A DNA stretch of 64,000 bases from Streptacidiphilus jiangxiensis (lineage in GTDB: Bacteria; Actinomycetota; Actinomycetes; Streptomycetales; Streptomycetaceae): contig NZ_FOAZ01000022.1 of NCBI RefSeq assembly GCF_900109465.1, forward strand, positions 62,001-126,000, given 5' to 3'. The position numbers and the translations under genes were made by a program. Positions 1 through 64,000 of the stretch are shown one piece after another. Below the pieces are notes generated by a model. The model did no database searches, had not been told where the DNA came from, and saw only the letters and a list, made by a program, of their open reading frames with translations. Within the stretch, counting starts at the first letter, position 1. Each line of letters opens with the position of its first letter.

Positions 1-2
1 CG

Positions 3-377
3 CTGACCCGCACCGCGGGGCTGCGCCTGGACCACGGCGGCGTCGGCCTGCTGCTGCGCAGCTGGCAGCCCTACGCCGTGGTGGCGATCGGCGTCATCGG
101 ACTGATCCTGGTGCAGAGCGCCTTCGAGTCGGCGCCGCTGAAGATGTCACTGCCCGCACTGACCGCGGCGCAGCCGCTCGCGGGCATCGCCTGCGGGGTC
201 GGCTTCCTGGGCGATCGGCTGACCCTCACTCCGGTCGCCCTGGCCGGTGAGGCCTTCGGGATGCTCTGCATCGTCCTCGGCGTGGTGGTCATCGGGCGTC
301 ACCCGGCCCTGCCCGACGCATGCCCGCACGCGATGCGGCAGCAGACCGGCACCGACCGGGAGATGACCTACCGGTAG
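3..377 (+). CDS. DMT-family (EamA-like) transporter, C-terminal part
   Basis: This gene is cut by the window edge; 124 C-terminal residues are visible, in frame from base 3. They contain two or three hydrophobic helices (around AVVAIGVIGLILVQSAF and the later PLAGIACGVGF and FGMLCIVLGVVVIG stretches) and a short charged, hydrophilic tail. The helix pattern and the phrase QSAFESAPLKMSLPA resemble the last part of drug/metabolite transporter-family membrane proteins in actinobacteria. The substrate cannot be told. It ends 269 bases before a TetR gene on the same strand, which could regulate it, although there is no direct evidence for that. Confidence 0.6.
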   Translation: MTRTAGLRLDHGGVGLLLRSWQPYAVVAIGVIGLILVQSAFESAPLKMSLPALTAAQPLAGIACGVGFLGDRLTLTPVALAGEAFGMLCIVLGVVVIGRHPALPDACPHAMRQQTGTDREMTYR

Positions 378-614
378 GACGCGTCCGCTAGCTCCGTCGC
401 CCCGTCGGGCCGGCGGACGCCGCGCGGGCCGAACCCGCGCATCCACGGCGCCCCAGTGGTCGTCACGGGCCTCCTGGCGGCCACCGACGACGCGGGCGAT
501 CGGGGACAGCGGGAAGGGCGTTGCGGTGCTCATGGCAGGCACGCGGGACGGGGGCGACGGTGGTGCGTCCCGCCGGCCCCCCGGGCCGGCCGAGGGCGTG
601 GGTGCCGCGCGTAT

Positions 615-631
615 ATTGACGCCAGGCCAAT
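615..631. promoter_or_regulatory. possible operator in front of the TetR gene
   Basis: ATTG and CAAT arms flank nine bases immediately upstream of the TetR start at 647. The position suits autoregulation, but the arms are only four bases long. The rest of the 378-646 gap shows no gene or strong structure. Confidence 0.2.
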
Positions 632-646
632 GAGCGCGGGAGCACG

Positions 647-1285
647 ATGTCACCACGGCGGGCGGCAGTCAACGAAGTCATGCGGGCCCGGTCCCGCGAG
701 CGCATCATGCAGGCGGCCGTGGAGCTGATCGGGCGTCGTGGCTTCAACCAGGTGACGCTCGCCGACATCGCGGAGCGGGCCGGGGTCGCCCGCGGCCTGG
801 TCTCGTACTACTTCCCCGGCAAGCGCTTCCTGCTGCAGACCGCGATGCACCGGCACATGCACACCACTCTCGCGGCGGCGCTGCGCCCGCTGGGCGACCC
901 GGCGAGCCCGGCGCACACCGACGACCCGGACGCCTGGCTGGCCACCGCGATCGACGCGGTCACCGGCCTGGCGGTGGACGAGCCGACGCTGATGCGGACA
1001 CACCTGTCGCTGATCCTGGCACCGTTGGACGGGGTGTTCGTGCAGGACGAGGAGCAGCAGGAGCTCGGTCGGCTGCTGCAGGAGGTGCTGCGCCGGCGCG
1101 GCTCGACCGATCCGGCCGCGGAGCACGCGGTGCTGCGGAGCGCGCTGATGGGCGCGTGCATCGGCATGCTGCTGCCGGGGGCCGAGTCGCCGGCCGCGTT
1201 GATCCGCGCGGACCTGTTCGCCCGCTACGGCCTGGACCCCGACCTCGGGCCCCGCCACGGCGGGACCGGGCTCACGCCTCCTTGA
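647..1285 (+). CDS. TetR/AcrR-family transcriptional regulator
   Basis: A 212-residue one-component repressor. The N-terminal helix-turn-helix spans roughly residues 15-60, with the family signature in RERIMQAAVELIGRRG, VTLADIAERAGVARGLVSYYF and the following phenylalanine/lysine turn. The rest is the variable helical ligand-binding and dimerisation domain, so the inducer cannot be predicted. The ATG at 647 has a modest GGGAG ribosome site just upstream. Its 3' end overlaps the convergent XRE gene by 14 bases. Likely targets are itself and neighbours such as the transporter upstream (inference). Confidence 0.9.
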   Translation: MSPRRAAVNEVMRARSRERIMQAAVELIGRRGFNQVTLADIAERAGVARGLVSYYFPGKRFLLQTAMHRHMHTTLAAALRPLGDPASPAHTDDPDAWLATAIDAVTGLAVDEPTLMRTHLSLILAPLDGVFVQDEEQQELGRLLQEVLRRRGSTDPAAEHAVLRSALMGACIGMLLPGAESPAALIRADLFARYGLDPDLGPRHGGTGLTPP

Positions 1286-2135
1286 GCAGCCCCGACAGCA
1301 GCTCGACCGTCTGCTCCGGCGTCAGGCTGTCGACGCTGAGGCGTTCCATCACCTGGATGTAGGCGTCCACGTCGTCACGCTTGTCGAGGTAGAGCGCGCT
1401 GGTGAGCTGCTCCAGGTAGACCACGTCCGGCAGGTCCTGCTCGGGGAAGCGGAGGATGGAGAACGCGCCCGTCTCGGCGGCGTGACCGCCGAACCGGAAG
1501 GGCATCACCTGGAGGACGATGTTGGGCAGTTCGGAGACCTCGATCAGGTGCTGGACCTGGGCCCGCATCACGTCGCGGCCGCCGATGGGACGGCGCAGCG
1601 CGGCCTCGTCGATGACGGCCCACAGGCGCGGGCCGGTGCCCTCGGTGATCATGCGCTGGCGGCGCATCCGGAGGTCGACGCGGTGCTCGATCTCCTCGGA
1701 CTGCATGTGCGGGCGGTTGAGGCCCATGATGGAGCGGGCGTACTCGGGGGTCTGCAGCAGGCCGGGGATGAACTGCACCTCGTAGGTGCGGATCAGGGCC
1801 GCGGACTCCTCCAGGCCGACGTAGGTCTGGAACCAGTTGGGCATGGCGTCGCTGAAACTGTGCCACCACCCGTTCTGGTTGGCCTCGCGAACCAGCGTCA
1901 GCAGCTGGCCGCGCTCGGACTCGTCGACCCCGTACAGGCTGAGCAGATCCACGACGTCCCGCTCCTTGAAGCTGACGCGCCCCAACTCCATGCGGGAGAT
2001 CTTCGATTCGGAGGCCCGGATCGTGTAGCCGGCGTCCTCGCGCGAGATGCCCTTGGCCTCACGCAGGCGACGCAGCTGGGAGCCGAGGAGGATGCGGCGG
2101 ACCATCGAACCGCCCCCCGGCTGAACCGTGGTCAT
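1272..2135 (-). CDS. XRE-family regulator with DUF5753 (WhiJ-like)
   Basis: A 287-residue DNA-binding protein. The helix-turn-helix is at about residues 17-75 (LGSQLRRLREAKGISREDAG, then ASESKISRMELGR). It is followed by the DUF5753 domain typical of Streptomyces WhiJ-like regulators (YEVQFIPGLLQTPEYAR, then DLRMRRQRMI and the LPNIVLQVMPF core). The ATG at 2135 is preceded by GTGGAGG at good spacing. It is divergent from an HATPase gene, with a DUF397 gene beyond; this trio is a recurrent actinobacterial developmental or antibiotic-control module. In the model system (WhiJ) the XRE protein represses and the DUF397 protein relieves repression. That function here is inferred from family and context. 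Confidence 0.9.
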   Translation of the reverse strand: MTTVQPGGGSMVRRILLGSQLRRLREAKGISREDAGYTIRASESKISRMELGRVSFKERDVVDLLSLYGVDESERGQLLTLVREANQNGWWHSFSDAMPNWFQTYVGLEESAALIRTYEVQFIPGLLQTPEYARSIMGLNRPHMQSEEIEHRVDLRMRRQRMITEGTGPRLWAVIDEAALRRPIGGRDVMRAQVQHLIEVSELPNIVLQVMPFRFGGHAAETGAFSILRFPEQDLPDVVYLEQLTSALYLDKRDDVDAYIQVMERLSVDSLTPEQTVELLSGLLKEA

Positions 2136-2478
2136 TCCGTCGAACCTCCACCCACTGGCAACAGGGCCAGTCTGCCACTGTCAGGCACTGTCCGGGCGCG
2201 CATCGTGCCCGGTTGTTCACGCGTCGGTCAAGATTGGCGCGCGGACATGCCCTCGTCATCGCACTGTGCAATCACATGATGACACTCTGCACGGGAATCT
2301 GCACGTGCATCTGCAAGACATGCGGATGCACGTGAATCCACTCTTGCATCTGACGTATGCGAAGAGGACCATGGGACGCGTGCACCTGCACGCCCCGAGG
2401 CAATCCGCCGAGAACGCCGAGATTCCGCCCCGCACGCCGACACCGGACGGGGCCGCGCCCGCATGGGAGGAGCTCTTC
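2136..2478. promoter_or_regulatory. divergent control region with iterated 12-bp TGCA repeats
   Basis: This gap separates the XRE gene from the HATPase gene. Three adjacent 12-mers beginning CTGCA lie at 2287 (CTGCACGGGAAT), 2299 (CTGCACGTGCAT) and 2311 (CTGCAAGACATG), with a related ATGCACGTGAAT at 2326. The perfect palindrome TGCACGTGCA at 2300-2309 also occurs upstream of the DUF397 gene (3411-3420). This is the best candidate binding region for the XRE protein. The frame is open from 2128, but the only strong ribosome site is that before 2479, so the stretch is treated as non-coding leader. Confidence 0.6.
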
Positions 2479-3000
2479 ATGGGCCTGAGCCCGGCGGTGG
2501 CAGCGGACCGTGAGTCGATCGTGAGCTGTGCGCTGGCGCCGCGGCACGAATCGGTCCGCACGGCACGCGAGTTCACCCGGCTGACGCTCAACCGCTGGGA
2601 GTGCGGCGAGCTCTTCGACGACGTCGCCCTGGTGGCAAGCGAGTTGGTGACCAACGCGCTGCGCTACGGCCTCCCCTCGGTGGTGCCCGAGCAGCGCGGC
2701 AGCTGGCCCCGGCGCGGCGCGGCAAGCCCGATCGGCGACCGGATGGACGCCGCCCTGGACGCCGATCAGGACGCGGTGCACCCCCTGATCCGGCTCAGCC
2801 TGGTCCGCAACGACCCACAGGTGGTCTGTGCCGTCAGCGACCCGAGCGAGCGGGGCCCGGTCCCGCGCGAGGCCGACTGGATAGCGGAGTCCGGACGCGG
2901 CCTGCACCTGGTGGAGTCCTTCAGCAAGTCCTGGGGCTGGCACCCGATCGCCGTCGGCAAGGTGGTCTGGGCAGCCTTCGAGCACCGTGTCCGGGACTGA
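2479..3000 (+). CDS. ATP-binding protein, HATPase_c anti-sigma-factor-kinase-like
   Basis: A 173-residue protein of the small GHKL ATPase family common beside WhiJ-like regulators. The N box is in DVALVASELVTNALRYG. A later G box (ESGRGLHLVESFSKSWGW) completes the ATP pocket. The start at 2479 is chosen because GGAGGAG lies six bases upstream and gives the usual family length; upstream ATGs at 2326 and 2371 would add an unconserved leader. Between N and G boxes is an unconserved insert containing WPRRGAASPIGDRMDAALDA. Such proteins resemble SpoIIAB/RsbW, but a partner sigma factor is not evident here. Confidence 0.85.
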   Translation: MGLSPAVAADRESIVSCALAPRHESVRTAREFTRLTLNRWECGELFDDVALVASELVTNALRYGLPSVVPEQRGSWPRRGAASPIGDRMDAALDADQDAVHPLIRLSLVRNDPQVVCAVSDPSERGPVPREADWIAESGRGLHLVESFSKSWGWHPIAVGKVVWAAFEHRVRD

Positions 3001-3025
3001 GGTCCCACCCGACCTGGAGACCAAG

Positions 3026-3061
3026 GGGGAAGGCCCGGGAGCGAGCTCCCGGGCCTTCCCC
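3026..3061. terminator. strong bidirectional hairpin terminator
   Basis: Two perfectly complementary 17-base arms (3026-3042 and 3045-3061; GGGGAAGGCCCGGGAGC and its complement) are separated by two bases. The hairpin lies between the convergent HATPase and DUF397 genes and can stop transcription of both. There is no U-tract, which is usual in this genus. A tandem ATGGCTGCTTC duplication follows at about 3065-3086. Confidence 0.8.
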
Positions 3062-3104
3062 TTCATGGCTGCTTCATGGCTGCTTCACTGCTGCACCACT
3101 GCGC

Positions 3105-3341
3105 TCACTCGGCGAGGTGGTCGAACTCCCCGGCCTTCACGCCGTGCAGGAGGGCGACGATCTCCGCCTTGGTGTAGATGAGGGCCGGCCCGTCGGGAAA
3201 GCGGGAGTTGCGGACCGCGACGTCCCCGTCGGCCAGCCGCGCCAGCTCGACGCAGTTGCCCTGCGAGTTGCTCATCCGAGCCTTCTGCCAGACCACTCCC
3301 TCAAGTTCCGTGGCGGCGATGCCGTTGTGGATGCGACGCAT
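3105..3341 (-). CDS. DUF397 protein (WhiJ-partner-like)
   Basis: A 78-residue protein with the DUF397 signature: a tryptophan-lysine pair (VVWQKARMSNSQGNCVELA), then a short strand with GDVAVRNSRFPDGPALIYT and the C-terminal AEIVALLHGVKAGEFD. The ATG at 3341 has GGGGAG at good spacing; an upstream in-frame ATG at 3389 lacks this. Small DUF397 proteins are thought to bind and antagonise the partner XRE/DUF5753 regulator (known for WhiJ-type pairs; inferred here). It is transcribed from its own promoter region, which carries the same TGCACGTGCA palindrome as the XRE/HATPase control region. Confidence 0.9.
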   Translation of the reverse strand: MRRIHNGIAATELEGVVWQKARMSNSQGNCVELARLADGDVAVRNSRFPDGPALIYTKAEIVALLHGVKAGEFDHLAE

Positions 3342-3726
3342 AGGTATCTCCCCGGATCGTGCGAGCGGTGCACCATGCAGCGGTCTCACTGCCGGTGATG
3401 ATATCGCCAGTGCACGTGCACGTGCAGGTGCTTATGCGTGTGCACATGCGTTTACATGAGGTGACAGATTCCTTTACACAGCAGGGAGTTGACCGCCCGA
3501 AACGGGCAAATCCGGGCGGACGGTTGTCGCTCTCGGCTACCGGCGCACTGCGGGGCGCCAACAACGGCCCTCATGATCGACAGCATGGAGCTCCCCCGTG
3601 ACACACAGTCAGTAATCATGTGTCTCTTCCATCTATGTGACGCTGCTCACGCTCGCTCGGTTCAAACGGCAGGTATAAGGGGACCCGCCTCCCTTACGGC
3701 GAACGGATGACCTACGATCGTCCCCC
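3342..3726. promoter_or_regulatory. control region between DUF397 and CbiX-like genes
   Basis: Overlapping TGCACGTGCA palindromes lie at 3411-3420 and 3417-3426 (the second ends in AGG), with further TGCA units at 3369, 3376 and 3441. These match the repeats upstream of the HATPase gene. Further right, TGTGACGCTGCTCAC at 3636-3650 resembles a Crp-type site. TACGAT at 3713-3718 could be a -10 element placing transcription start almost at the ATG of the CbiX-like gene, which has no clear ribosome site and may be leaderless. No convincing gene is present. Confidence 0.45.
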
Positions 3727-4572
3727 ATGAGCACTGCCGCGACTCCCAGCACGCCGCTGCCCGTCCGTACGCCCAGCGCCCGTGCGAAGGGGCGCCACCG
3801 CCGCCCCGAGCGTCCCGAGCTGCCCGAGGGCGCCCCGACGCTGCTGCTCGCGATCCCCGCGCCGGCCTCGCCCGAGGCCCGTCAGCTGGCCGAGGAGATC
3901 GCGACGCTGATCCGGCTGGAGCACCCCGGCATCGAGGTCTCCCCCGCGTACCTGACGGCAGGTGAGGAGGACGGCCCGTACACCATGCGTGGCCTCTCCG
4001 ACGTGCTGACGGCCGCTGTGGAGGCTCAGACGCCTCCCGTGGTCGTTCCCCTCTCCCCCGGCCCCTGCGCGGAGCTGGACGCCCTGCTGGCGCCCTTCGA
4101 GGGCGTCCAGCGCACGGACACCCTCGGCCCGCACCCGCTGCTGGCCGAGGCCGTCCATGTGCGCCTCTCCGAGGCGGGCCTCGCACGCGCGGACCGGGCG
4201 CGCCTGTTCGCCATCAACACGTCCGCCGACGGCATCGTGCTGGCCGGCACGGGCGGCGCCGAGGCGCTGGAGCTCGCCGAGGTCACCGCGGTCCTGCTGG
4301 CCGCCCGCCTGGCCGTCCCGGTCGTCGCCGCGTCCCTCGACTCCGCGGAGACCGTCGCGGCCGCGGTGACCCACCTGCGCGACTCCGGCTGCGTGCAGCC
4401 GGCCCTCGCCCCCTACCTCCTCGGCCCGGAGGTCTCCCCGGAGGCCCTCAAGGCCGTCGCCGAGGCCATCGACTGCGCGGCGGCCGAGCCGATCGGCGCG
4501 TACGCGGCCGTGGCCCGCCTGGCCCTGGGCCTCTACCTGGGCACGCTCGGCATCGACGCCGAGAACCTGTAG
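3727..4572 (+). CDS. CbiX/sirohydrochlorin-chelatase-like protein
   Basis: A 281-residue protein with two repeated alpha/beta halves like the class II chelatase fold: an N-terminal half around LLLAIPAPASPEARQLAEEIATLI with PVVVPLSPGPCAELDALLA, and a second half around INTSADGIVLAGTGGAEALELAEVTAVLLA. Streptomyces chelatase-like proteins of this type are often annotated as CbiX-related. The usual metal-ligand histidine near the first strand is not visible (PAPASP occupies the typical HGS-like position), so catalytic activity is doubtful. The basic, low-complexity first 35 residues are probably disordered. It stands alone, with a hairpin terminator just downstream. Confidence 0.6.
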   Translation: MSTAATPSTPLPVRTPSARAKGRHRRPERPELPEGAPTLLLAIPAPASPEARQLAEEIATLIRLEHPGIEVSPAYLTAGEEDGPYTMRGLSDVLTAAVEAQTPPVVVPLSPGPCAELDALLAPFEGVQRTDTLGPHPLLAEAVHVRLSEAGLARADRARLFAINTSADGIVLAGTGGAEALELAEVTAVLLAARLAVPVVAASLDSAETVAAAVTHLRDSGCVQPALAPYLLGPEVSPEALKAVAEAIDCAAAEPIGAYAAVARLALGLYLGTLGIDAENL

Positions 4573-4589
4573 CCACTGCACTCACGGAC

Positions 4590-4629
4590 GTTGCAACACC
4601 CGGAGCCTCGCGCCCCTGGGTGTTGCAAC
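4590..4629. terminator. hairpin terminator
   Basis: Perfect 12-base arms GTTGCAACACCC (4590-4601) and its complement (4618-4629) enclose a 16-base loop. It lies between the convergent CbiX-like gene and the end of the maltose regulator operon. The loop contains the minus-strand CCCAGGGGCGCGAGG sequence of the dispersed repeat family. Confidence 0.75.
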
Positions 4630-4639
4630 GGTCGGGTCC

Positions 4640-4880
4640 TGCGGGCTCTCCGGCTCCTGAGCCGGAACGCACCGAGGGCCGCCAGGACGGCGGTCAGCGC
4701 GGTGCAGCTGATCCAGGCGGAGCCGTCGCCCGGCATGTGGACGTTGCCGCCGCCCGCGTCGACGGTGCGCCGACCGGGTGGGGACGAGCTTGGTGAGGCC
4801 GAGCGCGAGCCCGAACCGCAGGGCGGTCCCGGCGATCCAGCGCCGGCGGAAGCGTCGGAACTCCCCCGCGCCCGTGCCGT
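4640..4880 (-). pseudogene. possible remnant of a small membrane protein gene
   Basis: Most of the 4573-4899 gap carries minus-strand, coding-like sequence split between two frames. One frame gives FRRRWIAGTALRFGLALGLT followed by KLVPTR; another then gives WISCTALTAVLAALGAFRLR followed by SRRARR. Each looks like a hydrophobic helix with basic flanks, but no single frame joins them and no start with a ribosome site is seen. It may be a decayed gene. Chance open frames in GC-rich DNA are the alternative. Confidence 0.25.
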
Positions 4881-4899
4881 ACGCGTCAGTCGGTCGCGC

Positions 4900-5919
4900 T
4901 CAGGAAGCCGCCGCGCCCGTCGAACCGCGGACGACCAGCTCGGGCTGGAAGACGAACTCGCCGCGCTGCGCCGGGTTGCCGCCGATCTCCTCGAGCAGGA
5001 CGTTGACCGCGGCCGCGCCCATCGCCTCGACCGGCTGGCGGATGGTGGTCAGCGGCGGGTCGGCGAAGGCGATCAGCGGCGAGTCGTCGAAGCCGACGAC
5101 GGAGACGTCCTTGGGGACGGAGAGGCCGCGGGCGCGGGCGCCGCGGATCGCGCCGAAGGCCATCAGGTCGCTGCCGCACACGATCGCCGTGCAGCCCTTG
5201 TCGAGCAGGACGTTCGCCGCGGCCTGGCCGCCCTCGACGGTGAAGAGCGAGTGCTGGATCAGCCCCTGCGCCTCCCCCTCGGACAGGCCCAGCACCTCGC
5301 GCAGCGCGGCGACGAAGCCCTCCTCCTTGCGCAGGACGGGCACGAAGCGGGAGGGGCCGACCGCCAGGCCGATCCGCTCGTGGCCGAGGCCGGCCAGGTG
5401 GCGGACGGCCATCCACATCGCGGCGCGGTCGTCCGGGGAGATGAACGGCGCGGAGACCTTCTCGCTGAAGCCGTTGATCATCACGAAGGGGACGCCCTGC
5501 CCCTGCAGCCTGTCGTAGCGCGCCGTGTCGGCCGTCGTGTCCGCGTGCAGACCGGAGACGAAGACGATGCCGGTCACCCCGCGCTCGACCAGCATCTCGA
5601 CCAGCTCGTCCTCGGTCGAGCCGCCGGGCGTCTGGGTGCACAGCACGGGCGTGTAGCCGTAGCGGGTCAGCACCTGCTCGATGACCTGGGCCAGCGCCGG
5701 GAAGATCGGGTTGCTCAACTCCGGGGTGATCAGCCCGATCAGGCCCGCGCTGCGCTGCCGCAGGCGGGTGGGGCGCTCGTAGCCGAGCACGTCGAGGGCG
5801 GCCAGCACCGTCTGACGCGTCGCCGCCGCCACTCCGGGCTTTCCGTTCAGCACACGGGAGACGGTGGCCTCACTGACCCCCGCCTGCGCCGCGATGTCCG
5901 CCAACCGCGCTGTGTTCAC
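4900..5919 (-). CDS. LacI-family regulator, MalR-like paralogue 1
   Basis: A 339-residue repressor. The LacI DNA-binding head is at residues 4-60 (ARLADIAAQAGVSEATVSRV, then NGKPGV), followed by the hinge and a periplasmic-binding-protein-like sugar domain ending in VVGFDDSPLIAFADPPLTTI. It shares long identical stretches with the second LacI regulator at 7148-8221 (PVLCTQTPGGSTEDELV and VERGVTGIVFVSGLHADT occur in both), so the two are recent paralogues. It is the last gene of the maltose operon, 11 bases after the MFS gene. Maltose or maltodextrin is the likely effector by context. Confidence 0.9.
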   Translation of the reverse strand: MNTARLADIAAQAGVSEATVSRVLNGKPGVAAATRQTVLAALDVLGYERPTRLRQRSAGLIGLITPELSNPIFPALAQVIEQVLTRYGYTPVLCTQTPGGSTEDELVEMLVERGVTGIVFVSGLHADTTADTARYDRLQGQGVPFVMINGFSEKVSAPFISPDDRAAMWMAVRHLAGLGHERIGLAVGPSRFVPVLRKEEGFVAALREVLGLSEGEAQGLIQHSLFTVEGGQAAANVLLDKGCTAIVCGSDLMAFGAIRGARARGLSVPKDVSVVGFDDSPLIAFADPPLTTIRQPVEAMGAAAVNVLLEEIGGNPAQRGEFVFQPELVVRGSTGAAAS

Positions 5920-5930
5920 GGCACCGAAGC

Positions 5931-7148
5931 CTATTGCACGGACAGCCGTTCGCCCGATGTTTCTTCCAGGTCAGAGGCCGCGGATCGGCGCGGCAGACGG
6001 AACGAGAGCGCCAGAGCGGCCAGTGCCGCCACCGCGGGGACGTGGTAACCGGTGCCGGGCGGTGCGTGGTCGACGAGCCGGCCGCCCACCGCCGTGCCCG
6101 CGGAGATGCCCACGAGCAGGCCGGTCGTGGTCCAGGTGAAGCCCTCCGTCAGGCGTGACGGCGGCACCAGCTCCGCGACCAGGCCCATGCTGGTGGACAT
6201 GGTCGGCGCCGTGGCGAAGCCCGCGACCAGCAGGATCGCGCCGACCGTCCACAACCCGCCGGCGAGCGGCAGCGGCGCCAGCGTCGCCGTCATCGCGGCC
6301 AGCGCCCACCGCAACCGGACGACGGCGGGTCCGCGGGGCCGCCACAGGCCCAGCAGCACGCCGGAGAGCGCGGAGCCGAGCGCGTAGCAGGCCAGCACCA
6401 GGCCCGCCGCGGCCTTGTGGCCGTGCGCCTGGGCGAAACCGATCGTGGTGATCTCCATGGTGCCGAAGACGACGCCGGTGGCCGTCAGCATCAGCACCAG
6501 TGCGGCGACGCCCGGCGCGCGCAGCGCACTGCCGGAGGCGGCGGCCGCCACGGGACCGGCCGGAGGCGGCTCGGTGCGGCGCTGGGCGGCCAGGGCCAGC
6601 ACGCCCACGAGCGAGAGCGTGCCCGCCGTCAGGTAGCCGGTGAGCGGCGAGATGCCGGTGGCGAGCGCGGTCGCGGCCAGCGGGCCGAGGACGAAGCAGA
6701 GTTCGTCGACGACTCCCTCGTAGGCGTAGGCGGTGTGCAGCACCGCCTGGTCGCCGCGATGCAGGTGGGCCCAGCGGGCGCGGGCCAGCGAGCCGGTGTT
6801 CGGGCCGAGGCCGCTGACGACGCAGCCGAGCAGGTAGAGCCCGACGGGGGCGCGCAGCTCCAGCGCGAGCAGGACGCCCACACCACCGAGGGTGGCCAGC
6901 ACCGCGGCGGGCACGGCGACCCGGGACTGGCCGTAGCGGTCCACCAGGCGGGCCTGCCAGGGCCCCGCCAGGGCGACGGTGACCAGCGCGGCGGCGCCGC
7001 CGAGCCCCGCCAGGCTGTAGGAGCCGTGGAGCGAGGTGACCAGCAGCGTCGCCGCCAGCGAGGACATGCCGACGGGGAAGCGCGCCACCAGCACGGCCAG
7101 CGTGAAGCCGACCGCGCCGCGTGGCGCGAACAGGGCGCGGTAGGACAT
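5931..7148 (-). CDS. MFS transporter
   Basis: A 405-residue protein with about 12 hydrophobic segments in two blocks of six, separated by a hydrophilic loop (QRRTEPPPAGP). A basic loop after the second helix (ARLVDRYGQSRV) is the usual major-facilitator motif position. The ATG at 7148 overlaps the TGA of the upstream LacI gene by one base (TGATG), implying coupled translation; the longer open frame upstream is antisense or overlapping noise. The position between two maltose-type regulators suggests sugar or sugar-product export, but the substrate cannot be read from sequence. Confidence 0.85.
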   Translation of the reverse strand: MSYRALFAPRGAVGFTLAVLVARFPVGMSSLAATLLVTSLHGSYSLAGLGGAAALVTVALAGPWQARLVDRYGQSRVAVPAAVLATLGGVGVLLALELRAPVGLYLLGCVVSGLGPNTGSLARARWAHLHRGDQAVLHTAYAYEGVVDELCFVLGPLAATALATGISPLTGYLTAGTLSLVGVLALAAQRRTEPPPAGPVAAAASGSALRAPGVAALVLMLTATGVVFGTMEITTIGFAQAHGHKAAAGLVLACYALGSALSGVLLGLWRPRGPAVVRLRWALAAMTATLAPLPLAGGLWTVGAILLVAGFATAPTMSTSMGLVAELVPPSRLTEGFTWTTTGLLVGISAGTAVGGRLVDHAPPGTGYHVPAVAALAALALSFRLPRRSAASDLEETSGERLSVQ

Positions 7149-8221
7149 CAGCGCCCGGCGCCCGCCGAGGGGGCGGCGCCGGTGGAGCCGCGCACGACGA
7201 GCTCGGGCTGGAAGACGAACTCGGCGCGGTGCGCGGGCGTGCCGCTGATCTCCTCCAGCAGCGCGTCGACCGCCGCCTGGCCCATCGCCTCGACCGGCTT
7301 GCGGATCGTGGTCAGCGGCGGGTCGGCGAAGGCGATCAGCGGGGAGTCGTCGAAGCCGACCACCGACACGTCGCCGGGGACGGCCAGGCCGCGCTGGCGG
7401 GCGGCGCGGATGACGCCGAAGGCCATCAGGTCGCTGCCGCACACGATCGCCGTGCAGCCCTTGTCGAGCAGCCGCGCGCCGGCGGCGTGCCCGCCCTCGA
7501 CGGTGAACAGCGAGTGCTGGACCAGGTCCCGCGCGCCCTCCTCGGTCAGACCGAACAGCTCCTGGGCGGCCTCGGTGAAGCCCTCCAACTTGCGTGCCAC
7601 CGGCACGAAGCGGGTCGGGCCGACGGCCAGGCCGACCTTCTCGTGGCCGAGTTCGGCGAGGTGGCGCAGGGCCATGCCCATCGCAGCACGGTCGTCGGGC
7701 GAGACGAAGGAGGCGTCGATGCGCTCGCTGTAGCCGTCCATCAGCACGAACGGCACGCCGCGACCGGCGAGTCGGGCGTAGCGCTCGTGGTCGGCGCTGG
7801 TGTCGGCGTGCAGGCCGGAGACGAAGACGATGCCGGTCACACCGCGTTCGACGAGCAGGTCGACGAGCTCGTCCTCGGTCGAGCCGCCGGGGGTCTGGGT
7901 GCACAGCACGGGCGTGTAGCCGTGCCGGGTGAGCACCTGCTCGATGACCTGGGCCAGCGCGGGGAAGATCGGGTTGCTGAGCTCGGGGATGATGAGCCCG
8001 ATCAGGCCGGCGCTGCGCTGCCGCAGCTTGACCGGCCGGTCGTAGCCGAGCACGTCGAGGGCGGCCAGCACGGTCTGCCGGGTGGAGCCGGAGACGCCCG
8101 CCTTGCCGTTGAGGACACGGGAGACGGTGGCCTCGCTGACGCCGGCCTGGGCGGCGATATCCGCCAGCCGGGCCGGTGCCTGCGGCGGCACCGGCGTGCC
8201 GACCTGTGGGGGAACGGTCAT
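7148..8221 (-). CDS. malR: LacI-family regulator, MalR-like paralogue 2
   Basis: A 357-residue LacI/GalR repressor. A proline-rich leader of about 18 residues precedes the helix-turn-helix (ARLADIAAQAGVSEATVSRV), then the sugar-binding domain ends in FVFQPELVVRGSTGAAPSAG. The ATG at 8221 is one base after the alpha-glucosidase stop. Of the two paralogues, this one directly follows the alpha-glucosidase and is the more likely regulator of the malEFG operon. In Streptomyces coelicolor MalR binds CTTGCAG-type repeats, and an inverted repeat of that sequence precedes malE here. The assignment is by homology and context. Confidence 0.85.
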   Translation of the reverse strand: MTVPPQVGTPVPPQAPARLADIAAQAGVSEATVSRVLNGKAGVSGSTRQTVLAALDVLGYDRPVKLRQRSAGLIGLIIPELSNPIFPALAQVIEQVLTRHGYTPVLCTQTPGGSTEDELVDLLVERGVTGIVFVSGLHADTSADHERYARLAGRGVPFVLMDGYSERIDASFVSPDDRAAMGMALRHLAELGHEKVGLAVGPTRFVPVARKLEGFTEAAQELFGLTEEGARDLVQHSLFTVEGGHAAGARLLDKGCTAIVCGSDLMAFGVIRAARQRGLAVPGDVSVVGFDDSPLIAFADPPLTTIRKPVEAMGQAAVDALLEEISGTPAHRAEFVFQPELVVRGSTGAAPSAGAGR

Positions 8222-8222
8222 C

Positions 8223-9950
8223 TCAGGCCGACCACCAGACGGTGGTGTCGGCCGGGATCTCGATCTCCTCGCCGGAGTCGGTCCTGACCGGCTCCTCGCC
8301 CGAGGTGAGCAGCAGGCGCCCAGGCACGGACGACACGGACACGCGCACGGGCGAGGAGCCGGTGTTGGCCACGCAGACGAAGGCACCGTCCGCGTGGGCC
8401 CGGCGGAAGGCCAGCGCCCCGGCGGGGGCGTCCAGCCATTCCACGCTGTCGCCCGCGCCGAGCGCCGGGTGCGCGGCCCGGATCGCGAGGGCGGAACGGT
8501 AGAGCTCCAGCGTGGAGGTCGGGTCGCCGGTCTGCACCTCGACGCTGAGCTCGGCCCAGGAGTCCGGCTGCGGCAGCCAGCTGGGTCCGCCCGCGACCGG
8601 GCCGAAGCCGTAGGGCGCCTCGGCGCCGGACCACGGGATCGGCACGCGGCAGCCGTCGCGAAAGCCGTCCTGGCCCTCGGCGCGGTGGAAGGACGGGTCC
8701 TGGCGCACCTCGTCCGGCAGGTCGGTGACGTCGGGCAGGCCGAGCTCCTCGCCCTGGTAGACGTAGGCCGAGCCGGGCAGGGCCAGCATCAGCACGGTGG
8801 CGGCGCGGGCGCGGCGCAGGCCGAGCACGCGGTCGCCGGGGGTGCGGATCTGGGTGGCCCCGGTGGCGGGGTTGGCGAACCGGGTGGTGTGCCGGGTGAC
8901 GTCGTGGTTCGACAGCACCCAGGTGGCGGGCGCGCCGACCGGGCGCATCGCGTCCAGGGTCAGGTCGACCACCTCGCGCAGCTTCTCGGCGTCCCACCCG
9001 GTGCCCAGGTACTGGAAGTTGAACGCCTGGTGCAGCTCGTCGGGGCGGACGTAGTTGGCGGTGCGGTCGACCGTCGGGGTCCACGCCTCGGCGACGAAGA
9101 TGCGCTCGCCCGGGTACTCGTCCAGGATGGGCCGCCAGGAGCGGTAGATCTCGTGGACGCCGTCCTGGTCGAAGAAGGGCATGGTGTCGTTGCCGAGCAG
9201 CTTCAGCTGGTCGTGCACGCCCAGGTCGGGCAGGCCCTTGGCCTTGACCAGGCCGTGGGCGACGTCGATGCGGAAGCCGTCGACGCCCAGGTCCAGCCAG
9301 AAGCGCAGGATCGAGCGGAACTCGTCGGCGACGGCCGGGTGCTCCCAGTCGAAGTCGGGCTGCTCGGGCGCGAACAGGTGCAGGTACCACTGACCGGGCG
9401 TGCCGTCCGGCTCGGTGACCCGGGTCCAGGCCGGGCCACCGAAGATGGACTCCCAGTCGTTGGGCGGCAGTTCGCCGTTCTCGCCATTGCCGTCACGGAA
9501 GTGGAACCGCTTGCGCAGCGCCGAGCCGGGGCCCTCGCGCAGCGCCTGCTGGAACCACTCGTGCTGGTCCGAGCAGTGGTTGGGGACGAGGTCGAAGATG
9601 ACGCGCAGACCCAGCGCATGCGCGTCCTCGATCAGCCCGGCGGCGTCGGCCAGCTCCCCGAACATCGGGTCGACCCGCCGGTAGTCGGAGACGTCGTACC
9701 CGGCGTCGGCCTGCGGGGAGGCGTAGAACGGCGAGAGCCAGACCGCGTCCACGCCCAGGTCGCGCAGGTAGGGCAGGCGCGAGCGGATGCCCGCGAGGTC
9801 GCCCATCCCGTCACCGTTCGCGTCGGCGAAGCTGCGGGGGTAGACCTGGTAGATCACGGCCTCACGCCACCAGCCGGTTCTCCGCTGCGCGTTGGACTCG
9901 CCTTCACCACTGGTGGCGGGACGGGCCGGAACAACGAGGTGCTGGGTCAT
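8223..9950 (-). CDS. aglA: GH13 alpha-glucosidase (AglA-like)
   Basis: A 575-residue cytoplasmic GH13 enzyme without a signal peptide. It hydrolyses terminal alpha-glucosidic bonds of maltose or maltodextrins brought in by the adjacent transporter. The (beta/alpha)8 barrel begins at about residue 30 (WWREAVIYQVYPRSF). Catalytic residues are visible: nucleophile Asp229 in GFRIDVAH, acid/base Glu288 in FVAEAW, and the third carboxylate Asp350 in SNHDVTRH; His125 lies in LVPNH. The C-terminal beta domain ends in TTVWWSA. The ATG at 9950 has an AAGGGA ribosome site. It lies 67 bases after malG in the same operon. Whether the preferred linkage is alpha-1,4 or alpha-1,6 is not certain. Confidence 0.9.
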   Translation of the reverse strand: MTQHLVVPARPATSGEGESNAQRRTGWWREAVIYQVYPRSFADANGDGMGDLAGIRSRLPYLRDLGVDAVWLSPFYASPQADAGYDVSDYRRVDPMFGELADAAGLIEDAHALGLRVIFDLVPNHCSDQHEWFQQALREGPGSALRKRFHFRDGNGENGELPPNDWESIFGGPAWTRVTEPDGTPGQWYLHLFAPEQPDFDWEHPAVADEFRSILRFWLDLGVDGFRIDVAHGLVKAKGLPDLGVHDQLKLLGNDTMPFFDQDGVHEIYRSWRPILDEYPGERIFVAEAWTPTVDRTANYVRPDELHQAFNFQYLGTGWDAEKLREVVDLTLDAMRPVGAPATWVLSNHDVTRHTTRFANPATGATQIRTPGDRVLGLRRARAATVLMLALPGSAYVYQGEELGLPDVTDLPDEVRQDPSFHRAEGQDGFRDGCRVPIPWSGAEAPYGFGPVAGGPSWLPQPDSWAELSVEVQTGDPTSTLELYRSALAIRAAHPALGAGDSVEWLDAPAGALAFRRAHADGAFVCVANTGSSPVRVSVSSVPGRLLLTSGEEPVRTDSGEEIEIPADTTVWWSA

Positions 9951-10017
9951 GGGATCCCTTGGGTGCGAGAGATGCGAGAGAAGAAGTGGCTGGTACGGCG
10001 ACGGACCGGCTGGGGTG

Positions 10018-10872
10018 TCAGCCCTTGGTCCCGCCGGCGGTGAGGCCGGTCACCAGGTTCTTCTGGACCAGGTAGAAGAAGGCGGCGGCGGGGATGGCGA
10101 TCAGCACACCCGTCGCGGCCATGTAGTTCCACTGCGAGTTGAACTGGCTGACGAAGGTCTGCAGGCCGACGGCCAGCGTGTAGTGGTTCGACGAGAGCAG
10201 GAAGAACGAGGCGAAGGCGACCTCGCCCCACGCGGTGAGGAAGGTGTAGAACGCCGCCACCGCGAGGCCGGGGCGGGCGAGCGGGATGATCAGCCGCCAG
10301 AAGGTGCCGAACGGGTTGAGCCCGTCGATCCGGCCCGCCTCGTCGATCTCCACCGGGATGGTGTCGAAGTAGCCCTTGAGCAGCCAGGCGCAGTACGGCA
10401 CGGCGGTGGTGCAGTAGACCAGGATCAGGCCGCCGTAGGTGTCCAGCAGCTTGGTGTCGGCCAGGATCTTGTACATCGGCACCATCAGCACCGACACCGG
10501 GAACATCTGGGTCAGCAGGAAGGTGTACATCAGGGTGCCGCGACCCAGGAACCTGATCCGGGAGACGGCGTAGCCGGCGCTCGCGGCGACCAGGACACCG
10601 ACGACGGTCGTACCGGCGGCGATCAGGGTGGAGTTGCCGAGCCAGGTGAAGAAGTCCGTGTGGTTCACCACGTGGTCGTAGTTGGCCAGCGAGGGATGCG
10701 CCGCGATCCGGTTCGGATGCTGGTAGTCGAACTCGCCCGCCCCGAGGGAGATGTAGGCGACCCAGGCCACCGGGAAGGCGGCGACGAAGGCGGCGACGGC
10801 CAGCACGGAGTGCAGTCCGGCGGAGGCGAGCGGCCCGCGCTCGCCGCGGCCGCGGGTCTTCTTGGTGCTCAT
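10018..10872 (-). CDS. malG: maltose/maltodextrin ABC transporter permease MalG
   Basis: A 284-residue inner-membrane permease with about six membrane helices. The conserved cytoplasmic EAA loop that contacts the ATPase is seen as EIDEAGRIDGLNPFGTFWRL followed by IIPLARPG. Its ATG at 10872 overlaps the malF stop (ATGA), showing translational coupling. No ATPase gene is in the operon; in Streptomyces the shared ATPase MsiK, encoded elsewhere, energises such sugar importers (established for the genus, inferred here). Confidence 0.92.
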   Translation of the reverse strand: MSTKKTRGRGERGPLASAGLHSVLAVAAFVAAFPVAWVAYISLGAGEFDYQHPNRIAAHPSLANYDHVVNHTDFFTWLGNSTLIAAGTTVVGVLVAASAGYAVSRIRFLGRGTLMYTFLLTQMFPVSVLMVPMYKILADTKLLDTYGGLILVYCTTAVPYCAWLLKGYFDTIPVEIDEAGRIDGLNPFGTFWRLIIPLARPGLAVAAFYTFLTAWGEVAFASFFLLSSNHYTLAVGLQTFVSQFNSQWNYMAATGVLIAIPAAAFFYLVQKNLVTGLTAGGTKG

Positions 10873-11876
10873 GCCTGCTCTCCCTGCATGCGCCGGATCC
10901 AGCGCCGGTAGAACTCGGTGAAGACGACGAGGATGGACAGGCACAGCACGCCGACCGTCGCGGCGCCCGCGTAGTCCATCGGGTTCTGGCCGAAGAAGAG
11001 CTGGTACGAGTAGGTGACCAGGATCTGCACGCTGTCGCTGTTGGTGGAGCCGAACAGCAGGAAGATCACGATGAACTGGTTGAAGGTCCAGATCACGCCG
11101 AGCAGGATCACCGTGCTGCTGACCGGGCGCAGGCCCGGCAGCGTGACGTTGCGGAACCGCTGCCACGGGCTCGCGCCGTCCATCTCGGCGGCCTCGTAGA
11201 GCTCACCCGGGATGGCCTGGAGGCCACCCAGCATGGAGAGCATCATGAACGGCACGCCGACCCAGACGTTGACCGTGATCGCGGCGATCTTCTGCCAGAA
11301 CGGGTTGCTCAGCCACTCGGGTTGGCCGAGGCCCAGCGAGCCGAGCAGGTGGTTGACCGCACCGCCGTCGGAGAGCAGCAGCCGCCAGGAGAAGATGGTG
11401 ACGAAGGTCGGCACCGCCCAGGGCAGCACCAGCAGCGTCCGGTACAGGGTGCGCCCGCGCACCTGCCGGTTGAGCAGGACGGCGAGGCCGAGGCCCAGCG
11501 ACACCGTGATGGCGACACAGCTGACGGTCCAGATGATGGTCCACCAGAAGTGCGGCCAGAACTGGTTGTCGGGGCCGGAGAGGATGTCGACGTACTGCTT
11601 CAGGCCGACCCAGCTGAACGTGTCGGGGATGTGGTTAACCCCGATGGTGTGGCCCACGTTGAGGCTGGTGGCGTTGGTGAAGGTGTACATGATGCCCAGC
11701 ACCAGCGGATAGCCGACCAGGACACCGAGGATCACCACGACCGGGGCGCACATCGCCCAGGCGTACCAGTACTGGTCGTAGGAACGCCGGAGGCGGCGGA
11801 GCGGGCCGGCCTGCTTGGGCGGCTTCTCCTCGGTCCGGCGTGGCGTGGCGGCTTCCGCCGGCGCGGCCACGGTCAT
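10869..11876 (-). CDS. malF: maltose/maltodextrin ABC transporter permease MalF
   Basis: A 335-residue permease with an N-terminal cytoplasmic tail of about 35 residues, then six to seven membrane helices. A periplasmic-side loop (TFTNATSLNVGHTIGVNHIP) follows the first helix. The EAA motif reads ELYEAAEMDGASPWQRFRNV followed by TLPGLRP. It pairs with MalG to form the channel. The start at 11876 lies 111 bases downstream of the malE stop, and a strong stem-loop sits in that gap. Confidence 0.92.
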   Translation of the reverse strand: MTVAAPAEAATPRRTEEKPPKQAGPLRRLRRSYDQYWYAWAMCAPVVVILGVLVGYPLVLGIMYTFTNATSLNVGHTIGVNHIPDTFSWVGLKQYVDILSGPDNQFWPHFWWTIIWTVSCVAITVSLGLGLAVLLNRQVRGRTLYRTLLVLPWAVPTFVTIFSWRLLLSDGGAVNHLLGSLGLGQPEWLSNPFWQKIAAITVNVWVGVPFMMLSMLGGLQAIPGELYEAAEMDGASPWQRFRNVTLPGLRPVSSTVILLGVIWTFNQFIVIFLLFGSTNSDSVQILVTYSYQLFFGQNPMDYAGAATVGVLCLSILVVFTEFYRRWIRRMQGEQA

Positions 11877-11938
11877 GGGGCACCTCTTCGGGGAACTCTG
11901 GCCTCTTCGGGAGACTCTGGGGGGAGTACGAAGCGGGA

Positions 11939-11982
11939 TGCCGGCCGGCCGCCCCCACCCTCACGGGGACGACCGGCCGGCA
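11939..11982 (-). promoter_or_regulatory. stem-loop between malE and malF
   Basis: Perfect 10-base arms TGCCGGCCGG (11939-11948) and CCGGCCGGCA (11973-11982) surround a 24-base loop. It sits just after the malE stop and before malF. In other maltose operons a hairpin here partly ends transcription or stabilises the malE mRNA, so that the binding protein is made in excess; the same role is likely here. Confidence 0.6.
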
Positions 11983-11987
11983 CGGGG

Positions 11988-13280
11988 TCACTGCGCGGCG
12001 TAGTCCGGCAGCAGCTTCTGGGCCTGCACGGTGCTGTTGCTCATGCCCTGCGCAACGCTCTCCTGGCCGGTCAGCATCTTGGTCAGCTCGGTGCCGAACG
12101 GGCCGTACAGGTCGCTGTAGTGGGCCAGCGCCGGACGCGGCACGCCCGCGGACAGGACGGCCTGGAAGCCGGCGATGCCCGGGTTGGCGGTGACGGCGGA
12201 GGTGTAGGCGTCCGTACGGGTCGGCAGCGTCGAGTTCTTGGTCGCGATCTCGATCTGCGACTGCGCCGAGGTCAGGAAGGCGATGAACTTCTCCGAGGCG
12301 GCCTGGTGCGCGGCGTCGGAACCGGCGTAGGCGACCAGGTTGTGACCGCCGATCGGCGCGCCGGCCTTGCCGGCCGAGCCGGCCGGGACCACGGCGATGC
12401 CCAGGTTGGTCTTGTCGGAGAAGGCGGCACCCTTGAAGACGTTGGTGGTCTCCCACGGGCCCTGGATGATCGAGGCGACCTTGCCGGTCTCGAAGGCGTC
12501 CATGATGTTGGCGTAGCCGTTGGGCGTGGTGTCGAGCTTGGAGACGCCCGGGGCGGAGACCAGGTCCTTCAGGGTGTTGATGCCCTTGATGGCGGCGGCG
12601 GAGTTGAACTCCAGCTTCTTGTTGGCCAGGTCCACCATGTCGGTGCCCTCGCCGTACAGGAACGGCATGGCGTAGTAGGAGGCCGGGTTGAAGGCGAAGC
12701 CGTCGACGCCCGCCTTCTGCTTGACCAGCGCGGAGTCGGCCTTCAGCTCGTCCCAGGTCTTCGGCGCGGCGGTGATGCCGGCCTTGGCGAAGAGCGACTT
12801 GTTGTACATCAGCGCCAGGGTGTCGGTCACCTCGGGCATGCCGAAGAGCTTGCCCTGGTAGGTGGCCTGCTGGATCAGCTGCGGCTCGAACGAGGACTTC
12901 TCGGCGGCGGCCGGGGTGCCGTCGAGCGGGGCCAGCAGGCCCGCCTGGGCGAAGCCGGCGACCCAGCCGACATCGGAGCGCAGCACGTCCGGCGCGCCCT
13001 TGCCCGCCGTGGCGGCGGTGGTGAACTTCGCCTGCGCGTTCGCGAACGGCACGTTGACGTAGTTGACCTTGATGTTCGGGTTGGCCTGCTCGAACTGGGC
13101 GACCAGGGCCTTGTAGGTCGGGGCCTCGTTGGTGGCGTCCGAGGTGTCCCACCAGGTGATGGTGACGGGCCCGGCGTTGGCGGCCGAGCCGCCCGAGCTG
13201 CTGCCGCCGGAAGAACCGCAAGCGCTTGCAGAAACCGCTATCGCCGTCGCAAGAACGGCGGCCGCAATGCCACGACGCAT
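11988..13280 (-). CDS. malE: maltose/maltodextrin-binding lipoprotein MalE
   Basis: A 430-residue solute-binding protein. The signal peptide RGIAAAVLATAIAVSASACG has a lipobox (SASAC), so the mature protein is lipid-anchored at the cysteine, followed by a Gly/Ser-rich linker. The body is a family 1 binding protein (VTITWWDTSDATNEAPTYKA; FGMPEVTDTLALMYNK). The ATG at 13280 is preceded by GAAGGAG at eight bases. It is the first gene of the operon, controlled from the CTTGCAG operator region upstream. Maltose/maltodextrin specificity rests on gene context. Confidence 0.92.
   Translation of the reverse strand: MRRGIAAAVLATAIAVSASACGSSGGSSSGGSAANAGPVTITWWDTSDATNEAPTYKALVAQFEQANPNIKVNYVNVPFANAQAKFTTAATAGKGAPDVLRSDVGWVAGFAQAGLLAPLDGTPAAAEKSSFEPQLIQQATYQGKLFGMPEVTDTLALMYNKSLFAKAGITAAPKTWDELKADSALVKQKAGVDGFAFNPASYYAMPFLYGEGTDMVDLANKKLEFNSAAAIKGINTLKDLVSAPGVSKLDTTPNGYANIMDAFETGKVASIIQGPWETTNVFKGAAFSDKTNLGIAVVPAGSAGKAGAPIGGHNLVAYAGSDAAHQAASEKFIAFLTSAQSQIEIATKNSTLPTRTDAYTSAVTANPGIAGFQAVLSAGVPRPALAHYSDLYGPFGTELTKMLTGQESVAQGMSNSTVQAQKLLPDYAAQ
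13218..13229. promoter_or_regulatory. palindrome in the malE signal-peptide codons
   Basis: GCAAGCGCTTGC is a perfect 12-base palindrome about 55 bases inside malE. It carries the GCAAG/CTTGC core of the upstream operator, so it could be an auxiliary MalR site. It may also be due to codon choice in the Ala-Cys-Gly lipobox. Confidence 0.3.
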
Positions 13281-13371
13281 CGTGCATCTCCTTCGGGGGT
13301 GGGGAGCCCAGAGCCGCACTGCCGCTGGGCTTGGGGAGGAACGTAACAGCGGTGTGAGCGCGCTGGAAAGT

Positions 13372-13394
13372 CCTTGCAGCAAATTTCTGCAAGG
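13372..13394. promoter_or_regulatory. MalR-type operator upstream of malE
   Basis: Perfect inverted repeat: CCTTGCAG (13372-13379) and CTGCAAGG (13387-13394), separated by seven A/T-rich bases. CTTGCAG repeats are the known recognition sequence of Streptomyces MalR. It lies about 92 bases upstream of the malE start, where the promoter should be. A further TTCTGCAA half-site lies at about 13496-13503. Confidence 0.75.
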
Positions 13395-13506
13395 CGGCAG
13401 GATCGTTACCTGCGCGTGTCCTCGGTGTTGCGGCCAGAAGACCGAGGCCGCGCCGCCCCGGAGGACAGCGCGGCCGGTCAGAGCCTTGTGGAGCTTTCTG
13501 CAACTT

Positions 13507-16500
13507 CTACCGGGACGGGTCCTCCAGCAGCTCGCGCAGCAGCTGTGCGAGATGCACGGCCCGTCGGCCGTCGGCGAGTTGGGCGATCTGGGTGCGGCAG
13601 CTGAAGCCGTCCGCCAGCACCCGCGCCCGCGGCTCGGCCCGCAGCGCGGGCAGCAGCACGCGCTCCGCGGCGGCGACCGAGACGTCGTGGTGTCCCGGCT
13701 CGAACCCGAAGTTCCCCGCCAGCCCGCAGCAGGAGGGGGGCAGCCGTCGCACGTCCAGCCCGAACCGCGCCGCCACCCGCTCGTCGGCACCGGTGCCGAG
13801 GACGGCGTGCTGGTGGCAGTGCGTCTGCGCGAGCGCGCCGAGCGGTTCGTGCGTCTGCTCGCCGATGTCGGCCTCGTCCAGCAGCTCGGCGAACGTCCGC
13901 ACCCGCGCGGCAAGACGGGCCGCGCGCGGGTCCTCGGGCAGCAGGCGGGGCAGTTCCTCGCGCAGCGCGGCGGCGCAGCTGGGTTCGAGTACGACGACGG
14001 GCACGTCGGCGGGGCTCGCCGCGAGGACGCGGAGAGTACGGGCCATGGTCCGGCGGGCGGCGTCGAGGCGGCCGGTGCTCACGTGGGTCAGCCCGCAGCA
14101 GACCGCCCCCACGGGCAGCTGCGGCCGGAACCCCAGCCGGGTCAGCACGGCCGCGCCGGCATCGAGCACGTCGGGGTCGAGGTGGTTGCCGAACGTGTCG
14201 GGCCACAGCAGGACGCTGCGCACCGCGGACCCGTCCCCGCCCGCGCGCTCCGCGCCGCCCGAAGGCAGGCGGCGCCGCGTCGCGAACCCCACCCCTCGGC
14301 CGATCGCCGACCCCACCCGGCCTCGGGCACGCGGAGCGGCATCGCCCGCATCCGGACCCACCGCTCCGGTCGGAGGCAGCGCCCCGGTCGCGCCCGGCCG
14401 TGCACCGCCGCGGGCACGCGGAGCGGCATCGCCCGCATCCGGACCCACCGCTCCGGTCGGAGGAGGCGTCCCCGTCGCGCCCCGCCGTGCACCGCCGCCT
14501 TCGGTGCGCGAACCAGTGCCGCAGGCCGACAGCGGCTCGGGGTGGTACGTGCTGGTGAAGGAGCGCGGCGGGATGGACGGCAGCGGCCGTTCCGGGGCCG
14601 TGCCGGCCACGACACGGGCGAGGGTGGCGAGAGGGCGCACGCGCAGGGCCGCGCGCGCGGCGCGGGCCGCGCCCGGGACGGTGTGCAGCATGCGCAGCAG
14701 GCGCGGCAAGCCGCCCAGCACGTAGTGCACGCGCGGACGGAGACGGCGGCGGTAGTGCCGGTGCAGGAACTCCGACTTGTACGTCGCCATGTCGACATGG
14801 ACCGGGCAGTCGCTCGCGCAGCCCTTGCAGGACAGGCACAGGTCCAGCGCGTCCCGTACCTCGCGCGAGCGCCAGCCGTCCGTGATCGGCCCCTCCCCCG
14901 TCACGCTCCCCCGCAGCAGCTCGCCCAGCAGCCGCGCGCGACCGCGCGTCGAATGCCGCTCGTCGCGCGTCGCGGCGTAGCTCGGGCACATCACGGCAGC
15001 CGGATCGTCCGCGACGCACGCCCCCACGCCGACACAGCGCCGCGCGCCGTCGGCCAGCGGCAGCGTGCGCGGCAGGCCCGGCTGGCGCAGGTCCGCGTCC
15101 AGGGGGCGCGGGTCGACGACGTTGCCCGGGTTGAGCAGGTTCTCCGGGTCGAACGCGGCCTTGAACCGGCGGAAGAGCGCGAGCACCTCCGGCGGGTACA
15201 TCAGGCCCAGCAGCTCGGCCCGCGCCTGTCCGTCGCCGTGCTCGCCGGAGAGCGAGCCGCCGTGCCGGACCGCCGACGCGGCCGCCTCGGTCAGGAAACG
15301 CCGGAACCGACCGTCGGTCGGGGTGTCGAGCGGGAAGTCCAGGCGCAGGTGCAGGCAGCCCTCGCCGAAGTGTCCGAACGGCGTCCCACGCAGCCCGTGG
15401 TCGGCGGTCAGCGCACGCAGCTCGCGCAGGTAGGGCGCCAGCCGCTCGGGCGGTACTGCGGAGTCCTCCCAGCCCGGCCAGGCCTCCTGCCCGTCCGGCC
15501 CGCGCGTCGCCGTCCCGGCGGCGGCCTCGCGCACCCGCCACAGGGCCCGCTGCCCCGCCTGGTCCGCCACCACGGCCACGGCCGCGCCCTGCGCCCGCAC
15601 CGCGCGCTCGAGGGCACGCGCATGGTCGCCCGCCTCCGCCTCCAGGAACAGCCACCCACCCCCCTTCGGCAGCCGCGCCCGCTCCGCGTCCGAGCGGATC
15701 AGGTCCGCGCCCATCCCCTCGGCGGTCAGTGGCCGCAACGGCAACAGCTCGACGACCGCCTCCGCGGCGGCCGTCTCGTCGGCGTACCCCGCGACCACCA
15801 GCTCGGTCCGCTCCGCCCTCGGCACGAGGTCGACCACGGCACCGAGCACGATCGCACACCCGCCCTCCGTCCCCGTCAGGGCACGGACCAGGTCGAAGCC
15901 GCGCTCGGGCAGCAGCGCGTCGAGCGCGTAGCCGGAGCCGCGGCGCGGCAGCGTCGGATAGGACTGACGGAGCGTCATGAGGTTTTCGGTCGCGAGCGCG
16001 TGGAGCTCCCGGTGGAGCGCGCCGACTCGTCCCGGCTCGTCCAGCAGCGCCTGCCGTTGGGCGGCGCTGCGCGGCCCGTGGACGGTCAGCTCGGTACCGT
16101 CGGCGAGCAGCAGGTCCAGCGAGCGGACGTTGTCGGAGGTGCGCCCGTAGGCGACGGAGTGCGCACCGCAGGAGTCGTTCCCGATCATCCCCCCGAAGGT
16201 GCAGCGGCTGTGCGTCGACGGGTCCGGCCCGAACCGCAGCGCGTGTGGCGCCGCCAGCTTCTGCAGTGCGTCCAGCACAGTCCCCGCGCGGACCCGCGCG
16301 GTGCGCGCCCCCGGGTCGACCGCGTCCGCGTCCAGCGCGCCGAGCCCGGCCCGCAGGTCCAGCACGAGCGCGCCCGGGCTCACCGCCTGCCCCCCGATGC
16401 TGGTGCCCGCGCCGCGGGCGAGCACGGACACCCCGTGCTCCCGCGCGAGCGCGACGGCCGCCCGCACGTCGTCCAGGGACGCGGGTTTCACGACCCCCAG

Positions 16501-16608
16501 GGGCACCTGGCGGTAGTTCGACGCGTCGTAGGCGTAGACCGCGCGCTGGGCAGCCCCGAAGTCGACGTCGCCCTGGAGAGCGGCCCGCAGCGCTTTTTCG
16601 AGGCTCAC
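13507..16608 (-). CDS. FAD-binding and Fe-S oxidoreductase (GlcD-GlpC fusion)
   Basis: A 1033-residue fused dehydrogenase. The N-terminal FAD_binding_4 domain begins at about residue 40 (VKPASLDDVRAAVALAREHG; LARGAGTSIGGQA), followed by the FAD-linked oxidase C domain (GEHGDGQARAELLGLMYPPE). A ferredoxin-like segment carries the cluster ligands CVGVGAC...CPSYAATRDERHSTRGRARL and CLSCKGCASDCPVH. The C-terminal CCG domains show VCCGLTHVS and PSCCGLAGNFGFE. Such enzymes oxidise 2-hydroxy acids such as D-lactate, glycolate or 2-hydroxyglutarate; the substrate is unknown. The GTG start at 16608 gives the normal N-terminus. An internal 29-residue Gly/Ala/Pro-rich duplication is unusual. Confidence 0.85.
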   Translation of the reverse strand: MSLEKALRAALQGDVDFGAAQRAVYAYDASNYRQVPLGVVKPASLDDVRAAVALAREHGVSVLARGAGTSIGGQAVSPGALVLDLRAGLGALDADAVDPGARTARVRAGTVLDALQKLAAPHALRFGPDPSTHSRCTFGGMIGNDSCGAHSVAYGRTSDNVRSLDLLLADGTELTVHGPRSAAQRQALLDEPGRVGALHRELHALATENLMTLRQSYPTLPRRGSGYALDALLPERGFDLVRALTGTEGGCAIVLGAVVDLVPRAERTELVVAGYADETAAAEAVVELLPLRPLTAEGMGADLIRSDAERARLPKGGGWLFLEAEAGDHARALERAVRAQGAAVAVVADQAGQRALWRVREAAAGTATRGPDGQEAWPGWEDSAVPPERLAPYLRELRALTADHGLRGTPFGHFGEGCLHLRLDFPLDTPTDGRFRRFLTEAAASAVRHGGSLSGEHGDGQARAELLGLMYPPEVLALFRRFKAAFDPENLLNPGNVVDPRPLDADLRQPGLPRTLPLADGARRCVGVGACVADDPAAVMCPSYAATRDERHSTRGRARLLGELLRGSVTGEGPITDGWRSREVRDALDLCLSCKGCASDCPVHVDMATYKSEFLHRHYRRRLRPRVHYVLGGLPRLLRMLHTVPGAARAARAALRVRPLATLARVVAGTAPERPLPSIPPRSFTSTYHPEPLSACGTGSRTEGGGARRGATGTPPPTGAVGPDAGDAAPRARGGARPGATGALPPTGAVGPDAGDAAPRARGRVGSAIGRGVGFATRRRLPSGGAERAGGDGSAVRSVLLWPDTFGNHLDPDVLDAGAAVLTRLGFRPQLPVGAVCCGLTHVSTGRLDAARRTMARTLRVLAASPADVPVVVLEPSCAAALREELPRLLPEDPRAARLAARVRTFAELLDEADIGEQTHEPLGALAQTHCHQHAVLGTGADERVAARFGLDVRRLPPSCCGLAGNFGFEPGHHDVSVAAAERVLLPALRAEPRARVLADGFSCRTQIAQLADGRRAVHLAQLLRELLEDPSR
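14324..14497. repeat. 87-bp in-frame tandem duplication
   Basis: The sequence starting CGGGCACGCGGAGCGGCATC at 14324 recurs at 14411, an 87-base period (29 codons). It sits inside the Fe-S oxidoreductase gene and encodes two copies of GATGxxPPTGAVGPDAGDAA PRARG-like residues, in a linker between the Fe-S and CCG parts. The copies differ by only a few bases. Confidence 0.85.
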
Positions 16609-16643
16609 CCGATCATTCTGAACCAGGGGACGTTGCAGCCACC

Positions 16644-17339
16644 TCAGTCGACGAACGTGGCCGCCTTCGCCACCTCGGCGGCGTCGCAGCGTGCTGTCAC
16701 CGGAGCCGGCCAGGCGAGGAAGCCTTGGCTGCGGTACTCGCCGAAGGCGCACGCGCCCGGGATGCCGGCGGCGAGGTAGGGGCCGGAGCCGAGGCCGCCG
16801 AGGCCGTTGAGCTGCTGCGCCAGCTCCTGCGCGGCCGGGGACGACGGCGGGACGGCGGGCATGTCCGGGCACGGGACGAGCTGCGGGTCCGCCACGTCCG
16901 GCGGGCGCCAGTCGAGGGCGTAGCAGCGGACCACGTCCACCACCCGGCGGCCACCGAACGCCCCGGCCATCGTGCGACCGTGGACCTGGACGATGAGCAC
17001 CGTCTCGGTCGGGCCGCGGTAGTCGTCACGGACCAGGACCGCGTCGAGCCCGGCGGCCACACCGGCGAACCGTGCCTCGCCGGGTTCACCGTCGGGGACG
17101 AGCTGGCGCAGCGCCATCGCGACCAGGCGCGCGTGGCCGTCCGCGGCCTGCGCCGCGCGTGTGGAGGCCTGAGCGTCCGTCATCCAGCCGAAGGACTGGC
17201 CGACGAAGGCCACCGCCGCGACCGAGGCGAGGGTGATGGCGAGGCCGAGCAGGCGTCGCCACGTGGGGACGGTGAGACGCGGGGGCCGGAGGGGGCCCGG
17301 AGGGACCAGTCCCGGTCCGTGGATCGCCGCGCTGCCCAT
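16644..17339 (-). CDS. membrane-anchored protein of unknown function
   Basis: A 231-residue protein that I do not recognise. A basic, proline-rich N-terminus is followed by one membrane helix at about residues 30-48 (LLGLAITLASVAAVAFVGQS), so most of it is predicted to lie outside the membrane. The extracytoplasmic part contains four cysteines (RCYALDW, VPCPDMP, GACAFGEY, TARCDAAEV) that could form disulfides. It lies 35 bases upstream of the Fe-S oxidoreductase on the same strand and may be co-transcribed with it. The opposite-strand membrane protein gene begins 234 bases away. Confidence 0.6.
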   Translation of the reverse strand: MGSAAIHGPGLVPPGPLRPPRLTVPTWRRLLGLAITLASVAAVAFVGQSFGWMTDAQASTRAAQAADGHARLVAMALRQLVPDGEPGEARFAGVAAGLDAVLVRDDYRGPTETVLIVQVHGRTMAGAFGGRRVVDVVRCYALDWRPPDVADPQLVPCPDMPAVPPSSPAAQELAQQLNGLGGLGSGPYLAAGIPGACAFGEYRSQGFLAWPAPVTARCDAAEVAKAATFVD

Positions 17340-17573
17340 TCCCGCCCCTCACCACCCTCCGGACGCCGGACTGTGTTGCTCCCGTGAAGAACCATTGTGC
17401 GGCCCGCGCAGGAGGTTTGGACCATCGGGGGCAGAATTCGGTGCGGACCGGCGTACGGACGGACGGTGTTCGGCCACCCAGCCGAAGGGAGCGGGGCCGG
17501 TTGTCACTCGTTCGCGTAAGGCGGCCGTCGCGCCCGGTCGTGGCCGATCGGGTCGACTACGGTCGGGCTCGCC

Positions 17574-19334
17574 ATGACGACTCGTGCCCTGACGGATCGC
17601 GCCGCGAACCGTGACGCAGGCGGTGCCGCGGCGGCGCGGGCCGCGGCGGTCTCGCCGACACTCGCGCATCGCGTCCTCTCCCTCCTCGCCGTCGTCGTGC
17701 TGTTCCAGGGGCTGCCGACCCTGCTGCGCGCCGAGGCGACCTCCCGTGTCTACCTCAGCGTCGGGTTCGGGCTGCTGTACGGGGCGCTGCTGGCGCTGGC
17801 CGTGCTGACGGTCGTCGCCCGCGGCGAGCGGGGCCTGCGGCGCCTCGACGTCGCGGTGCTGCTGGCGGCGCTGGCGCGGCTCGGGTTGCAGGCCGCCTAC
17901 GCGACCGGCAGCGGCGCTCCCCCGTACCACGACGACGAGGGGGCGCTGGTGACCATGGCCGCGCGCTCCCTCGCGGCGGGCGGCCACGTCTACGGCGCGC
18001 ACTTCCCCGGCGCCGCACGGCTCTTCCAGGTCGGCATGACGCCGCTGATGGACGGCAGGACGGCGGACACCTTCGGCTACCCGCCGCTGAGCGTGCTGCT
18101 GACCGCGCCGTTCGGTGCGCACGGGATGCTGCCCCTGCCCGGCTGGGTGCCCGTGGCGGGGCTGTGGAGCCTGGGGGCGCTGGCCGTCACCGCGCTGCTG
18201 ATGTTCCGTCTGCTGCCGCCCGCGCTACGGCCGGGGGCCACGGTCCTGGTGTTGGGCGTGACCTGGATGTTCACCTACGCCCGCGAGGGCTACCCGGTCT
18301 TCCTCGCCCTGCCGTTCCTGGTGGTGGTGCTGGCCGGGTGGAGCCGGATCGGCACGGGGGCCCGGCTCGGCCGGGCGGGCGTCGTCTCCGCCTGCTGTCT
18401 GGGCGCGGCCGACGCCGCACACCAACTCGCCTGGTTCCTCAGCGCGTTCCTGCTGCTCGGCGTCCTGCTGGTGCGCCGCGGCGAGCTGGGGCGCTGGCGA
18501 CCCGCCCTCGCCGTGACGGCCCGCTACGGGGCCCTGGCGGCCGGGGTGTTCCTGCTGCTGAACCTGCCGTTCCTGCTCCTCGACGGCGGCGCCTGGCTCC
18601 CGGGCGTCCTGACGGTGCTGACCCAGCACGCCTCCCCGCAGGGGCTCGGACCGGTCGACGTCAGTCTCTGGCTGACCTCCGGCAGCGGCGCCCTCGGCCT
18701 GTACTCGGCGGCCGCCGCGGCCGCGCTGCTCGCCACGCTCGTGGCCCTGGCGCTGTGGCCGTCCCGGTTGGCTCCGGCGCTCGCGCTGCTGCCGTGGCCC
18801 GCGTTCTTCCTCTCCACCCGCTCCACCGAGACCTACTTCGTGCTGCTGGCCCCGCTCTGGCTGGTCGCCCTGGCCTGCAACGAGCGGGCGCTGTTCGGCG
18901 CGGCCTGGGCCTGGCGGGCCGGACCGCTGCGGCGCCGGACCGTGCGGCTCGCGCTGCCGCCGCTGCTGGCGCTGCCCGCCCTCACCCTGCTGCTGGTCGC
19001 GATCGCGACCCCGCCGCCGTTCCGCGTCACCGCGACGGCGTCCGGCCCCCGCAGCGGACACACCGTCGGCCTCAGCAGGATCACCGCGACGCTGCGCAAC
19101 ACCGGTGACCTGCCGCTGGCCCCGGCTTTCGCGACGGGGGTCAACGCATGGCTCGACTTCGACTGGCGGGTCGTCTCCGGCCCGCACACCGTCCCCGCGC
19201 ACGGCACCGCCGTCTACGTGCTGCGCCGCATCGGCGCGCCGCTCGCCCCCAACCCGGCGGGACCGACCTGGCTGCAGGTGCTCACGGACGGCCCGATGAC
19301 GCTGACCAACCAACGGCTGACCATCACCCGCTGA
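17574..19334 (+). CDS. polytopic membrane protein, GT-C glycosyltransferase-like
   Basis: A 586-residue protein with 11-13 membrane helices and a soluble C-terminal beta-rich tail of about 100 residues (TATASGPRSGHTVGL; PTWLQVLTDGPMTL). In the first outer loop is YHDDEGALVTMAARSLAAGG, an acidic DDE motif placed as in GT-C fold mannosyl- or arabinosyltransferases that use lipid-linked sugars. That is the best guess, but no specific family is claimed. The ATG at 17574 follows the divergent 234-base region. It ends 36 bases before the convergent cvnD gene. Confidence 0.6.
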   Translation: MTTRALTDRAANRDAGGAAAARAAAVSPTLAHRVLSLLAVVVLFQGLPTLLRAEATSRVYLSVGFGLLYGALLALAVLTVVARGERGLRRLDVAVLLAALARLGLQAAYATGSGAPPYHDDEGALVTMAARSLAAGGHVYGAHFPGAARLFQVGMTPLMDGRTADTFGYPPLSVLLTAPFGAHGMLPLPGWVPVAGLWSLGALAVTALLMFRLLPPALRPGATVLVLGVTWMFTYAREGYPVFLALPFLVVVLAGWSRIGTGARLGRAGVVSACCLGAADAAHQLAWFLSAFLLLGVLLVRRGELGRWRPALAVTARYGALAAGVFLLLNLPFLLLDGGAWLPGVLTVLTQHASPQGLGPVDVSLWLTSGSGALGLYSAAAAAALLATLVALALWPSRLAPALALLPWPAFFLSTRSTETYFVLLAPLWLVALACNERALFGAAWAWRAGPLRRRTVRLALPPLLALPALTLLLVAIATPPPFRVTATASGPRSGHTVGLSRITATLRNTGDLPLAPAFATGVNAWLDFDWRVVSGPHTVPAHGTAVYVLRRIGAPLAPNPAGPTWLQVLTDGPMTLTNQRLTITR

Positions 19335-19370
19335 CCGCTCGGCCCTGGACCCCTCAGCCCCGACCGCTGC

Positions 19371-19952
19371 TCAGCTGTAGACCGACTGCCGCTCGGTCAG
19401 CGCGAGCTCGACCATCTCCACCAGGACCTCCTTGACGGAGTCCCGCTCTCGCGCGTCGCACAGCACCACCGGCACGTCCGGGCTGAGGTCCAGCGCGGTG
19501 CGGACCTGATCGGCGGGGTAGAGCTGGGCGCCCTCGAAGCAGTTGACGGCGACCACGAAGGGGATGCCGCGCCGCTCGAAGTAGTCGACCGACGGGAAGC
19601 AGTCCTCCAGCCGCCGCGTGTCCGCCAGGACGATCGCGCCGAGCGCGCCCTGCGCCAGCTCGTCCCAGACGAACCAGAAGCGGTCCTGTCCGGGCGTCCC
19701 GAAGAGGTAGACGGCGAGACCGGGCCGGATGTCGATCCGGCCGAAGTCCATCGCCACGGTGGTGGTGTTCTTGCCCTCCACGCCGTGCGTGTCGTCGACG
19801 GGTCGCCCCGCCTCGCTCAGCCGTTCCTCCGTCCGCAACGGACGGATCTCGCTGACGGCTCCGACGAGCGTCGTCTTGCCCGCGCCGAAGCCGCCGGCCA
19901 CCAGGATCTTGACGGCGACGAACGAACCGTCGCCCTGCGTGCCACGCATCAC
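19371..19952 (-). CDS. cvnD: conservon GTPase CvnD
   Basis: A 193-residue small GTP-binding protein of the CvnD/MglA-like group. The P-loop is GGFGAGKTTLVGAVSEI at residues 20-36. Switch and G3 regions follow (TTVAMDFGRI, then LFGTPGQDRFWF); VAVNCFEG takes the place of the NKxD guanine-specificity motif, as is usual for CvnD. It is normally the last gene of a cvnABCD operon in which CvnA-C form a membrane-associated sensor complex. Here two extra genes separate it from cvnC. Confidence 0.9.
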   Translation of the reverse strand: MMRGTQGDGSFVAVKILVAGGFGAGKTTLVGAVSEIRPLRTEERLSEAGRPVDDTHGVEGKNTTTVAMDFGRIDIRPGLAVYLFGTPGQDRFWFVWDELAQGALGAIVLADTRRLEDCFPSVDYFERRGIPFVVAVNCFEGAQLYPADQVRTALDLSPDVPVVLCDARERDSVKEVLVEMVELALTERQSVYS

Positions 19953-20016
19953 GGGCGCATCATAGGCCGCGCGAGGTGACGCGCATAAGTGGGGTCCCCG
20001 GTTGTCACTTGGGGAT

Positions 20017-20754
20017 TCACTTGGGGATCGTCGCCGCCAACTGCGTGAAACGCTGCAGGCTCTGCGTGTAGGCGACGGGCGTCACGTGCACGGGGCCCGT
20101 GTAGGGGTGGGTCATGTGCAGCACCATCCACACCCCGAAGCCGACCACCGCGCCCACCAGCCCCAGCGCGACGGCCTCCCGGCGGTGGAAGGTGAGCCCG
20201 GCGATCGGCGCGTAGAGCAGCACCAGCATCGCCGTGCAGATCAGCGCCGGGTACAGCGGCCACGGCATGGTCGCCATCGTGTCGGCCAGCCGGACCTGGC
20301 GGGTGGTGTAGACGGCGGTGAGGTCGCTCAGCTCCTGCTCGCGCGGGGCCGACACCGGCTCCGCGGTCACCGCCGCGCGGACGGTGTCCAGCCGCTGCCA
20401 GGAAGTGGGACTGGCCTGACCCTTGGCCATCGCGGGCCACTCGTCGTGGATGACGGAGGTGACATAGGCGTGCAGCAGCGGGCGGGTGTGCGCGTCGGCG
20501 TCGGTGTAGGCGGCGTTGAGGGCGCGGGACTCGTCGAGGGTGTGGCCACGGGCGGTGTTGAGGTTCGACCAGGAGCCGGCGATCAGGAAGGCGGCGATGA
20601 GCACGAAGGAGGAGAGCGAGGCGGAGCCGAGGAAGGCCAGGGCGCTGCCGGAGAAGTTGCCCTCGCGGGAGCGGGTGGTCCGGCCGAACAGCGCCAGTAC
20701 CAGGACCGCGACCGCGAGGCCCACGAGCGCGGCGAACAGGAATCCGAGGTCCAT
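20017..20754 (-). CDS. DUF4239 (bestrophin-like) membrane protein
   Basis: A 245-residue protein with the DUF4239 layout: an N-terminal helix pair (LGFLFAALVGLAVAVLVLAL; ALAFLGSASLSSFVLIAAFL), a helical soluble middle, and two C-terminal helices (ALICTAMLVLLYAPIAGLTF; VALGLVGAVVGFGVWMVLHM). The motif RALNAAYTDAD fits the family's conserved E/N-rich helix. The function of DUF4239 is unknown; resemblance to bestrophin channels has been proposed. Its ATG follows the stop of the proline-rich protein gene directly, so the two are co-translated within the conservon. Confidence 0.8.
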   Translation of the reverse strand: MDLGFLFAALVGLAVAVLVLALFGRTTRSREGNFSGSALAFLGSASLSSFVLIAAFLIAGSWSNLNTARGHTLDESRALNAAYTDADAHTRPLLHAYVTSVIHDEWPAMAKGQASPTSWQRLDTVRAAVTAEPVSAPREQELSDLTAVYTTRQVRLADTMATMPWPLYPALICTAMLVLLYAPIAGLTFHRREAVALGLVGAVVGFGVWMVLHMTHPYTGPVHVTPVAYTQSLQRFTQLAATIPK

Positions 20755-21129
20755 TCAGCGTCCCCTTCCGAAGATCTGGTGAAAGGCGCCGGTCCCGGCG
20801 GCGACGAGAGCCGGGATGGTGATGGCGACGTAGACGAACGCGGCCTCGGGTGCGCCCGGCGCGGCGGCGACCTCGGGCGCGGGCAGGGGTTTGGGCATCG
20901 CGGTCGCGGTGTGGTGGACGACCGGACGCGGCGGCAGCGCGTGCGTCGGCGTGGAACGCGGTGGGGGCCGCAGCGGGACGTACGGGCGCGGTACGTACGG
21001 GCGCGGATGGACGATCGCACAGTGCGGCGGCACCGGGAAGGGTGGCGGCTGCGGCGGGGTGTGCGGGCGTCCCGGGCCGACCGGGGGGACGACGGGGACC
21101 GGCGGCGGCGGACAGATCCGTGGCTCCAT
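20755..21129 (-). CDS. proline-rich single-pass membrane protein
   Basis: A 124-residue protein. The first 85 residues are very rich in proline and histidine (PPPPVPVVPPVGPGRPHTPP; RPYVPRPYVPLRPPPR with repeated RPYVP). One C-terminal hydrophobic helix follows (AAFVYVAITIPALVAAGTGA). It looks like an extended tail exposed on one face of the membrane. The start at 21129 is chosen over an earlier in-frame codon at 21240, which would add sequence overlapping the cvnC 3' region. I do not recognise a family. Confidence 0.55.
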   Translation of the reverse strand: MEPRICPPPPVPVVPPVGPGRPHTPPQPPPFPVPPHCAIVHPRPYVPRPYVPLRPPPRSTPTHALPPRPVVHHTATAMPKPLPAPEVAAAPGAPEAAFVYVAITIPALVAAGTGAFHQIFGRGR

Positions 21130-21259
21130 GCGGCGAAGCTGCCCAGCGCTCCGGGCGATAGCGCGCGGGCAGGGCCGATTGACCCGTCCGGGGCGGCCAG
21201 GGCCACGGTTTGACGAACACCCGTCCGCAGAAACGGTCACGCGGACGAGTTTCGGATGG

Positions 21260-21712
21260 TCAGAGCGCGCGCAGACCCCGGATCACCTCGCGCAGGATCG
21301 ACTCGTCCGGCAGCTGCGCCGCGGGCACGGGACGGGTGACCTCGATCAGGTCGGCCTCGAACAGGTCGCCGAGCAGGATGCGGACCACCCCGAGCGGCAG
21401 GTCGAGGTCGGCCGCGATCTCCGCCACGGAGAGCGGGCGGACCCGGACCAGCTCCAGGATCGCCTCGTGCTCCGGGTCCTGGGTCTCCTCGTCCACCCCG
21501 CCGCCCTCGCCGGCCGCGGCGCTGATCTGGGTGACCAGATCGAACACCTCCGCCGCGGCGTGACGGGTGCGGCCGCGGGTGAGGGTGTACGGGCGCACCA
21601 GCTGGCCGAGCTCCTCCTCGTCGGCGAAGCCCTCCTCGGCGAAGCCCTCCTCGGTGACGTCCGCGTCGGTGAAGGCCGACGGGTCCTCGAAGCCGTCCTG
21701 CTCCCCCCGCAT
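21260..21712 (-). CDS. cvnC: conservon protein CvnC (DUF742)
   Basis: A 150-residue DUF742 protein. An acidic N-terminus with repeated EEGFAEEGFADEEEL precedes the family core LVRPYTLTRGRT. A winged-helix-like C-terminal half follows (PLSVAEIAADLDLPLGVVRI, then LLGDL, and ILREVIRGLRAL at the end). It interacts with CvnB and CvnD in model systems. The ATG at 21712 is five bases after the cvnB stop. Confidence 0.92.
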   Translation of the reverse strand: MRGEQDGFEDPSAFTDADVTEEGFAEEGFADEEELGQLVRPYTLTRGRTRHAAAEVFDLVTQISAAAGEGGGVDEETQDPEHEAILELVRVRPLSVAEIAADLDLPLGVVRILLGDLFEADLIEVTRPVPAAQLPDESILREVIRGLRAL

Positions 21713-21717
21713 CGGTC

Positions 21718-22128
21718 TCACCCGGCCGAGCCGCCGCGCGGCTCCGTACCGAGGTGCTCGCCGACGCGACGGACCAGCAGGGCCATCTCGTAGGCGATCA
21801 GGCCGACGTCGGCCTCGGACTCGCTGAGCACGGCAAGGCAGCTGCCGTCGCCGGCCGCGGTCACGAACAGGAAGGCCTGGTCGAGCTCGACCATCGTCTG
21901 CCGGACCTCGCCCACCTGGAAGTGGCGGCTGGCGCCCTTGGCCAGGCTGTGGAAGCCGGAGGCGACCGCGGCCAGGTGCTCGGTGTCCTCCCGGGCCAGC
22001 TCGCCGGAGGCGCCGGTGGCCAGACCGTCGCTGGACAGCACCACGGCGTGCCGGATCGTGGGCACCCGCCGGACCATGTCGTCCAGAAGCCAGTTGAGGT
22101 CGCCGGACGGCTTCGTCGTGGCTGTCAT
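21718..22128 (-). CDS. cvnB: conservon protein CvnB (roadblock/LC7)
   Basis: A 136-residue roadblock/LC7 domain protein, the MglB-like partner that may act on the CvnD GTPase. The core reads LNWLLDDMVRRVPTIRHAVV, then LSSDGL, and ends with LIAYEMALLVRRVGEHLG. Its start overlaps the cvnA stop (ATGA). Confidence 0.93.
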   Translation of the reverse strand: MTATTKPSGDLNWLLDDMVRRVPTIRHAVVLSSDGLATGASGELAREDTEHLAAVASGFHSLAKGASRHFQVGEVRQTMVELDQAFLFVTAAGDGSCLAVLSESEADVGLIAYEMALLVRRVGEHLGTEPRGGSAG

Positions 22129-24815
22129 CGGGTGGTTCCTTCCGCAGTCGGTTCTGTGTTCGCGTTCGCCGGGAGCTGGTCTTCGGGGGTCGGCGGGCGC
22201 TGCTCGGAGCGTCCGCGGACCAGGCCGCGCTGGAAGGCGCCGAAGGTGGCGCGCGCCTGCTCGGGGGTGCGGTCACCGGCGGAGCCGGGACGCGCGGCGG
22301 GGGGCTGCGGTGGCGCGGCGTCGGTGCGGCGCAGCTGCGGGGCGAGGTTGGCCTGCCGCACGCGGCGCGGCAGCGCGGGCGCACCGCCGGGCGGCACGAT
22401 GCCCGCCGCGGTCATCGAACCGATCGCGTCGTCCACGGCCGGCAGCAGCTCGACGGCGAGGTCCTCCTCGCTCAGCACCTCGGCGTCGATGACGTCCGCG
22501 TCGGTCCGCCCCTCCGTGGGAGCGCCCAGGAGCTCGGCGCTGAGGACCTCGTCCGTCAGCACCTCCTCGGCCAACAGCTCCTCCGAGAGGACCTCCTGGC
22601 GGACCGACAACGCGGCCTTGGGACGGCGGCGGGGCAGTCCGCCGGTGCCGGCGGACTCGTCGGGGGTGTGCGGGCGCGGGCCGCCGAGGCGGCCGGGATA
22701 GGCGCGGGTGGCCGAGGCCAGCCGACCGCTGGTGGCGCGCCCGGTCTCGGCGGGTGTGTCGCGCAGGCCACGGGTCAGCGACGGCGGCAGCGCGTACTCG
22801 CCCGATCCGGTGCCCGCGGCGTCGCCCGCTGCCGTGCGGGCCACGGAACCGGCGCCCTCGGCGTCGCCGGGGCGCGGCGCGGCGGCGGTCAGCAGCTCGT
22901 GCGGCAGCAGCACCACGGCGGTGGTGCCGCCGTACGGGGAGCGCCGCAGCGAGACGCGGATCTGGTGACGGGCGGCCAGGCGGCTGACCACGAACAGACC
23001 GAGGCGGTCGGTGTCGCCGAGGTCGAAGTCGCCTCCGGTGGCCAGGCGGTCGTTGGCGGCGGCCAGCGCCTCGTCACCCATGCCGAGACCGCGGTCGTCG
23101 ACCTCGAGCACGAAGCCGTGCGCGACCTCCTCGCCGACGATCCGCACCTGGGTGTGCGGCGGCGAGAAGACGGTGGCGTTCTCGACGAGCTCGGCGATCA
23201 GGTGCACCAGGTCGGAGACGGCCCCGCCCGCCACCGCGACCGGCGGCATGCGGTGCACGCGCACCCGGGCGTAGTCCTCGATCTCACCGACGCCGGCGCG
23301 GACGACATCCAGGACGCGGACCGGGCGACGCCAGGAGCGGCCCGGCGCGGCGCCGGAGAGGATGATCAGGCCCTCGGCGTGGCGGCGCATACGGGTGGTC
23401 AGGTGGTCGAGCCGGAACAGGTCCTCCAGCTCCTCCGGGTCCTCCGCCCGCCGTTCCATCTCGTCCAGCAGGGAGAGCTGGCGGTGCAGCAGCGCCTGGC
23501 TGCGGCGGGCAAGGTTGACGAAGACGGCGGCGACGCCGCGGCGCAGCTCCGCCTGCTCGACCGCGGCCTCGATCGCGGCGCGCTGCACGGCGTTGAAGGC
23601 ACGGCCGAGCTGGGCCAGCTCGTCGGGTGCGGTGGGCCGCCCGCCGGACTCGTCGGGTGCGGTCAGCGGCGGGGCCTCGACGGCGACGTCGACCTTCTCG
23701 CCGTCCCGCAGGCGACGCATCACCGACGGCAGGCGCACGCCCGCGAGTTCGAAGGCGCCGTCGCGCAGCCCGACCAGCTCGCGGACCAGGCGGCGGCCGA
23801 TCCGCAGCGAGATCACGATGGTGGCGATGACGGCGAGCAGGCCGATGAGCCCGGCGATGCCGTCGCGCCAGATCACCTGCATCGCGTAGCTGCGTCCCTG
23901 CTCGCCCGCGGTGGTCGCGGCCTGCTGGTCCAGGGCGCTGAGGCTGTCCAGGACGCGGTCGGCGGTCTCGCGCCACTGCGGGTAGTTGAGCCGGTTCTCG
24001 TGCTGGGCGGCGCCGAGCGCGCCGGAGTAGTTCTCCAGCGAGTTGAGCTCGGAGTAGTCCGAGCCGTCCTGGAAGTCCTGGTACATCCCCTGCAGCGGCT
24101 GGGGCAGCTGGGCGGTGTGGACGCGGAAGAGCAGCTGCTCGGTGGCGGCGGTGGAGAGCAGCTCCTGGAACTGCTGGTCGCTCAGCGGCGCCTGCAGGTG
24201 GGCGCCCTCCTCGAGCGCGTCCTCGCGCGAGATGTACTCGCGGGCGCGCACGATCTCCACGAGGTTCTGCGCGGTCCGGGCGAGGTCGCCGGCGGGGATG
24301 TCGCTGAGCTCCAGGCGCAGGGTGAAGAACGGGTCCTGGACGTTCGTGTACCAGACGTAGACGCTGAACCAGTCGAGGTAGTGCTGCTCGACCGCGGTGC
24401 GCTCGACCCTCAGCGCGGCCACCTGGTCCTGGATCGCGCGCAGCGCGGTCGCCTGGGCGTCGCTCAGGTCGCCGCGGTGCCCGCCGTCGTTCGCGTGTTC
24501 GCCGAAGACCTGCGCGGCCGCGTCGGTCCGCTGCTCGGCGGCGCGCAGCGGCGCCAGCAGCGTGGTCGGGACCGCGGTGCCCCTGACCTTGGTCGCCGCG
24601 AACGCGACGGCGGCGCGCCGCTCGTCCTGCAGGGCTCTGGACAGGTCGTCCGCGGGGTTGCCGTACCAGCGGTAGTTGTCGACGACCTTGAACAGCCCCC
24701 AGACCTGGGTGGCCGAGACCACGGACGTGTAGGCCCACAGGCCCGTCAACGCGGTGAGCGGCACCAGGAGCAGCGCGGTGATCTTCGCGCGGATGGATCT
24801 GCGGCGGAGTCGCAT
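22125..24815 (-). CDS. cvnA: conservon sensor kinase-like CvnA
   Basis: An 896-residue membrane sensor. TM1 (KITALLLVPLTALTGLWAYT) is followed by an extracytoplasmic nitrate/nitrite-sensing-type helical domain to about residue 310, TM2 (GIAGLIGLLAVIATIVISLR), a HAMP linker, and an HATPase_c domain. That domain has HLIAELVENATVFSPP (N box), DDRGLGMGDEALAAAN (G1) and DRLGLFVVSRLAARH (G2). The usual phospho-accepting histidine helix is replaced by RRSQALLHRQLSLLDEMERR, typical of CvnA and Nsk-type proteins. The long C-terminal tail contains acidic, leucine-rich repeats (VLSEELLAEEVLTDEVLSAE). It is the first gene of the conservon, driven from 24816-25157. Confidence 0.92.
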   Translation of the reverse strand: MRLRRRSIRAKITALLLVPLTALTGLWAYTSVVSATQVWGLFKVVDNYRWYGNPADDLSRALQDERRAAVAFAATKVRGTAVPTTLLAPLRAAEQRTDAAAQVFGEHANDGGHRGDLSDAQATALRAIQDQVAALRVERTAVEQHYLDWFSVYVWYTNVQDPFFTLRLELSDIPAGDLARTAQNLVEIVRAREYISREDALEEGAHLQAPLSDQQFQELLSTAATEQLLFRVHTAQLPQPLQGMYQDFQDGSDYSELNSLENYSGALGAAQHENRLNYPQWRETADRVLDSLSALDQQAATTAGEQGRSYAMQVIWRDGIAGLIGLLAVIATIVISLRIGRRLVRELVGLRDGAFELAGVRLPSVMRRLRDGEKVDVAVEAPPLTAPDESGGRPTAPDELAQLGRAFNAVQRAAIEAAVEQAELRRGVAAVFVNLARRSQALLHRQLSLLDEMERRAEDPEELEDLFRLDHLTTRMRRHAEGLIILSGAAPGRSWRRPVRVLDVVRAGVGEIEDYARVRVHRMPPVAVAGGAVSDLVHLIAELVENATVFSPPHTQVRIVGEEVAHGFVLEVDDRGLGMGDEALAAANDRLATGGDFDLGDTDRLGLFVVSRLAARHQIRVSLRRSPYGGTTAVVLLPHELLTAAAPRPGDAEGAGSVARTAAGDAAGTGSGEYALPPSLTRGLRDTPAETGRATSGRLASATRAYPGRLGGPRPHTPDESAGTGGLPRRRPKAALSVRQEVLSEELLAEEVLTDEVLSAELLGAPTEGRTDADVIDAEVLSEEDLAVELLPAVDDAIGSMTAAGIVPPGGAPALPRRVRQANLAPQLRRTDAAPPQPPAARPGSAGDRTPEQARATFGAFQRGLVRGRSEQRPPTPEDQLPANANTEPTAEGTTR

Positions 24816-25157
24816 GGGTTCCTCTCGGGGCCCGGCAGAATCGCGGCGACTCTACTACTTGCACGTGCGTCAGTTCGACCGTCGGTGGCCTCAGGGAACC
24901 CTCCGTTTCCAAAGGAACGTGACACCGAGCCACCACAAAGCGGACACAAGGGAGATTCACTGTGAACACAAGTGATCCACAACCGATCGGTCCATCGAAA
25001 ATCCCGCTTGAGCGGATCATGAACAGAGCCTGGTCACGCCGCGTGGAAGTCCGGTGAAGTCGGCGGACGACCTCTGGTCACGCGATGTTTCCGAGAGGTA
25101 ACTTGCCGTTTCGGTAGGGCGCCCGTCCATCGGGGTGTCGGTGATGGGGGGAGCCCA

Positions 25158-26999
25158 GTGCGCGAGTTCAGTGTTCCGGCGCTGGCCCGATGCCCCAAGG
25201 CGGAGGGGTTGGCCGAGTCCGTCTACCGGACCGCCCAGGAGACACCCGACAAGGCCGTGCTCGCGCGGCGCAACGGGGACGGGTGGGTGGACGTCGACGC
25301 GGCCGCCTTCCGGGACCAGGTGCTGGCCGTCGCCAAGGGCCTGCTGCAGAGCGGCATCCGCTTCGGCGACCGCGTCGCCGTGATGGCGCGGACGCGCTAC
25401 GAGTGGACCGTGCTGGACTACGCCCTGTGGTCGCTGGGCGCGCAGCCCGTGCCGGTCTACCCGACCTCCTCCGCCGAGCAGCTGCGCTGGATCCTCGCCG
25501 ACACCCGCGCCGTCGCCTGCGTCGTGGAGCACGAGGACCACGCGATGACCGTCGGATCGGTCTGTGACGGGCTCACCGACCTGCAGCACATCTGGCAGCT
25601 GGACGCGGGAGCGCTGGAGCAGCTCGCCCTCACCGGGCAGGCCGTCCCGGACGAGGTGGTGAACCAGCACCGGCAGGCCGTCGTCGCGGAGACCGTCGCC
25701 ACCGTCATCTACACCTCCGGCACCACCGGCCGCCCCAAGGGCTGCGTGCTGACGCACGGTAACTTCCTCGCCGAGGTGGAGAACATCCTCGCCCGCTACG
25801 GCGAGGTCTTCGACGGGCGCGGCGGCGAGGAGCCGGCGACGCTGCTGTTCCTCCCCCTGGCGCATGTCTTCGGCCGGATGATCCAGGTGGCGGCCGTACG
25901 GGCGGGCATCCGGCTCGGGCACGAGCCGAGCACCGCACCCGCGGACCTGCTGCCCGCGCTGGCCTCGTTCCGGCCCACGTTCCTGCTCGCGGTGCCGTAC
26001 GTGTTCGAGAAGATGCTGCGGCGCGCGCGGCAGCGCGCCGAGGAGTCGGGACGCGCCGCGGCCTTCGAGAAGGCCTACCACGCGGCGGTGCGCTATGCGG
26101 AGGCGCTGGAGCGGCAGGCGTTCGACGAGGGCCCGGGGCCCTCCGCGACGCTGCGGATGCAGCACCAGCTCTACGAGTCCCTGGTCTACGGCAAGGTCCG
26201 CGCGGTGCTGGGCGGACGCCTGCGCTACGCGATGTCCGGCGGCTCCGCGATGAGCCGCGAGCAGGCACTCTTCTTCCGGGGCGCGGGCGTCACCGTGCTG
26301 GAGGGCTACGGGCTGACCGAGACGACCGCCGCCGCCACCGCGAACCCACCCGAGCGGGTGCGCTTCGGCACCGTCGGGACACCGATCCCGGGCACGAGCG
26401 TGCTGATCGCCGAGGACGGCGAGGTCTGGGTCTCCGGCGGCCAGGTCTTCCGCGGCTACCTGCACGACGCCGACTCCACCGGCCGCACCCTGCGCGGCGG
26501 CTGGCTGGCCACGGGCGACCTCGGGCACCTGGACCGCAACGGCTACCTGCACATCACCGGCCGCAAGAAGGAGATCATCGTCACCAGCGGCGGCAAGAGC
26601 GTGGCCCCGGTCGCGCTGGAGGACCGCATCCGGACGCATCCGCTGGTGGGTCACTGCGCGCTGGTCGGCGACGACCGGCCCTTCGTCGCCGCGCTGATCA
26701 CCCTCGACGCCGAGGCCCTGGACCACTGGCTGCGGGTCCGCGGCCGCCCCTCCCTGACCCCGCAGGAGGCTGCCGCCGACCCGGACATCCACGCCGAGCT
26801 GCAGCGCGCGGTGCTGGCCGCGAACACCGCGGTCTCCCGCGCCGAGTCGGTCCGCGCCTTCCGCGTGCTGCCGATCGACTTCACCGAGGAGTCGGGCCTG
26901 CTGACCCCCTCACTGAAGCTCAGACGCCGCGCCATCACCCGCGCCTGCGCAGCGGACATCGATGCCCTGTACTCGGACGCCGCGTCAGCGGCGCACTAG
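25158..26999 (+). CDS. long-chain acyl-CoA synthetase (AMP-forming)
   Basis: A 613-residue adenylate-forming enzyme that activates fatty acids to acyl-CoA. The P-loop reads YTSGTTGRPKGC. Later core motifs are GYGLTETTAA, GWLATGDLGHLDRNGYLHIT and the CoA-ligase hinge GRKKEIIVTSGGKSVAP. The GTG start at 25158 has GGGGGAG just upstream. The C-terminal lid domain (DFTEESGLLTPSLKLRRR) is complete. It is divergent from the conservon and converges on a VOC gene only seven bases away. Confidence 0.92.
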   Translation: MREFSVPALARCPKAEGLAESVYRTAQETPDKAVLARRNGDGWVDVDAAAFRDQVLAVAKGLLQSGIRFGDRVAVMARTRYEWTVLDYALWSLGAQPVPVYPTSSAEQLRWILADTRAVACVVEHEDHAMTVGSVCDGLTDLQHIWQLDAGALEQLALTGQAVPDEVVNQHRQAVVAETVATVIYTSGTTGRPKGCVLTHGNFLAEVENILARYGEVFDGRGGEEPATLLFLPLAHVFGRMIQVAAVRAGIRLGHEPSTAPADLLPALASFRPTFLLAVPYVFEKMLRRARQRAEESGRAAAFEKAYHAAVRYAEALERQAFDEGPGPSATLRMQHQLYESLVYGKVRAVLGGRLRYAMSGGSAMSREQALFFRGAGVTVLEGYGLTETTAAATANPPERVRFGTVGTPIPGTSVLIAEDGEVWVSGGQVFRGYLHDADSTGRTLRGGWLATGDLGHLDRNGYLHITGRKKEIIVTSGGKSVAPVALEDRIRTHPLVGHCALVGDDRPFVAALITLDAEALDHWLRVRGRPSLTPQEAAADPDIHAELQRAVLAANTAVSRAESVRAFRVLPIDFTEESGLLTPSLKLRRRAITRACAADIDALYSDAASAAH

Positions 27000-27006
27000 G
27001 GGCGAC

Positions 27007-27381
27007 TCACTCTTCGTACACGAGCTCCAGCTCGAAGCCCTGGCCGTCCACGAGGTGCAGTGCCTGCCCCGTGTCGATCCGCTCCTGCCAGCCGACGGAG
27101 AGCGCGATCGAGCGCAGCGCGGAGTCACGCGCCAACGCGGGCGCCCGGAGGGCCAGGTGGTTGATGCCCGCGCGCATCCGGTCGTGTCCGCCCGGACGCA
27201 GCGCGGGCGACTGTTCGATCACCACATAACTGCCGCCGGCGCGCCAGCTGCGGCCGTTCTCCCACTTCTGGAACGGCTCGCAGCCGAGCGCGGTCAGTAC
27301 CGGCCCCCACTGCTTCTCGGCGAGGGCGAGGTCGTCCATCCACAGCTCGACGTGGTGGACCAGAGGATGATCGTCGGTCAT
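27007..27381 (-). CDS. VOC-family (glyoxalase/dioxygenase-like) protein
   Basis: A 124-residue single-domain vicinal-oxygen-chelate protein. The N-terminal motif HHVELWMDDLALAEKQWGPV and the C-terminal HLVDGQGFELELVYEE provide the likely metal ligands (His9 or His10, and a C-terminal Glu). The start at 27381 removes an unconserved 37-residue leader. Substrate unknown. It follows the secreted SGNH gene on the same strand after 11 bases, so they may share a transcript. Confidence 0.8.
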   Translation of the reverse strand: MTDDHPLVHHVELWMDDLALAEKQWGPVLTALGCEPFQKWENGRSWRAGGSYVVIEQSPALRPGGHDRMRAGINHLALRAPALARDSALRSIALSVGWQERIDTGQALHLVDGQGFELELVYEE

Positions 27382-27392
27382 GCCGCCCAGTA

Positions 27393-28199
27393 TCAGGCGT
27401 GCGCGCCGAACACAGGGAGATATCCGCCGGACTGGCCGTTGGCGGTCGGGTGGTACGACTCGTATATCGGCCAGGTCGTGCTGTGCAGCCACTCGCTGTC
27501 GGTGCAGATCTCGTGCCCGGAGAAGGCCGAGCGGACGTCTCCGAAGGAGAAGTTGCCGTACTTGGCCACCTCCTTCGCGGTGACCGACGCGAGGTCGTCC
27601 GCCGCGCCGTTGATCGCGGTCCGGCTGGTGTTGCTGATGCCGAAGAGGCAGTCACCGGGGACGGCGTAGAGGTGGGGGTAGTCGAGGACGACCACGTGGG
27701 CGTTGGGGGCGTGGGAGCGGATCGCGGAGTAGACCGCGTCGAGCTTGGCGGCCAGCTGGGTGTTGATGAAGTTCTCCGCCGAGTTCACCGCGGACAGGCA
27801 GGAGCTGGTGCCGTCCAGCACGCAGGTCTCCATCGTCGAGGAGAAGCCCGCGTCGTTGCCGCCGATGGTGATGCTGACCTCGGTGGTGCCGCTGTTCAGC
27901 CCGGAGAGCTGGCCGCTGAGCACGTCCGCGGTGGTCGCGCCCGAGCAGGCGGCGAAGGTGAAGCTGGAGGGGGCGTGGGCCTTCTGCCACAGGTAGGGGT
28001 AGGCGAGCGTGCTCCGGTAGCAGGAGCCGCTGGCGGAGATGTAGCTGCCGCTGCCGACGCCGGAGGAGTAGGAGTCGCCGAGGGCGACGTAGCCGCCCGT
28101 GGCCGCCTGGGCGGAGGGCGCCAGGGCGAGGCCGCCCGTGAGCAGGGCGCCTGCGGCGAGCGTGCTCGCCAGGAGTCGTCTGGACGCGGGCATGCGCAT
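27393..28199 (-). CDS. secreted SGNH/GDSL esterase-lipase
   Basis: A 268-residue secreted hydrolase. The signal peptide ends near residue 32 (PSAQAATG). Block I GDSYSSG carries nucleophile Ser43. The oxyanion-hole motif GGNDAGFSS and the late YHPTANGQ histidine complete the active site, arranged as in the Streptomyces scabies esterase and the S. rimosus/coelicolor GDSL lipases. Several cysteine pairs (CYRST/CSGA; CVLDGTSSC; CLFG/CTDS) suggest disulfides. The ATG at 28199 follows GTGGAGG at five bases. Confidence 0.9.
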   Translation of the reverse strand: MRMPASRRLLASTLAAGALLTGGLALAPSAQAATGGYVALGDSYSSGVGSGSYISASGSCYRSTLAYPYLWQKAHAPSSFTFAACSGATTADVLSGQLSGLNSGTTEVSITIGGNDAGFSSTMETCVLDGTSSCLSAVNSAENFINTQLAAKLDAVYSAIRSHAPNAHVVVLDYPHLYAVPGDCLFGISNTSRTAINGAADDLASVTAKEVAKYGNFSFGDVRSAFSGHEICTDSEWLHSTTWPIYESYHPTANGQSGGYLPVFGAHA

Positions 28200-28242
28200 G
28201 GAACCTCCACTTGTGGTGGTGGTGCACGACTGTGGGGTGGGG

Positions 28243-28271
28243 CACAGGTGGACGCGCGTCACGCACCTGTG
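28243..28271. promoter_or_regulatory. inverted repeat upstream of the SGNH esterase gene
   Basis: Perfect 8-base arms CACAGGTG (28243-28250) and CACCTGTG (28264-28271) are separated by 13 bases, 44 bases upstream of the start. This could be an operator or a leader hairpin. The rest of 28200-28380 shows no gene. Confidence 0.4.
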
Positions 28272-28380
28272 TACCAGTCGGTAACCACTGCGGGAAGTGT
28301 CCATGCCACCGTTGTGACACGAATGGTGGAATGGCTGCGCTTTATTGACAGACCGTCAGGTGAAACTGCGTCGGCAGACG

Positions 28381-28797
28381 TCAGCAGAGGAAGGAGAGAC
28401 GCACGGTCCGGGTGGGGTTGTCGCCGTTGGTGTCGATCAGCACCACCGACTGCCAGGTGCCGAGCGCGAGCCGGCCGTCGACCACCGGCAGGGTCGCGTG
28501 CGGGGCGACCAGACCCGGCAGGACGTGGTCGCGGCCGTGGCCGGGGGAGCCGTGGCGGTGCCGCCAGCGGTCGTCGGCCGGGAGCAGCTCGCGCAGCGCG
28601 GCCAGCAGGTCGTCGTCGCTGCCGGCCCCGGTCTCGATCACGGCGATGCCCGCGGTGGCGTGCGGCACGAAGACGTTGAGCAGACCGTCACCGCCCGCGG
28701 CCACCTCGTCGAGGAACGCCGCGCAGTGGTCGGTGATGTCCACCGCGGTCTCGCGGTGCCCGGTGGTGAGCTGGAGCGTGCGCGTACTGAACGTCAT
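28381..28797 (-). CDS. YjbQ/UPF0047 family protein
   Basis: A 138-residue protein of the secondary thiamin-phosphate synthase/YjbQ family. Conserved pieces are the His motif VFVPHATAGIAVIETGAG, the middle RHRHGSPGHGRDHVLPGLVA, and the ending GTWQSVVLIDTNG. E. coli YjbQ can replace thiamin-phosphate synthase weakly; its true role is unknown. Starts at 28797 or 28809 are both possible. It lies 35 bases after the BlaI-type gene on the same strand. Confidence 0.88.
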   Translation of the reverse strand: MTFSTRTLQLTTGHRETAVDITDHCAAFLDEVAAGGDGLLNVFVPHATAGIAVIETGAGSDDDLLAALRELLPADDRWRHRHGSPGHGRDHVLPGLVAPHATLPVVDGRLALGTWQSVVLIDTNGDNPTRTVRLSFLC

Positions 28798-28832
28798 GCG
28801 CCCCATCATCCACGGGGACGCCGCGGGAGACG

Positions 28833-29201
28833 TCAGCCGCCCAGCAGGCGGCGCAGGTGTTCCTCGTCCGCGTCGCTGAGGCCGGAGACGAAGCGGGCCA
28901 GCACCGCCTCGCGGTCCTGCTCCTTCTCCAGCTCGCTGCGCATCCGCCGCGCCGCCAGCCCGGGCGCGTCTGCGACCTCGCGCGCGGGGGCGTAGGCGAA
29001 GGCGCGGCCGACACGGGTGCGCTCGACGACGCCCTTCTCGTGCAGGCGCGAGAGGATGGTGTTGACGGTGGTCCGAGCCAGCCCACCCCCCAGTGCCCGC
29101 TGGATCAGGGCCGGCGTCATCGGGCCCGACGCGGCCCACAGCACGGAGAGCACGCCCGACTCCAGCTCACCCGGATGCCGTCGCTGCCCCTCGGTCGCCA
29201 C
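28833..29201 (-). CDS. BlaI/MecI/CopY-family repressor
   Basis: A 122-residue winged-helix repressor. ELESGVLSVLWAASGPMTPA and the recognition region RTTVNTILSRLHEKGVVERT match the family. A helical dimerisation tail ends in SDADEEHLRRLLGG. Start: GTG at 29201. No BlaR1-like sensor protease gene is adjacent. It is divergent from a DedA gene with palindromic sites between, so self-regulation and control of dedA/pap2 is the natural guess. Confidence 0.9.
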   Translation of the reverse strand: MATEGQRRHPGELESGVLSVLWAASGPMTPALIQRALGGGLARTTVNTILSRLHEKGVVERTRVGRAFAYAPAREVADAPGLAARRMRSELEKEQDREAVLARFVSGLSDADEEHLRRLLGG

Positions 29202-29246
29202 CTCGGAACCACCTTCCGTCGTCTTCGCGATTCCACAGTTCCATCC

Positions 29247-29280
29247 ACTACAGTGACACGGAACGACTACACGTGTGTAG
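29247..29280. promoter_or_regulatory. BlaI-type operator between blaI and dedA
   Basis: Two related sites: ACTACAGTGAC at 29247-29257 and the dyad CTACAC-GT-GTGTAG at 29267-29280. TACA/TGTA dyads are the recognition pattern of BlaI/MecI repressors. The sites sit in the 135-base divergent promoter region of the two genes. Confidence 0.6.
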
Positions 29281-29336
29281 ATGATAAACGATTCGACCCG
29301 ACACCAGCAGCCACTATCGCAGGAGGATCGACCCCC

Positions 29337-29993
29337 ATGGCCCCGGACCCCTCGGGCGTGCACCAGCTCGCGGTGAACATCCTCGACGCGAACTCGCTCC
29401 TCGCCGCCTTCGGCGCGCTCGGCATCGCCGTCGTGCTCTTCGCCGAGACCGGCCTGCTCGTCGGCTTCTTCCTGCCCGGCGACTCGCTGCTCTTCACCGC
29501 CGGCCTGCTCTGCACCACCAGCAAGGACGGCGTCCACCTGAACCTCGGCTCCGTGCTGGCCTGCGCCATCGTCGGCGCGCTGCTCGGCGCCCAGGTGGGC
29601 TTCATGATCGGCCAGAAGGGCGGCAAAGCCCTGCTGGGCCGCACCAAGAACAAACACCTGCTGGCCGGCTCGGAGCGGGCCGAGGAAATCCTGGCCAAGT
29701 ACGGCTACGCCAAGGCGATCGTCCTGGCCCGGTTCATCCCGGTGGTGCGCACCGTGCTCAACCCGATGGCCGGCGCGCTCAGCGTGCCGGTGAAGAAGTT
29801 CACGCTGTGGCAGGTCGTCGGAGGCCTGCTGTGGACCGTCGGCGTCACCATGGCCGGCTACGCGCTCGGCTCCAGCATCCCGAACATCGACAAGTACCTG
29901 CTGCCGATCATCGGCCTGATCGTCGTCGTCTCCCTCATCCCGATCGGCCTCGAACTGCTGCGCTCCCGCAAGAGCAGCGCCTCCGCGGAGTGA
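29337..29993 (+). CDS. DedA-family membrane protein
   Basis: A 218-residue DedA/VTT-domain protein. Re-entrant helix motifs GLLVGFFLPGDSLLFTAGLL and RFIPVVRTVLNPMAGAL are family signatures, and the glycine-rich loop GQKGGKALLGRTKN lies between. DedA-family members are half-transporters or flippases linked to polyprenyl-phosphate and phospholipid recycling. The ATG at 29337 has AGGAGG ten bases upstream. The downstream PAP2 gene overlaps by four bases (GTGA), suggesting a joint role with a lipid phosphatase. Confidence 0.93.
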   Translation: MAPDPSGVHQLAVNILDANSLLAAFGALGIAVVLFAETGLLVGFFLPGDSLLFTAGLLCTTSKDGVHLNLGSVLACAIVGALLGAQVGFMIGQKGGKALLGRTKNKHLLAGSERAEEILAKYGYAKAIVLARFIPVVRTVLNPMAGALSVPVKKFTLWQVVGGLLWTVGVTMAGYALGSSIPNIDKYLLPIIGLIVVVSLIPIGLELLRSRKSSASAE

Positions 29994-30625
29994 CCACCCC
30001 CTTGAACACCGTGAACAACCTTGCTCTGAACGGCGCCTCCATCGACGGAGGTCTGTACACCTGGATCACCCGGCAGGCGCAGAGCGCTCCGCACTGGCTC
30101 GACAACGTGGTGTCCTTCTACGCCACCCTCGGCCTCGGCTTCTTCGCGCTGCTGATGGTCTGGGGCTGGTGGCAGGCCCGCCAGGCCCGCAGCGCCACCG
30201 CGATGGCGACGGCGCTGGCGGTGCCGGTGGCGGTGGTCCTCGCCTACGTGGTGAACGACGTGCTCAAGAGCGTCTTCACCGAGGTCCGACCGTGCCAGGC
30301 CATCGCCCACACGGTCACCCTGCAGCCCTGCCCCGGCGTGGGCGACTGGTCCTTCCCCAGCAACCACGCCACGATCGCGGCGGCCTCGGCCGCCGCGCTG
30401 TGGGTGCTGGACCGCAAGCTCGGGATCATCGCCTCGGTGCTGGCCCTGTTCATGGCCTTCTCCCGGGTCTGGGTCGGCGCGCACTACCCGCACGACGTCG
30501 TCATCGGCCTGGTGGTCGGCACGGCCGTCGCCATCCCGGCCACGCTGGCCGCCCGCCGCTACGCCCCGCCTCTGGTGGTCCGGCTGCAGAGCGGCGCGCT
30601 GCGCCCCCTGCTGACGGCCGCCTGA
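29990..30625 (+). CDS. PAP2-family lipid phosphatase
   Basis: A 211-residue membrane phosphatase with about five or six helices. The three catalytic motifs are visible: K-x6-RP-like KSVFTEVRPC, PSNHA, and SRVWVGAHYPHDV. It probably dephosphorylates undecaprenyl pyrophosphate or phosphatidic acid. The GTG at 29990 overlaps the dedA stop; TTG at 30002 is an alternative. Coupling to DedA fits a carrier-lipid recycling unit. Confidence 0.9.
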   Translation: MTTPLNTVNNLALNGASIDGGLYTWITRQAQSAPHWLDNVVSFYATLGLGFFALLMVWGWWQARQARSATAMATALAVPVAVVLAYVVNDVLKSVFTEVRPCQAIAHTVTLQPCPGVGDWSFPSNHATIAAASAAALWVLDRKLGIIASVLALFMAFSRVWVGAHYPHDVVIGLVVGTAVAIPATLAARRYAPPLVVRLQSGALRPLLTAA

Positions 30626-30653
30626 CGGCCACCGTCCGCACCTCGACACTGAC

Positions 30654-31286
30654 TCACAGCTCGACTGACGCCCCCGGCTCCAGGCGCTCGTACGCCGTGC
30701 CGGGGGCGATGTCGTTCAGCGCGTACCCGGCGGTCCCGAGCCCGATCTCGCTCAGCCCGCCGTCGTGCACGGCGAGGGCGCGCCGCGCGCCGACCGCGTT
30801 GGTGTAGTCGACGACCTCGCCCAGCTTGGACCAGGGCGCGTGCACGGGCAGCAGCAGCGTCTCGACCGGCTGGTCGGGAACGGTCAGCGCGTCACCCGGG
30901 TGGAAGATCCCCTCCACCAGGAATCCGGTGTTGGCGACGATCGGCCAGTGCGGGTGCACCAGCGCGTGCCACTCGCCGTGCCCCTGCACCTCGAAGCCGG
31001 CGGCGGTGAACGCGTCCCCGTGCCCGACGACGGCGACCCGCCCGGCGCCGACCCCCTCCAGCTGCGCCGCGACGGACCCGACGGTCCACACCCGCAGGCC
31101 CGGATTGGCCTCCAGGGCGCCGCGGAGCGCAGCCTCGTCGAAGTGGTCCTGGTGCTCGTGCGTGATCAGGACGGCGTCGGCGCCGTCCATGGCGACCGGA
31201 TCGCTGTAGACGCCGGGATCGATGACGAGAACGCTGCCGTCCCGCTCCAGACGGACACAGGCATGGCCGAACTTGGTCAGCTTCAT
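30654..31286 (-). CDS. MBL-fold metal-dependent hydrolase (UlaG/YtkL-like)
   Basis: A 210-residue metallo-beta-lactamase-fold protein. It opens with KFGHACVRLE, then VIDPGVYSDP and the metal motif ITHEHQDHFDEAAL; later ligands are in HPHWPIVANTGF and FHPGDAL. This short form resembles the YtkL/L-ascorbate-6-phosphate lactonase-like group, with unknown substrate. The start at 31286 overlaps the upstream hydrolase stop (ATGA), so both are co-translated. Confidence 0.88.
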   Translation of the reverse strand: MKLTKFGHACVRLERDGSVLVIDPGVYSDPVAMDGADAVLITHEHQDHFDEAALRGALEANPGLRVWTVGSVAAQLEGVGAGRVAVVGHGDAFTAAGFEVQGHGEWHALVHPHWPIVANTGFLVEGIFHPGDALTVPDQPVETLLLPVHAPWSKLGEVVDYTNAVGARRALAVHDGGLSEIGLGTAGYALNDIAPGTAYERLEPGASVEL

Positions 31287-32488
31287 GATCCCGAGCTTAT
31301 GCCCGTTCCGGGTCGGACCGGCTGCTGGAAGACGACCTCGGGGTAGGCGCGGGACGGCCCGTCGAACAGCGGCTGCGGGACGCCCTTGAGCTGCAGGTCG
31401 AAGAAGGCCCTGACGTAGCTCCTGGTGATCGCCAGCGAGCGGGCGGCGGCGATCTGCTCCCCCTGGATGGGGTAGCCGACCTCGGCCGCCAGCACGGGCA
31501 GGTCGGTGAAGTCCAGGTGCGTCGACCCGGTCACCGTCAGCCACCGCTTCCAGCCGTCCAGCAGCGGCCAGTCCGTCGACCAGCTCGTCTCGCCACCGCC
31601 CACGGTGTGGTCGGTGGAGTTGCCGAGCAGCAGGAGCGGCCGACGCCCGAGGCCGGCGACCGGCAGCCCGTCGAAGATCGCGCCGTCCAGATCGGCTCCG
31701 GCACGCACCCGCCGGTCCGTGGCCATCACCGGGACGGTGGCCGCGCCGCCGAGGGAGTGGCCGGCCATACCGATCCGCCGGGAGTCGATCAGGTGCGCGT
31801 AGCGCCAGACAGGATGCGCTCCGGCGAGCTGGTCGAGGACGAAGGACACGTCCTCGGCCCTGCTGTCGGCGATGGCCACCGGGCCGGGCGCGTCGGGCGA
31901 GTCGCTGCACAGGAGCGTGCAGGTGAGCGTCCGGCCGTCGGGGAAGGTGGTCCCGGAGTCCTCGTAGGTGTGGTCGACCAGCGCGACGACGTAGCCGTGG
32001 CTGGTCAGGTCCACCGCCAGCGCGGTCAGGGTCTGCCGGGGCAGCCCGAAGCCGGGCGAGAGCACCACGAGCGGGTAGCGGCCGTGGTCCGGCCTGGCGT
32101 CGGTGAAGGCGTAGGTGCGGGTGTCGGCGAGCAGGTGCGGCGGCAGACCGGAGCCGGGGGCCCGCTGGTCCAGCAGCAGCTTCGCCTCGGTGGCGTTCAT
32201 GTAGGGAGCCGGCCTGCCGGTGCCGCGCCGGGCGGGGTAGTACAGGGAGACCATGAGCTGACGCGGCCCTGCGCTCGGCACCCAGGGGTCCTGGCGGTGC
32301 CGGTCCACCAGGTGGAGCACGTCGACGCCGACCGCGTACGGGCCGGTGGGGCGGGGCAGGGCGAGCTGGACGGCGGCGCGAGCGGCGACAGGCACGGGAG
32401 CGGCCGAGGCCGTACCGGCTGCGACGATCGGCAGGGGCAGGACGAGAGCGAGGGCCAGGGCCGTCGCGGCACTGCGGAGAGTGGTCAT
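31283..32488 (-). CDS. secreted alpha/beta hydrolase (PAF-acetylhydrolase-like)
   Basis: A 401-residue exported hydrolase. The signal peptide of about 35 residues ends in GTASAAPVP. The nucleophile elbow is GMAGHSLGG, preceded by YPLVVLSPGFGLPRQT (oxyanion region). The acid is probably in the DLDGAIFDG segment and the base in TGSTHLDFTD. The layout resembles the platelet-activating-factor acetylhydrolase/chlorophyllase-like family in Streptomyces. A GTG at 32527 in the same frame would lengthen the signal region; 32488 gives the better signal peptide. Confidence 0.85.
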   Translation of the reverse strand: MTTLRSAATALALALVLPLPIVAAGTASAAPVPVAARAAVQLALPRPTGPYAVGVDVLHLVDRHRQDPWVPSAGPRQLMVSLYYPARRGTGRPAPYMNATEAKLLLDQRAPGSGLPPHLLADTRTYAFTDARPDHGRYPLVVLSPGFGLPRQTLTALAVDLTSHGYVVALVDHTYEDSGTTFPDGRTLTCTLLCSDSPDAPGPVAIADSRAEDVSFVLDQLAGAHPVWRYAHLIDSRRIGMAGHSLGGAATVPVMATDRRVRAGADLDGAIFDGLPVAGLGRRPLLLLGNSTDHTVGGGETSWSTDWPLLDGWKRWLTVTGSTHLDFTDLPVLAAEVGYPIQGEQIAAARSLAITRSYVRAFFDLQLKGVPQPLFDGPSRAYPEVVFQQPVRPGTGISSGS

Positions 32489-32616
32489 GACGAGAACGCT
32501 AGGCAGTGGCAGCCGACGGACCGTCACCGCCGGGAAGGAGCGCGACCCCGACTGTTCCCCTGGCTCCGGCGGCCACCAACCCGTAGTACTGGAGGGCTAC
32601 ATGACCGACAGTCCGG

Positions 32617-32940
32617 TCAGAGCGCGGTCTCGCCCCACTCCCTGGTCCGGATCCGGACCACCCGCTCCACCGGGGTGACCCAGATGCTGCCCCGGACACC
32701 GGCCACGGCGATCACGTGGACGATGTCCGGCGCGTCCGCGTCCGGCGTGACGAGGTCCAGGCGGACGGCCGGCTGGAGCTCGACCCGTCGGCGCGTGCCG
32801 CGGTAGACCTCGTCGTGGGCGGGCCCGACACCCCGGGCGAACACCGTGGTGACGGTGACGCCCGGGATGCCGAGGGTGCGTAACGCCTCGTGGACCCGTT
32901 CGAAGCCGGAGGCGGGCAGCACGGCGGTGATCAGCTTCAC
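32617..32940 (-). CDS. divergent PII signalling protein (GlnK/GlnB-like)
   Basis: A 107-residue PII-fold protein. The start KLITAVLPASGFERVHEALR, the T-loop TEVYRG-equivalent HDEVYRG and the end VERVVRIRTREWGETAL identify it. It is atypical. The modified Tyr51 is Arg, the Gln39 position of the T-loop is Gly (FARGVGPAH), and the GKIGDG loop with Lys90 is missing (VAGVRGSIWVTPVE). PII normally plugs AmtB in response to ATP/ADP and 2-oxoglutarate. Its GTG start overlaps the amtB stop, so it is probably still the AmtB partner, but with altered ligand response. Confidence 0.85.
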   Translation of the reverse strand: MKLITAVLPASGFERVHEALRTLGIPGVTVTTVFARGVGPAHDEVYRGTRRRVELQPAVRLDLVTPDADAPDIVHVIAVAGVRGSIWVTPVERVVRIRTREWGETAL

Positions 32941-34358
32941 GGCTCGGCGGCAGGTTCGGCGACCGGCTCCGCCGCCGTCACCGGCGCCTTCGCCGCCGAC
33001 GCCGACGCCCCTACGGCGGCCAGGCCCTCCTCGCTGGGGTACGCCTCCTCGTCGTGCACCGCGAGGTCGCCGATCTCCAGCACCTCGTCCGGGGCGCGGA
33101 GCTTCACGAACAGGCCGATGGCCTTGAGGATCACGAAGGTCATCACCGCGTCCCAGACGATGATCGTCCCGGCCGCGCCCAGTTGCACGAGCAGCTGCTT
33201 GGGGTGGCCGTGGAACAGCCCCGCGACGGAGAAGACGCTGCCGTCCTTGTTGTAGTAGACCGCCATGGCCGGGTCGGCGAACAGGCCCACCAGCAGGCCG
33301 CCGACCAGTCCCGCGACACCGTGGGTGTGGACCACGCCCAGGGCGTCGTCCACCTTCTGCATGAAGCGCAGCTTCCCCAGCTTGTTCCAGGACAGCCAGA
33401 CGATCACCGAGGCGATCAGGCCGACCAGGATCGCGCCCACCCCGGTCACGAAGCCGGCCGCCGGCGTGATCGCCACCAGGCCGACGATCATGCCGTTGAT
33501 CGCACCGAGGAAGGTCGGCTTGCGCTGCGGCCCGGCGAACATGTCCAGCAGCAGCCAGGTCAGCAGGGCGACGGCGGTGGCCAGGTTGGTGTTCAGCACG
33601 GCCGCGGCCGCGTTCTGACCGCCGAAGTACATGTCCCCGCCGTTGAAGCCGTTCCAGCCGAGCCACAGGATGCCCGCGCCGACCGCCACCATCGGCAGGT
33701 TGTTCGGCACGGCCCTGGCCCGGTCCCGGGCCAACCGCGGCCCGATCACCGCCGCGGCGACGAAGCCGGAGGTGCCGGCGGCGAGGTGGATCACGTAGCC
33801 GCCGGAGTAGTCCAGCGCCCCGGCCTGCGCCCACCAGCCGCCGCCCCAGAGCAGGAACGCGTTGACGGAGTAGACGATGCCGGACCAGAGCGGCACGAAC
33901 AGCAGCCACGCCTTGAAGTTCATCCGCCCGATCACGCTGCCGAGGAAGAGCAGCGGCGTGATGGCCGCGAAGGCGAACTGGAAGTAGGCCAGCGTGGACT
34001 GCGGGAACCGGAAGTCCGGCATCGCCCCGGTGCCGCTGACGAGCGGAATCGCGGCCTTTCCGGTCTCCGCTCCCGCGCTGGTGATCGTGCCCGGCCTGCC
34101 GACGGCGGAGTTCAGAATCCCGGGGCCGAGGTGGAGTGGTGATCCGAAGCTCATCTTGAACTCGTAGAGCACCCAGGCCACGAGAACGATCGAGAAAGCG
34201 CTGAACGCCATGAGCATGGTGTTCACAGCCCATTTGCGCTGCACCAGTCCGGCGTAGAGCACGGCGATGCCGGGGATGCTCATCAGGCCCACCAGCGTGG
34301 CTGCCACCAGCTGCCACGTGTTGTCGCCCGCGTTGAGCCAACTAGGGTAGGGAATCAC
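32937..34358 (-). CDS. amtB: ammonium transporter AmtB
   Basis: A 473-residue Amt/MEP/Rh channel with 11 predicted helices. Family motifs are GIAVLYAGLVQRKWAVNTML, the DYSGGYVIHLAAGTSGFVAA twin-His region with the first pore histidine, and VVHTHGVAGLVGGLLVGLFA with the second. A soluble C-terminal tail rich in Ala/Glu/Pro replaces the usual short tail. The GTG at 34358 follows GGGAGG. The control region carries three GAAAC-like boxes at 11-base spacing, which fits nitrogen control by GlnR. Confidence 0.94.
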   Translation of the reverse strand: MIPYPSWLNAGDNTWQLVAATLVGLMSIPGIAVLYAGLVQRKWAVNTMLMAFSAFSIVLVAWVLYEFKMSFGSPLHLGPGILNSAVGRPGTITSAGAETGKAAIPLVSGTGAMPDFRFPQSTLAYFQFAFAAITPLLFLGSVIGRMNFKAWLLFVPLWSGIVYSVNAFLLWGGGWWAQAGALDYSGGYVIHLAAGTSGFVAAAVIGPRLARDRARAVPNNLPMVAVGAGILWLGWNGFNGGDMYFGGQNAAAAVLNTNLATAVALLTWLLLDMFAGPQRKPTFLGAINGMIVGLVAITPAAGFVTGVGAILVGLIASVIVWLSWNKLGKLRFMQKVDDALGVVHTHGVAGLVGGLLVGLFADPAMAVYYNKDGSVFSVAGLFHGHPKQLLVQLGAAGTIIVWDAVMTFVILKAIGLFVKLRAPDEVLEIGDLAVHDEEAYPSEEGLAAVGASASAAKAPVTAAEPVAEPAAEP

Positions 34359-34411
34359 GCGATCGTGCCTCCCGTCGTGGGAATCGTTTCTCCGGACGGT
34401 GGGCTCGGCCC

Positions 34412-34438
34412 GTTTCCCTGACGTTTCGTCAGCATTTC
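34412..34438 (-). promoter_or_regulatory. GlnR-type operator upstream of amtB
   Basis: On the minus strand, GAAAT, GAAAC and GAAAC follow each other with six bases between (plus-strand 34434-34438, 34423-34427, 34412-34416). An 11-base period of GAAAC/GTNAC boxes is the pattern bound by Streptomyces GlnR upstream of amtB. It lies about 55-80 bases before the amtB start. Confidence 0.65.
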
Positions 34439-34472
34439 TGCGCGGCAAAAACCTTCATTCGCAGGAGAGCCA

Positions 34473-34943
34473 GTGATCCGACCCGCCGAACCCGCCGATC
34501 TCGCGGCTGTCGCGGCGATCTACGCCCACTACGTCACGGAAACCGTGATCACCTTCGAGGAGACGCCGCCGAGCGTCGCCGACTGGCAGTCGAAGGAATT
34601 GCCGGTATTCCTCGTCGCGGAGATCGACGGCGAGATCGCGGGCTACGCCTACGTGAGCCAGTACCGCCCCAAGCCCGCCTACCGGTTCACCGGCGAGAAC
34701 TCCATCTACCTGGCCCCGGGCCGCACGGGCCAGGGCCTCGGCAGCGCGCTGCTGGACGCGTTGCTGACGGAGTGCCGGAAGACCGAGCTGCGCCAACTGG
34801 TCGCCGTCATCGCGGACTCCGGCAACGACGCCTCCGTCACCCTGCACCGCCGCTTCGGCTTCGAGCAGGTCGGCCGGCTGCGGAACGTCGGCTTCAAGCA
34901 CGGACGGTGGATCGACACGACGCTGATGCAGCTGCCCCTTTAG
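34473..34943 (+). CDS. GNAT N-acetyltransferase (Pat/MddA-like)
   Basis: A 156-residue acetyltransferase of the phosphinothricin/methionine-sulfone group. The beginning RPAEPADLAAVAAIYAHYV and VTFEETPP-like ITFEETPPS match. The acetyl-CoA loop is APGRTGQGLGSAL, and the end GFKHGRWIDTTLMQ is characteristic. Natural substrates are probably methionine-derived or glutamate-analogue inhibitors of glutamine synthetase, which would suit the neighbouring amtB. The GTG start has AGGAG upstream. Confidence 0.88.
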   Translation: MIRPAEPADLAAVAAIYAHYVTETVITFEETPPSVADWQSKELPVFLVAEIDGEIAGYAYVSQYRPKPAYRFTGENSIYLAPGRTGQGLGSALLDALLTECRKTELRQLVAVIADSGNDASVTLHRRFGFEQVGRLRNVGFKHGRWIDTTLMQLPL

Positions 34944-35045
34944 GGGCGCGAGGAACTACGCGAGAAACCACTGATGAGCAGATGGTCCTCAATGCGCAGG
35001 GCCATCCGCACGCCATTGGTTTCTCGCGCAGTTCCTCGCGCCCCT
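34942..35045. repeat. long imperfect palindrome of the GGGGCGCGAGGAAC family
   Basis: The left arm GGGGCGCGAGGAACTACGCG (34943 on), followed by AGAAACCA, is mirrored by TGGTTTCTCGCGCAGTTCCT ending at 35037 and then CGCGCCCC. The 40-odd bases between also pair partly (GGTCC/GGCC region). It fills the space between the GNAT gene and the convergent ROK gene and could act as a bidirectional terminator. Confidence 0.85.
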
Positions 35046-35053
35046 GCGGGTTC

Positions 35054-36151
35054 TCACCGTTCCAAAGGTGTCCACCACTGCGTGCGGCGACGCCCCACGC
35101 CCGTGCTGCGGGCCGCGGCGCGTTCCACGCGGGCACGCTTGACCGTACGGAAGCGCCGTGCGCGCCCGCGCGCGAGGTCCGCTGCGCCGATGAGGCCGGC
35201 GGTGTTGCCGAGGCGGGCCTCGAGGACGTCCGCCTCCGGGCGGAAGCCGCGGCCGGTGAGGTTGCGGCGGTAGGCCTCCCGCGCTGGGGTGAGCAGGAGC
35301 TCGCCCGCCGCGGAGACGCCGCCGCCGATGACGAAGCGGCCCGGATCCAGCGCGGCGGCGAGGTTGGCGAGGCCGAGGCCGAGCCACTGGCCGATCTCCT
35401 GGAGGAGTTCGACCGCACAGGGATCACCCGCCTGGGCCGCCTCGGTGACCAGCGGGCCGGTGATCGCCGAGACGTCGCCGTCGACGCGGTCCAGCAGCGG
35501 CTGCGCGACCGGCGACTCCGCCGCCGCCAGCTCGCGCGCCTCACGGACCAGCGCGTTGCCGGAGGAGTACTGCTCCCAACAGCCGCGGTTGCCGCAGGGG
35601 CAACGGTGGCCGCCGGGAACGACCGTCATGTGGCCGAACTCGCCGGCCATGCCGTAGCGGCCACGCTCCAGCCGGCCACCGCGCACGATCGCACCGCCGA
35701 TGCCGGTGCCGAGGTTCACCATCACCAGGTGCTCCTCCCCCGCGCCCGCGCCGAAGCGCCACTCCGCCCAGGCGGCGGCGTTCGCGTCGTTCTCGACGAT
35801 CACCGGCAGCTTGAGCCGGTCCGTCAGGGCCGCCTGCAGCGGCTCGTTGCGCCAGCTCAGGTGAGGTGCGAACAGCACCCGCGCGCGATGGGCGTCGACG
35901 AAGCCGGCCGCGCCGATGCCGACCGCGTGGACGTCGTGCCGGTCGGCGAGGGAGAGCACCAGCTCGGTGATGACGTCCTCGACGACCTTGGGGCTCTTGC
36001 TCTTGTGGGGCGTCTCGGTGCGCAGCTGCTCCAGGATCCGGCCCTCGCCGTCGACGACCCCGGCGGCGATCTTCGTGCCGCCGATGTCGATGCCGACCGT
36101 CGGCAGGCGCAGGGCCGTCCTGCGGACGTACTCGGCGTAATCGCTGCTCAA
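35054..36151 (-). CDS. ROK-family sugar kinase (glucokinase-like)
   Basis: A 365-residue ROK kinase. The phosphate motif is GIDIGGTKIAAGVV near residue 20. The substrate region VENDANAAAWAEWRFGAG carries the catalytic Asp, then the zinc motif CPCGNRGCWEQYSSGNALVR. VDGVSD-like IGGGVSAAGELLL lies in the C-terminal lobe. It resembles Streptomyces glucokinase but with a different N-terminus, and with a basic C-terminal extension of about 40 residues (RARRFRTVKRARVERAAARS). The TTG start at 36151 is uncertain. Likely substrates are glucose or N-acetyl sugars. Confidence 0.88.
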   Translation of the reverse strand: MSSDYAEYVRRTALRLPTVGIDIGGTKIAAGVVDGEGRILEQLRTETPHKSKSPKVVEDVITELVLSLADRHDVHAVGIGAAGFVDAHRARVLFAPHLSWRNEPLQAALTDRLKLPVIVENDANAAAWAEWRFGAGAGEEHLVMVNLGTGIGGAIVRGGRLERGRYGMAGEFGHMTVVPGGHRCPCGNRGCWEQYSSGNALVREARELAAAESPVAQPLLDRVDGDVSAITGPLVTEAAQAGDPCAVELLQEIGQWLGLGLANLAAALDPGRFVIGGGVSAAGELLLTPAREAYRRNLTGRGFRPEADVLEARLGNTAGLIGAADLARGRARRFRTVKRARVERAAARSTGVGRRRTQWWTPLER

Positions 36152-36238
36152 CTCGCGTCCGATCCGATCCGTGTTCGCGCTGGTGGGTGGCTTGGATGTC
36201 CATCCTGCCGCGTCACCGGCACCCGGCGCGATTCGGGA

Positions 36239-37804
36239 TCAGCTCAGTTCGAGGGCGAGGAAGAAGTCCACCCGGTCCTCCAGGCGCGAGAGGTCACGCC
36301 CGGTCAGCTCCTCGATCCGGCCGATGCGGTAGCGCAGCGTGTTGACGTGGACGTGCAGCGCGGCCGCGCAGCGGGTCCAGGAGCCGTCGTAGCGCAGGAA
36401 CGCCTCCAGGGTGCGGACAAGGTCCGCCTGGTGCTCGAGGTCGTAGCCGATGACGCGGTCCAGCAGCCGGGAGCGGAACGCACGGCGCACCTCGTCCGGG
36501 ACGGCGGCCAGCAGCAGCACGTGCGAGGCCAGCTCCTCCGGGCCCGCGACGCACAGGCGGCCGAGCCGGGCCGCGGCGATGCGGCGGGCGTGCCGGGCCT
36601 CCTCCAGAGCGCCGCGCAGGCCGCCCACGCCGTCGGCGGGCGCGCTGACACCCACGGTGAGCCGACCCTCCGGGCCGAGCCCGGCCTCCAGCGGCGCGAG
36701 CAGCTCGGCCAGCACCTCCGAGGCGGTCCGCTCGCCCTGCGGCAGCGGCAGCACCACGACCGCGGCGTCGCCGTCGTCGCCGACCAGGGCCCGGTCGTCA
36801 AGGCCGGTCAGCGCCTCGGCGACGGCCTCGCGGGCCTCCCCCTCGGCGAGCGCCTGCCCCGCGACGGAGACCACGACCCAGCTCTGCGGCAGCGGCAGCT
36901 CGGGGCCGCTGCTCATCGCGTGCGCGGCCTCCATGGCGCGCAGCAGCTCGTCCGGCGCGGCGTCACGCTGCAACAGCGTGATCATCTCGTCGGCGAGCCG
37001 TGCCCGCAGGGTGCGGCCGTCGTCGCGGCGGACGCGCTCGGCGGAGACCAGGCGGGCCAGGTTCTCGGCGAGCTGGCGGCGCTTGGCGGTCCAGTCGGTG
37101 ATGTCGCCCTCGACCGCGAGCAGCCACTGCGCGAGCGGCGTGCCGCCGGGGACGGGCAGCAGCGAGAACTGGCGATCACCCACGCGGGTGCGGCTGGCCG
37201 GGGTACTGCGTCGGCGCTGCGCCTCCAGGTGCGCGCGCACCAGCGCCTCCCGCTCGGGCCCGTCGAGCCCGTCGACGGGCCCGGCGACGAGGCGGCCGGT
37301 GGGCGTCAGCACCCAGCTCTCCAGGTCGACGTCACCGCCGAGCAACTGGAGCACGGCGTCCAGGCCTGCGCCGCTGGCGGCGGAGACGAGCATGCGGTGG
37401 CGGTCGACGAGCGCGGAGAGGTCCGCGGCGCGGTCGGCGGAGACCTGGCGGTTGACGTACTCGGCGACGGAGCCGAAGGCGACGTCGTCCGGGACGGCGA
37501 AGAGCGGCAGGCGGTGGCGCTCGCATGCCTCGATGAGGTCCTGCGGCACGGGCCCGACCTCCGCCTCCCCGGCGGCGAGGCCGGCGGCACCGCCGGAGGC
37601 CAGGTGGCGGACGAAGCGCTCGGAGTCCTCCGACTCGTAGCGCCACAGCATTCCGGTGAGCACGAGCTCACCGCCGTGCAGGTACCGACTGGGGTCGCGC
37701 AGGTCCGTGGTCATCACGCCGGTCACCACGCGGTCGAGCTCTTCACCTCCCGCGAGCAGCCGCATCGGCGGTGCGGTGGGAGCGAGCAGCGCACCGATCC
37801 GCAC
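36239..37804 (-). CDS. PucR-family transcriptional regulator
   Basis: A 521-residue regulator. The N-terminal PucR domain (ELDRVVTGVMTTDLRDPSRY, then LHGGELVLTGM) is followed by a GAF-like middle and the C-terminal helix-turn-helix AFLRYDGSWTRCAAALHVHV then NTLRYRIGRIEELTG. PucR-type proteins control purine catabolism in Bacillus and relatives. Xanthine dehydrogenase genes 2.8 kb away make them the likely target. GTG start at 37804. Confidence 0.92.
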   Translation of the reverse strand: MRIGALLAPTAPPMRLLAGGEELDRVVTGVMTTDLRDPSRYLHGGELVLTGMLWRYESEDSERFVRHLASGGAAGLAAGEAEVGPVPQDLIEACERHRLPLFAVPDDVAFGSVAEYVNRQVSADRAADLSALVDRHRMLVSAASGAGLDAVLQLLGGDVDLESWVLTPTGRLVAGPVDGLDGPEREALVRAHLEAQRRRSTPASRTRVGDRQFSLLPVPGGTPLAQWLLAVEGDITDWTAKRRQLAENLARLVSAERVRRDDGRTLRARLADEMITLLQRDAAPDELLRAMEAAHAMSSGPELPLPQSWVVVSVAGQALAEGEAREAVAEALTGLDDRALVGDDGDAAVVVLPLPQGERTASEVLAELLAPLEAGLGPEGRLTVGVSAPADGVGGLRGALEEARHARRIAAARLGRLCVAGPEELASHVLLLAAVPDEVRRAFRSRLLDRVIGYDLEHQADLVRTLEAFLRYDGSWTRCAAALHVHVNTLRYRIGRIEELTGRDLSRLEDRVDFFLALELS

Positions 37805-37863
37805 GTCGGGTACCTCCGAAACTCGGCAAAAGGGATGGGCTTCCGGGAGACGGTACCCGAACC

Positions 37864-38013
37864 CCCAGGGGCGCGAGGAATCGATCCGAGCTGTGGTTGC
37901 ACTATCTCAAGGGGCGCGGGGAACTGCGCGAGAAACCACCGGCGTGCGGATGGCCCTGCTCGCTGAGGACCATTCGCACGCCGGTGGCTTGTCGCGCAGT
38001 TCCCCGCGCCCCT
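37864..38013. repeat. intergenic palindromes of the GGGGCGCGRGGAAC family
   Basis: One CCCAGGGGCGCGAGG copy at 37864-37878 is followed by a long imperfect hairpin. Its left arm GGGGCGCGGGGAACTGCGCG starts at 37911 and pairs with CGCGCAGTTCCCCGCGCCCC ending near 38012; inner arms CCACCGGCGTGCG and CGCACGCCGGTGG also pair. Together with the 84-base array it fills the 477-base gap between the PucR start and the M3 peptidase stop. Confidence 0.85.
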
Positions 38014-38270
38014 GATGGGTGCAACTACTTGCGGGAGTATCACTGACCCGGTCGCGCCCACGCGGCGGAGCCGCACATGTCACGGCCCCGCGCCCCTGAT
38101 GGGTGCAACCACTTGCGGGAGCATCACCGACCCGGTCGCGCCCACGCGGCGGAGCCGCACATGTCACGGCCCCGCGCCCCTGATGGGTGCAACCACTTGC
38201 GGGAGCATCACCGACCCGGTCGCGCCCACGCGGCGGAGCCGCACATGTCACGGCCCCGCGCCCCTGATGG
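38011..38270. repeat. 84-bp tandem repeat, three copies plus a partial
   Basis: Units begin at CCTGATGG at 38011, 38095, 38179 and 38263 (the partial), an exact 84-base period. Copies two and three are nearly identical; copy one differs at a few bases. Each contains CGCGCCCACGCGGCGGAGCC and CGCACATGTCACGGCCCCGC. The period is a multiple of three, so an open frame runs through as 28-residue repeats, but this is not believed to be a protein. The unit shares a 28-base segment with the intergenic DNA at 56730-56757. Confidence 0.9.
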
Positions 38271-38281
38271 TGCTCGCTTGC

Positions 38282-40309
38282 CTAGCCCTCCAGTCCGCGC
38301 CGCTTCAGCAGCGGCTGGATCTCCGGGGCACGGCCGCGGAACGTCGCGAACGCCGTCATCGGGTTCGCGGAGCCGCCCGGGGCCAGGAGGACGCGGCGGA
38401 AGATCTCGCCGCACTCGCGGACGGAGAGTTCCGACTCCTTGAACCACTCCACCGTGTCCGCGTCCAGGACCTCGGACCACATGTAGCCGTAGTAGCCCGC
38501 CGAGTACCAGTCGCCGGCGAAGACGTGGGCGAAGTACCCGGTGCGGTAGCGCGGCGGGATGGACGGGTGGGCCAGGCCGAAGCGCCGCAGCGCGGCCGCC
38601 TCGAACGCCTCCGCGTCGCCCGCGCCCTCGCCGTCGGGGGCGGAGTGCCAGGCCCAGTCCAGCAGGGCCGCACCGAGGTACTCGACGGTACGGAAGCCCT
38701 CGCCGAAGTTCTGGGCCTCGCGGACCCGCTCGACCAGCTCGGCCGGCATCGGCTCGCCGGTCTCGACGTGGCGGGCGTAGTTGCCGAAGACCTCCGGCCA
38801 CTCCATCCACATCTCGTTGACCTGCGAGGGGTACTCGATGAAGTCGCGCGGCACCTCCATGTACTGCGAGGGGTGGATCACGTCGGTGAAGAGCCCGTGC
38901 AGCGCGTGACCGAACTCGTGGAAGAGGGTCCGCACCTCGTCCCAGGTGAGCAGGACGGGCTCGCCGGCCGGGGGCTTGGCGATGTTGAGGTTGTTGGTGA
39001 CCACGGACTGCTGGCCCAGCAGGGTCGACTGACGGACGAACTCGTGCATCCAGGCGCCGCCGCGCTTGGACTCGCGAGCGAAGAAGTCGGCGATGTAGAG
39101 GCCGATCGGGCGGCCGTCCGCCTCGCGGACCTCGAAGACGCGGGCGTCGGGGTGGTGGGCGACGAGCTCGGGGCGCTCCTCGAAGGTGATGCCGTAGACG
39201 AGGTTCGCGGCGTGGAAGACGCCGCGGACCAGGACGGACTCCAGCTCCAGGTAGGGGCGCATCTGGGCGCCGTCCACGTCGTAGCGCTCCTTGCGGACCT
39301 GCTCGGACAGGTACTGCCAGTCCGCCGCCGCGACCCGCTCCACGCCCGCGCTGGCGGCGAGCGCCGCGCCCTCGCGGTCGGCGTTGGCGACGGCGGGGGC
39401 GACCAGGCCACCGAGCATGGACTCGACGGCCTCGGTGCTGCCGGAGGTCTGGTCGGCGACGACGTAGGCGGCGTGCGAGTCGAAGCCGAGCAGGCGGGCT
39501 CGCTCGGCGCGCAGCGTCGCCATGCGGACGGCGAGCGGGCCGTTGTCCTCGATGCCGCGGGCGAGCGAGGCGTCCAGCAGGCGGGCGCGCAGCTTCGGGT
39601 CGGTGAGCGAGGCCAGCTCGGTCTGGTTGGAGAAGTTCTTCAGGCTGAGCACGTACTTGCCGTCGTGGCCGAGTGCCTTGGCGTTCTCGGCGGCGGCGGC
39701 GATCTGGCCGTCGGGGAGGCCGTCGAGCTCCTCGGGGGTGTCCAGGACGACGGCGGCGGCCCGGGTGCCCTCGAAGAGGTTCTTCTCGAAGGCGGAGCCG
39801 AGGGTGGCCAGCTCGGCGTTGAGCTCGCGCAGGCGCGCCTGGCCGGACTCGTCGAGCTGGGCGCCGCCGCGGACGAAGCGGTTGTGCCAGTACCGCAGCA
39901 CCCGCAGCTCGTTCGCGTCCAGGCCGAGCTCCTCGCGGCGGGCGTGGACCGCGTCGATGCGGGCGAAGAGCGCGGGGTCCAGCTGGATCGCGTCGGTGTG
40001 CGCGGCCAGCCGGGGCTGGATCTCCCCGTCCAGGTCCCGCAGCGCGGGCGTGGAGTCGGAGGCGACCACGTTCTCGAAGACGAGCTGCACGCGGCGCAAC
40101 AGCTGTCCGGTGCGCTCCAGGGCGACCAGGGTGTTGTCGAAGTCGGCCGGCTCGGGGTTCGCGGTGATGGCGGCGATCTCGGCGAGCTGCTCGGCCATGC
40201 CGGCCTCGAGGGCGGGCCGGTAGTGGGCTTCCTCGATCTGCGCGAAAGGCGGAAGCTCGTAGGGGAGCGGGCTGGGCTGCAGGAACGGGTTCGGCGTCGG
40301 CTGAGTCAC
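38282..40309 (-). CDS. M3-family zinc oligopeptidase (Dcp/PrlC-like)
   Basis: A 675-residue intracellular metallopeptidase without a signal peptide. The zinc motif is FHEFGHALHGLF, and a third zinc ligand Glu follows in FIEYPSQVNEMWMEWPEV. The helical N-terminus and the YF(A/S)-type substrate loop YRTGYFAHVFAGDWYSAGYY are typical of peptidyl-dipeptidase Dcp/oligopeptidase A. It degrades short peptides, probably in turnover. GTG start at 40309. It has no evident link to the purine genes that diverge from it. Confidence 0.93.
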   Translation of the reverse strand: MTQPTPNPFLQPSPLPYELPPFAQIEEAHYRPALEAGMAEQLAEIAAITANPEPADFDNTLVALERTGQLLRRVQLVFENVVASDSTPALRDLDGEIQPRLAAHTDAIQLDPALFARIDAVHARREELGLDANELRVLRYWHNRFVRGGAQLDESGQARLRELNAELATLGSAFEKNLFEGTRAAAVVLDTPEELDGLPDGQIAAAAENAKALGHDGKYVLSLKNFSNQTELASLTDPKLRARLLDASLARGIEDNGPLAVRMATLRAERARLLGFDSHAAYVVADQTSGSTEAVESMLGGLVAPAVANADREGAALAASAGVERVAAADWQYLSEQVRKERYDVDGAQMRPYLELESVLVRGVFHAANLVYGITFEERPELVAHHPDARVFEVREADGRPIGLYIADFFARESKRGGAWMHEFVRQSTLLGQQSVVTNNLNIAKPPAGEPVLLTWDEVRTLFHEFGHALHGLFTDVIHPSQYMEVPRDFIEYPSQVNEMWMEWPEVFGNYARHVETGEPMPAELVERVREAQNFGEGFRTVEYLGAALLDWAWHSAPDGEGAGDAEAFEAAALRRFGLAHPSIPPRYRTGYFAHVFAGDWYSAGYYGYMWSEVLDADTVEWFKESELSVRECGEIFRRVLLAPGGSANPMTAFATFRGRAPEIQPLLKRRGLEG

Positions 40310-40574
40310 AGCTCAGACACTACGCCGCGGGGTGTCAGCCGCGCCGCAGCTTTTCGCGCTCAGGGTAAAGCCTTCCGGCTCCATCCGCCCGCCGTGTCCC
40401 GTTCGCCAACCGTTGGAGAAAAGTACAGCCATCCGGGTGGGCTCGGCAGCGCGCCTCATGCCATCAGTGACTGACGGCACACCACTCCCCGATTGTGTAC
40501 TGCTCACACCTCCCCGAATACCCCGAACACCTCCCCACGCAATGCTTGCCGTACCCACCGAAGGAGTCACCCGC
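40310..40574. promoter_or_regulatory. divergent promoter region of the xanthine dehydrogenase operon
   Basis: 265 bases without a gene between the M3 peptidase and the FAD subunit. TGTG-TACTGCT-CACA at about 40494-40508 is a short dyad that could bind a regulator such as PucR, and a GAAGGAG ribosome site precedes 40575. No clear -10/-35 pair is claimed. Confidence 0.3.
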
Positions 40575-41480
40575 ATGGAGTTCCTGCGGCCCGCCACTTG
40601 GGACGAGGCACTCGCGGCGAAGGCCGAGCACCCGTCCGCGCTGCCGATCTCCGGCGGTACGGACGTGATGGTCGAGCTCAACTTCGACCGTCACCGCCCG
40701 TCCGCCCTGTTGGACCTGAACCGGATCAGCGAGCTGACCGCGTGGGAGTCCGGCCGTTTCGAGGGCCAGGAGGGCGAGGTGATCCGGCTCGGTGCCGCGG
40801 TCCCCTACGCCCGGATCACCCGTGAGCTGAGCCGGGAGCTGCCCGGTCTCGCCCTGGCCGGCAACACCGTCGGCTCCCCGCAGATCCGCAACCGCGGCAG
40901 CGTCGGCGGCAACCTCGGCGGCGCCTCGCCCGCCGGTGACGCCCACCCCGCGCTGCTGGCCGCCGGACGTGACGTCCTGGTCGAGGCCGAGTCGGTGCGC
41001 GGCACCCGCCTGATCCCGATCGACGAGTTCTACGTCGGCGTCAAGCGCAACAGCCTGGAGCCGGACGAGCTGATCCGCGCCGTCCGCATCCCCGTGGCCG
41101 ACGGCCCGCAGCAGTTCTCGAAGATCGGCACCCGCAACGCGATGGTCATCGCGGTGTGCGCCTTCGGTATCGCACTGCACCCCAAGAACGGCACGGTCGG
41201 CACCGGCATCGGCTCTGCGGCCCCGACGCCGCGCCGTGCGGTGGAGGCCGAGGAGTTCATCGCCGGCGAACTGGCCGAGCGCGGCCTGTGGGAGTCCGGC
41301 GCCCTGATCGGCCCGGCCGCGATCCAGCGCTTCGGTGAGCTGGTCACCGCCGCCGCCTCCCCGATCGACGACGTCCGCGGGACCGCCGCCTACCGCCGCC
41401 ACGCGCTGGCGGTCATGGCCCGGCGGACCCTGACCTGGACCTGGAACGAGTACACGCAGTCCCTGAGGAGCGCAGCATGA
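40575..41480 (+). CDS. xdhB: xanthine dehydrogenase, FAD-binding subunit
   Basis: A 301-residue FAD subunit (E. coli XdhB-type naming). FAD-contact motifs are PISGGTDVMVELNFDRHRPS near residue 25 and GNTVGSPQIRNRGSVGGNLG then GASPAGDAHPAL. It passes electrons from the Fe-S clusters to NAD. Start at 40575 with GAAGGAG nine bases upstream. The 2Fe-2S subunit gene overlaps its stop (ATGA), so the three subunits are co-translated. Confidence 0.93.
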   Translation: MEFLRPATWDEALAAKAEHPSALPISGGTDVMVELNFDRHRPSALLDLNRISELTAWESGRFEGQEGEVIRLGAAVPYARITRELSRELPGLALAGNTVGSPQIRNRGSVGGNLGGASPAGDAHPALLAAGRDVLVEAESVRGTRLIPIDEFYVGVKRNSLEPDELIRAVRIPVADGPQQFSKIGTRNAMVIAVCAFGIALHPKNGTVGTGIGSAAPTPRRAVEAEEFIAGELAERGLWESGALIGPAAIQRFGELVTAAASPIDDVRGTAAYRRHALAVMARRTLTWTWNEYTQSLRSAA

Positions 41481-41965
41481 GGGTGACCTTCACCGCCAAC
41501 GGCCGCGAGGTCGAGGCGGACGACGTCTGGGAGGGCGAGAGCCTCCTGTTCATGCTGCGCGAGCGCCTGGGCCTGCCGGGCTCAAAGAACGCCTGCGAGC
41601 AGGGCGAGTGCGGCTCCTGCACCGTCTACCTCGACGGTGCCCCGGTCTGCTCCTGCCTGGTCGCGGCCGGCCAGGTGCAGGACCGCGAGGTCCGCACCGT
41701 CGAGGGCCTGGCCGACCCGGAGACCGGTCTGGACGACGTCCAGCAGGCCTTCGTCGACGCCGGCGCCGTGCAGTGCGGCTTCTGCACCCCCGGTCTGCTG
41801 GTGCAGTCCCACGACCTGCTGGAGCGCAACCCGCAGCCCAGCGACAACGACATCCGCGAGGCCCTCTCCGGCAACCTGTGCCGCTGCACCGGTTACGAGA
41901 AGATCATGGACGCCGTCCGCCTCGCCTCGGCCCGCAAGTGTTCGAGCTCGGAGGTGTCCCAGTGA
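41477..41965 (+). CDS. xanthine dehydrogenase, 2Fe-2S subunit
   Basis: A 162-residue electron-transfer subunit. The plant-ferredoxin cluster is held by Cys40, Cys45, Cys48 and Cys60 (CEQGECGSCTVYLDGAPVCS). The second cluster is in the helical C-terminal domain (QCGFCTPG and NLCRCTGY). The last residues contain an extra Cys-Ser run (KCSSSEVSQ). It overlaps both neighbours by four bases. Confidence 0.94.
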   Translation: MRVTFTANGREVEADDVWEGESLLFMLRERLGLPGSKNACEQGECGSCTVYLDGAPVCSCLVAAGQVQDREVRTVEGLADPETGLDDVQQAFVDAGAVQCGFCTPGLLVQSHDLLERNPQPSDNDIREALSGNLCRCTGYEKIMDAVRLASARKCSSSEVSQ

Positions 41966-44319
41966 GCCAGATCCGCACCGAGAAGAACCTCCAGAACATC
42001 ACCACCGCCCACCCGGACGGTATCGGCGGCTCGCCGCTGCGCCCGGACGGCATCCTGAAGGTCAAGGGCGAGTTCGCCTACTCCTCGGACATGTGGCACG
42101 AGGACATGCTCTGGGGCATGGCGCTGCGTTCGCCGCACGCCCACGCCAAGATCCTCTCCGTGGACATCACCGAGGCCGTCAAGCACCCGGGTGTGCAGGC
42201 CGTGATGACCTACGACGACATCCCGGGCTCGAAGTTCTACGGCCTGGAGATCAAGGACCAGCCGGCGCTGGCCACCGGCAAGATCCGCTACCACGGCGAG
42301 GCCATCGCCATCGTGGCCGCGGACCACCCGGAGACGGCCCGACGCGCGCTCGCCAAGATCAAGGTCGAGTACGAGCTGCTGCCGACGATCACCACCGAGG
42401 AGCAGTGCCTCGACCCGGAGACCCACGGGTACGTGCACGAGCCCTCGGAGTACAAGGGCCACGCCTCCGGCAACATCGTCCACTCGCAGAAGGTGATCTC
42501 CGGCCTCGGCGTCACCGACGAGGTGCGCGCGCTCGCCGACGTCGTCATCAAGGGCGACTACGTGGTCGGCATGCAGGACCAGGCCTTCCTCGGCCCGGAG
42601 TCCGGCATGGCGGTGCCCGCCGAGGACGGCGGCATCGACCTCTACATCGCCACCCAGTGGCTGCACGTGGACCGCGAGCAGATCGCGCCTGTCCTCGGCC
42701 TGCCGGAGAACAAGGTGCGCCTCACCCTCGCGGGTGTCGGCGGCGCCTTCGGTGGCCGCGAGGACCTGTCGATGCAGATCCACGCCTGCCTGCTGGCCCA
42801 GCGCACCGGCAAGCCCGTCAAGATCGTGTACTCCCGCGAGGAGTCCTTCTTCGGGCACGTGCACCGCCACCCGGCCAAGCTGACCTACGAGACCGGCGCC
42901 ACCCGCGACGGCAAGCTGGTCTACTGCGACGCCCGCATCGTGCTGGACGGCGGCGCCTACGCCTCCGCCTCCCCCGCGGTCGTCGGCAACGCGGCCTCGC
43001 TGGGCATGGGCCCGTACGAGATCCCGAACGTCAACATGCTGGCGGTCGCCCTCTACTCCAACAACCCGTCCTGCGGCGCGATGCGCGGCTTCGGCGCGGT
43101 CCAGGCCTGCTTCGCCTACGAGGCGCAGATGGACAAGCTGGCCGCCGCGCTGGACATCGACCCGGTGGAGCTGCGTCAGCTCAACGCCGTGGAGCAGGGC
43201 TCGATCATGCCGACCGGCCAGGAGATCGACTCCCCGGCCCCGGTCGCCGAGCTGCTGCGCCGCGTCAAGGCGCTGCCGCTGCCGCCGGCCCTGGACACCA
43301 CGCACCTCGATGTCCGTGACATCCCGGGCGCGCTGTCCAACACCTCGCACGGCGAGGGCATCGTGCGCGGCGTCGGCTACGCGGTCGGCATCAAGAACGT
43401 CGGCTTCTCCGAGGGCTTCGACGACTACTCCACCGCCCGGGTGCGCCTGGAGGTCATCGGCGGCGAGCCGGTCGCCATGGTGCACACGGCCATGGCCGAG
43501 GTCGGCCAGGGCGGCGTCACCGTCCACGGCCAGATCGCCCGCACCGAGCTCGGCGTCGAGCGGGTCACCATCCACCCCGCCAACACCGAGGTGGGCTCGG
43601 CCGGTTCGACCTCCGCCTCGCGCCAGACCTACATGACCGGCGGCGCCGTCAAGCTCGCGGCCGAGGCTGTGCGCAACGAGCTGCTGGCCCTGGGCCGCAA
43701 GCGCTACGGCTGGGACTACAACGACCTGTCGCTGGTCGGCGGCAAGGTGGTCTCCGCCTCCGCCGGCGCGCTGGTGCCGATCGCGGACCTGCTCGGCGAC
43801 AGCGCCATCGACCTGACCCGCGAGCACCACCACCGCCCGACCGTCCCCTTCGACAAGGAGACCGGGCAGGGCTTCGGCCACGTCCAGTACACCTTCTGCG
43901 CCCACCGCGCCGTGGTGGACGTGGACGTGGAGCTGGGCCTGGTCAAGGTCGTCGAGCTGGCCGCCGCCCAGGACGTGGGCAAGGCGCTCAACCCGCTCTC
44001 CGTGGTCGGCCAGATCCAGGGTGGCTCCACCCAGGGCCTGGGCCTCGCGGTCATGGAGGAGATCGTCGTCAAGGACGGCAAGGTCAGGAACCCGTCCTTC
44101 ACCGACTACCTCATCCCCACCATCCTGGACACCCCGCCGCAGCCGGTGGACGTCCTCGAACTCGCCGACGAGCACGCCCCGTACGGGCTGCGCGGTGTCG
44201 GCGAGGCACCCACCCTCTCGTCGACGCCGGCGGTCGTGGCAGCGATCCGCCAGGCCACGGGTCTCGCACTGAACCGGGTCCCGGTTCGCCCCGAGCACCT
44301 GACCGGCACCGGCGAGTAG
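41962..44319 (+). CDS. xdhA: xanthine dehydrogenase, molybdopterin subunit
   Basis: A 785-residue catalytic subunit (E. coli XdhA-type naming). The aldehyde-oxidase/xanthine-dehydrogenase a/b hammerhead begins near residue 22 (PLRPDGILKVKGEFAYSSDM). Molybdopterin-contact motifs are GVGGAFGGRED, GAMRGFGAVQA and AEVGQGGVTVHGQIARTELG. The catalytic glutamate is in RGVGEAPTLSS near the end. It hydroxylates hypoxanthine/xanthine toward urate; other purine or aldehyde substrates cannot be excluded. The GTG at 41962 overlaps the previous stop. Cofactor sulfuration probably needs the XdhC-type protein encoded two genes on. Confidence 0.93.
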   Translation: MSQIRTEKNLQNITTAHPDGIGGSPLRPDGILKVKGEFAYSSDMWHEDMLWGMALRSPHAHAKILSVDITEAVKHPGVQAVMTYDDIPGSKFYGLEIKDQPALATGKIRYHGEAIAIVAADHPETARRALAKIKVEYELLPTITTEEQCLDPETHGYVHEPSEYKGHASGNIVHSQKVISGLGVTDEVRALADVVIKGDYVVGMQDQAFLGPESGMAVPAEDGGIDLYIATQWLHVDREQIAPVLGLPENKVRLTLAGVGGAFGGREDLSMQIHACLLAQRTGKPVKIVYSREESFFGHVHRHPAKLTYETGATRDGKLVYCDARIVLDGGAYASASPAVVGNAASLGMGPYEIPNVNMLAVALYSNNPSCGAMRGFGAVQACFAYEAQMDKLAAALDIDPVELRQLNAVEQGSIMPTGQEIDSPAPVAELLRRVKALPLPPALDTTHLDVRDIPGALSNTSHGEGIVRGVGYAVGIKNVGFSEGFDDYSTARVRLEVIGGEPVAMVHTAMAEVGQGGVTVHGQIARTELGVERVTIHPANTEVGSAGSTSASRQTYMTGGAVKLAAEAVRNELLALGRKRYGWDYNDLSLVGGKVVSASAGALVPIADLLGDSAIDLTREHHHRPTVPFDKETGQGFGHVQYTFCAHRAVVDVDVELGLVKVVELAAAQDVGKALNPLSVVGQIQGGSTQGLGLAVMEEIVVKDGKVRNPSFTDYLIPTILDTPPQPVDVLELADEHAPYGLRGVGEAPTLSSTPAVVAAIRQATGLALNRVPVRPEHLTGTGE

Positions 44320-44595
44320 GGGCCACCCGAACCACCCCGGGGCGAGGCACTCCATGTCAGGTCTTCCCGCGCCCCGCCCCGGGGTCGCACCACCGCACCA
44401 CCGCACCACCGCACGCACCGCAGAGAAAGCAAACGATGGACCCCGCACCATCCGGCACGACGCCTTCGCCGAGGCCAGTGAACCCCGGAAGCACCTGCAG
44501 AAAAGCGCGCCGCACCGTCCCCTGTTCCCCCGCCTAGAGGGTCACCCAGGCCGGCCGCTCCACCCCAAACCCCTTCGAAACTTGGGAGTGGAACC
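44320..44595. other. non-coding gap before the purine permease
   Basis: 276 bases without a convincing gene. A short tandem of ACCACCGC units lies at about 44389-44420, and AACTTGGGAGTGGAACC with a GGGAG ribosome site precedes the permease start. No hairpin terminator is obvious, so read-through from the dehydrogenase genes is likely. Confidence 0.4.
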
Positions 44596-46074
44596 GTGAC
44601 CCAGACATCCACGGAACCCAGCCTCAACTCCGACGACCCCAACAGAGGGTCGACGCCGAAGCCGAAGAACGTGATCGACGCCTTCTTCAAGATCTCCGCC
44701 CGAGGGTCCACCCTCGGTGGCGAGGTCCGAGGTGGTCTCACCACCTTCATGGCGATGGCGTACATCCTGCTGCTGAACCCGATCATCCTGTCCGTACCGG
44801 ACGTGAACGGGGCCCACCTCAGCCACGCGCAGGTCACCACCGCCACCGCCCTGGCAGCGGCGATCACCACCATCCTGCTCGGCGTCGTCGGCAACGCGCC
44901 GCTCGCCGCGGCCGCCGGTCTGAGCGTCTCCAACACCCTCGCAGCGGTGATGGTGCCTCATATCAGCTGGCCCCAGGCCATGGGCCTCTGTGTCATCTAC
45001 GGCGCCGCCATCGTGCTGCTGGTCATCACCGGCCTGCGCGAAAAGATCATGAACGGCATCCCGATGGCGCTCAAGCACGCCATCACCATCGGGATCGGCC
45101 TCTTCATCGCGCTGATCGGCCTGGTCAACGCCGGCTTCGTGTCCCGCGTCCCGGACGCCGCCCACAGCGAGACCCCGCTGCAGCTCGGCGTCGGCGACAA
45201 CCTGCAGGGCTGGCCGGTGCTGATCTTCTCGATCACCCTGCTGACCATCTTCATCCTGCAGACCCGCAAGGTCCCCGGCGCCATCCTCATCGGCATCGTC
45301 TTCGGCACCGTGCTCTCGCTGATCCTGCAGGCCGCGCTGAACCTGCCGGACGCGGTCTGGGGCCTGTCCGTGCCCAAGTGGCCCGGCAACCCGGTCGCCT
45401 CGCCCGACTTCGGCCTCTTCGGTCACATCGACCTGTTCGGTGCGTTCGGCAGCCACGGCATGGGCGCCCTGAGCGCCGGCTTCGCGGTCTTCGCCCTGGT
45501 GCTGGCCGGCTTCTTCGACGCCATGGCCACCATCATCGGCATCGGCACCGAGGCGGGCCTGGCCGACGAGCAGGGCCGGATGCCGGGTCTGTCCAAGGCG
45601 CTGTTCGTCGACGGCACCGGCGGCATCATCGGCGGTGTGGCGGGCGCGTCCGGCCAGACGGTCTTCATCGAGTCCGCGACCGGCGTCGGCGAGGGGGCCC
45701 GCACCGGCTTCTCCTCGGTCGTCACCGGCCTGGTCTTCGCGCTGATGCTGTTCTTCACCCCGCTGGCCGGCATGGTGCCCGGTCAGGTCGCGGCGGCCGC
45801 CCTGGTCGTCATCGGCTCGATGATGCTGGCCCAGGCCCGCCACATCGAGTGGAACGACCGCGAGGTGGCGATCCCCGCCTTCCTCACGATCGCGCTGATG
45901 CCGTTCACGTACTCGATCACCGCTGGTGTCGGTGCGGGCGTCATCGCCTACTGCGCCATCAAGGCCGGCCGTGGCCGCTGGCGCGAGCCGGGTGTGCTGA
46001 TGTGGGGACTGACCGCGGTCTTCCTCGTTTACTTCGCCCTGCACCCGATCAAGCTCTGGCTCGGGATCCACTGA
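44596..46074 (+). CDS. AzgA-type purine permease (NCS2 superfamily)
   Basis: A 492-residue transporter with 12-14 membrane helices. FKISARGSTLGGEVRGGLTT and FMAMAYILLLNP at the beginning, NAPLAAAAGLSVSNTLAAV, the GFFDAMATIIGIGTEAGLAD region and GASGQTVFIESATGVGEGAR (conserved substrate-site helices) identify the hypoxanthine/guanine/adenine branch. It supplies the substrate for the upstream dehydrogenase. GTG start at 44596. Confidence 0.92.
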   Translation: MTQTSTEPSLNSDDPNRGSTPKPKNVIDAFFKISARGSTLGGEVRGGLTTFMAMAYILLLNPIILSVPDVNGAHLSHAQVTTATALAAAITTILLGVVGNAPLAAAAGLSVSNTLAAVMVPHISWPQAMGLCVIYGAAIVLLVITGLREKIMNGIPMALKHAITIGIGLFIALIGLVNAGFVSRVPDAAHSETPLQLGVGDNLQGWPVLIFSITLLTIFILQTRKVPGAILIGIVFGTVLSLILQAALNLPDAVWGLSVPKWPGNPVASPDFGLFGHIDLFGAFGSHGMGALSAGFAVFALVLAGFFDAMATIIGIGTEAGLADEQGRMPGLSKALFVDGTGGIIGGVAGASGQTVFIESATGVGEGARTGFSSVVTGLVFALMLFFTPLAGMVPGQVAAAALVVIGSMMLAQARHIEWNDREVAIPAFLTIALMPFTYSITAGVGAGVIAYCAIKAGRGRWREPGVLMWGLTAVFLVYFALHPIKLWLGIH

Positions 46075-46146
46075 GCCGAGGCCGGGCCGCCCTGACCGTG
46101 AGGGCGGCCCGGCACCACCCGTTGAACCGTCTGAAGGAGCGCCACC

Positions 46147-47307
46147 GTGCAGGACATCGCCGAGCAGCTCACCGCCTGGCACTCCGCCGGGAGCAGCTTC
46201 GCCGTGGCCACCGTCGTCGCCGTGTCCGGGAGCGCCCCGCGCGACCCGGGCGCCGCACTGGCTGTGGACGCGGACGGCGAGGCCGTGGGCTCCGTCTCCG
46301 GCGGCTGCGTCGAGGGCGCCGTCTACGAGCTGTGCCGCGAGGCGCTGACGACCGGCGAGCCGGTGCTGCACCGCTTCGGCTACAGCGACGAGGACGCCTT
46401 CGCGGTCGGCCTCACCTGCGGCGGGATCATCGACGTCTTCGTCCAGCCGGTCCGCCCGGGCGCCGACGACGGCATGGACGCCGGCCTCGCCTACGTCCAC
46501 TCCGGCACGCCCGTCGCCCTGGTGCGCTGCATCAGCGGCCCGGCGCACCTGCTCGGCGCGACGCTGGCCGTCACCGGCGACGCACACCACGGGACGCTCA
46601 ACTCTCCGCTGCTGGAGGACGCCTCGGTCCGCCAGGCCCGGGCGATGCTCGACGCGGGCCGCACCGGGCAGCTGACCTTCGGGCTCGACGGCCGTCCCTG
46701 CGACCCGAACTCCGAGGAGGCCGCGGTCTTCTTCGTCGAGTCCTACACTCCGGCCCCTCGCATGATCGTCTTCGGCGCGATCGACTTCGCAGGAGCCGTC
46801 GCCCGGGTCGGCAAGTTCCTCGGCTACGACGTGACCGTCTGCGACGCCCGCCCGGTCTTCGCCACCGAGCGGCGCTTCCCGGAGGCGGACCGGGTCGTGG
46901 TCGAGTGGCCGCACCGCTACCTGGACGCGGAGGCCGCGGCCGGGCGCCTGGACGCGCGGACCGCGCTGTGCGTGCTCACCCACGACGCCAAGTTCGACAT
47001 CCCGCTGCTGGAGCGGGCGCTGCGGATGCCGCTCGGGTTCGTCGGCGCGATGGGCTCGCGCCGCACCCACCTCGAGCGCCTGGACCGGCTGCGCGAGGCG
47101 GGCCTGACCGAGGTGGAGATCAACCGGCTGCGTTCGCCCATCGGCCTGGACCTCGGCGCGCGCACCCCGGAGGAGACGGCCGTCGCCGTCGCCGCCGAGA
47201 TCGTCGCGCATCGACGGGGCGGCGGCTGCCTGCCGCTCTCCGCCCACGACGGCCCGATCCACCACGACCACCGCGGGCAGGTCGAGGAGCCCCGCCGGAT
47301 TGCCTGA
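46147..47307 (+). CDS. xdhC: XdhC-family Mo-cofactor insertion/sulfuration protein
   Basis: A 386-residue XdhC/CoxI protein. The N-terminal domain is AVATVVAVSGSAPRDPGAAL with SVSGGCVEGAVYE and LTCGGIIDVF. The C-terminal Rossmann domain runs from RMIVFGAIDFAGAVARVGKF to FVGAMGSRRTHLERLDRLRE. It loads sulfurated molybdenum cofactor into xanthine dehydrogenase. GTG start at 46147 with GAAGGAG ahead. It closes the operon; a clear terminator follows. Confidence 0.94.
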   Translation: MQDIAEQLTAWHSAGSSFAVATVVAVSGSAPRDPGAALAVDADGEAVGSVSGGCVEGAVYELCREALTTGEPVLHRFGYSDEDAFAVGLTCGGIIDVFVQPVRPGADDGMDAGLAYVHSGTPVALVRCISGPAHLLGATLAVTGDAHHGTLNSPLLEDASVRQARAMLDAGRTGQLTFGLDGRPCDPNSEEAAVFFVESYTPAPRMIVFGAIDFAGAVARVGKFLGYDVTVCDARPVFATERRFPEADRVVVEWPHRYLDAEAAAGRLDARTALCVLTHDAKFDIPLLERALRMPLGFVGAMGSRRTHLERLDRLREAGLTEVEINRLRSPIGLDLGARTPEETAVAVAAEIVAHRRGGGCLPLSAHDGPIHHDHRGQVEEPRRIA

Positions 47308-47317
47308 CGGACCGACA

Positions 47318-47352
47318 GAAAGCGCTCCACCCATGATGGGTGGGGCGCTTTT
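47318..47352 (+). terminator. intrinsic terminator after xdhC
   Basis: AAAGCGCTCCACCCA pairs with TGGGTGGGGCGCTTTT around a three-base loop and ends in a T run (one G-T pair), a rare classical rho-independent form in this genome. Confidence 0.85.
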
Positions 47353-47438
47353 GTCAATCCCCCGGGACGTCGATCTCAGTGCCATTTCACATAACTATGG
47401 TACTGACGATTCCTGTCGCTCCCCTCGAAGGAGAGCCC

Positions 47439-49811
47439 ATGCGCTTCGCGCGAACCCTCCCCGTGGCCCTCGCGGTCCTGAGCACCCCGCTCGTCGCGGC
47501 CGCGCCCGCCCACGCCGCCGCGCCCGTGAGCAACGGTTCCTACGTGATCACCTCGGCCCGGAGCGGACTGTGCCTCGGCACCGGCTTCGGCCAGTACGCG
47601 GCGGGCACCGAGATCACCTCGGCGGCCTGTCAGGGCCTGCTCACCCAACGGTGGCGCCTGTGGCAGACCACCGCCGCCGGCGAGACGCCCGCCCGCTACA
47701 TGCTGATCGACGTCGCGACCGACCGCTGCGCCGTCGCCGCCGACGGCGCGGCGGTGACCACCGAGGACTGCGGAAGCGTCCCGCCGAGCGCGCAGTTCAC
47801 ACCCGTCCCGGCCGACCACGGCGCCTACACGCTCGTCGCGCAGAGCAGCGGCCGGTGCCTGACCGCCTCCGGGCAGGCCGACGGCGCGCTGCGCACGGAC
47901 CGCTGCGACACCAGCGACGCGCAGCAGTTCACTCTCACCTCCGCCGAGCCGCTGCTGCTCGCCAACCCGGGCTTCGAGCAGGGCACCACCGGATGGGACT
48001 TCTCCGAGCACACCGGCGTCGGCCGCAACAACCCGCACACCGGCACCCACCTGGGCTACCTCGACGCGGGCACCGGCTACAGCATCAGCCAGACCGTCAC
48101 CGCGGCCACCGGCGGCTCCTACGAGCTCTCCGCATGGATCGCCACCGCGCGGCCCGGTGCGACCCTCTCCGTCAGCGTCAACGGCACGACCGAACGGACG
48201 CTGACGCTCCCCCAGCAGCCCGTCTACGCCAAGTACTCGCTGCCCGGCGTGCACCTCGCGGCCGGGGACCGGGTGACCCTCGCCGTCGGCTCCTCCCCCA
48301 CCGGGTGGGTCAACGTCGACGACGCCGCGGTGGCGCCCGCTGCGCCCAACGACCCACAGGTCTCCTCCTCCGACCCGCGGCTGGTCTCGATGTTCGACTG
48401 GGCCAAGACCAAGGCGAACAGCTGGGTGCAGCAGGCCGGCGCGCCCGGCGTCATCGACATGGACGAGTGGAACCCCTCGGGCGCGAGCACCGGCACCTAC
48501 GCGACCACGTACTGGGCCGGCTATCCCTTCCGCTCCGACTTCTACATCCGCGACTTCGCCCACCAGATGCTCGGCGCGCACCTGCTGGGCCTGGACGCAC
48601 AGAACAAGACCATGCTGCGCGCCTTCGCCGCGTCCGCGAACGCCACCAACGGCGACTTCCCGGTCTGGTCCGTCAACTTCGACGCCAAGACCTTCGGCAG
48701 CATCGACTACGGCGGTCCGAACTCCTTCGTCCGCGAGCTGCCCGCCCCGTTCGAGCTGGTCCAGAAGACCGCCGAGGCCTACGCCTGGACCGGCGACCAG
48801 GACTACCTGAACGACCCGGTGCTCAGCCGCTACGTCGCCGACACCCTCGGCCCGTTCATCCCCCGCCAGACCGGCCCGCTGCCGGCCGGGCCGGTGCCCG
48901 TGCCACAGGCCACCAGCAACGACATCTTCGCGGGCATCGCCAGCTACGCGGAGAACGGCAGCACCACCTACGCCGAGGCCGGGGACGAGCTCGCCTCCCA
49001 GTACCAGGCCTACCTCGGCGCCGCGGGGCTGGCCCGGGCCAAGGGCGAGAAGGCGCAGGCGGCCGTGTACGCGAAGGACGCGACGACACTCAAGGCCTGG
49101 TTCAACTCCACCTGGAGCGTGGACCCGAAGCACCCCGGCGCCGTCGTCCACGCCTACGACACCAGCGGCAACCCGATCAGCGACTGGGGCTACGAGACCA
49201 GCCTGCTGATGCCGATGAAGCACCTGCTGGACCCGGGCCCGCGCTTGACGAACTACCTCTCCTTCATCGACCAGCAGGACTCCGGCCCCGACCGCTCGCA
49301 GAACGAGGAGGGCTACACCTACCTCCCCGACACCTTCTTCGCCGGCCACGACGGCGCGACGGCGTGGAAGTGGATGCAGCAGATCTACGCGAGCGTGGAC
49401 CAGGTCCACGCCAGCGGCCGGATGCTCAACGGCGACTACCCGGAGATCCCGTTCACCCTGCTCTCGCAGACCGTGCAGGGCCTGCTCGGTGTCCAGCCCG
49501 GCGCGAACGCCGCATCCCTGGTGACCGCCTCAGAACTGCCGGGCTCGATCGGCTGGCTCCAGGTCGCCTCGATCCCGGTCGGGGAAGGGACGGTGACGCT
49601 CCGCCAGGACGGGCAGACCCGCAGCGTGCTGACCAACACCGGTACCACCGCCCGCCACTGGCAGGCCCGCTTCGCCGGCGTGCACACCTCGATCACCGTC
49701 GACGGCAGCGCGCGACCGGCCCGCACCGTCACGGTGGACGGTGTGACGTACACCTACGCCGACGTGACGGTGGCGCCGGGCCGGACGGCGACGGTGGCGG
49801 TCAACGGGTAG
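47439..49811 (+). CDS. secreted ricin/CBM multidomain glycoside-hydrolase-like protein
   Basis: A 790-residue exported protein. Signal peptide to about residue 29 (VAAAPAHAAAPV). A ricin-type beta-trefoil follows at about 30-165 (QRWRLW and QQFTL pieces, with paired cysteines). A galactose-binding-like module (LLLANPGFEQGTTGWDFSEH) lies at about 170-300. A helical catalytic-type region at about 310-700 (FRSDFYIRDFAHQMLGAHLL; FELVQKTAEAYAWTGDQDYL) resembles an (alpha/alpha)6 barrel of sugar hydrolases. A beta tail closes it. I cannot name a GH family or the catalytic acids with confidence. GAAGGAG precedes the ATG. Confidence 0.75.
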   Translation: MRFARTLPVALAVLSTPLVAAAPAHAAAPVSNGSYVITSARSGLCLGTGFGQYAAGTEITSAACQGLLTQRWRLWQTTAAGETPARYMLIDVATDRCAVAADGAAVTTEDCGSVPPSAQFTPVPADHGAYTLVAQSSGRCLTASGQADGALRTDRCDTSDAQQFTLTSAEPLLLANPGFEQGTTGWDFSEHTGVGRNNPHTGTHLGYLDAGTGYSISQTVTAATGGSYELSAWIATARPGATLSVSVNGTTERTLTLPQQPVYAKYSLPGVHLAAGDRVTLAVGSSPTGWVNVDDAAVAPAAPNDPQVSSSDPRLVSMFDWAKTKANSWVQQAGAPGVIDMDEWNPSGASTGTYATTYWAGYPFRSDFYIRDFAHQMLGAHLLGLDAQNKTMLRAFAASANATNGDFPVWSVNFDAKTFGSIDYGGPNSFVRELPAPFELVQKTAEAYAWTGDQDYLNDPVLSRYVADTLGPFIPRQTGPLPAGPVPVPQATSNDIFAGIASYAENGSTTYAEAGDELASQYQAYLGAAGLARAKGEKAQAAVYAKDATTLKAWFNSTWSVDPKHPGAVVHAYDTSGNPISDWGYETSLLMPMKHLLDPGPRLTNYLSFIDQQDSGPDRSQNEEGYTYLPDTFFAGHDGATAWKWMQQIYASVDQVHASGRMLNGDYPEIPFTLLSQTVQGLLGVQPGANAASLVTASELPGSIGWLQVASIPVGEGTVTLRQDGQTRSVLTNTGTTARHWQARFAGVHTSITVDGSARPARTVTVDGVTYTYADVTVAPGRTATVAVNG

Positions 49812-49898
49812 GCCGCCACGCCCTCTTGTGTCTCCCCGCGTAGGGGTGCCAGGGTTCCCTCCCGTACCACCCAGTCAAGATCGACGGGAGGGAACCCC

Positions 49899-51569
49899 AT
49901 GCGCATCACACGTGTGCTCGGCACCGCCGCCCTGCTCTGTGCCGCGCTGCTCGGTACGGGAACAGCCCGGGCCGACGCACCAGGCATCGAGACCAGCTAC
50001 CAGAACCCGGTGACCGCGCTGCCACCCATCAGCGCGCCGGACACCCACCACTGCACGGTCACCGCCATGCAGAACGACTTCGGCAACACCATCTCCTCCC
50101 CCGCCTGGAGCGGCACCCTCACCCCGCCGGCCGACTGCGCCGGACCGTGGAACAAGGTCGTGCTCACCTGGTCCGGCAGCGTCCAGGGCCGGCAGTACGA
50201 CCGGCTCGCGGGCGTGTGGATCGGCGGAGCCGAGGTGCTGCGCACCAGCACGCCCGAGCCGACCGCCCAGGGCATCAGCTGGTCCCTGCAGAAGGACGTC
50301 ACGGAGTTCATCCCGCTGCTGCGTCAGACGCAGCCGATCGCCGTCTCGCTCGGCAACGTGGTCAACTCCACCTACACCGGCGTTTACCACATGAAGCTGA
50401 CGCTCACCTACTACCAGGCCGACCACCGCCACCCGGCCGCGCACACCGCCGACCAGGTCGTGCCGCTCTCCGCCTCCACCACGGACGCGGGCTGGACCTA
50501 CCTCAACCCCGGCCAGTCCTCGTCGAGGACGGTCACCCTGCCGCGCAACCTCACGCACGTCGGCATGGAGGTCTACGCCCGCGGCGGCGGTTGCGACGAG
50601 CAGTGGTTCACCTCGGCGCCCGACGACCTCGCCGGCAAGTACCCGAACTACCTCTGCGGCGGCGGCCCCTACCGCGAGGTGCAGGTCTCGGTGGACGGGC
50701 GGCCCGCAGGCATCGCGCAGCCGTACCCCGTCGTCTACTCCGGCGGGATCGTGCCGACGCTGTGGCGTCCGATCCCGGCCGTGGACCAGTTCGTCACCCA
50801 GGCCTACGGCCTGGACCTGACGCCCTTCGCCGGGCTGCTGGTCGACGGCAAGCCGCACACCTTCACCGTCACCCCCTACGGCGCGGCCGACGGCTGGACC
50901 GTCGACAGCACGCTCTTCCTCGACACCGACCACCACGCCGCCCAGACCTCCGGCGCGCTGACGAAGGACACGCTCTCGCTCAGCCCCACCGTCACCACGA
51001 CCGAGACCCCCGGCGCGGGCGACCTGGTGGACGTCCGCGTCAGCGCGAACCGTGACTGGACGACGGCGGGTTGGCTGGACACGTCCTCCGGGCGGATCCG
51101 CACCACGGTGACCCAGCACGCGAGCTACCTCAACACCGACGCGATCTCCAGCGGCGGGCAGAAGCAGGTGGTGGCGCAGCGCGAGCAGGGCGCGACGGTC
51201 GTGACGACGGACCCGCAGCACGGCCGCGCGACGGCGACTCGGCACAGCTGGGACTACCCGATCACCGTCGACTCCGACGTGCCGGTCTTCACCGACGGCA
51301 ACAACTACTCCCTCTCGGCCACCGTCCACCAGGGCCGCATCCTGGACGACAGCGTCCTGCAGGGCGACCACTGGCGCATCGTCGACCGGACGCACGACGT
51401 CGTCGACGCGACCGGCGTCCTGGCCCGCACCAACGGCGTCGTCACCGCCGCCGACGGCCGCGACTCCGAGCACTGGACCGGGACGACGGACACCGGCGCC
51501 TGCTTCGACCACCTGATCCGCGCCGCCCACGGCTACGTGACGCTGGACCGGGTCACCGGCTGCGGCTGA
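49899..51569 (+). CDS. secreted peptide-N-glycosidase A (plant-type PNGase A)
   Basis: A 556-residue exported protein. Signal peptide to about residue 26 (GTGTARADAP). The PNGase A family pattern is clear: PPADCAGPWNKVVLTWSGSV, QYDRLAGVWIGGAEVLRTST, GVYHMKLTLTYY, GCDEQWFTSAPDD and GPYREVQVSVDGRPAG. The enzyme releases N-glycans from glycoproteins or glycopeptides. It follows the ricin/CBM protein on the same strand after 87 bases, and a hexosaminidase gene converges from the other side, fitting a set for using eukaryotic glycoproteins. Confidence 0.88.
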   Translation: MRITRVLGTAALLCAALLGTGTARADAPGIETSYQNPVTALPPISAPDTHHCTVTAMQNDFGNTISSPAWSGTLTPPADCAGPWNKVVLTWSGSVQGRQYDRLAGVWIGGAEVLRTSTPEPTAQGISWSLQKDVTEFIPLLRQTQPIAVSLGNVVNSTYTGVYHMKLTLTYYQADHRHPAAHTADQVVPLSASTTDAGWTYLNPGQSSSRTVTLPRNLTHVGMEVYARGGGCDEQWFTSAPDDLAGKYPNYLCGGGPYREVQVSVDGRPAGIAQPYPVVYSGGIVPTLWRPIPAVDQFVTQAYGLDLTPFAGLLVDGKPHTFTVTPYGAADGWTVDSTLFLDTDHHAAQTSGALTKDTLSLSPTVTTTETPGAGDLVDVRVSANRDWTTAGWLDTSSGRIRTTVTQHASYLNTDAISSGGQKQVVAQREQGATVVTTDPQHGRATATRHSWDYPITVDSDVPVFTDGNNYSLSATVHQGRILDDSVLQGDHWRIVDRTHDVVDATGVLARTNGVVTAADGRDSEHWTGTTDTGACFDHLIRAAHGYVTLDRVTGCG

Positions 51570-51630
51570 GGGTCTGCGCACGCCCCGCGTCCGCCCGCAA
51601 CGTGGCGACCGACCCCGGCGCGCGCAGCGC

Positions 51631-53157
51631 TTACGCGGAGCGCCGCGCCAGCAGCGTCTCGGCGGCGGCCACGCCGGAGGCGGTGGTGGCGCCGTGGGTG
51701 ACGATGTGCACCGCTCCCGGGCGCTTCGCGCCCGGGAGGCCCATCTCCACCACGATGGCGTCCGGGCGGGCGCGGACCAGTTCGTCCAGGGCGGCACCCA
51801 TCCACGGCAGGCGCGAGGCGTCCCGCACGACCACGACGAGCGGACGCCCGACGGAGGGCTTCAGCACCAGCTCGTCCAGGACCGGCCCGCCGGAGGCGAG
51901 TTGACCCTCACCGACGCGGACGAAGGTGGTCCCGGGCATCCGTTCGCGCAGCGGCGTGGCGACGCCCCAGGGCGTCTCCTTGCCGATGGCCAGGTTGGTG
52001 GTCGGCACCAGCTCGACCACGTGCGGCGCGGCGGCGATCGGCAGCACGTCGTCGGCCGGGCCGCTGAGACGGATCGCCCGGCGGGCGGCCGCGAAGCCGA
52101 TGTCGCCGCGGATCGTGTCGGTCGGCACGGTGCGGCCGAGGCGGGTGGACCACGCGGCGAAGGCGCGGACCCGCCCGGACGCCTCGCGCAGCCGCTCCTC
52201 GCTCAGCCCACCCGCCGCCACGGCGTCCAGCAGGGCGCCGGACAGCAGCTCGACGAAGGCCTCGTCGGCCCGCTCGCCGCCGGTGCAGACGGCGTCGCAG
52301 CCCGCGATGATCGCGCCGGCGGCGGCGCCGCCGAGTCCGTAGCGGTCGGCGACGGCACCCATCTCGATGGCGTCGGTGACCACCATCCCGTCGAAGCCGA
52401 GTTCGCCGCGGAGCAGGTCTCCGATGATGGCGCGGCTGAGCGTGGCCGGGTGCTCCCGGTCGTAGGCGGGGACGAGCAGGTGACCGGTCATCACCACCCG
52501 CACGCCCGCCTCCATGGCGGCGCGGAACGGCGGGAGCGCGGTGGCGGCGATCTCCTCGATGCTCGCGTCGTAGCTGGGCAGTCCGTGGTGGGAGTCGACG
52601 GCGGTGTCGCCGTGGCCGGGGAAGTGCTTGGCGCAGGCGGCCACACCGGCGTCCTGCAGCCCGCGGATCCAGGCGGCGGTGTGCCGGGCGACCAGGTCGG
52701 GGGCGGCGCCGAAGGAGCGGACGCCGATGACGGGGTTGCTCGGGTTGGAGTTGACGTCGGCACTCGGCGCGTAGTCGAGGCTCACCCCGGCGGCGTGCAG
52801 CTCACGTCCGATGTCACGGGCGACGGACTCGGTGAGTTCGACGTCGTCGACGGCGCCGAGGGCGAAGTTGCCCGGCCGGGTGGAGCCGGTCCACGACTCC
52901 AGGCGGGTCACGTCACCCGCCTCCTCGTCGATCGCGATGACCAGTTCCGGGTTCTCGGCACGCAGTTGGCCGGCGAGCCGAGCCACCTGCTCCGGCGTGG
53001 AGATGTTCCGACCGAACAGCACGACCGACGACAGCCCGCCGGCGATGGCGCGCAGCAGCCAGTCCGGCGCCTCGGTGCCGACGAACCCGGGCTGGAGCAC
53101 GGAGAGCACGAGACGCCGCAGCTCGGGGCTGGTCTTCGGCTGGCTGCTGGGACTCAT
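51631..53157 (-). CDS. GH3 beta-N-acetylhexosaminidase (NagZ-like)
   Basis: A 508-residue enzyme without a signal peptide. The GH3 (beta/alpha)8 domain shows the His/Asp loop ACAKHFPGHGDTAVDSHHGL used as acid/base, and the nucleophile Asp in MVVTDAIEMGAV. A second, C-terminal alpha/beta domain (residues 350-508) is present, making it the longer NagZ type. It removes GlcNAc from cell-wall or glycoprotein-derived fragments. The ATG at 53157 has GGGAGG ahead. Two DasR-like sites precede it, as for known GlcNAc-regulon genes of Streptomyces. Confidence 0.9.
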   Translation of the reverse strand: MSPSSQPKTSPELRRLVLSVLQPGFVGTEAPDWLLRAIAGGLSSVVLFGRNISTPEQVARLAGQLRAENPELVIAIDEEAGDVTRLESWTGSTRPGNFALGAVDDVELTESVARDIGRELHAAGVSLDYAPSADVNSNPSNPVIGVRSFGAAPDLVARHTAAWIRGLQDAGVAACAKHFPGHGDTAVDSHHGLPSYDASIEEIAATALPPFRAAMEAGVRVVMTGHLLVPAYDREHPATLSRAIIGDLLRGELGFDGMVVTDAIEMGAVADRYGLGGAAAGAIIAGCDAVCTGGERADEAFVELLSGALLDAVAAGGLSEERLREASGRVRAFAAWSTRLGRTVPTDTIRGDIGFAAARRAIRLSGPADDVLPIAAAPHVVELVPTTNLAIGKETPWGVATPLRERMPGTTFVRVGEGQLASGGPVLDELVLKPSVGRPLVVVVRDASRLPWMGAALDELVRARPDAIVVEMGLPGAKRPGAVHIVTHGATTASGVAAAETLLARRSA

Positions 53158-53208
53158 CGTCAGGCCCTCCCCCGGATGCACGCGGACAGCGTCGCGCACA
53201 CCCTTCGA

Positions 53209-53244
53209 CTTGGTACGGACCAATGGATATTGGCGTAGACCAAT
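53209..53244. promoter_or_regulatory. two DasR-like (dre) operators
   Basis: CTTGGTACGGACCAAT at 53209-53224 and ATTGGCGTAGACCAAT at 53229-53244 each match the dre form A(C/T)TGGTCTAGACCA(G/A)T with few changes. Centres are 20 bases apart, two helix turns. They lie 52-87 bases upstream of the hexosaminidase start and would put it under GlcN-6P control. Confidence 0.75.
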
Positions 53245-53324
53245 CGAGAGTGTCAAGGGGAGCCGCACACCCGGATCACTGCCGCGACCTGGCTGTTTGG
53301 GGGCGCCGTTCGGGGAGCGGGTGG

Positions 53325-54074
53325 TCAGACCGTGAGGGCCAGCAGGACCGGCGCGGCCTTGGCCGCCATGGTCTCCGCCGTCTCCTTCAGGCGGTAGGCC
53401 TCCTCGACCGGGAGGGAGAAGGCGAGGCAGCCCACCGTCGTGCCGGCCGTGACGGGGACGGCGGCGCAGACCGTGCCGATGGCGTACTCCTGCAGGTCGA
53501 GCATCGGCACGGTGGTCGGGTGCCGGTCCAGGCGCTGGAGCAGGGCACCGGTGTCGATGTTGGTCCGGGAGGTGAACCGCGCGGCCGGGTGGCGCGAGAG
53601 GTGGTCACGGCGGCTGTCGTGGTCGAGCTGCGCGAGCAGGCACTTGCCGATCGCGCTCGCGTGGCCGGTGGCCCGGAAGTCCACCCACTCGTGGACGCTC
53701 GGCGTCATCGGCCCGTCGACCACGGCCTGGACGCTCACCTCGCCGTCCGCGTAGCGGCTGAAGTAGACCGCCGCGCCGAGCTCGTCGCGCAGCGAGGTCA
53801 TCTTGGCGACCAGCCTCGACTGCACCAACTGCTCACGGTTGGCCTGCCCGAGCATGGCGAAGGCGCCTCCGAGGACGTACCCGCCGTCCTCGAGGCGCTC
53901 CAGGTAGCCCTCGCGGACCAACGAGCGCAGCAGGCGCCGGGCGTGGTCCGTCGGGAGCTGGACCTCCTCGGCCAGCTCGTCCGCCCTGGCGCCGAAGCCG
54001 CGTCGGTCGACGGCCTCCAGCAGTCTCAGGGCGCGTTCCACGGAGCTCCGGGGGTTCTGGTTCCGCGCAGCCAT
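53325..54074 (-). CDS. IclR-family regulator (AllR candidate)
   Basis: A 249-residue IclR protein. The winged helix is at about residues 10-70 (SSVERALRLLEAVDRRGFGA; TDHARRLLRSLVREGYLERL). The effector domain has AVYFSRYADGEVSVQAVVDG and the DFRATGHASAIGKCLLAQLD and GTVCAAVPVTAGTTVGCLAF motifs. In S. coelicolor the IclR protein AllR sits beside allantoicase/allantoinase genes and represses the allantoin-glyoxylate genes; this protein is a good candidate for the same job, though two genes intervene. It may instead regulate an unlinked pathway. Confidence 0.88.
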   Translation of the reverse strand: MAARNQNPRSSVERALRLLEAVDRRGFGARADELAEEVQLPTDHARRLLRSLVREGYLERLEDGGYVLGGAFAMLGQANREQLVQSRLVAKMTSLRDELGAAVYFSRYADGEVSVQAVVDGPMTPSVHEWVDFRATGHASAIGKCLLAQLDHDSRRDHLSRHPAARFTSRTNIDTGALLQRLDRHPTTVPMLDLQEYAIGTVCAAVPVTAGTTVGCLAFSLPVEEAYRLKETAETMAAKAAPVLLALTV

Positions 54075-54159
54075 GCTCACCAGACTAGCCGTCAGCGAGC
54101 CTGGCGAGCATGGGTTACGCAGTGTTCGAGCGGCGTGCGGACACGCCCTCACCGTGGTG

Positions 54160-54948
54160 TCAGGACGGCTGCACGGCCAGCTTGAGCACGCAGAACACCG
54201 CTCCCCACGGGTCCTGGATGCCCGCCATCCGCCCCGGCGGAATATCCATCGGCGGGACGACGACGGTGGCCCCGCGCTTGACGGCGGCGTCGACGGTGGC
54301 GTCGGTGTCGTCGACGCAGAACCACGTCATCCAGTGCGGCGGCACCTCGGCCGGGAAGTTGCTCCCCATGTCCTGCAGCCCGCCGACGGTCTTGCCGCCG
54401 ACCTCGAGGCCGAAGTAGCCGGGCATCTGGTCCATCGCCACGGCCTTGACGCCCATCGCGGCGTCGTAGAAGGCGGCGGCAGCCGGCACGTCACGGGTGT
54501 TGCACTCGTTCCAGCACAGCGAGCCGGGCTCGTTGACCGCCACGGCGCCGAAGAACTCCTTGTGGCCCCAGACCCCGAAGACCGCGCCGGTCGGGTCCGC
54601 GGCGACGAGCATCCGGCCGAGGTTGCCGACGTCCATCGGCTCGAACATGACGGTGCCGTGCGCGTCCTTGATCCGCTTCGAGGTCGCGTCGGCGTCGTCG
54701 CTCGCCAGGTAGGTGGTCCACACGTGCGGGGGTTCCGGCATCCCCTCCGGGGCCATCGCCGGGCCGATGCCGCAGACGGGGCGGCCGCCCAGCTCCATGA
54801 CGGCGTAGCCGCCGAACTCCGCCGGGCCGGGCTCGCCCGCCCAGCCGAAGACGTCCTTGTAGAAGTCGAGCGCCGCCTGCTGGTCCTTCGCCATCAGGTC
54901 CACCCAACACGGGGTTCCCGGCGCATAGGGCTTGGTCGTCGTGGACAT
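54160..54948 (-). CDS. two-domain VOC-family protein
   Basis: A 262-residue protein made of two glyoxalase-like halves: GTPCWVDLMAKDQQAALDFY with KDVFGW, and PGSLCWNECNTRDVPAAAAF with YDAAMG. Each ends in a short beta strand (TYLASDDADATSKRI; TWFCVDDTDATVDAAVKRG). Typical of Streptomyces VOC proteins that bind small hydrophobic compounds. No function can be assigned. It reads with the IclR gene on the same strand. Confidence 0.85.
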   Translation of the reverse strand: MSTTTKPYAPGTPCWVDLMAKDQQAALDFYKDVFGWAGEPGPAEFGGYAVMELGGRPVCGIGPAMAPEGMPEPPHVWTTYLASDDADATSKRIKDAHGTVMFEPMDVGNLGRMLVAADPTGAVFGVWGHKEFFGAVAVNEPGSLCWNECNTRDVPAAAAFYDAAMGVKAVAMDQMPGYFGLEVGGKTVGGLQDMGSNFPAEVPPHWMTWFCVDDTDATVDAAVKRGATVVVPPMDIPPGRMAGIQDPWGAVFCVLKLAVQPS

Positions 54949-55003
54949 GCCTCTCCTCCGAAGCAGTGACCCCCCTGTCGCGGCTCACTCTTCTACCAAC
55001 GCA

Positions 55004-55037
55004 CGCGCGCCGCCACCGGAACCGGTGACGGCGCGCG
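55004..55037. terminator. hairpin terminator downstream of catalase
   Basis: Sixteen-base arms CGCGCGCCGCCACCGG (55004-55019) and CCGGTGACGGCGCGCG (55022-55037) pair with one mismatch around a two-base loop. It follows the catalase gene on the minus strand. The remaining 55038-55195 stretch holds GC-rich GGCGGAGCCGC pieces related to the dispersed repeats but no gene. Confidence 0.7.
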
Positions 55038-55195
55038 CAGAGGGTGACCGCAGCCCAGAAGGGATCAGCCCTCGTCGTTGTTGCGGATGGCTGTGCTTTC
55101 GGCGCCGCTCCGCCTCGGCTCCGCTACGGGCGGGCGCCCCTTCCCCACACGGCGGAGCCGCATGACGCCCTCGCCTCGGTCGGGACCCCCACCCT

Positions 55196-56653
55196 TCACT
55201 CCGCCTCGGCTCGCAGCGCGATGACCGCAGCCTCGAGGCGGCGGCCGTAGTCCGCGTCGGCGGCGTGGAAGAACGGCAGGACCCGCTCGACCACGTCGTC
55301 GCGGCTGACCGAGCCGATGGAGCCGGCCAGGTTGGCGATCAGACGCTCCTGCTCGGACTCCGACATGAGGCGGAAGAGCTCACCGGCCTGGAAGAAGTCG
55401 TCGTCCTTGGCGTGCTGGGCGGCGCTGTGCGTGCCGGTCCAGCCGGCGACGGCGGTCGGCGCGGCCAGCGGCGCGTCGGTCTGGCGCGGGCCGTCGTACG
55501 AGTTGGGCTCGTAGTTCTTGGCCCGGCCACCGGCGTTGACGGCGCTGTAGCCGTCGCGGCCGTAGTTGTTCGCCTCGGTGGCCTTCGGCGCGTTGATCGC
55601 CAGCTGGGTGTGGTTGACGCCCAGGCGGTAGCGGTGCGCGTCGGCGTAGGCGAACAGACGGCCCTGGAGCATCTTGTCCGGGGAGGCGCCGATGCCGGGC
55701 ACGAAGTTGTTCGGCGAGAACGCGGCCTGCTCGACCTCGGCGAAGACGTTGTCGGGGTTCCGGTTGAGCACCAGGCGACCGACGCGCTGCAGCGGGTAGT
55801 CCGCGTGCGGCCAGACCTTGGTCAGGTCGAACGGGTTGAACTTGTAGTCGGGCGCGTCGGCGACCGGCATCAGCTGCACGTAGACGGTCCAGCTCGGGAA
55901 GATCCCGCGCTCGATGGCCTGGTGCAGGTCGCGCTGGTGGCTGTCCGGGTCCTGGCCGGCGAGCTCGGCGGCCTGACCGGCGTCCAGGCAGCGGATGCCC
56001 TGGTTCGTCTTGAAGTGGTACTTCACCCAGTAGGCGGAACCGTCCTCGGCGACCCACTGGTAGGTGTGGGAGCCGTAGCCGTTCATGTGACGGTAGGAGG
56101 CCGGGATGCCGCGGTCACCGAAGAGCCAGGTGATCTGGTGCAGCGACTCGGGCGAGTAGGACCAGTAGTCCCACACGTTGTCGGCCTCGCCCATGCCCGT
56201 GAACGGGTCACGCTTCTGCGAGTGGATGAAGTCCGGGAACTTGATCGGGTCCTTGATGAAGAACACCGGGGTGTTGTTGCCGACGAGGTCGTAGTTGCCC
56301 TCTTCGGTGTAGAACTTCAGCGCGAAACCGCGGGGGTCGCGCACCGCGTCGGCCGCACCGAGGTTGCCGGCCACGGTCGAGAAACGCAGGAACACGTCCG
56401 TGCGCTTGCCGACGGTGTTCAGGAACGCCGCCCGGGTGAAGCCGGTGACGTCGTCGGTGACCTCGAAGTAGCCGTGCGCGCCGGAGCCACGGGCGTGCAC
56501 GATGCGCTCCGGGATGCGCTCCCGGTTGAACCGGGCCAGCTTCTCGATCAGCTGCTGGTCCTGGATCAGCACCGGGCCGCCGATGCCGGCCTGGGCGGAG
56601 TTCTGGTTGTCGGCGACGGGCGCGCCGGACTCGGTGGTCAGGATTTTCGACAT
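55196..56653 (-). CDS. katA: catalase (clade 3, small subunit)
   Basis: A 485-residue monofunctional heme catalase that splits hydrogen peroxide. The catalytic His53 is in IVHARGSGAHGYFE. The distal Asn is in VGNNTPVFFI. The proximal heme ligand Tyr is in GRLFAYADAHRYRLG. The NADPH-clade layout is complete. The ATG at 56653 has GGAGG-like AGGTACC leader sequence. No fur-like repressor gene is adjacent. In S. coelicolor a catalase gene also lies beside the tartronate semialdehyde reductase/isomerase genes, so this linkage looks conserved. Confidence 0.95.
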   Translation of the reverse strand: MSKILTTESGAPVADNQNSAQAGIGGPVLIQDQQLIEKLARFNRERIPERIVHARGSGAHGYFEVTDDVTGFTRAAFLNTVGKRTDVFLRFSTVAGNLGAADAVRDPRGFALKFYTEEGNYDLVGNNTPVFFIKDPIKFPDFIHSQKRDPFTGMGEADNVWDYWSYSPESLHQITWLFGDRGIPASYRHMNGYGSHTYQWVAEDGSAYWVKYHFKTNQGIRCLDAGQAAELAGQDPDSHQRDLHQAIERGIFPSWTVYVQLMPVADAPDYKFNPFDLTKVWPHADYPLQRVGRLVLNRNPDNVFAEVEQAAFSPNNFVPGIGASPDKMLQGRLFAYADAHRYRLGVNHTQLAINAPKATEANNYGRDGYSAVNAGGRAKNYEPNSYDGPRQTDAPLAAPTAVAGWTGTHSAAQHAKDDDFFQAGELFRLMSESEQERLIANLAGSIGSVSRDDVVERVLPFFHAADADYGRRLEAAVIALRAEAE

Positions 56654-56706
56654 GGAGGTACCTCGGAACGGAGTCAAAGGGTGACGAGAAGGGTGCGTTG
56701 CACTCC

Positions 56707-56770
56707 CCCAGGGGCGCGAGGCTCTGCTGATGTGCGGCTCCGCCGCGTGGGCGCGAGCAGCCACCCACGA
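56707..56770. repeat. dispersed repeat upstream of catalase
   Basis: CCCAGGGGCGCGAGG (56707-56721) is followed by ATGTGCGGCTCCGCCGCGTG and GGCGCGA (56730-56757), the latter shared with the 84-base tandem unit at 38 kb in inverted sense. It lies between the catalase start and the allantoicase stop. Confidence 0.8.
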
Positions 56771-56853
56771 GGTGGCAGGCCGAGCCCGCAGAACCATCCG
56801 CACCCCAGTGGTGGTTAAACGGCAGCTGCTGGGAGGAAAGCCGTCGGCGGGCG

Positions 56854-58092
56854 TCAGACTCCCAGCAGCCGCCAGATCGCGGCCCGGCGGCGGGAGGTCT
56901 CCGCGCCGTCGGGGGTGTCGGCCGGCTGGAGCGCGGCCTCGGCGGCACGGACGGCCGGGGCGTCGGCCAGCGGGCGGGCGCCGGCGAGCGTGCGGGCCTC
57001 ACCGACCGTCAGGCCGGCCTCGGTGAGGGCCTGCTCGGCCTCGACCGTCGGGACCAGGTTGAGCCAGCGCAGCGCGTGCGCGGCGCGGCCCGCCTCGGTG
57101 AGGCGGCCGGTGAGCCGCAGCCGGGCGATGCCGCCGTCCGGGTAGACGTCCAGACGGGCCGCGGTGACCGGCTCGCTCGGGGTGACCCGGTAGCGGTGGC
57201 GGGTGTCGGGCTGAAGCCGCGTGCGCGGCAGCAGCTCGATCCACTCGCCGGTGGCGGCGGAGCGACCGGACACGGAGGCCCAGCCGGGGCAGTTCGCGAC
57301 GAAGTGCGTGGTGTCGATCTCGACGGCCAGCACCTCGCCCTCGCCGACCAGGTCGAGCTCGACCCAGTCGTTGTCCTTGTTGCGGCGGCGCCGCGTCTCC
57401 CAGCCCTCACCCATCACGGCCGCCCGGCCCAGGGAGTTGAGGTTGTGCGGGGAGGAGAAGTACCGGTCGGAAGCCCCGGTGGCGACGCCGCCGAACTCCT
57501 GGGCGGCCAGATCGAAGGTGAGCCCGTCCAGGTCGCGCGGGTCGGCGACGACCTCGCCGTGCACGCGCAGCCGGGCGACACCACCGTCGGGCCATATGTT
57601 GAGCCGTACGTGGGTGAACCGCTGCTCGACGTCGACGGCGAACTCGTGCGCGGTGTCGCCCTTGAGCGCGGTGCGCGGCACGAGCTCGGTCCACTCGGCG
57701 GCCTCGACCTCCTCCGGGGAGGGGTTGCCGGGGACGGACGCGGCCTCGACCGAGCCGGTCTCCGGGTAGTTGCCGGTGAAGTGCGCGGTGTCGACGATCA
57801 CGCCCCGGATCACGCCGGGCACGCCCAGGCGCACGACGGCCCAGTCGTGGTCGTCGTCGGTCGGGTGCGGCTCCTCGGCGCCCGCGCCGCGACGGCGGCG
57901 GGTCTCCCAGCCGTCCATGATCTGGCCCTTGTGCCCGAAGGTGTGGGGCCGGAACTCGGCGGGCTTGGCGACGAGCAGGTTCTCCTTCTCGGCGAACAGC
58001 TCGTCGTTGGCGGCGATCACGCCCGCGCCCAGCGACCGGGCGGCGAGGTTGACCAACTCGGTGAAGGCGGCGGGCTTCTGGGTGTCGGTCAC
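56854..58092 (-). CDS. alc: allantoicase
   Basis: A 412-residue enzyme that hydrolyses allantoate to ureidoglycolate and urea. It consists of two repeated jelly-roll domains, visible as GWETRRRR twice (residues 62 and 252 region), each followed by (D/N)[12 protein letters not shown] or [13 protein letters not shown] and a xTxHFxxNxP segment ([22 protein letters not shown]). The C-terminal 60-residue extension is alpha-helical. GTG start at 58092 overlaps the allantoinase stop (GTGA). Confidence 0.94.
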
Positions 58093-59423
58093 TTCTCTCC
58101 TCGGGTCAGCAGTCGGCCGGTCGGGGTGCCGTTCACGTCCACCGGCTCACCGCGGAGCCAGGTGGTGTGCACGACGCCGGACAGCGAGCGGCCTGCGTAA
58201 GGGGTCACGGGGTGGCGGTGGTGCAGCCCGGCCGGGTCCACGGTGAACGCGGCGTCCGGGTCGAAGGCCACCAGGTCGGCGTCCATGCCGGGGGCGATGG
58301 CGCCCTTGGTCGAAAGGCCCACGAGCGCGGCCGGTCCGGCGGACATCCAGCGGACGACGTCCTCGATGCTGTGGCCGCGGTGGCGCGCCTCGGTCCAGAT
58401 GGCCGGCAGGCCGAGCTGCAGGGAGGCGATGCCGCCCCAGGCGGCGGCGAAGTCGCCGTCGCCGCCGAGGCTCGGCAGGTGCTTGAGCTCGGGGGTGGAA
58501 GGCGAGTGGTCGGAGACGACGCCGATGAACTCGCCTGCGGCGAGCGCCTCCCAGAGCAGGTCGCGGTTGGCCTCGCTGCGGATCGGCGGACAGCACTTGA
58601 AGGCGGTGTCGCCCGTCGGGACCTGCTCGGCGGCGAGGGTGAGGTAGTGGGGGCACGTCTCGGCGGTCACCTGGACACCGGCGGCGCGGGCCTCGCGCAG
58701 CAGCGGCAGCACGGCAGCGGAGGAGACGTGCAGGATGTGGACGCGGGCGCCGGTGCGCTGTGCGATCTCCAGCAGGGTGGAGACGGCGACGGCCTCGGCG
58801 TCGTCGGGCCGGGAGGCGAGGAAGTCCGCGTACGCGGGGCCGGGCGTCTGCGGGGCCGCGTCGAGGATCCGGGGGTCCTCGGCGTGGATGATCGACAGCG
58901 CCCCGATCCGGGCCTGCTCGGTGAGCGCCTCTTCGAGCTGCTCGCGGTTCAGGTGCGGGAACTCGTCGACGCCGGAGGGGGCGAGGAAGCTCTTGAAGCC
59001 GAAGACGCCGGCCTCGTGGAGGGGGGCGAGGTCGCCGGTGTTGCCCGGGATCGCACCGCCCCACAGGCCGGTGTCGACGAAGAGCCGGCCCTCGGCGACC
59101 TTGCGCTTGGCCTCCAGGCCGTCGACCGTGGTGGTCGGCGGGATGGAGTTGAGCGGCATGTCGACGATGGTCGTCACACCGCCGGCGGCGGCCGCGCGGG
59201 TGGCGGTGGCGAAGCCCTCCCACTCGGTGCGGCCGGGCTCGTTCACGTGGACGTGGCTGTCGACCAGGCCGGGGAGGAGAACCAGCTCACCGAGGTCGAC
59301 GAGCTCGCCCTCACCGGCGCCGTAGGCCAGGACCTCGACGATCCGCCCCTCACTCACGACCACGTCGGCGGCACGCTCGCCGTCCGGCAGGACAGCACGT
59401 CGGGAACGGAACACCTTGGTCAA
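58089..59423 (-). CDS. allB: allantoinase
   Basis: A 444-residue amidohydrolase converting allantoin to allantoate. The metal motif is [20 protein letters not shown]. The carboxylated lysine is probably in [10 protein letters not shown], further ligands are in IIHAEDPR and [14 protein letters not shown], and a catalytic Asp in [12 protein letters not shown]. The TTG start at 59423 has AGGAGG seven bases ahead. A clear promoter with flanking inverted repeats lies upstream. First gene of the allB-alc unit. Confidence 0.95.
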
Positions 59424-59450
59424 CTCGGGCCTCCTGATCGGGTTGCCGTG

Positions 59451-59508
59451 AGATTAGGCTTCGCTTCAACAAAACGTCAACGGTTTGTTTCAACTACTTG
59501 TTGAAGCG
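59451..59508 (-). promoter_or_regulatory. allantoinase promoter with operator
   Basis: On the minus strand, TTGACG (59480-59475) and TAATCT (59456-59451) are separated by 18 bases, a good -35/-10 pair. Perfect 11-base arms CGCTTCAACAA (59462-59472) and TTGTTGAAGCG (59498-59508) flank the -35, and a second TTGAAACAAACCG lies between them. This is a probable IclR/AllR-type operator. Confidence 0.7.
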
Positions 59509-59548
59509 ATGCCCGGCTGCGAAATCGGTTGAACGTACGAAGAAAGCT

Positions 59549-60688
59549 TCACTCCGCGCCGAGGAAGCTGCGCGCGAGCCGCTCCCCAGCCAGCTCGGCC
59601 AGTTCCCCGGCGCGGGTGATGCTGTCGCCGTCGGGGCCGGCCAGCTCCACGAGCGAGAGCGCGGCGGCGAACCCCGCGGCGCGCCACTGCGTCTCACTCA
59701 GTTCGAGCAGGCCGGCCACCGCAGCGACCGGGACGCCATGCCCGGCCGCCGCCTCGGCGACTCCGGCGGGTGCCTTGCCGTGCAGGGTCTGCACGTCGAG
59801 ACAGCCTTCGCCGGTCACGACCAGACGGGCTCCCCGCACCGCCTGGTCGAAACCCAGAAGTTCCAGCAGAAGCGCGATCCCGGGCCGCAGGGACGCTCCG
59901 AGCAGGGCGATCGCCCCGAAGCCCAGACCGCCGGCCGCACCGGCTCCCGGCGCCTCGCGCATGTCGTCGCCCGTCAGGGCGGCCACGTGATCGGCCCAGT
60001 GGGCCAGCGCCGCGTCCAGCTCGGCCACGTTCTCGGGCGTCGCGCCCTTCTGCGGGCCGTAGACCGCGGGCGCGCCGCGCTCGCCCAGCAGCGGGTTGTC
60101 GACGTCGCTCGCGACGACGACCTCCACGCCGTTGAGCGTGTCCGCCAGCGGGCCGGGGTCGATCGACGCCAGCCGCGCCAGCGCCGCCCCGCCGGGCGGC
60201 AGCTCCTCGCCGTCCGCGTCCAGCAGCCGCATGCCCAGTGCCTGGGCCATGCCGGCGCCGCCGTCGGTGCAGGCCACTCCCCCGAGGCCCAGCACCAGCC
60301 TGCGGCAGCCCAGCTCCAGCGCCTTGCGGACGAGCTCGCCCGTCCCGTAGCTGGTGGCGGTCAGCGGCGCCTTGACGCCGCCCGGCAGCAGCTGCAGGCC
60401 GCTGGCCTGCGCCGCCTCGATGACCGCCGTCTCCCCCTGCACGGCGAGCACCGCCTCGACCGGCTCGCCGGTCGGACCTGCGGCCTTGACCGTCACGACG
60501 CGGAACCCGGCCGCGATCGCCGCGGCCACCGTCCCCTCGCCGCCGTCCGCGACGGGCAGCGCCCGCACCTCGGTGCCGGGCGCGGCGCGCCGGATACCGG
60601 CCGCGATGTGCTCGGCGGCCTGCGCAGCGGTGAGGCTGCCCTTGAACTTGTCGGGCGCGACCACGACATGACCCTGGTTGTCCGACAC
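59549..60688 (-). CDS. glxK: glycerate kinase
   Basis: A 379-residue GckA/GarK-type glycerate kinase that phosphorylates D-glycerate from the tartronate semialdehyde route. Family motifs are VVVAPDKFKGSLTAAQAAEH, ALPVADGGEGTVAA, SYGTGELVRKALELG, GLGGVACTDGGAGMAQALG and VVTGEGCLDVQTLHGKAP. The GTG at 60688 is chosen for its GGTGAGG ribosome site; other GTGs lie a few codons upstream. Same strand as gcl and glxR. Confidence 0.93.
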   Translation of the reverse strand: MSDNQGHVVVAPDKFKGSLTAAQAAEHIAAGIRRAAPGTEVRALPVADGGEGTVAAAIAAGFRVVTVKAAGPTGEPVEAVLAVQGETAVIEAAQASGLQLLPGGVKAPLTATSYGTGELVRKALELGCRRLVLGLGGVACTDGGAGMAQALGMRLLDADGEELPPGGAALARLASIDPGPLADTLNGVEVVVASDVDNPLLGERGAPAVYGPQKGATPENVAELDAALAHWADHVAALTGDDMREAPGAGAAGGLGFGAIALLGASLRPGIALLLELLGFDQAVRGARLVVTGEGCLDVQTLHGKAPAGVAEAAAGHGVPVAAVAGLLELSETQWRAAGFAAALSLVELAGPDGDSITRAGELAELAGERLARSFLGAE

Positions 60689-60801
60689 TGACAGCCTCAC
60701 CTTCTGCTTCACGAATGCCTCCCGGCGACGCGGGCACGACCGGATAGGATCACGCCGCCGGGAGGAGACTATGACCCGCTCACGCGGGTCGACCGGAAGG
60801 G

Positions 60802-62580
<1,779 letters not shown>

Positions 62581-62582
62581 GG

Positions 62583-63476
62583 TCAGGCGACCTTTCCGGA
62601 CAGGCGCTCCAGGTTGCGCAGCAGGGCGGAGTGGTCCAGCCCGCCGTCACCGGCGTTGCGCATGGCGGTGATGAAGTCCGCGACCAGCGCGGCGGTGGGC
62701 AGGGGGACCTCGACGGCACGCGCGGCGGACAGCAGGTTGCCCATGTCCTTGTGGTGCAGGTCGAGGCGGAAGCCCGGCGCGAAGTCGCGCTTGAGGAAGT
62801 TGTTCTTCTTGCGGGTCAGCACGGTCGAGCCGGCCAGACCACCGTTGAGGACGTCGAGCGCGACCTCCAGGTCCACGCCGGACTTCTCCAGGAAGACCAC
62901 GGCCTCGGCGCACGCCTGGATGTTGACGGCGACGATCAGTTGGTTGGCGACCTTGACGGTCTGGCCGGAGCCGGACGGGCCGACCAGGGCCACGGTGGTG
63001 CCCAGCGCCTTGAGGATCGGCTCGGCCTCGGCGAAGTCGGCCTGCTCGCCACCGACCATGATCGACAGCACACCCTCGATGGCACCGGCCTCACCACCGG
63101 AGACGGGCGCGTCCAGGGAACGCAGGCCCTTCTCCTTGGCGGCGGCGGCGACACGCTGCGAGATCTGCGGCGTCACCGAGCTCATGTCGATCAGCAGGGC
63201 TCCCTTCGGAGCGTTCTCGAGGACACCGCCCTCACCGAAGTAGACGGCCTCGACCTGCGGGTCGGCGGGGACCATCGTGATGACGATCTCGGCGTCCTTG
63301 ACGGCCTCGGCGATCGACTCGGCGCCCTTGCCACCGTCGGCGATCAGCTTCTCGATCGGCTCACGGGTCAGGTTCGAACCGGTAACGGTGTGACCGGCGT
63401 TGACGAGGTTGGCGGCCATCGGGCTGCCCATGATGCCGAGCCCGATGAAGGCGATACGGCGAGGGGTCGTGCTCAT
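62583..63476 (-). CDS. glxR: tartronate semialdehyde reductase (2-hydroxy-3-oxopropionate reductase)
   Basis: A 297-residue beta-hydroxyacid dehydrogenase that makes D-glycerate. NAD(P) motif [20 protein letters not shown]; substrate motif [20 protein letters not shown]; catalytic lysine in [20 protein letters not shown]. The C-terminal helical domain is complete. Start at 63476. It precedes gcl in the operon. Confidence 0.96.
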
Positions 63477-63509
63477 CAGAACTCCTTGGGATGACAGTCA
63501 GTTGCAACA

Positions 63510-63535
63510 CCCAGGGGCGCGAGGAACTGCGCGCC
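63510..63535. repeat. dispersed GGGGCGCGAGGAAC element
   Basis: CCCAGGGGCGCGAGG at 63510-63524, extended by AACTGCGCGCC, between hyi and glxR. It is preceded by GTTGCAACA, the same neighbour as in the 4.6 kb terminator. Confidence 0.75.
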
Positions 63536-63559
63536 CGGCCAGGCAAAGTGGAAGGGCCC

Positions 63560-64000
63560 TCAGCGCGTGCTGGATCGCAGCTCGGTAGGCAGCCACTCAA
63601 AGGAATCCGCCGAAGCAACGCCGGCAACCGGCTTGTACTCAAGACCGATGTAGCCTTCGTAGCCAACGGCATCCAGCTGACCGAACAGGCCAGCGAAGTC
63701 GAGCTCCCCGCTGCCGGGGAAGTTCCGGCCGGGCACGTCGGCAACCTGGACGTGACCGATCCGGTCCGCGTGCTCCGCGATCACCGCGGACAGGTCCTCG
63801 CCGTTGCGCGCCAGGTGGTAGAGGTCGCAGAGGAACTTGGTGTTCCCGAGGCCGGTGCTCGCGTTCACCGCGTCCACCACCGCCACCGCGTCCTTCGAGC
63901 TGAGCAGCCCGTACTGCGGCGCCTCCGGCGCGTTCAGCGCCTCGACCAGCAGGATCGCGCCGATCCCGTGCGCGGCCTGCGCGGCCAGCGCGAGGTTCTC
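63560..64000 (-). CDS. hyi: hydroxypyruvate isomerase, C-terminal part
   Basis: 146 C-terminal residues are visible; the N-terminus is beyond the window. It is a TIM-barrel isomerase converting hydroxypyruvate and tartronate semialdehyde. Visible motifs are VEALNAPEAPQYGLLSS, KFLCDLYHLARNGEDLSAVI, HVQVADVPGRNFPGSGELDF and YIGLEYKP (metal ligands Glu, Asp, His and Glu). It is the upstream gene of the glxR-gcl unit, with an 83-base gap holding a repeat. Confidence 0.93.
   Translation of the reverse strand, partial: ENLALAAQAAHGIGAILLVEALNAPEAPQYGLLSSKDAVAVVDAVNASTGLGNTKFLCDLYHLARNGEDLSAVIAEHADRIGHVQVADVPGRNFPGSGELDFAGLFGQLDAVGYEGYIGLEYKPVAGVASADSFEWLPTELRSSTR

Follow-up and report, generated by a model that had tools for sequence, protein, structure and literature searches.

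The XRE regulator of a WhiJ/AbaA/BldB-type gene trio probably binds a ladder of TGCA words set at 6-bp steps, and would thereby control the neighboring HATPase and DUF397 genes in a largely local feedback loop. We favor this reading with good confidence on the basis of sequence comparison around a locus of Streptacidiphilus jiangxiensis; the whole 64,000-nucleotide stretch of DNA that was analyzed is called the window. The conservation of the ladder, its grid, its position relative to the predicted promoters and its association with trios were observed directly. Retention of the ladder at the promoters of two trio genes in distant relatives points to it as the place where the trio's XRE protein probably docks.

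The trio and its relation to known systems

The locus is a WhiJ/AbaA/BldB-type trio, a kind of locus already known: by Pfam, an XRE protein with HTH and DUF5753 domains has a HATPase_c_2 gene and a DUF397 gene as neighbors. Gene positions and Pfam matches agree with the sequence-only reading, which had placed the three genes side by side. The WhiJ-like XRE regulator (HTH_31 and DUF5753; 1272–2135, minus strand, 287 residues) matches PF13560 and PF19054 above cut-off, and its recognition-helix region reads RASESKISRMELGR. The AbaA-like HATPase_c_2 protein (2479–3000, plus strand, 173 residues from a reassigned start) matches PF13581 at 34.1 bits (cut-off 27.4), and the BldB-like DUF397 protein (3105–3341, minus strand, 78 residues) is identified by PF04149 at 63.3 bits (cut-off 24) and by alignment. 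Sequence searches returned no relatives of solved structure for XRE at E 0.01 or for DUF397 at E 1, and a Foldseek search with a structure model of DUF397 was likewise empty at E 0.001.

The HATPase gene very likely starts at 2479, at the ATG after GGGAGGAGCTCTTC with its ribosome site GGGAGGAG, and not at 2371. The ATG at 2371 was rejected as the start since its counterpart is out of the HATPase frame in 38 of 72 loci and it occupies the -10 position; a conserved leader peptide from this ATG was likewise discarded, none being evident among out-of-frame versions that range from 1 to 304 codons. The HATPase query used for locus comparison began at 2371, predating the reassignment.

Streptomyces trios of the WhiJ/AbaA/BldB type share with the window the clustering of XRE-DUF5753, HATPase and DUF397 genes; in the available parts of the sources (PMC4255298, PMC10294661), mapped repeats are given for WhiJ9 only, whereas the window has a TGCA 6-bp ladder at the HATPase and DUF397 promoters. 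WhiJ9 recognizes three direct repeats, is required for switching on iosA and seems to be self-repressing (PMC10294661). The iosA-whiJ9-bldB9 locus of S. venezuelae resembles the window in its divergent region with iterated sites beside the XRE gene; the WhiJ9 repeats follow the consensus CGXXCTCAAC at a distance of 113 bp upstream of the iosA start site (PMC10294661), whereas the TGCA rungs in the window overlap a putative -35 element.

Within S. coelicolor, the trio more likely corresponds to SCO3421–SCO3424 than to SCO1979, a comparison drawn from gene order and TTA pattern. The SCO3421–SCO3424 numbering fits an XRE-HATPase-DUF397 order; SCO3421 is WhiJ-like and SCO3423 is AbaA-like, and TTA is present in the relatives of SCO3423 from K. 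setae and from 12 of 14 Streptomyces genomes (PMC4255298). The description of sco3424 as 'similar to AbaA and BldB' is ambiguous (PMC6767563). Among our loci, HATPase TTA codons are present in 12 of 13 loci of the Streptomyces-type group g9 and in all 30 Kitasatospora-like loci; the window HATPase has none. The window XRE also matches the NCBIfam model NF058600, labeled Sco1979, at 411 bits against a cut-off of 350; the model also accepts several paralogues. In the window's genome (G000) and in G226, no protein scores higher against this model than the window-type XRE; in four of five g9 genomes (G273, G079, G103 and G124), another gene scores highest, at 450–466 bits versus 385–395 for the window-type XRE, and the label was set aside as a statement of orthology, being unsupported in these four. 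The top-scoring loci in these four genomes have a DUF-XRE-HATPase order, helices such as THATIRRMEKAE, and no TGCANNTGCA. SCO1978–SCO1980 is a trio of the same kind as the window's, and its XRE family regulator was reportedly the subject of work by Zhu and colleagues in 2020.

TGCA rungs at two promoters and their conservation

The HATPase operator TGCACGTGAATCCACTCTTGCAT (2327–2349, plus strand) carries TGCA rungs whose offsets, counted from the first base of the putative -10 element GACCAT (2367–2372, plus strand), are -40 and -22; the last rung falls within the putative -35 element TTGCAT (2344–2349), 17 bp before the -10, and the middle rungs are degenerate (TGAA and CACT). Upstream stands a TGCA cluster (2287–2322, plus strand; rungs at 2288, 2300, 2306 and 2312), and downstream, within the predicted 5' leader, come the rungs of TGCACCTGCA (2381–2390, plus strand), at +14 and +20 relative to the -10. 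The DUF397 operator (3411–3426, minus strand) holds three rungs in 16 bp, at -11, -17 and -23 from a putative -10 element, TATCAT (3398–3403, minus strand), with an extra rung at -41 (3441–3444, minus strand); many related loci have a rung at -40 or -41. The palindrome TGCACGTGCA, which the sequence-only reading had reported in both control regions, is indeed there in exact copies at 2300–2309, within the upstream cluster, and at 3411–3420 and 3417–3426, overlapping to make up the DUF397 operator; the three adjacent CTGCA 12-mers that it described, CTGCACGGGAAT, CTGCACGTGCAT and CTGCAAGACATG, are likewise present at 2287–2322.

With up to one mismatch, TGCACGTGCA has 13 copies in the window versus 2.97 ± 1.55 in shuffles, 13 being reached in 0 of 100. 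Across 2000 dinucleotide-preserving shuffles of each control region, the TGCA totals of 9 and 6 were reached in 2 and 20 shuffles, and the numbers of TGCA pairs at 6-bp multiples (10 of 21 and 8 of 12) in none. The word is not enriched across the 9.5-Mb genome, which has 14 exact copies, three of them at the trio, versus 25 of the reversed word; the three-rung form of the operator has one match there. Ten of the 11 off-trio copies lie within open frames of high third-position GC, L010 being the exception, and the L013 copy has only a short, minus-strand open frame. A wide regulon in this genome was rejected on the ground that nearly all off-trio copies sit in likely coding frames. Five of the 11 (L002, L007, L009, L011 and L013) recur in one or more of five relatives, most simply because the coding sequence around them is conserved.

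The repeats were sought at related loci as the test set for the proposal of a shared operator, and they are present, so that the proposal is not refuted and gains strong comparative support. At the HATPase promoter, TGCACGTGCA occurs in 79 of 79 Streptomycetaceae loci, and at the DUF397 promoter in 70 of 78; among the eight DUF397 promoters without the exact word, six keep TGCANNTGCA and two have none. In these loci, 202 copies fall inside promoter windows versus 12 in the 566 kb outside them. Loci from one genus are not independent observations. In other families, 53 genomes had a match and 29 loci yielded DNA for examination; the word is found in 25 of these, and one of the four loci without the exact word keeps TGCANNTGCA. 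Ten of the 29 have no recognized HATPase or DUF397 in the examined DNA, and seven of these ten have TGCACGTGCA. L055 and L056, distant and without a trio, were excluded from the comparison.

What the comparison revised is the repeat unit. The array of three 12-mers occurs in only four of 79 related loci (L015–L018) and was rejected as a conserved unit; the conserved unit is the TGCA word on a 6-bp grid (TGCANN). The iterated operator shared by the two trio promoters is thus retained from the sequence-only reading, with a 6-bp grid in place of a 12-mer iteron. In 19 hand-chosen representative loci, 247 of 372 TGCA pairs within 48 bp fall at 6-bp multiples, against 62 expected. No other tetramer among the 31 that form 25 or more pairs reaches this fraction, and the runners-up, GCAC and GTGC, overlap TGCA. 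The excess is seen in each of 14 clades (33 of 93 in the weakest); off-grid spacings of 21 and 39 bp are also frequent.

Placement relative to the predicted promoters is conserved as well. In 79 of 79 loci with HATPase, a rung lies no more than 1 bp from -40; the -22 rung belongs to the -35 pattern used for searching. In 72 of the 79, TTGCAT/G is separated from xASSAT by 17 bp (69 loci) or by 18 bp (3 loci), and the other seven have TTGCAC/G-N17-ATAATG, the -10 and -35 patterns having been picked after the sequences were inspected. In every one of the 78 loci except L095, the 260 bp upstream of DUF397 contain TATCAT or TATGAT, which in 7 of these 77 lies upstream of the array. The HATPase downstream rungs at +14 and +20, often with +8, recur in Streptacidiphilus- and Kitasatospora-type loci, and the TGCACGTGCA of the upstream cluster is found, judged by eye, at the aligned position of 40 named loci, which were selected by hand and bear clade labels of our own. 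Activation-like and repression-like rung positions differ between clades.

Association of the ladder with trios

Across 61 genomes, the pattern TGCACGTGCA-N8-TGCA has 91 matches in 48, with at most four per genome over both strands, and the reversed pattern has 15. Seven of nine g9 genomes have exactly two such sites, on opposite strands, 1.0–1.4 kb apart and beside the XRE gene. Among 11 further sites, those judged by eye to lie away from the main trio, seven belong to a second, paralogous trio, loci that were found via the operator and so possess it by selection. Two XRE loci with the second-trio helix were found independently of the operator; L203 has only TGCANNTGCA, and L208, where no HATPase was found, has none. 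The ladder is absent from eight paralogue loci with other recognition helices, and no 6-bp ladder of another word was evident upstream of the paralogues in the window's own genome.

In seven loci with a relocated XRE gene, HATPase and DUF397 keep the operator and the XRE upstream region is without a site; such scrambled gene orders make HATPase and DUF397 the likely targets. An orphan XRE gene (L128, helix S47G) is also without the operator. One locus in the window's genus (L194, genome G030) has a dense ladder with six TGCA starts within 35 bp, and no trio gene was found within about 2 kb of it. As far as these genomes indicate, association of the ladder with trios is strong, yet not absolute, and the operator appears to act largely locally; a small regulon beyond the trio may exist, as L194 illustrates. 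Several of 50 off-trio palindromes in five relatives lie in non-coding-like sequence, some inside hairpins.

A model for regulation by the trio

We infer XRE as the binder, its cooperativity, the regulatory sign and the role of DUF397 as follows. XRE would bind a dedicated operator of TGCA half-sites on a 6-bp grid, with one array each at the HATPase and DUF397 promoters. The HATPase array spans about -52 to -30, with its last rung in the putative -35 and a weak -10, an arrangement that suggests an activator touching RNA polymerase; XRE thus most likely switches HATPase on. The g9 DUF397 promoter has nearly this arrangement too. Streptacidiphilus and Kitasatospora have further rungs, either in the spacer between -35 and -10 or shortly downstream, and binding at such places should be repressive. 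On the analogy of BldB and its paralogues, DUF397 would restrain XRE, closing a largely local feedback loop. With roughly half a helical turn per 6-bp step, it is not obvious how the bound protein would be arranged. In a tentative extension, which we consider doubtful, the grid is a cooperative lattice on which XRE dimers occupy alternating DNA faces every 6 bp; rungs would come and go while grid and promoter phase are kept, DUF397 would set the filling, and every WhiJ-type paralogue would read a word of its own, a code between recognition helix and word separating the trios.

XRE could instead be a pure repressor of HATPase and DUF397, with rungs at the -35, in the spacer and downstream blocking polymerase and DUF397 relieving the block. 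This is possible, though we lean against it. In Streptacidiphilus/Kitasatospora-type loci, the DUF397 rungs at -11 and -17 and the HATPase rungs between +8 and +20, all counted from the -10, suit such a role, as does an earlier WhiJ model of repression lifted by a small neighbor (PMC4255298). However, the HATPase rungs at -40 and -22 fit an activator position in 79 of 79 loci, 72 of which have a poor -10, and iosA activation requires WhiJ9 (PMC10294661).

That a transcription factor other than the trio's XRE occupies the ladder is improbable. TGCA words are simple and self-complementary, and the L194 ladder lies away from any trio, but trios account for almost every array (a single three-rung site in the window's genome, two in seven of nine g9 genomes), seven of 11 further sites are at the paralogous trio, and paralogous trios with other recognition helices are without a ladder; BldB, for its part, showed no DNA binding by ChIP-seq or SPR (PMC10294661). 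A type II toxin-antitoxin pair of XRE and DUF397 with an autoregulatory operator, a proposal made earlier for XRE-DUF397 pairs, is very unlikely: in PMC10364602, which cites that proposal, 14 DUF397 proteins overexpressed in S. coelicolor had no clear toxic effect, and in our data the HATPase gene separates XRE and DUF397 in the window and the XRE gene can be without an operator. Least credible of all is a by-product of composition or of recent duplication in the lineage. Local slippage could generate overlapping TGCACG units, but shuffles fail to reproduce the repeats, TGCACGTGCA is not enriched genome-wide and rungs are conserved across families, so that the comparative data contradict this reading.

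In the searchable literature, from which subscription journals are mostly absent, we found no account of a TGCA-ladder operator and no mention of TGCACGTGCA with Streptomyces. Streptomycetes carry many WhiJ, AbaA and BldB paralogues, which affect sporulation and antibiotic production. A precise operator, conserved across families and lying mainly at the trio's own promoters, reduces the question of how these proteins work together to oligonucleotide and promoter-reporter tests, and the difference from paralogous trios hints at a way in which parallel modules escape crosstalk.

A TGCA ladder conserved at the HATPase and DUF397 genes

Gene and domain calls in the window bore out the sequence-only reading that an XRE regulator with a DUF5753 region (1272–2135, minus strand), a HATPase_c_2 protein (plus strand, ending at 3000) and a DUF397 protein (3105–3341, minus strand) are encoded side by side; the closest named matches to the XRE protein, at 98–99% identity, are from Streptacidiphilus species. 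The palindrome TGCACGTGCA is indeed shared by both control regions, as that reading had claimed, with exact copies starting at 2300, 3411 and 3417. The palindrome is not generally favoured in this 9.5 Mb genome, since it occurs 14 times versus 25 for the reversed word; ten of its 11 copies elsewhere fall within open frames whose third-position GC is high, locus L010 being the exception. At 4900–7904 (minus strand), the window's ORF list also places a LacI-type regulator, an MFS-type transporter and an apparent second LacI-type regulator in a row.

We compared 80 loci of the same family, 40 named and 40 hand-chosen from further genomes. Within 330-bp windows at gene starts, the palindrome was present at all 79 HATPase genes, at 70 of 78 DUF397 genes and at 71 of 80 XRE genes, the last count being high because XRE and HATPase mostly share one divergent intergenic region. 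Overall, 202 palindromes fell inside gene-start windows versus 12 in the 566 kb outside. Nine XRE genes lacked it: those of seven loci with a rearranged gene order, that of L128 (an orphan XRE copy) and that of L124, where the palindrome lies just beyond the 330 bp. In the seven rearranged loci, from two genera (g2 and g4), XRE is relocated while the HATPase and DUF397 arrays are kept, and no TGCANNTGCA was found within 350 bp upstream of the relocated genes; around the orphan, neither a partner gene nor TGCANNTGCA was found in 6.8 kb. On balance, these sequence comparisons associate the operator with the HATPase and DUF397 promoters.

The three adjacent CTGCA 12-mers at 2287–2322, initially read as iteron-like, recurred only in four near relatives and do not constitute the conserved unit; the conserved rule is a ladder of TGCA words, or rungs, on a 6-bp grid. 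Across 19 representative loci, 247 of 372 TGCA pairs at most 48 bp apart were spaced at multiples of six (62 expected). Of the 31 tetramers represented by 25 pairs or more, TGCA ranks first by on-grid fraction, at 0.66 (median word, 0.21); the next, GCAC (0.65) and GTGC (0.56), both overlap TGCA. The excess was found in each of 14 clades, from 33/93 in g2 up to 11/11 in g5. Off-grid spacings of 21 bp (15/372), which is two helical turns, and 39 bp (21/372) were also common.

The operator is old, because the palindrome recurs in loci of other families. Among 246 genomes from the class, 75 gave an XRE match at E ≤ 1e-70, and 53 of these 75 belong to other families. Exact palindromes occurred in 25 of the 29 other-family loci for which DNA was returned (2.8–3.9 kb each), with about 0.2 expected at 14 per 9.5 Mb. 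A HATPase or DUF397 gene was recognised in 19 of these loci, and seven of the other ten also carried the palindrome. In family f17 (L215, L224), TGCACGTGCA-N8-TGCA again adjoins the HATPase gene.

Position of the rungs relative to predicted promoters

Promoters are predictions here, their patterns having been picked after looking at the sequences; rung offsets are counted from the first base of the putative −10. Upstream of HATPase, 72 of 79 loci read TTGCAT or TTGCAG and then, 17 bp (69 loci) or 18 bp (three loci) further on, xASSAT; the remaining seven read TTGCAC or TTGCAG, 17 bp, ATAATG. The −22 rung belongs to the pattern used in the search; the −40 rung does not, and was present within 1 bp in 79/79 loci. 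The −34 rung is occupied in the Streptomyces-type genus (g9) and several further genera. The hexamer's ATG, out of frame with HATPase in 38 of 72 loci, is therefore not a conserved start codon, and we rejected it as the HATPase start; ATG 2479, after a ribosome site, is better.

A putative DUF397 −10 (TATCAT or TATGAT) was found in 77 of 78 loci, with rungs mostly between −46 and −10, again in steps of six: at −40, −34 and −22 in 10/13 g9 loci, at −41, −23, −17 and −11 in 7/8 Streptacidiphilus loci, and at −41, often −35, plus −17 and −11 in Kitasatospora-type loci. In g2 and g4, TATCAT lies upstream of the array, and the DUF397 start is therefore uncertain there. At about 2168–2180, upstream of XRE, lies a block GGCAGACTG that the majority of the 40 named loci, as judged by eye, have in the same place; it is possibly the XRE gene's own promoter element, apart from the ladder.

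Candidate binder and reach of the operator

The helix region RASESKISRMELGR is almost invariant in XRE proteins accompanying the ladder, the orphan carrying S47G. On both strands, TGCACGTGCA-N8-TGCA gave 91 matches versus 15 for the reversed pattern; these fell in 48 of 61 genomes (13 had none), at most four per genome. Among the nine g9 genomes, seven carry just two matches each and two carry a single one, none lying further than about 1.5 kb from the XRE matches. Together with the lack of TGCANNTGCA at paralogous loci with other helices (below), this sequence evidence makes the trio's own XRE the candidate binder and suggests mainly local control. The clear exception, L194 (G030:C3:191700-195700), comes from another genome of the window's genus: its ladder, at 2027–2064 of a 4-kb stretch, packs six TGCA starts into 35 bp, and neither XRE, HATPase nor DUF397 was matched within about 2 kb. 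This ladder may represent a further target, or else a stray copy. One frame downstream reads MTIQRMDNVLIVVADLDAAIAFFVEL... and may be glyoxalase-like. No trio was found at L192, L193 or L195, save a weak HATPase-like match in L192. We also examined 50 palindromes that lie apart from the trio in five relatives: several are in sequence that lacks coding periodicity, and some of these fall within hairpins.

The operator search also returned seven loci of a second, paralogous trio, ordered HATPase-DUF397-XRE, with an XRE 58–61% identical and a helix region reading G/ASHAKISRLELGR/K. Here the operator core occupies the stretch separating DUF397 from HATPase, on the upstream side of DUF397; no HATPase was seen in L191, whose sequence ends early. 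Two relatives of this XRE, obtained without using the operator, fit less clearly: L203 keeps TGCANNTGCA between DUF397 and HATPase, and L208 showed neither TGCANNTGCA nor a HATPase in the stretch examined.

Identity, proposed mechanism and significance of the trio

The name Sco1979 needs care because its NCBIfam 'equivalog' model, NF058600, accepts several paralogous XRE genes per genome above cut-off (seven in genome G124), and because its best match in four of five g9 genomes is a different gene, in a DUF-XRE-HATPase-order trio. Those four best-match loci lack TGCANNTGCA, with helices such as THATIRRMEKAE; L202, L204 and L207 likewise lack it, and at L058 the 320 bp upstream contain one TGCA. 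Rare bldA (TTA) codons occur in the aligned part of HATPase in 59/79 loci (12/13 g9, 30/30 Kitasatospora-like); the window's copy (2479–3000) has none there. The available passages of PMC4255298 describe SCO3423 as AbaA-like, with TTA in 12/14 genomes and K. setae. By TTA pattern and gene order, SCO3421/SCO3423/SCO3424 would fit better than Sco1979. Further passages link both genes to sigma-E: sco3424 is listed among its targets and called 'similar to AbaA and BldB', and under ethanol stress SCO3423 is bound by it (PMC6767563, PMC10771440). SCO1979 is reported to bind upstream of its own gene (Zhu et al. 2020, as cited in PMC12565409). A different word recurs upstream of XRE in the SCO1979-type trios L196, L197 and L198; it reads approximately ATTTGCAGA, AATTGCAGA or AAATGCAGA and may be that paralogue's operator.

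By analogy with WhiJ9 of S. venezuelae, XRE would bind across the −35 to activate HATPase and would also regulate DUF397, and the DUF397 protein would in turn curb XRE. Some genera have additional rungs, in the spacer or downstream, whose placement suggests that XRE would repress when occupancy is higher. In the passages available from PMC10294661, WhiJ9 binds three direct repeats and iosA activation requires it; loss of WhiJ9 doubled whiJ9 transcription, consistent with autorepression, and no DNA binding was seen for BldB, yet it pairs with paralogues. With a 6-bp step, adjacent rungs point to opposite sides of the DNA, and every second rung, at a distance of 12 bp, returns to almost the same side. 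QacR binds as two interleaved dimers, and a similar arrangement, though speculative, would fit this geometry. In one whole-protein AlphaFold2 model (mean pLDDT 83), the XRE DUF5753 region (residues about 90–287) falls close to folds of the phospholipase D/Nuc type: SauUSI (Z 11.8 across 149 residues, 3.1 Å), FAM83B (Z 11.1), TrmBL2 (Z 10.2) and Nuc (Z 9.8). The best Foldseek E-value for the model went to the XRE-PAS protein 3pxp, which VIA matches only across the HTH; by eye, no HKD-type motif was seen, and the available literature passages on DUF5753 give no statement of its fold.

We found no description of the TGCA-ladder architecture in the literature searched. The locus is of a known kind, and its operator is real, conserved and well defined; through it, the WhiJ/AbaA/BldB question becomes directly testable.
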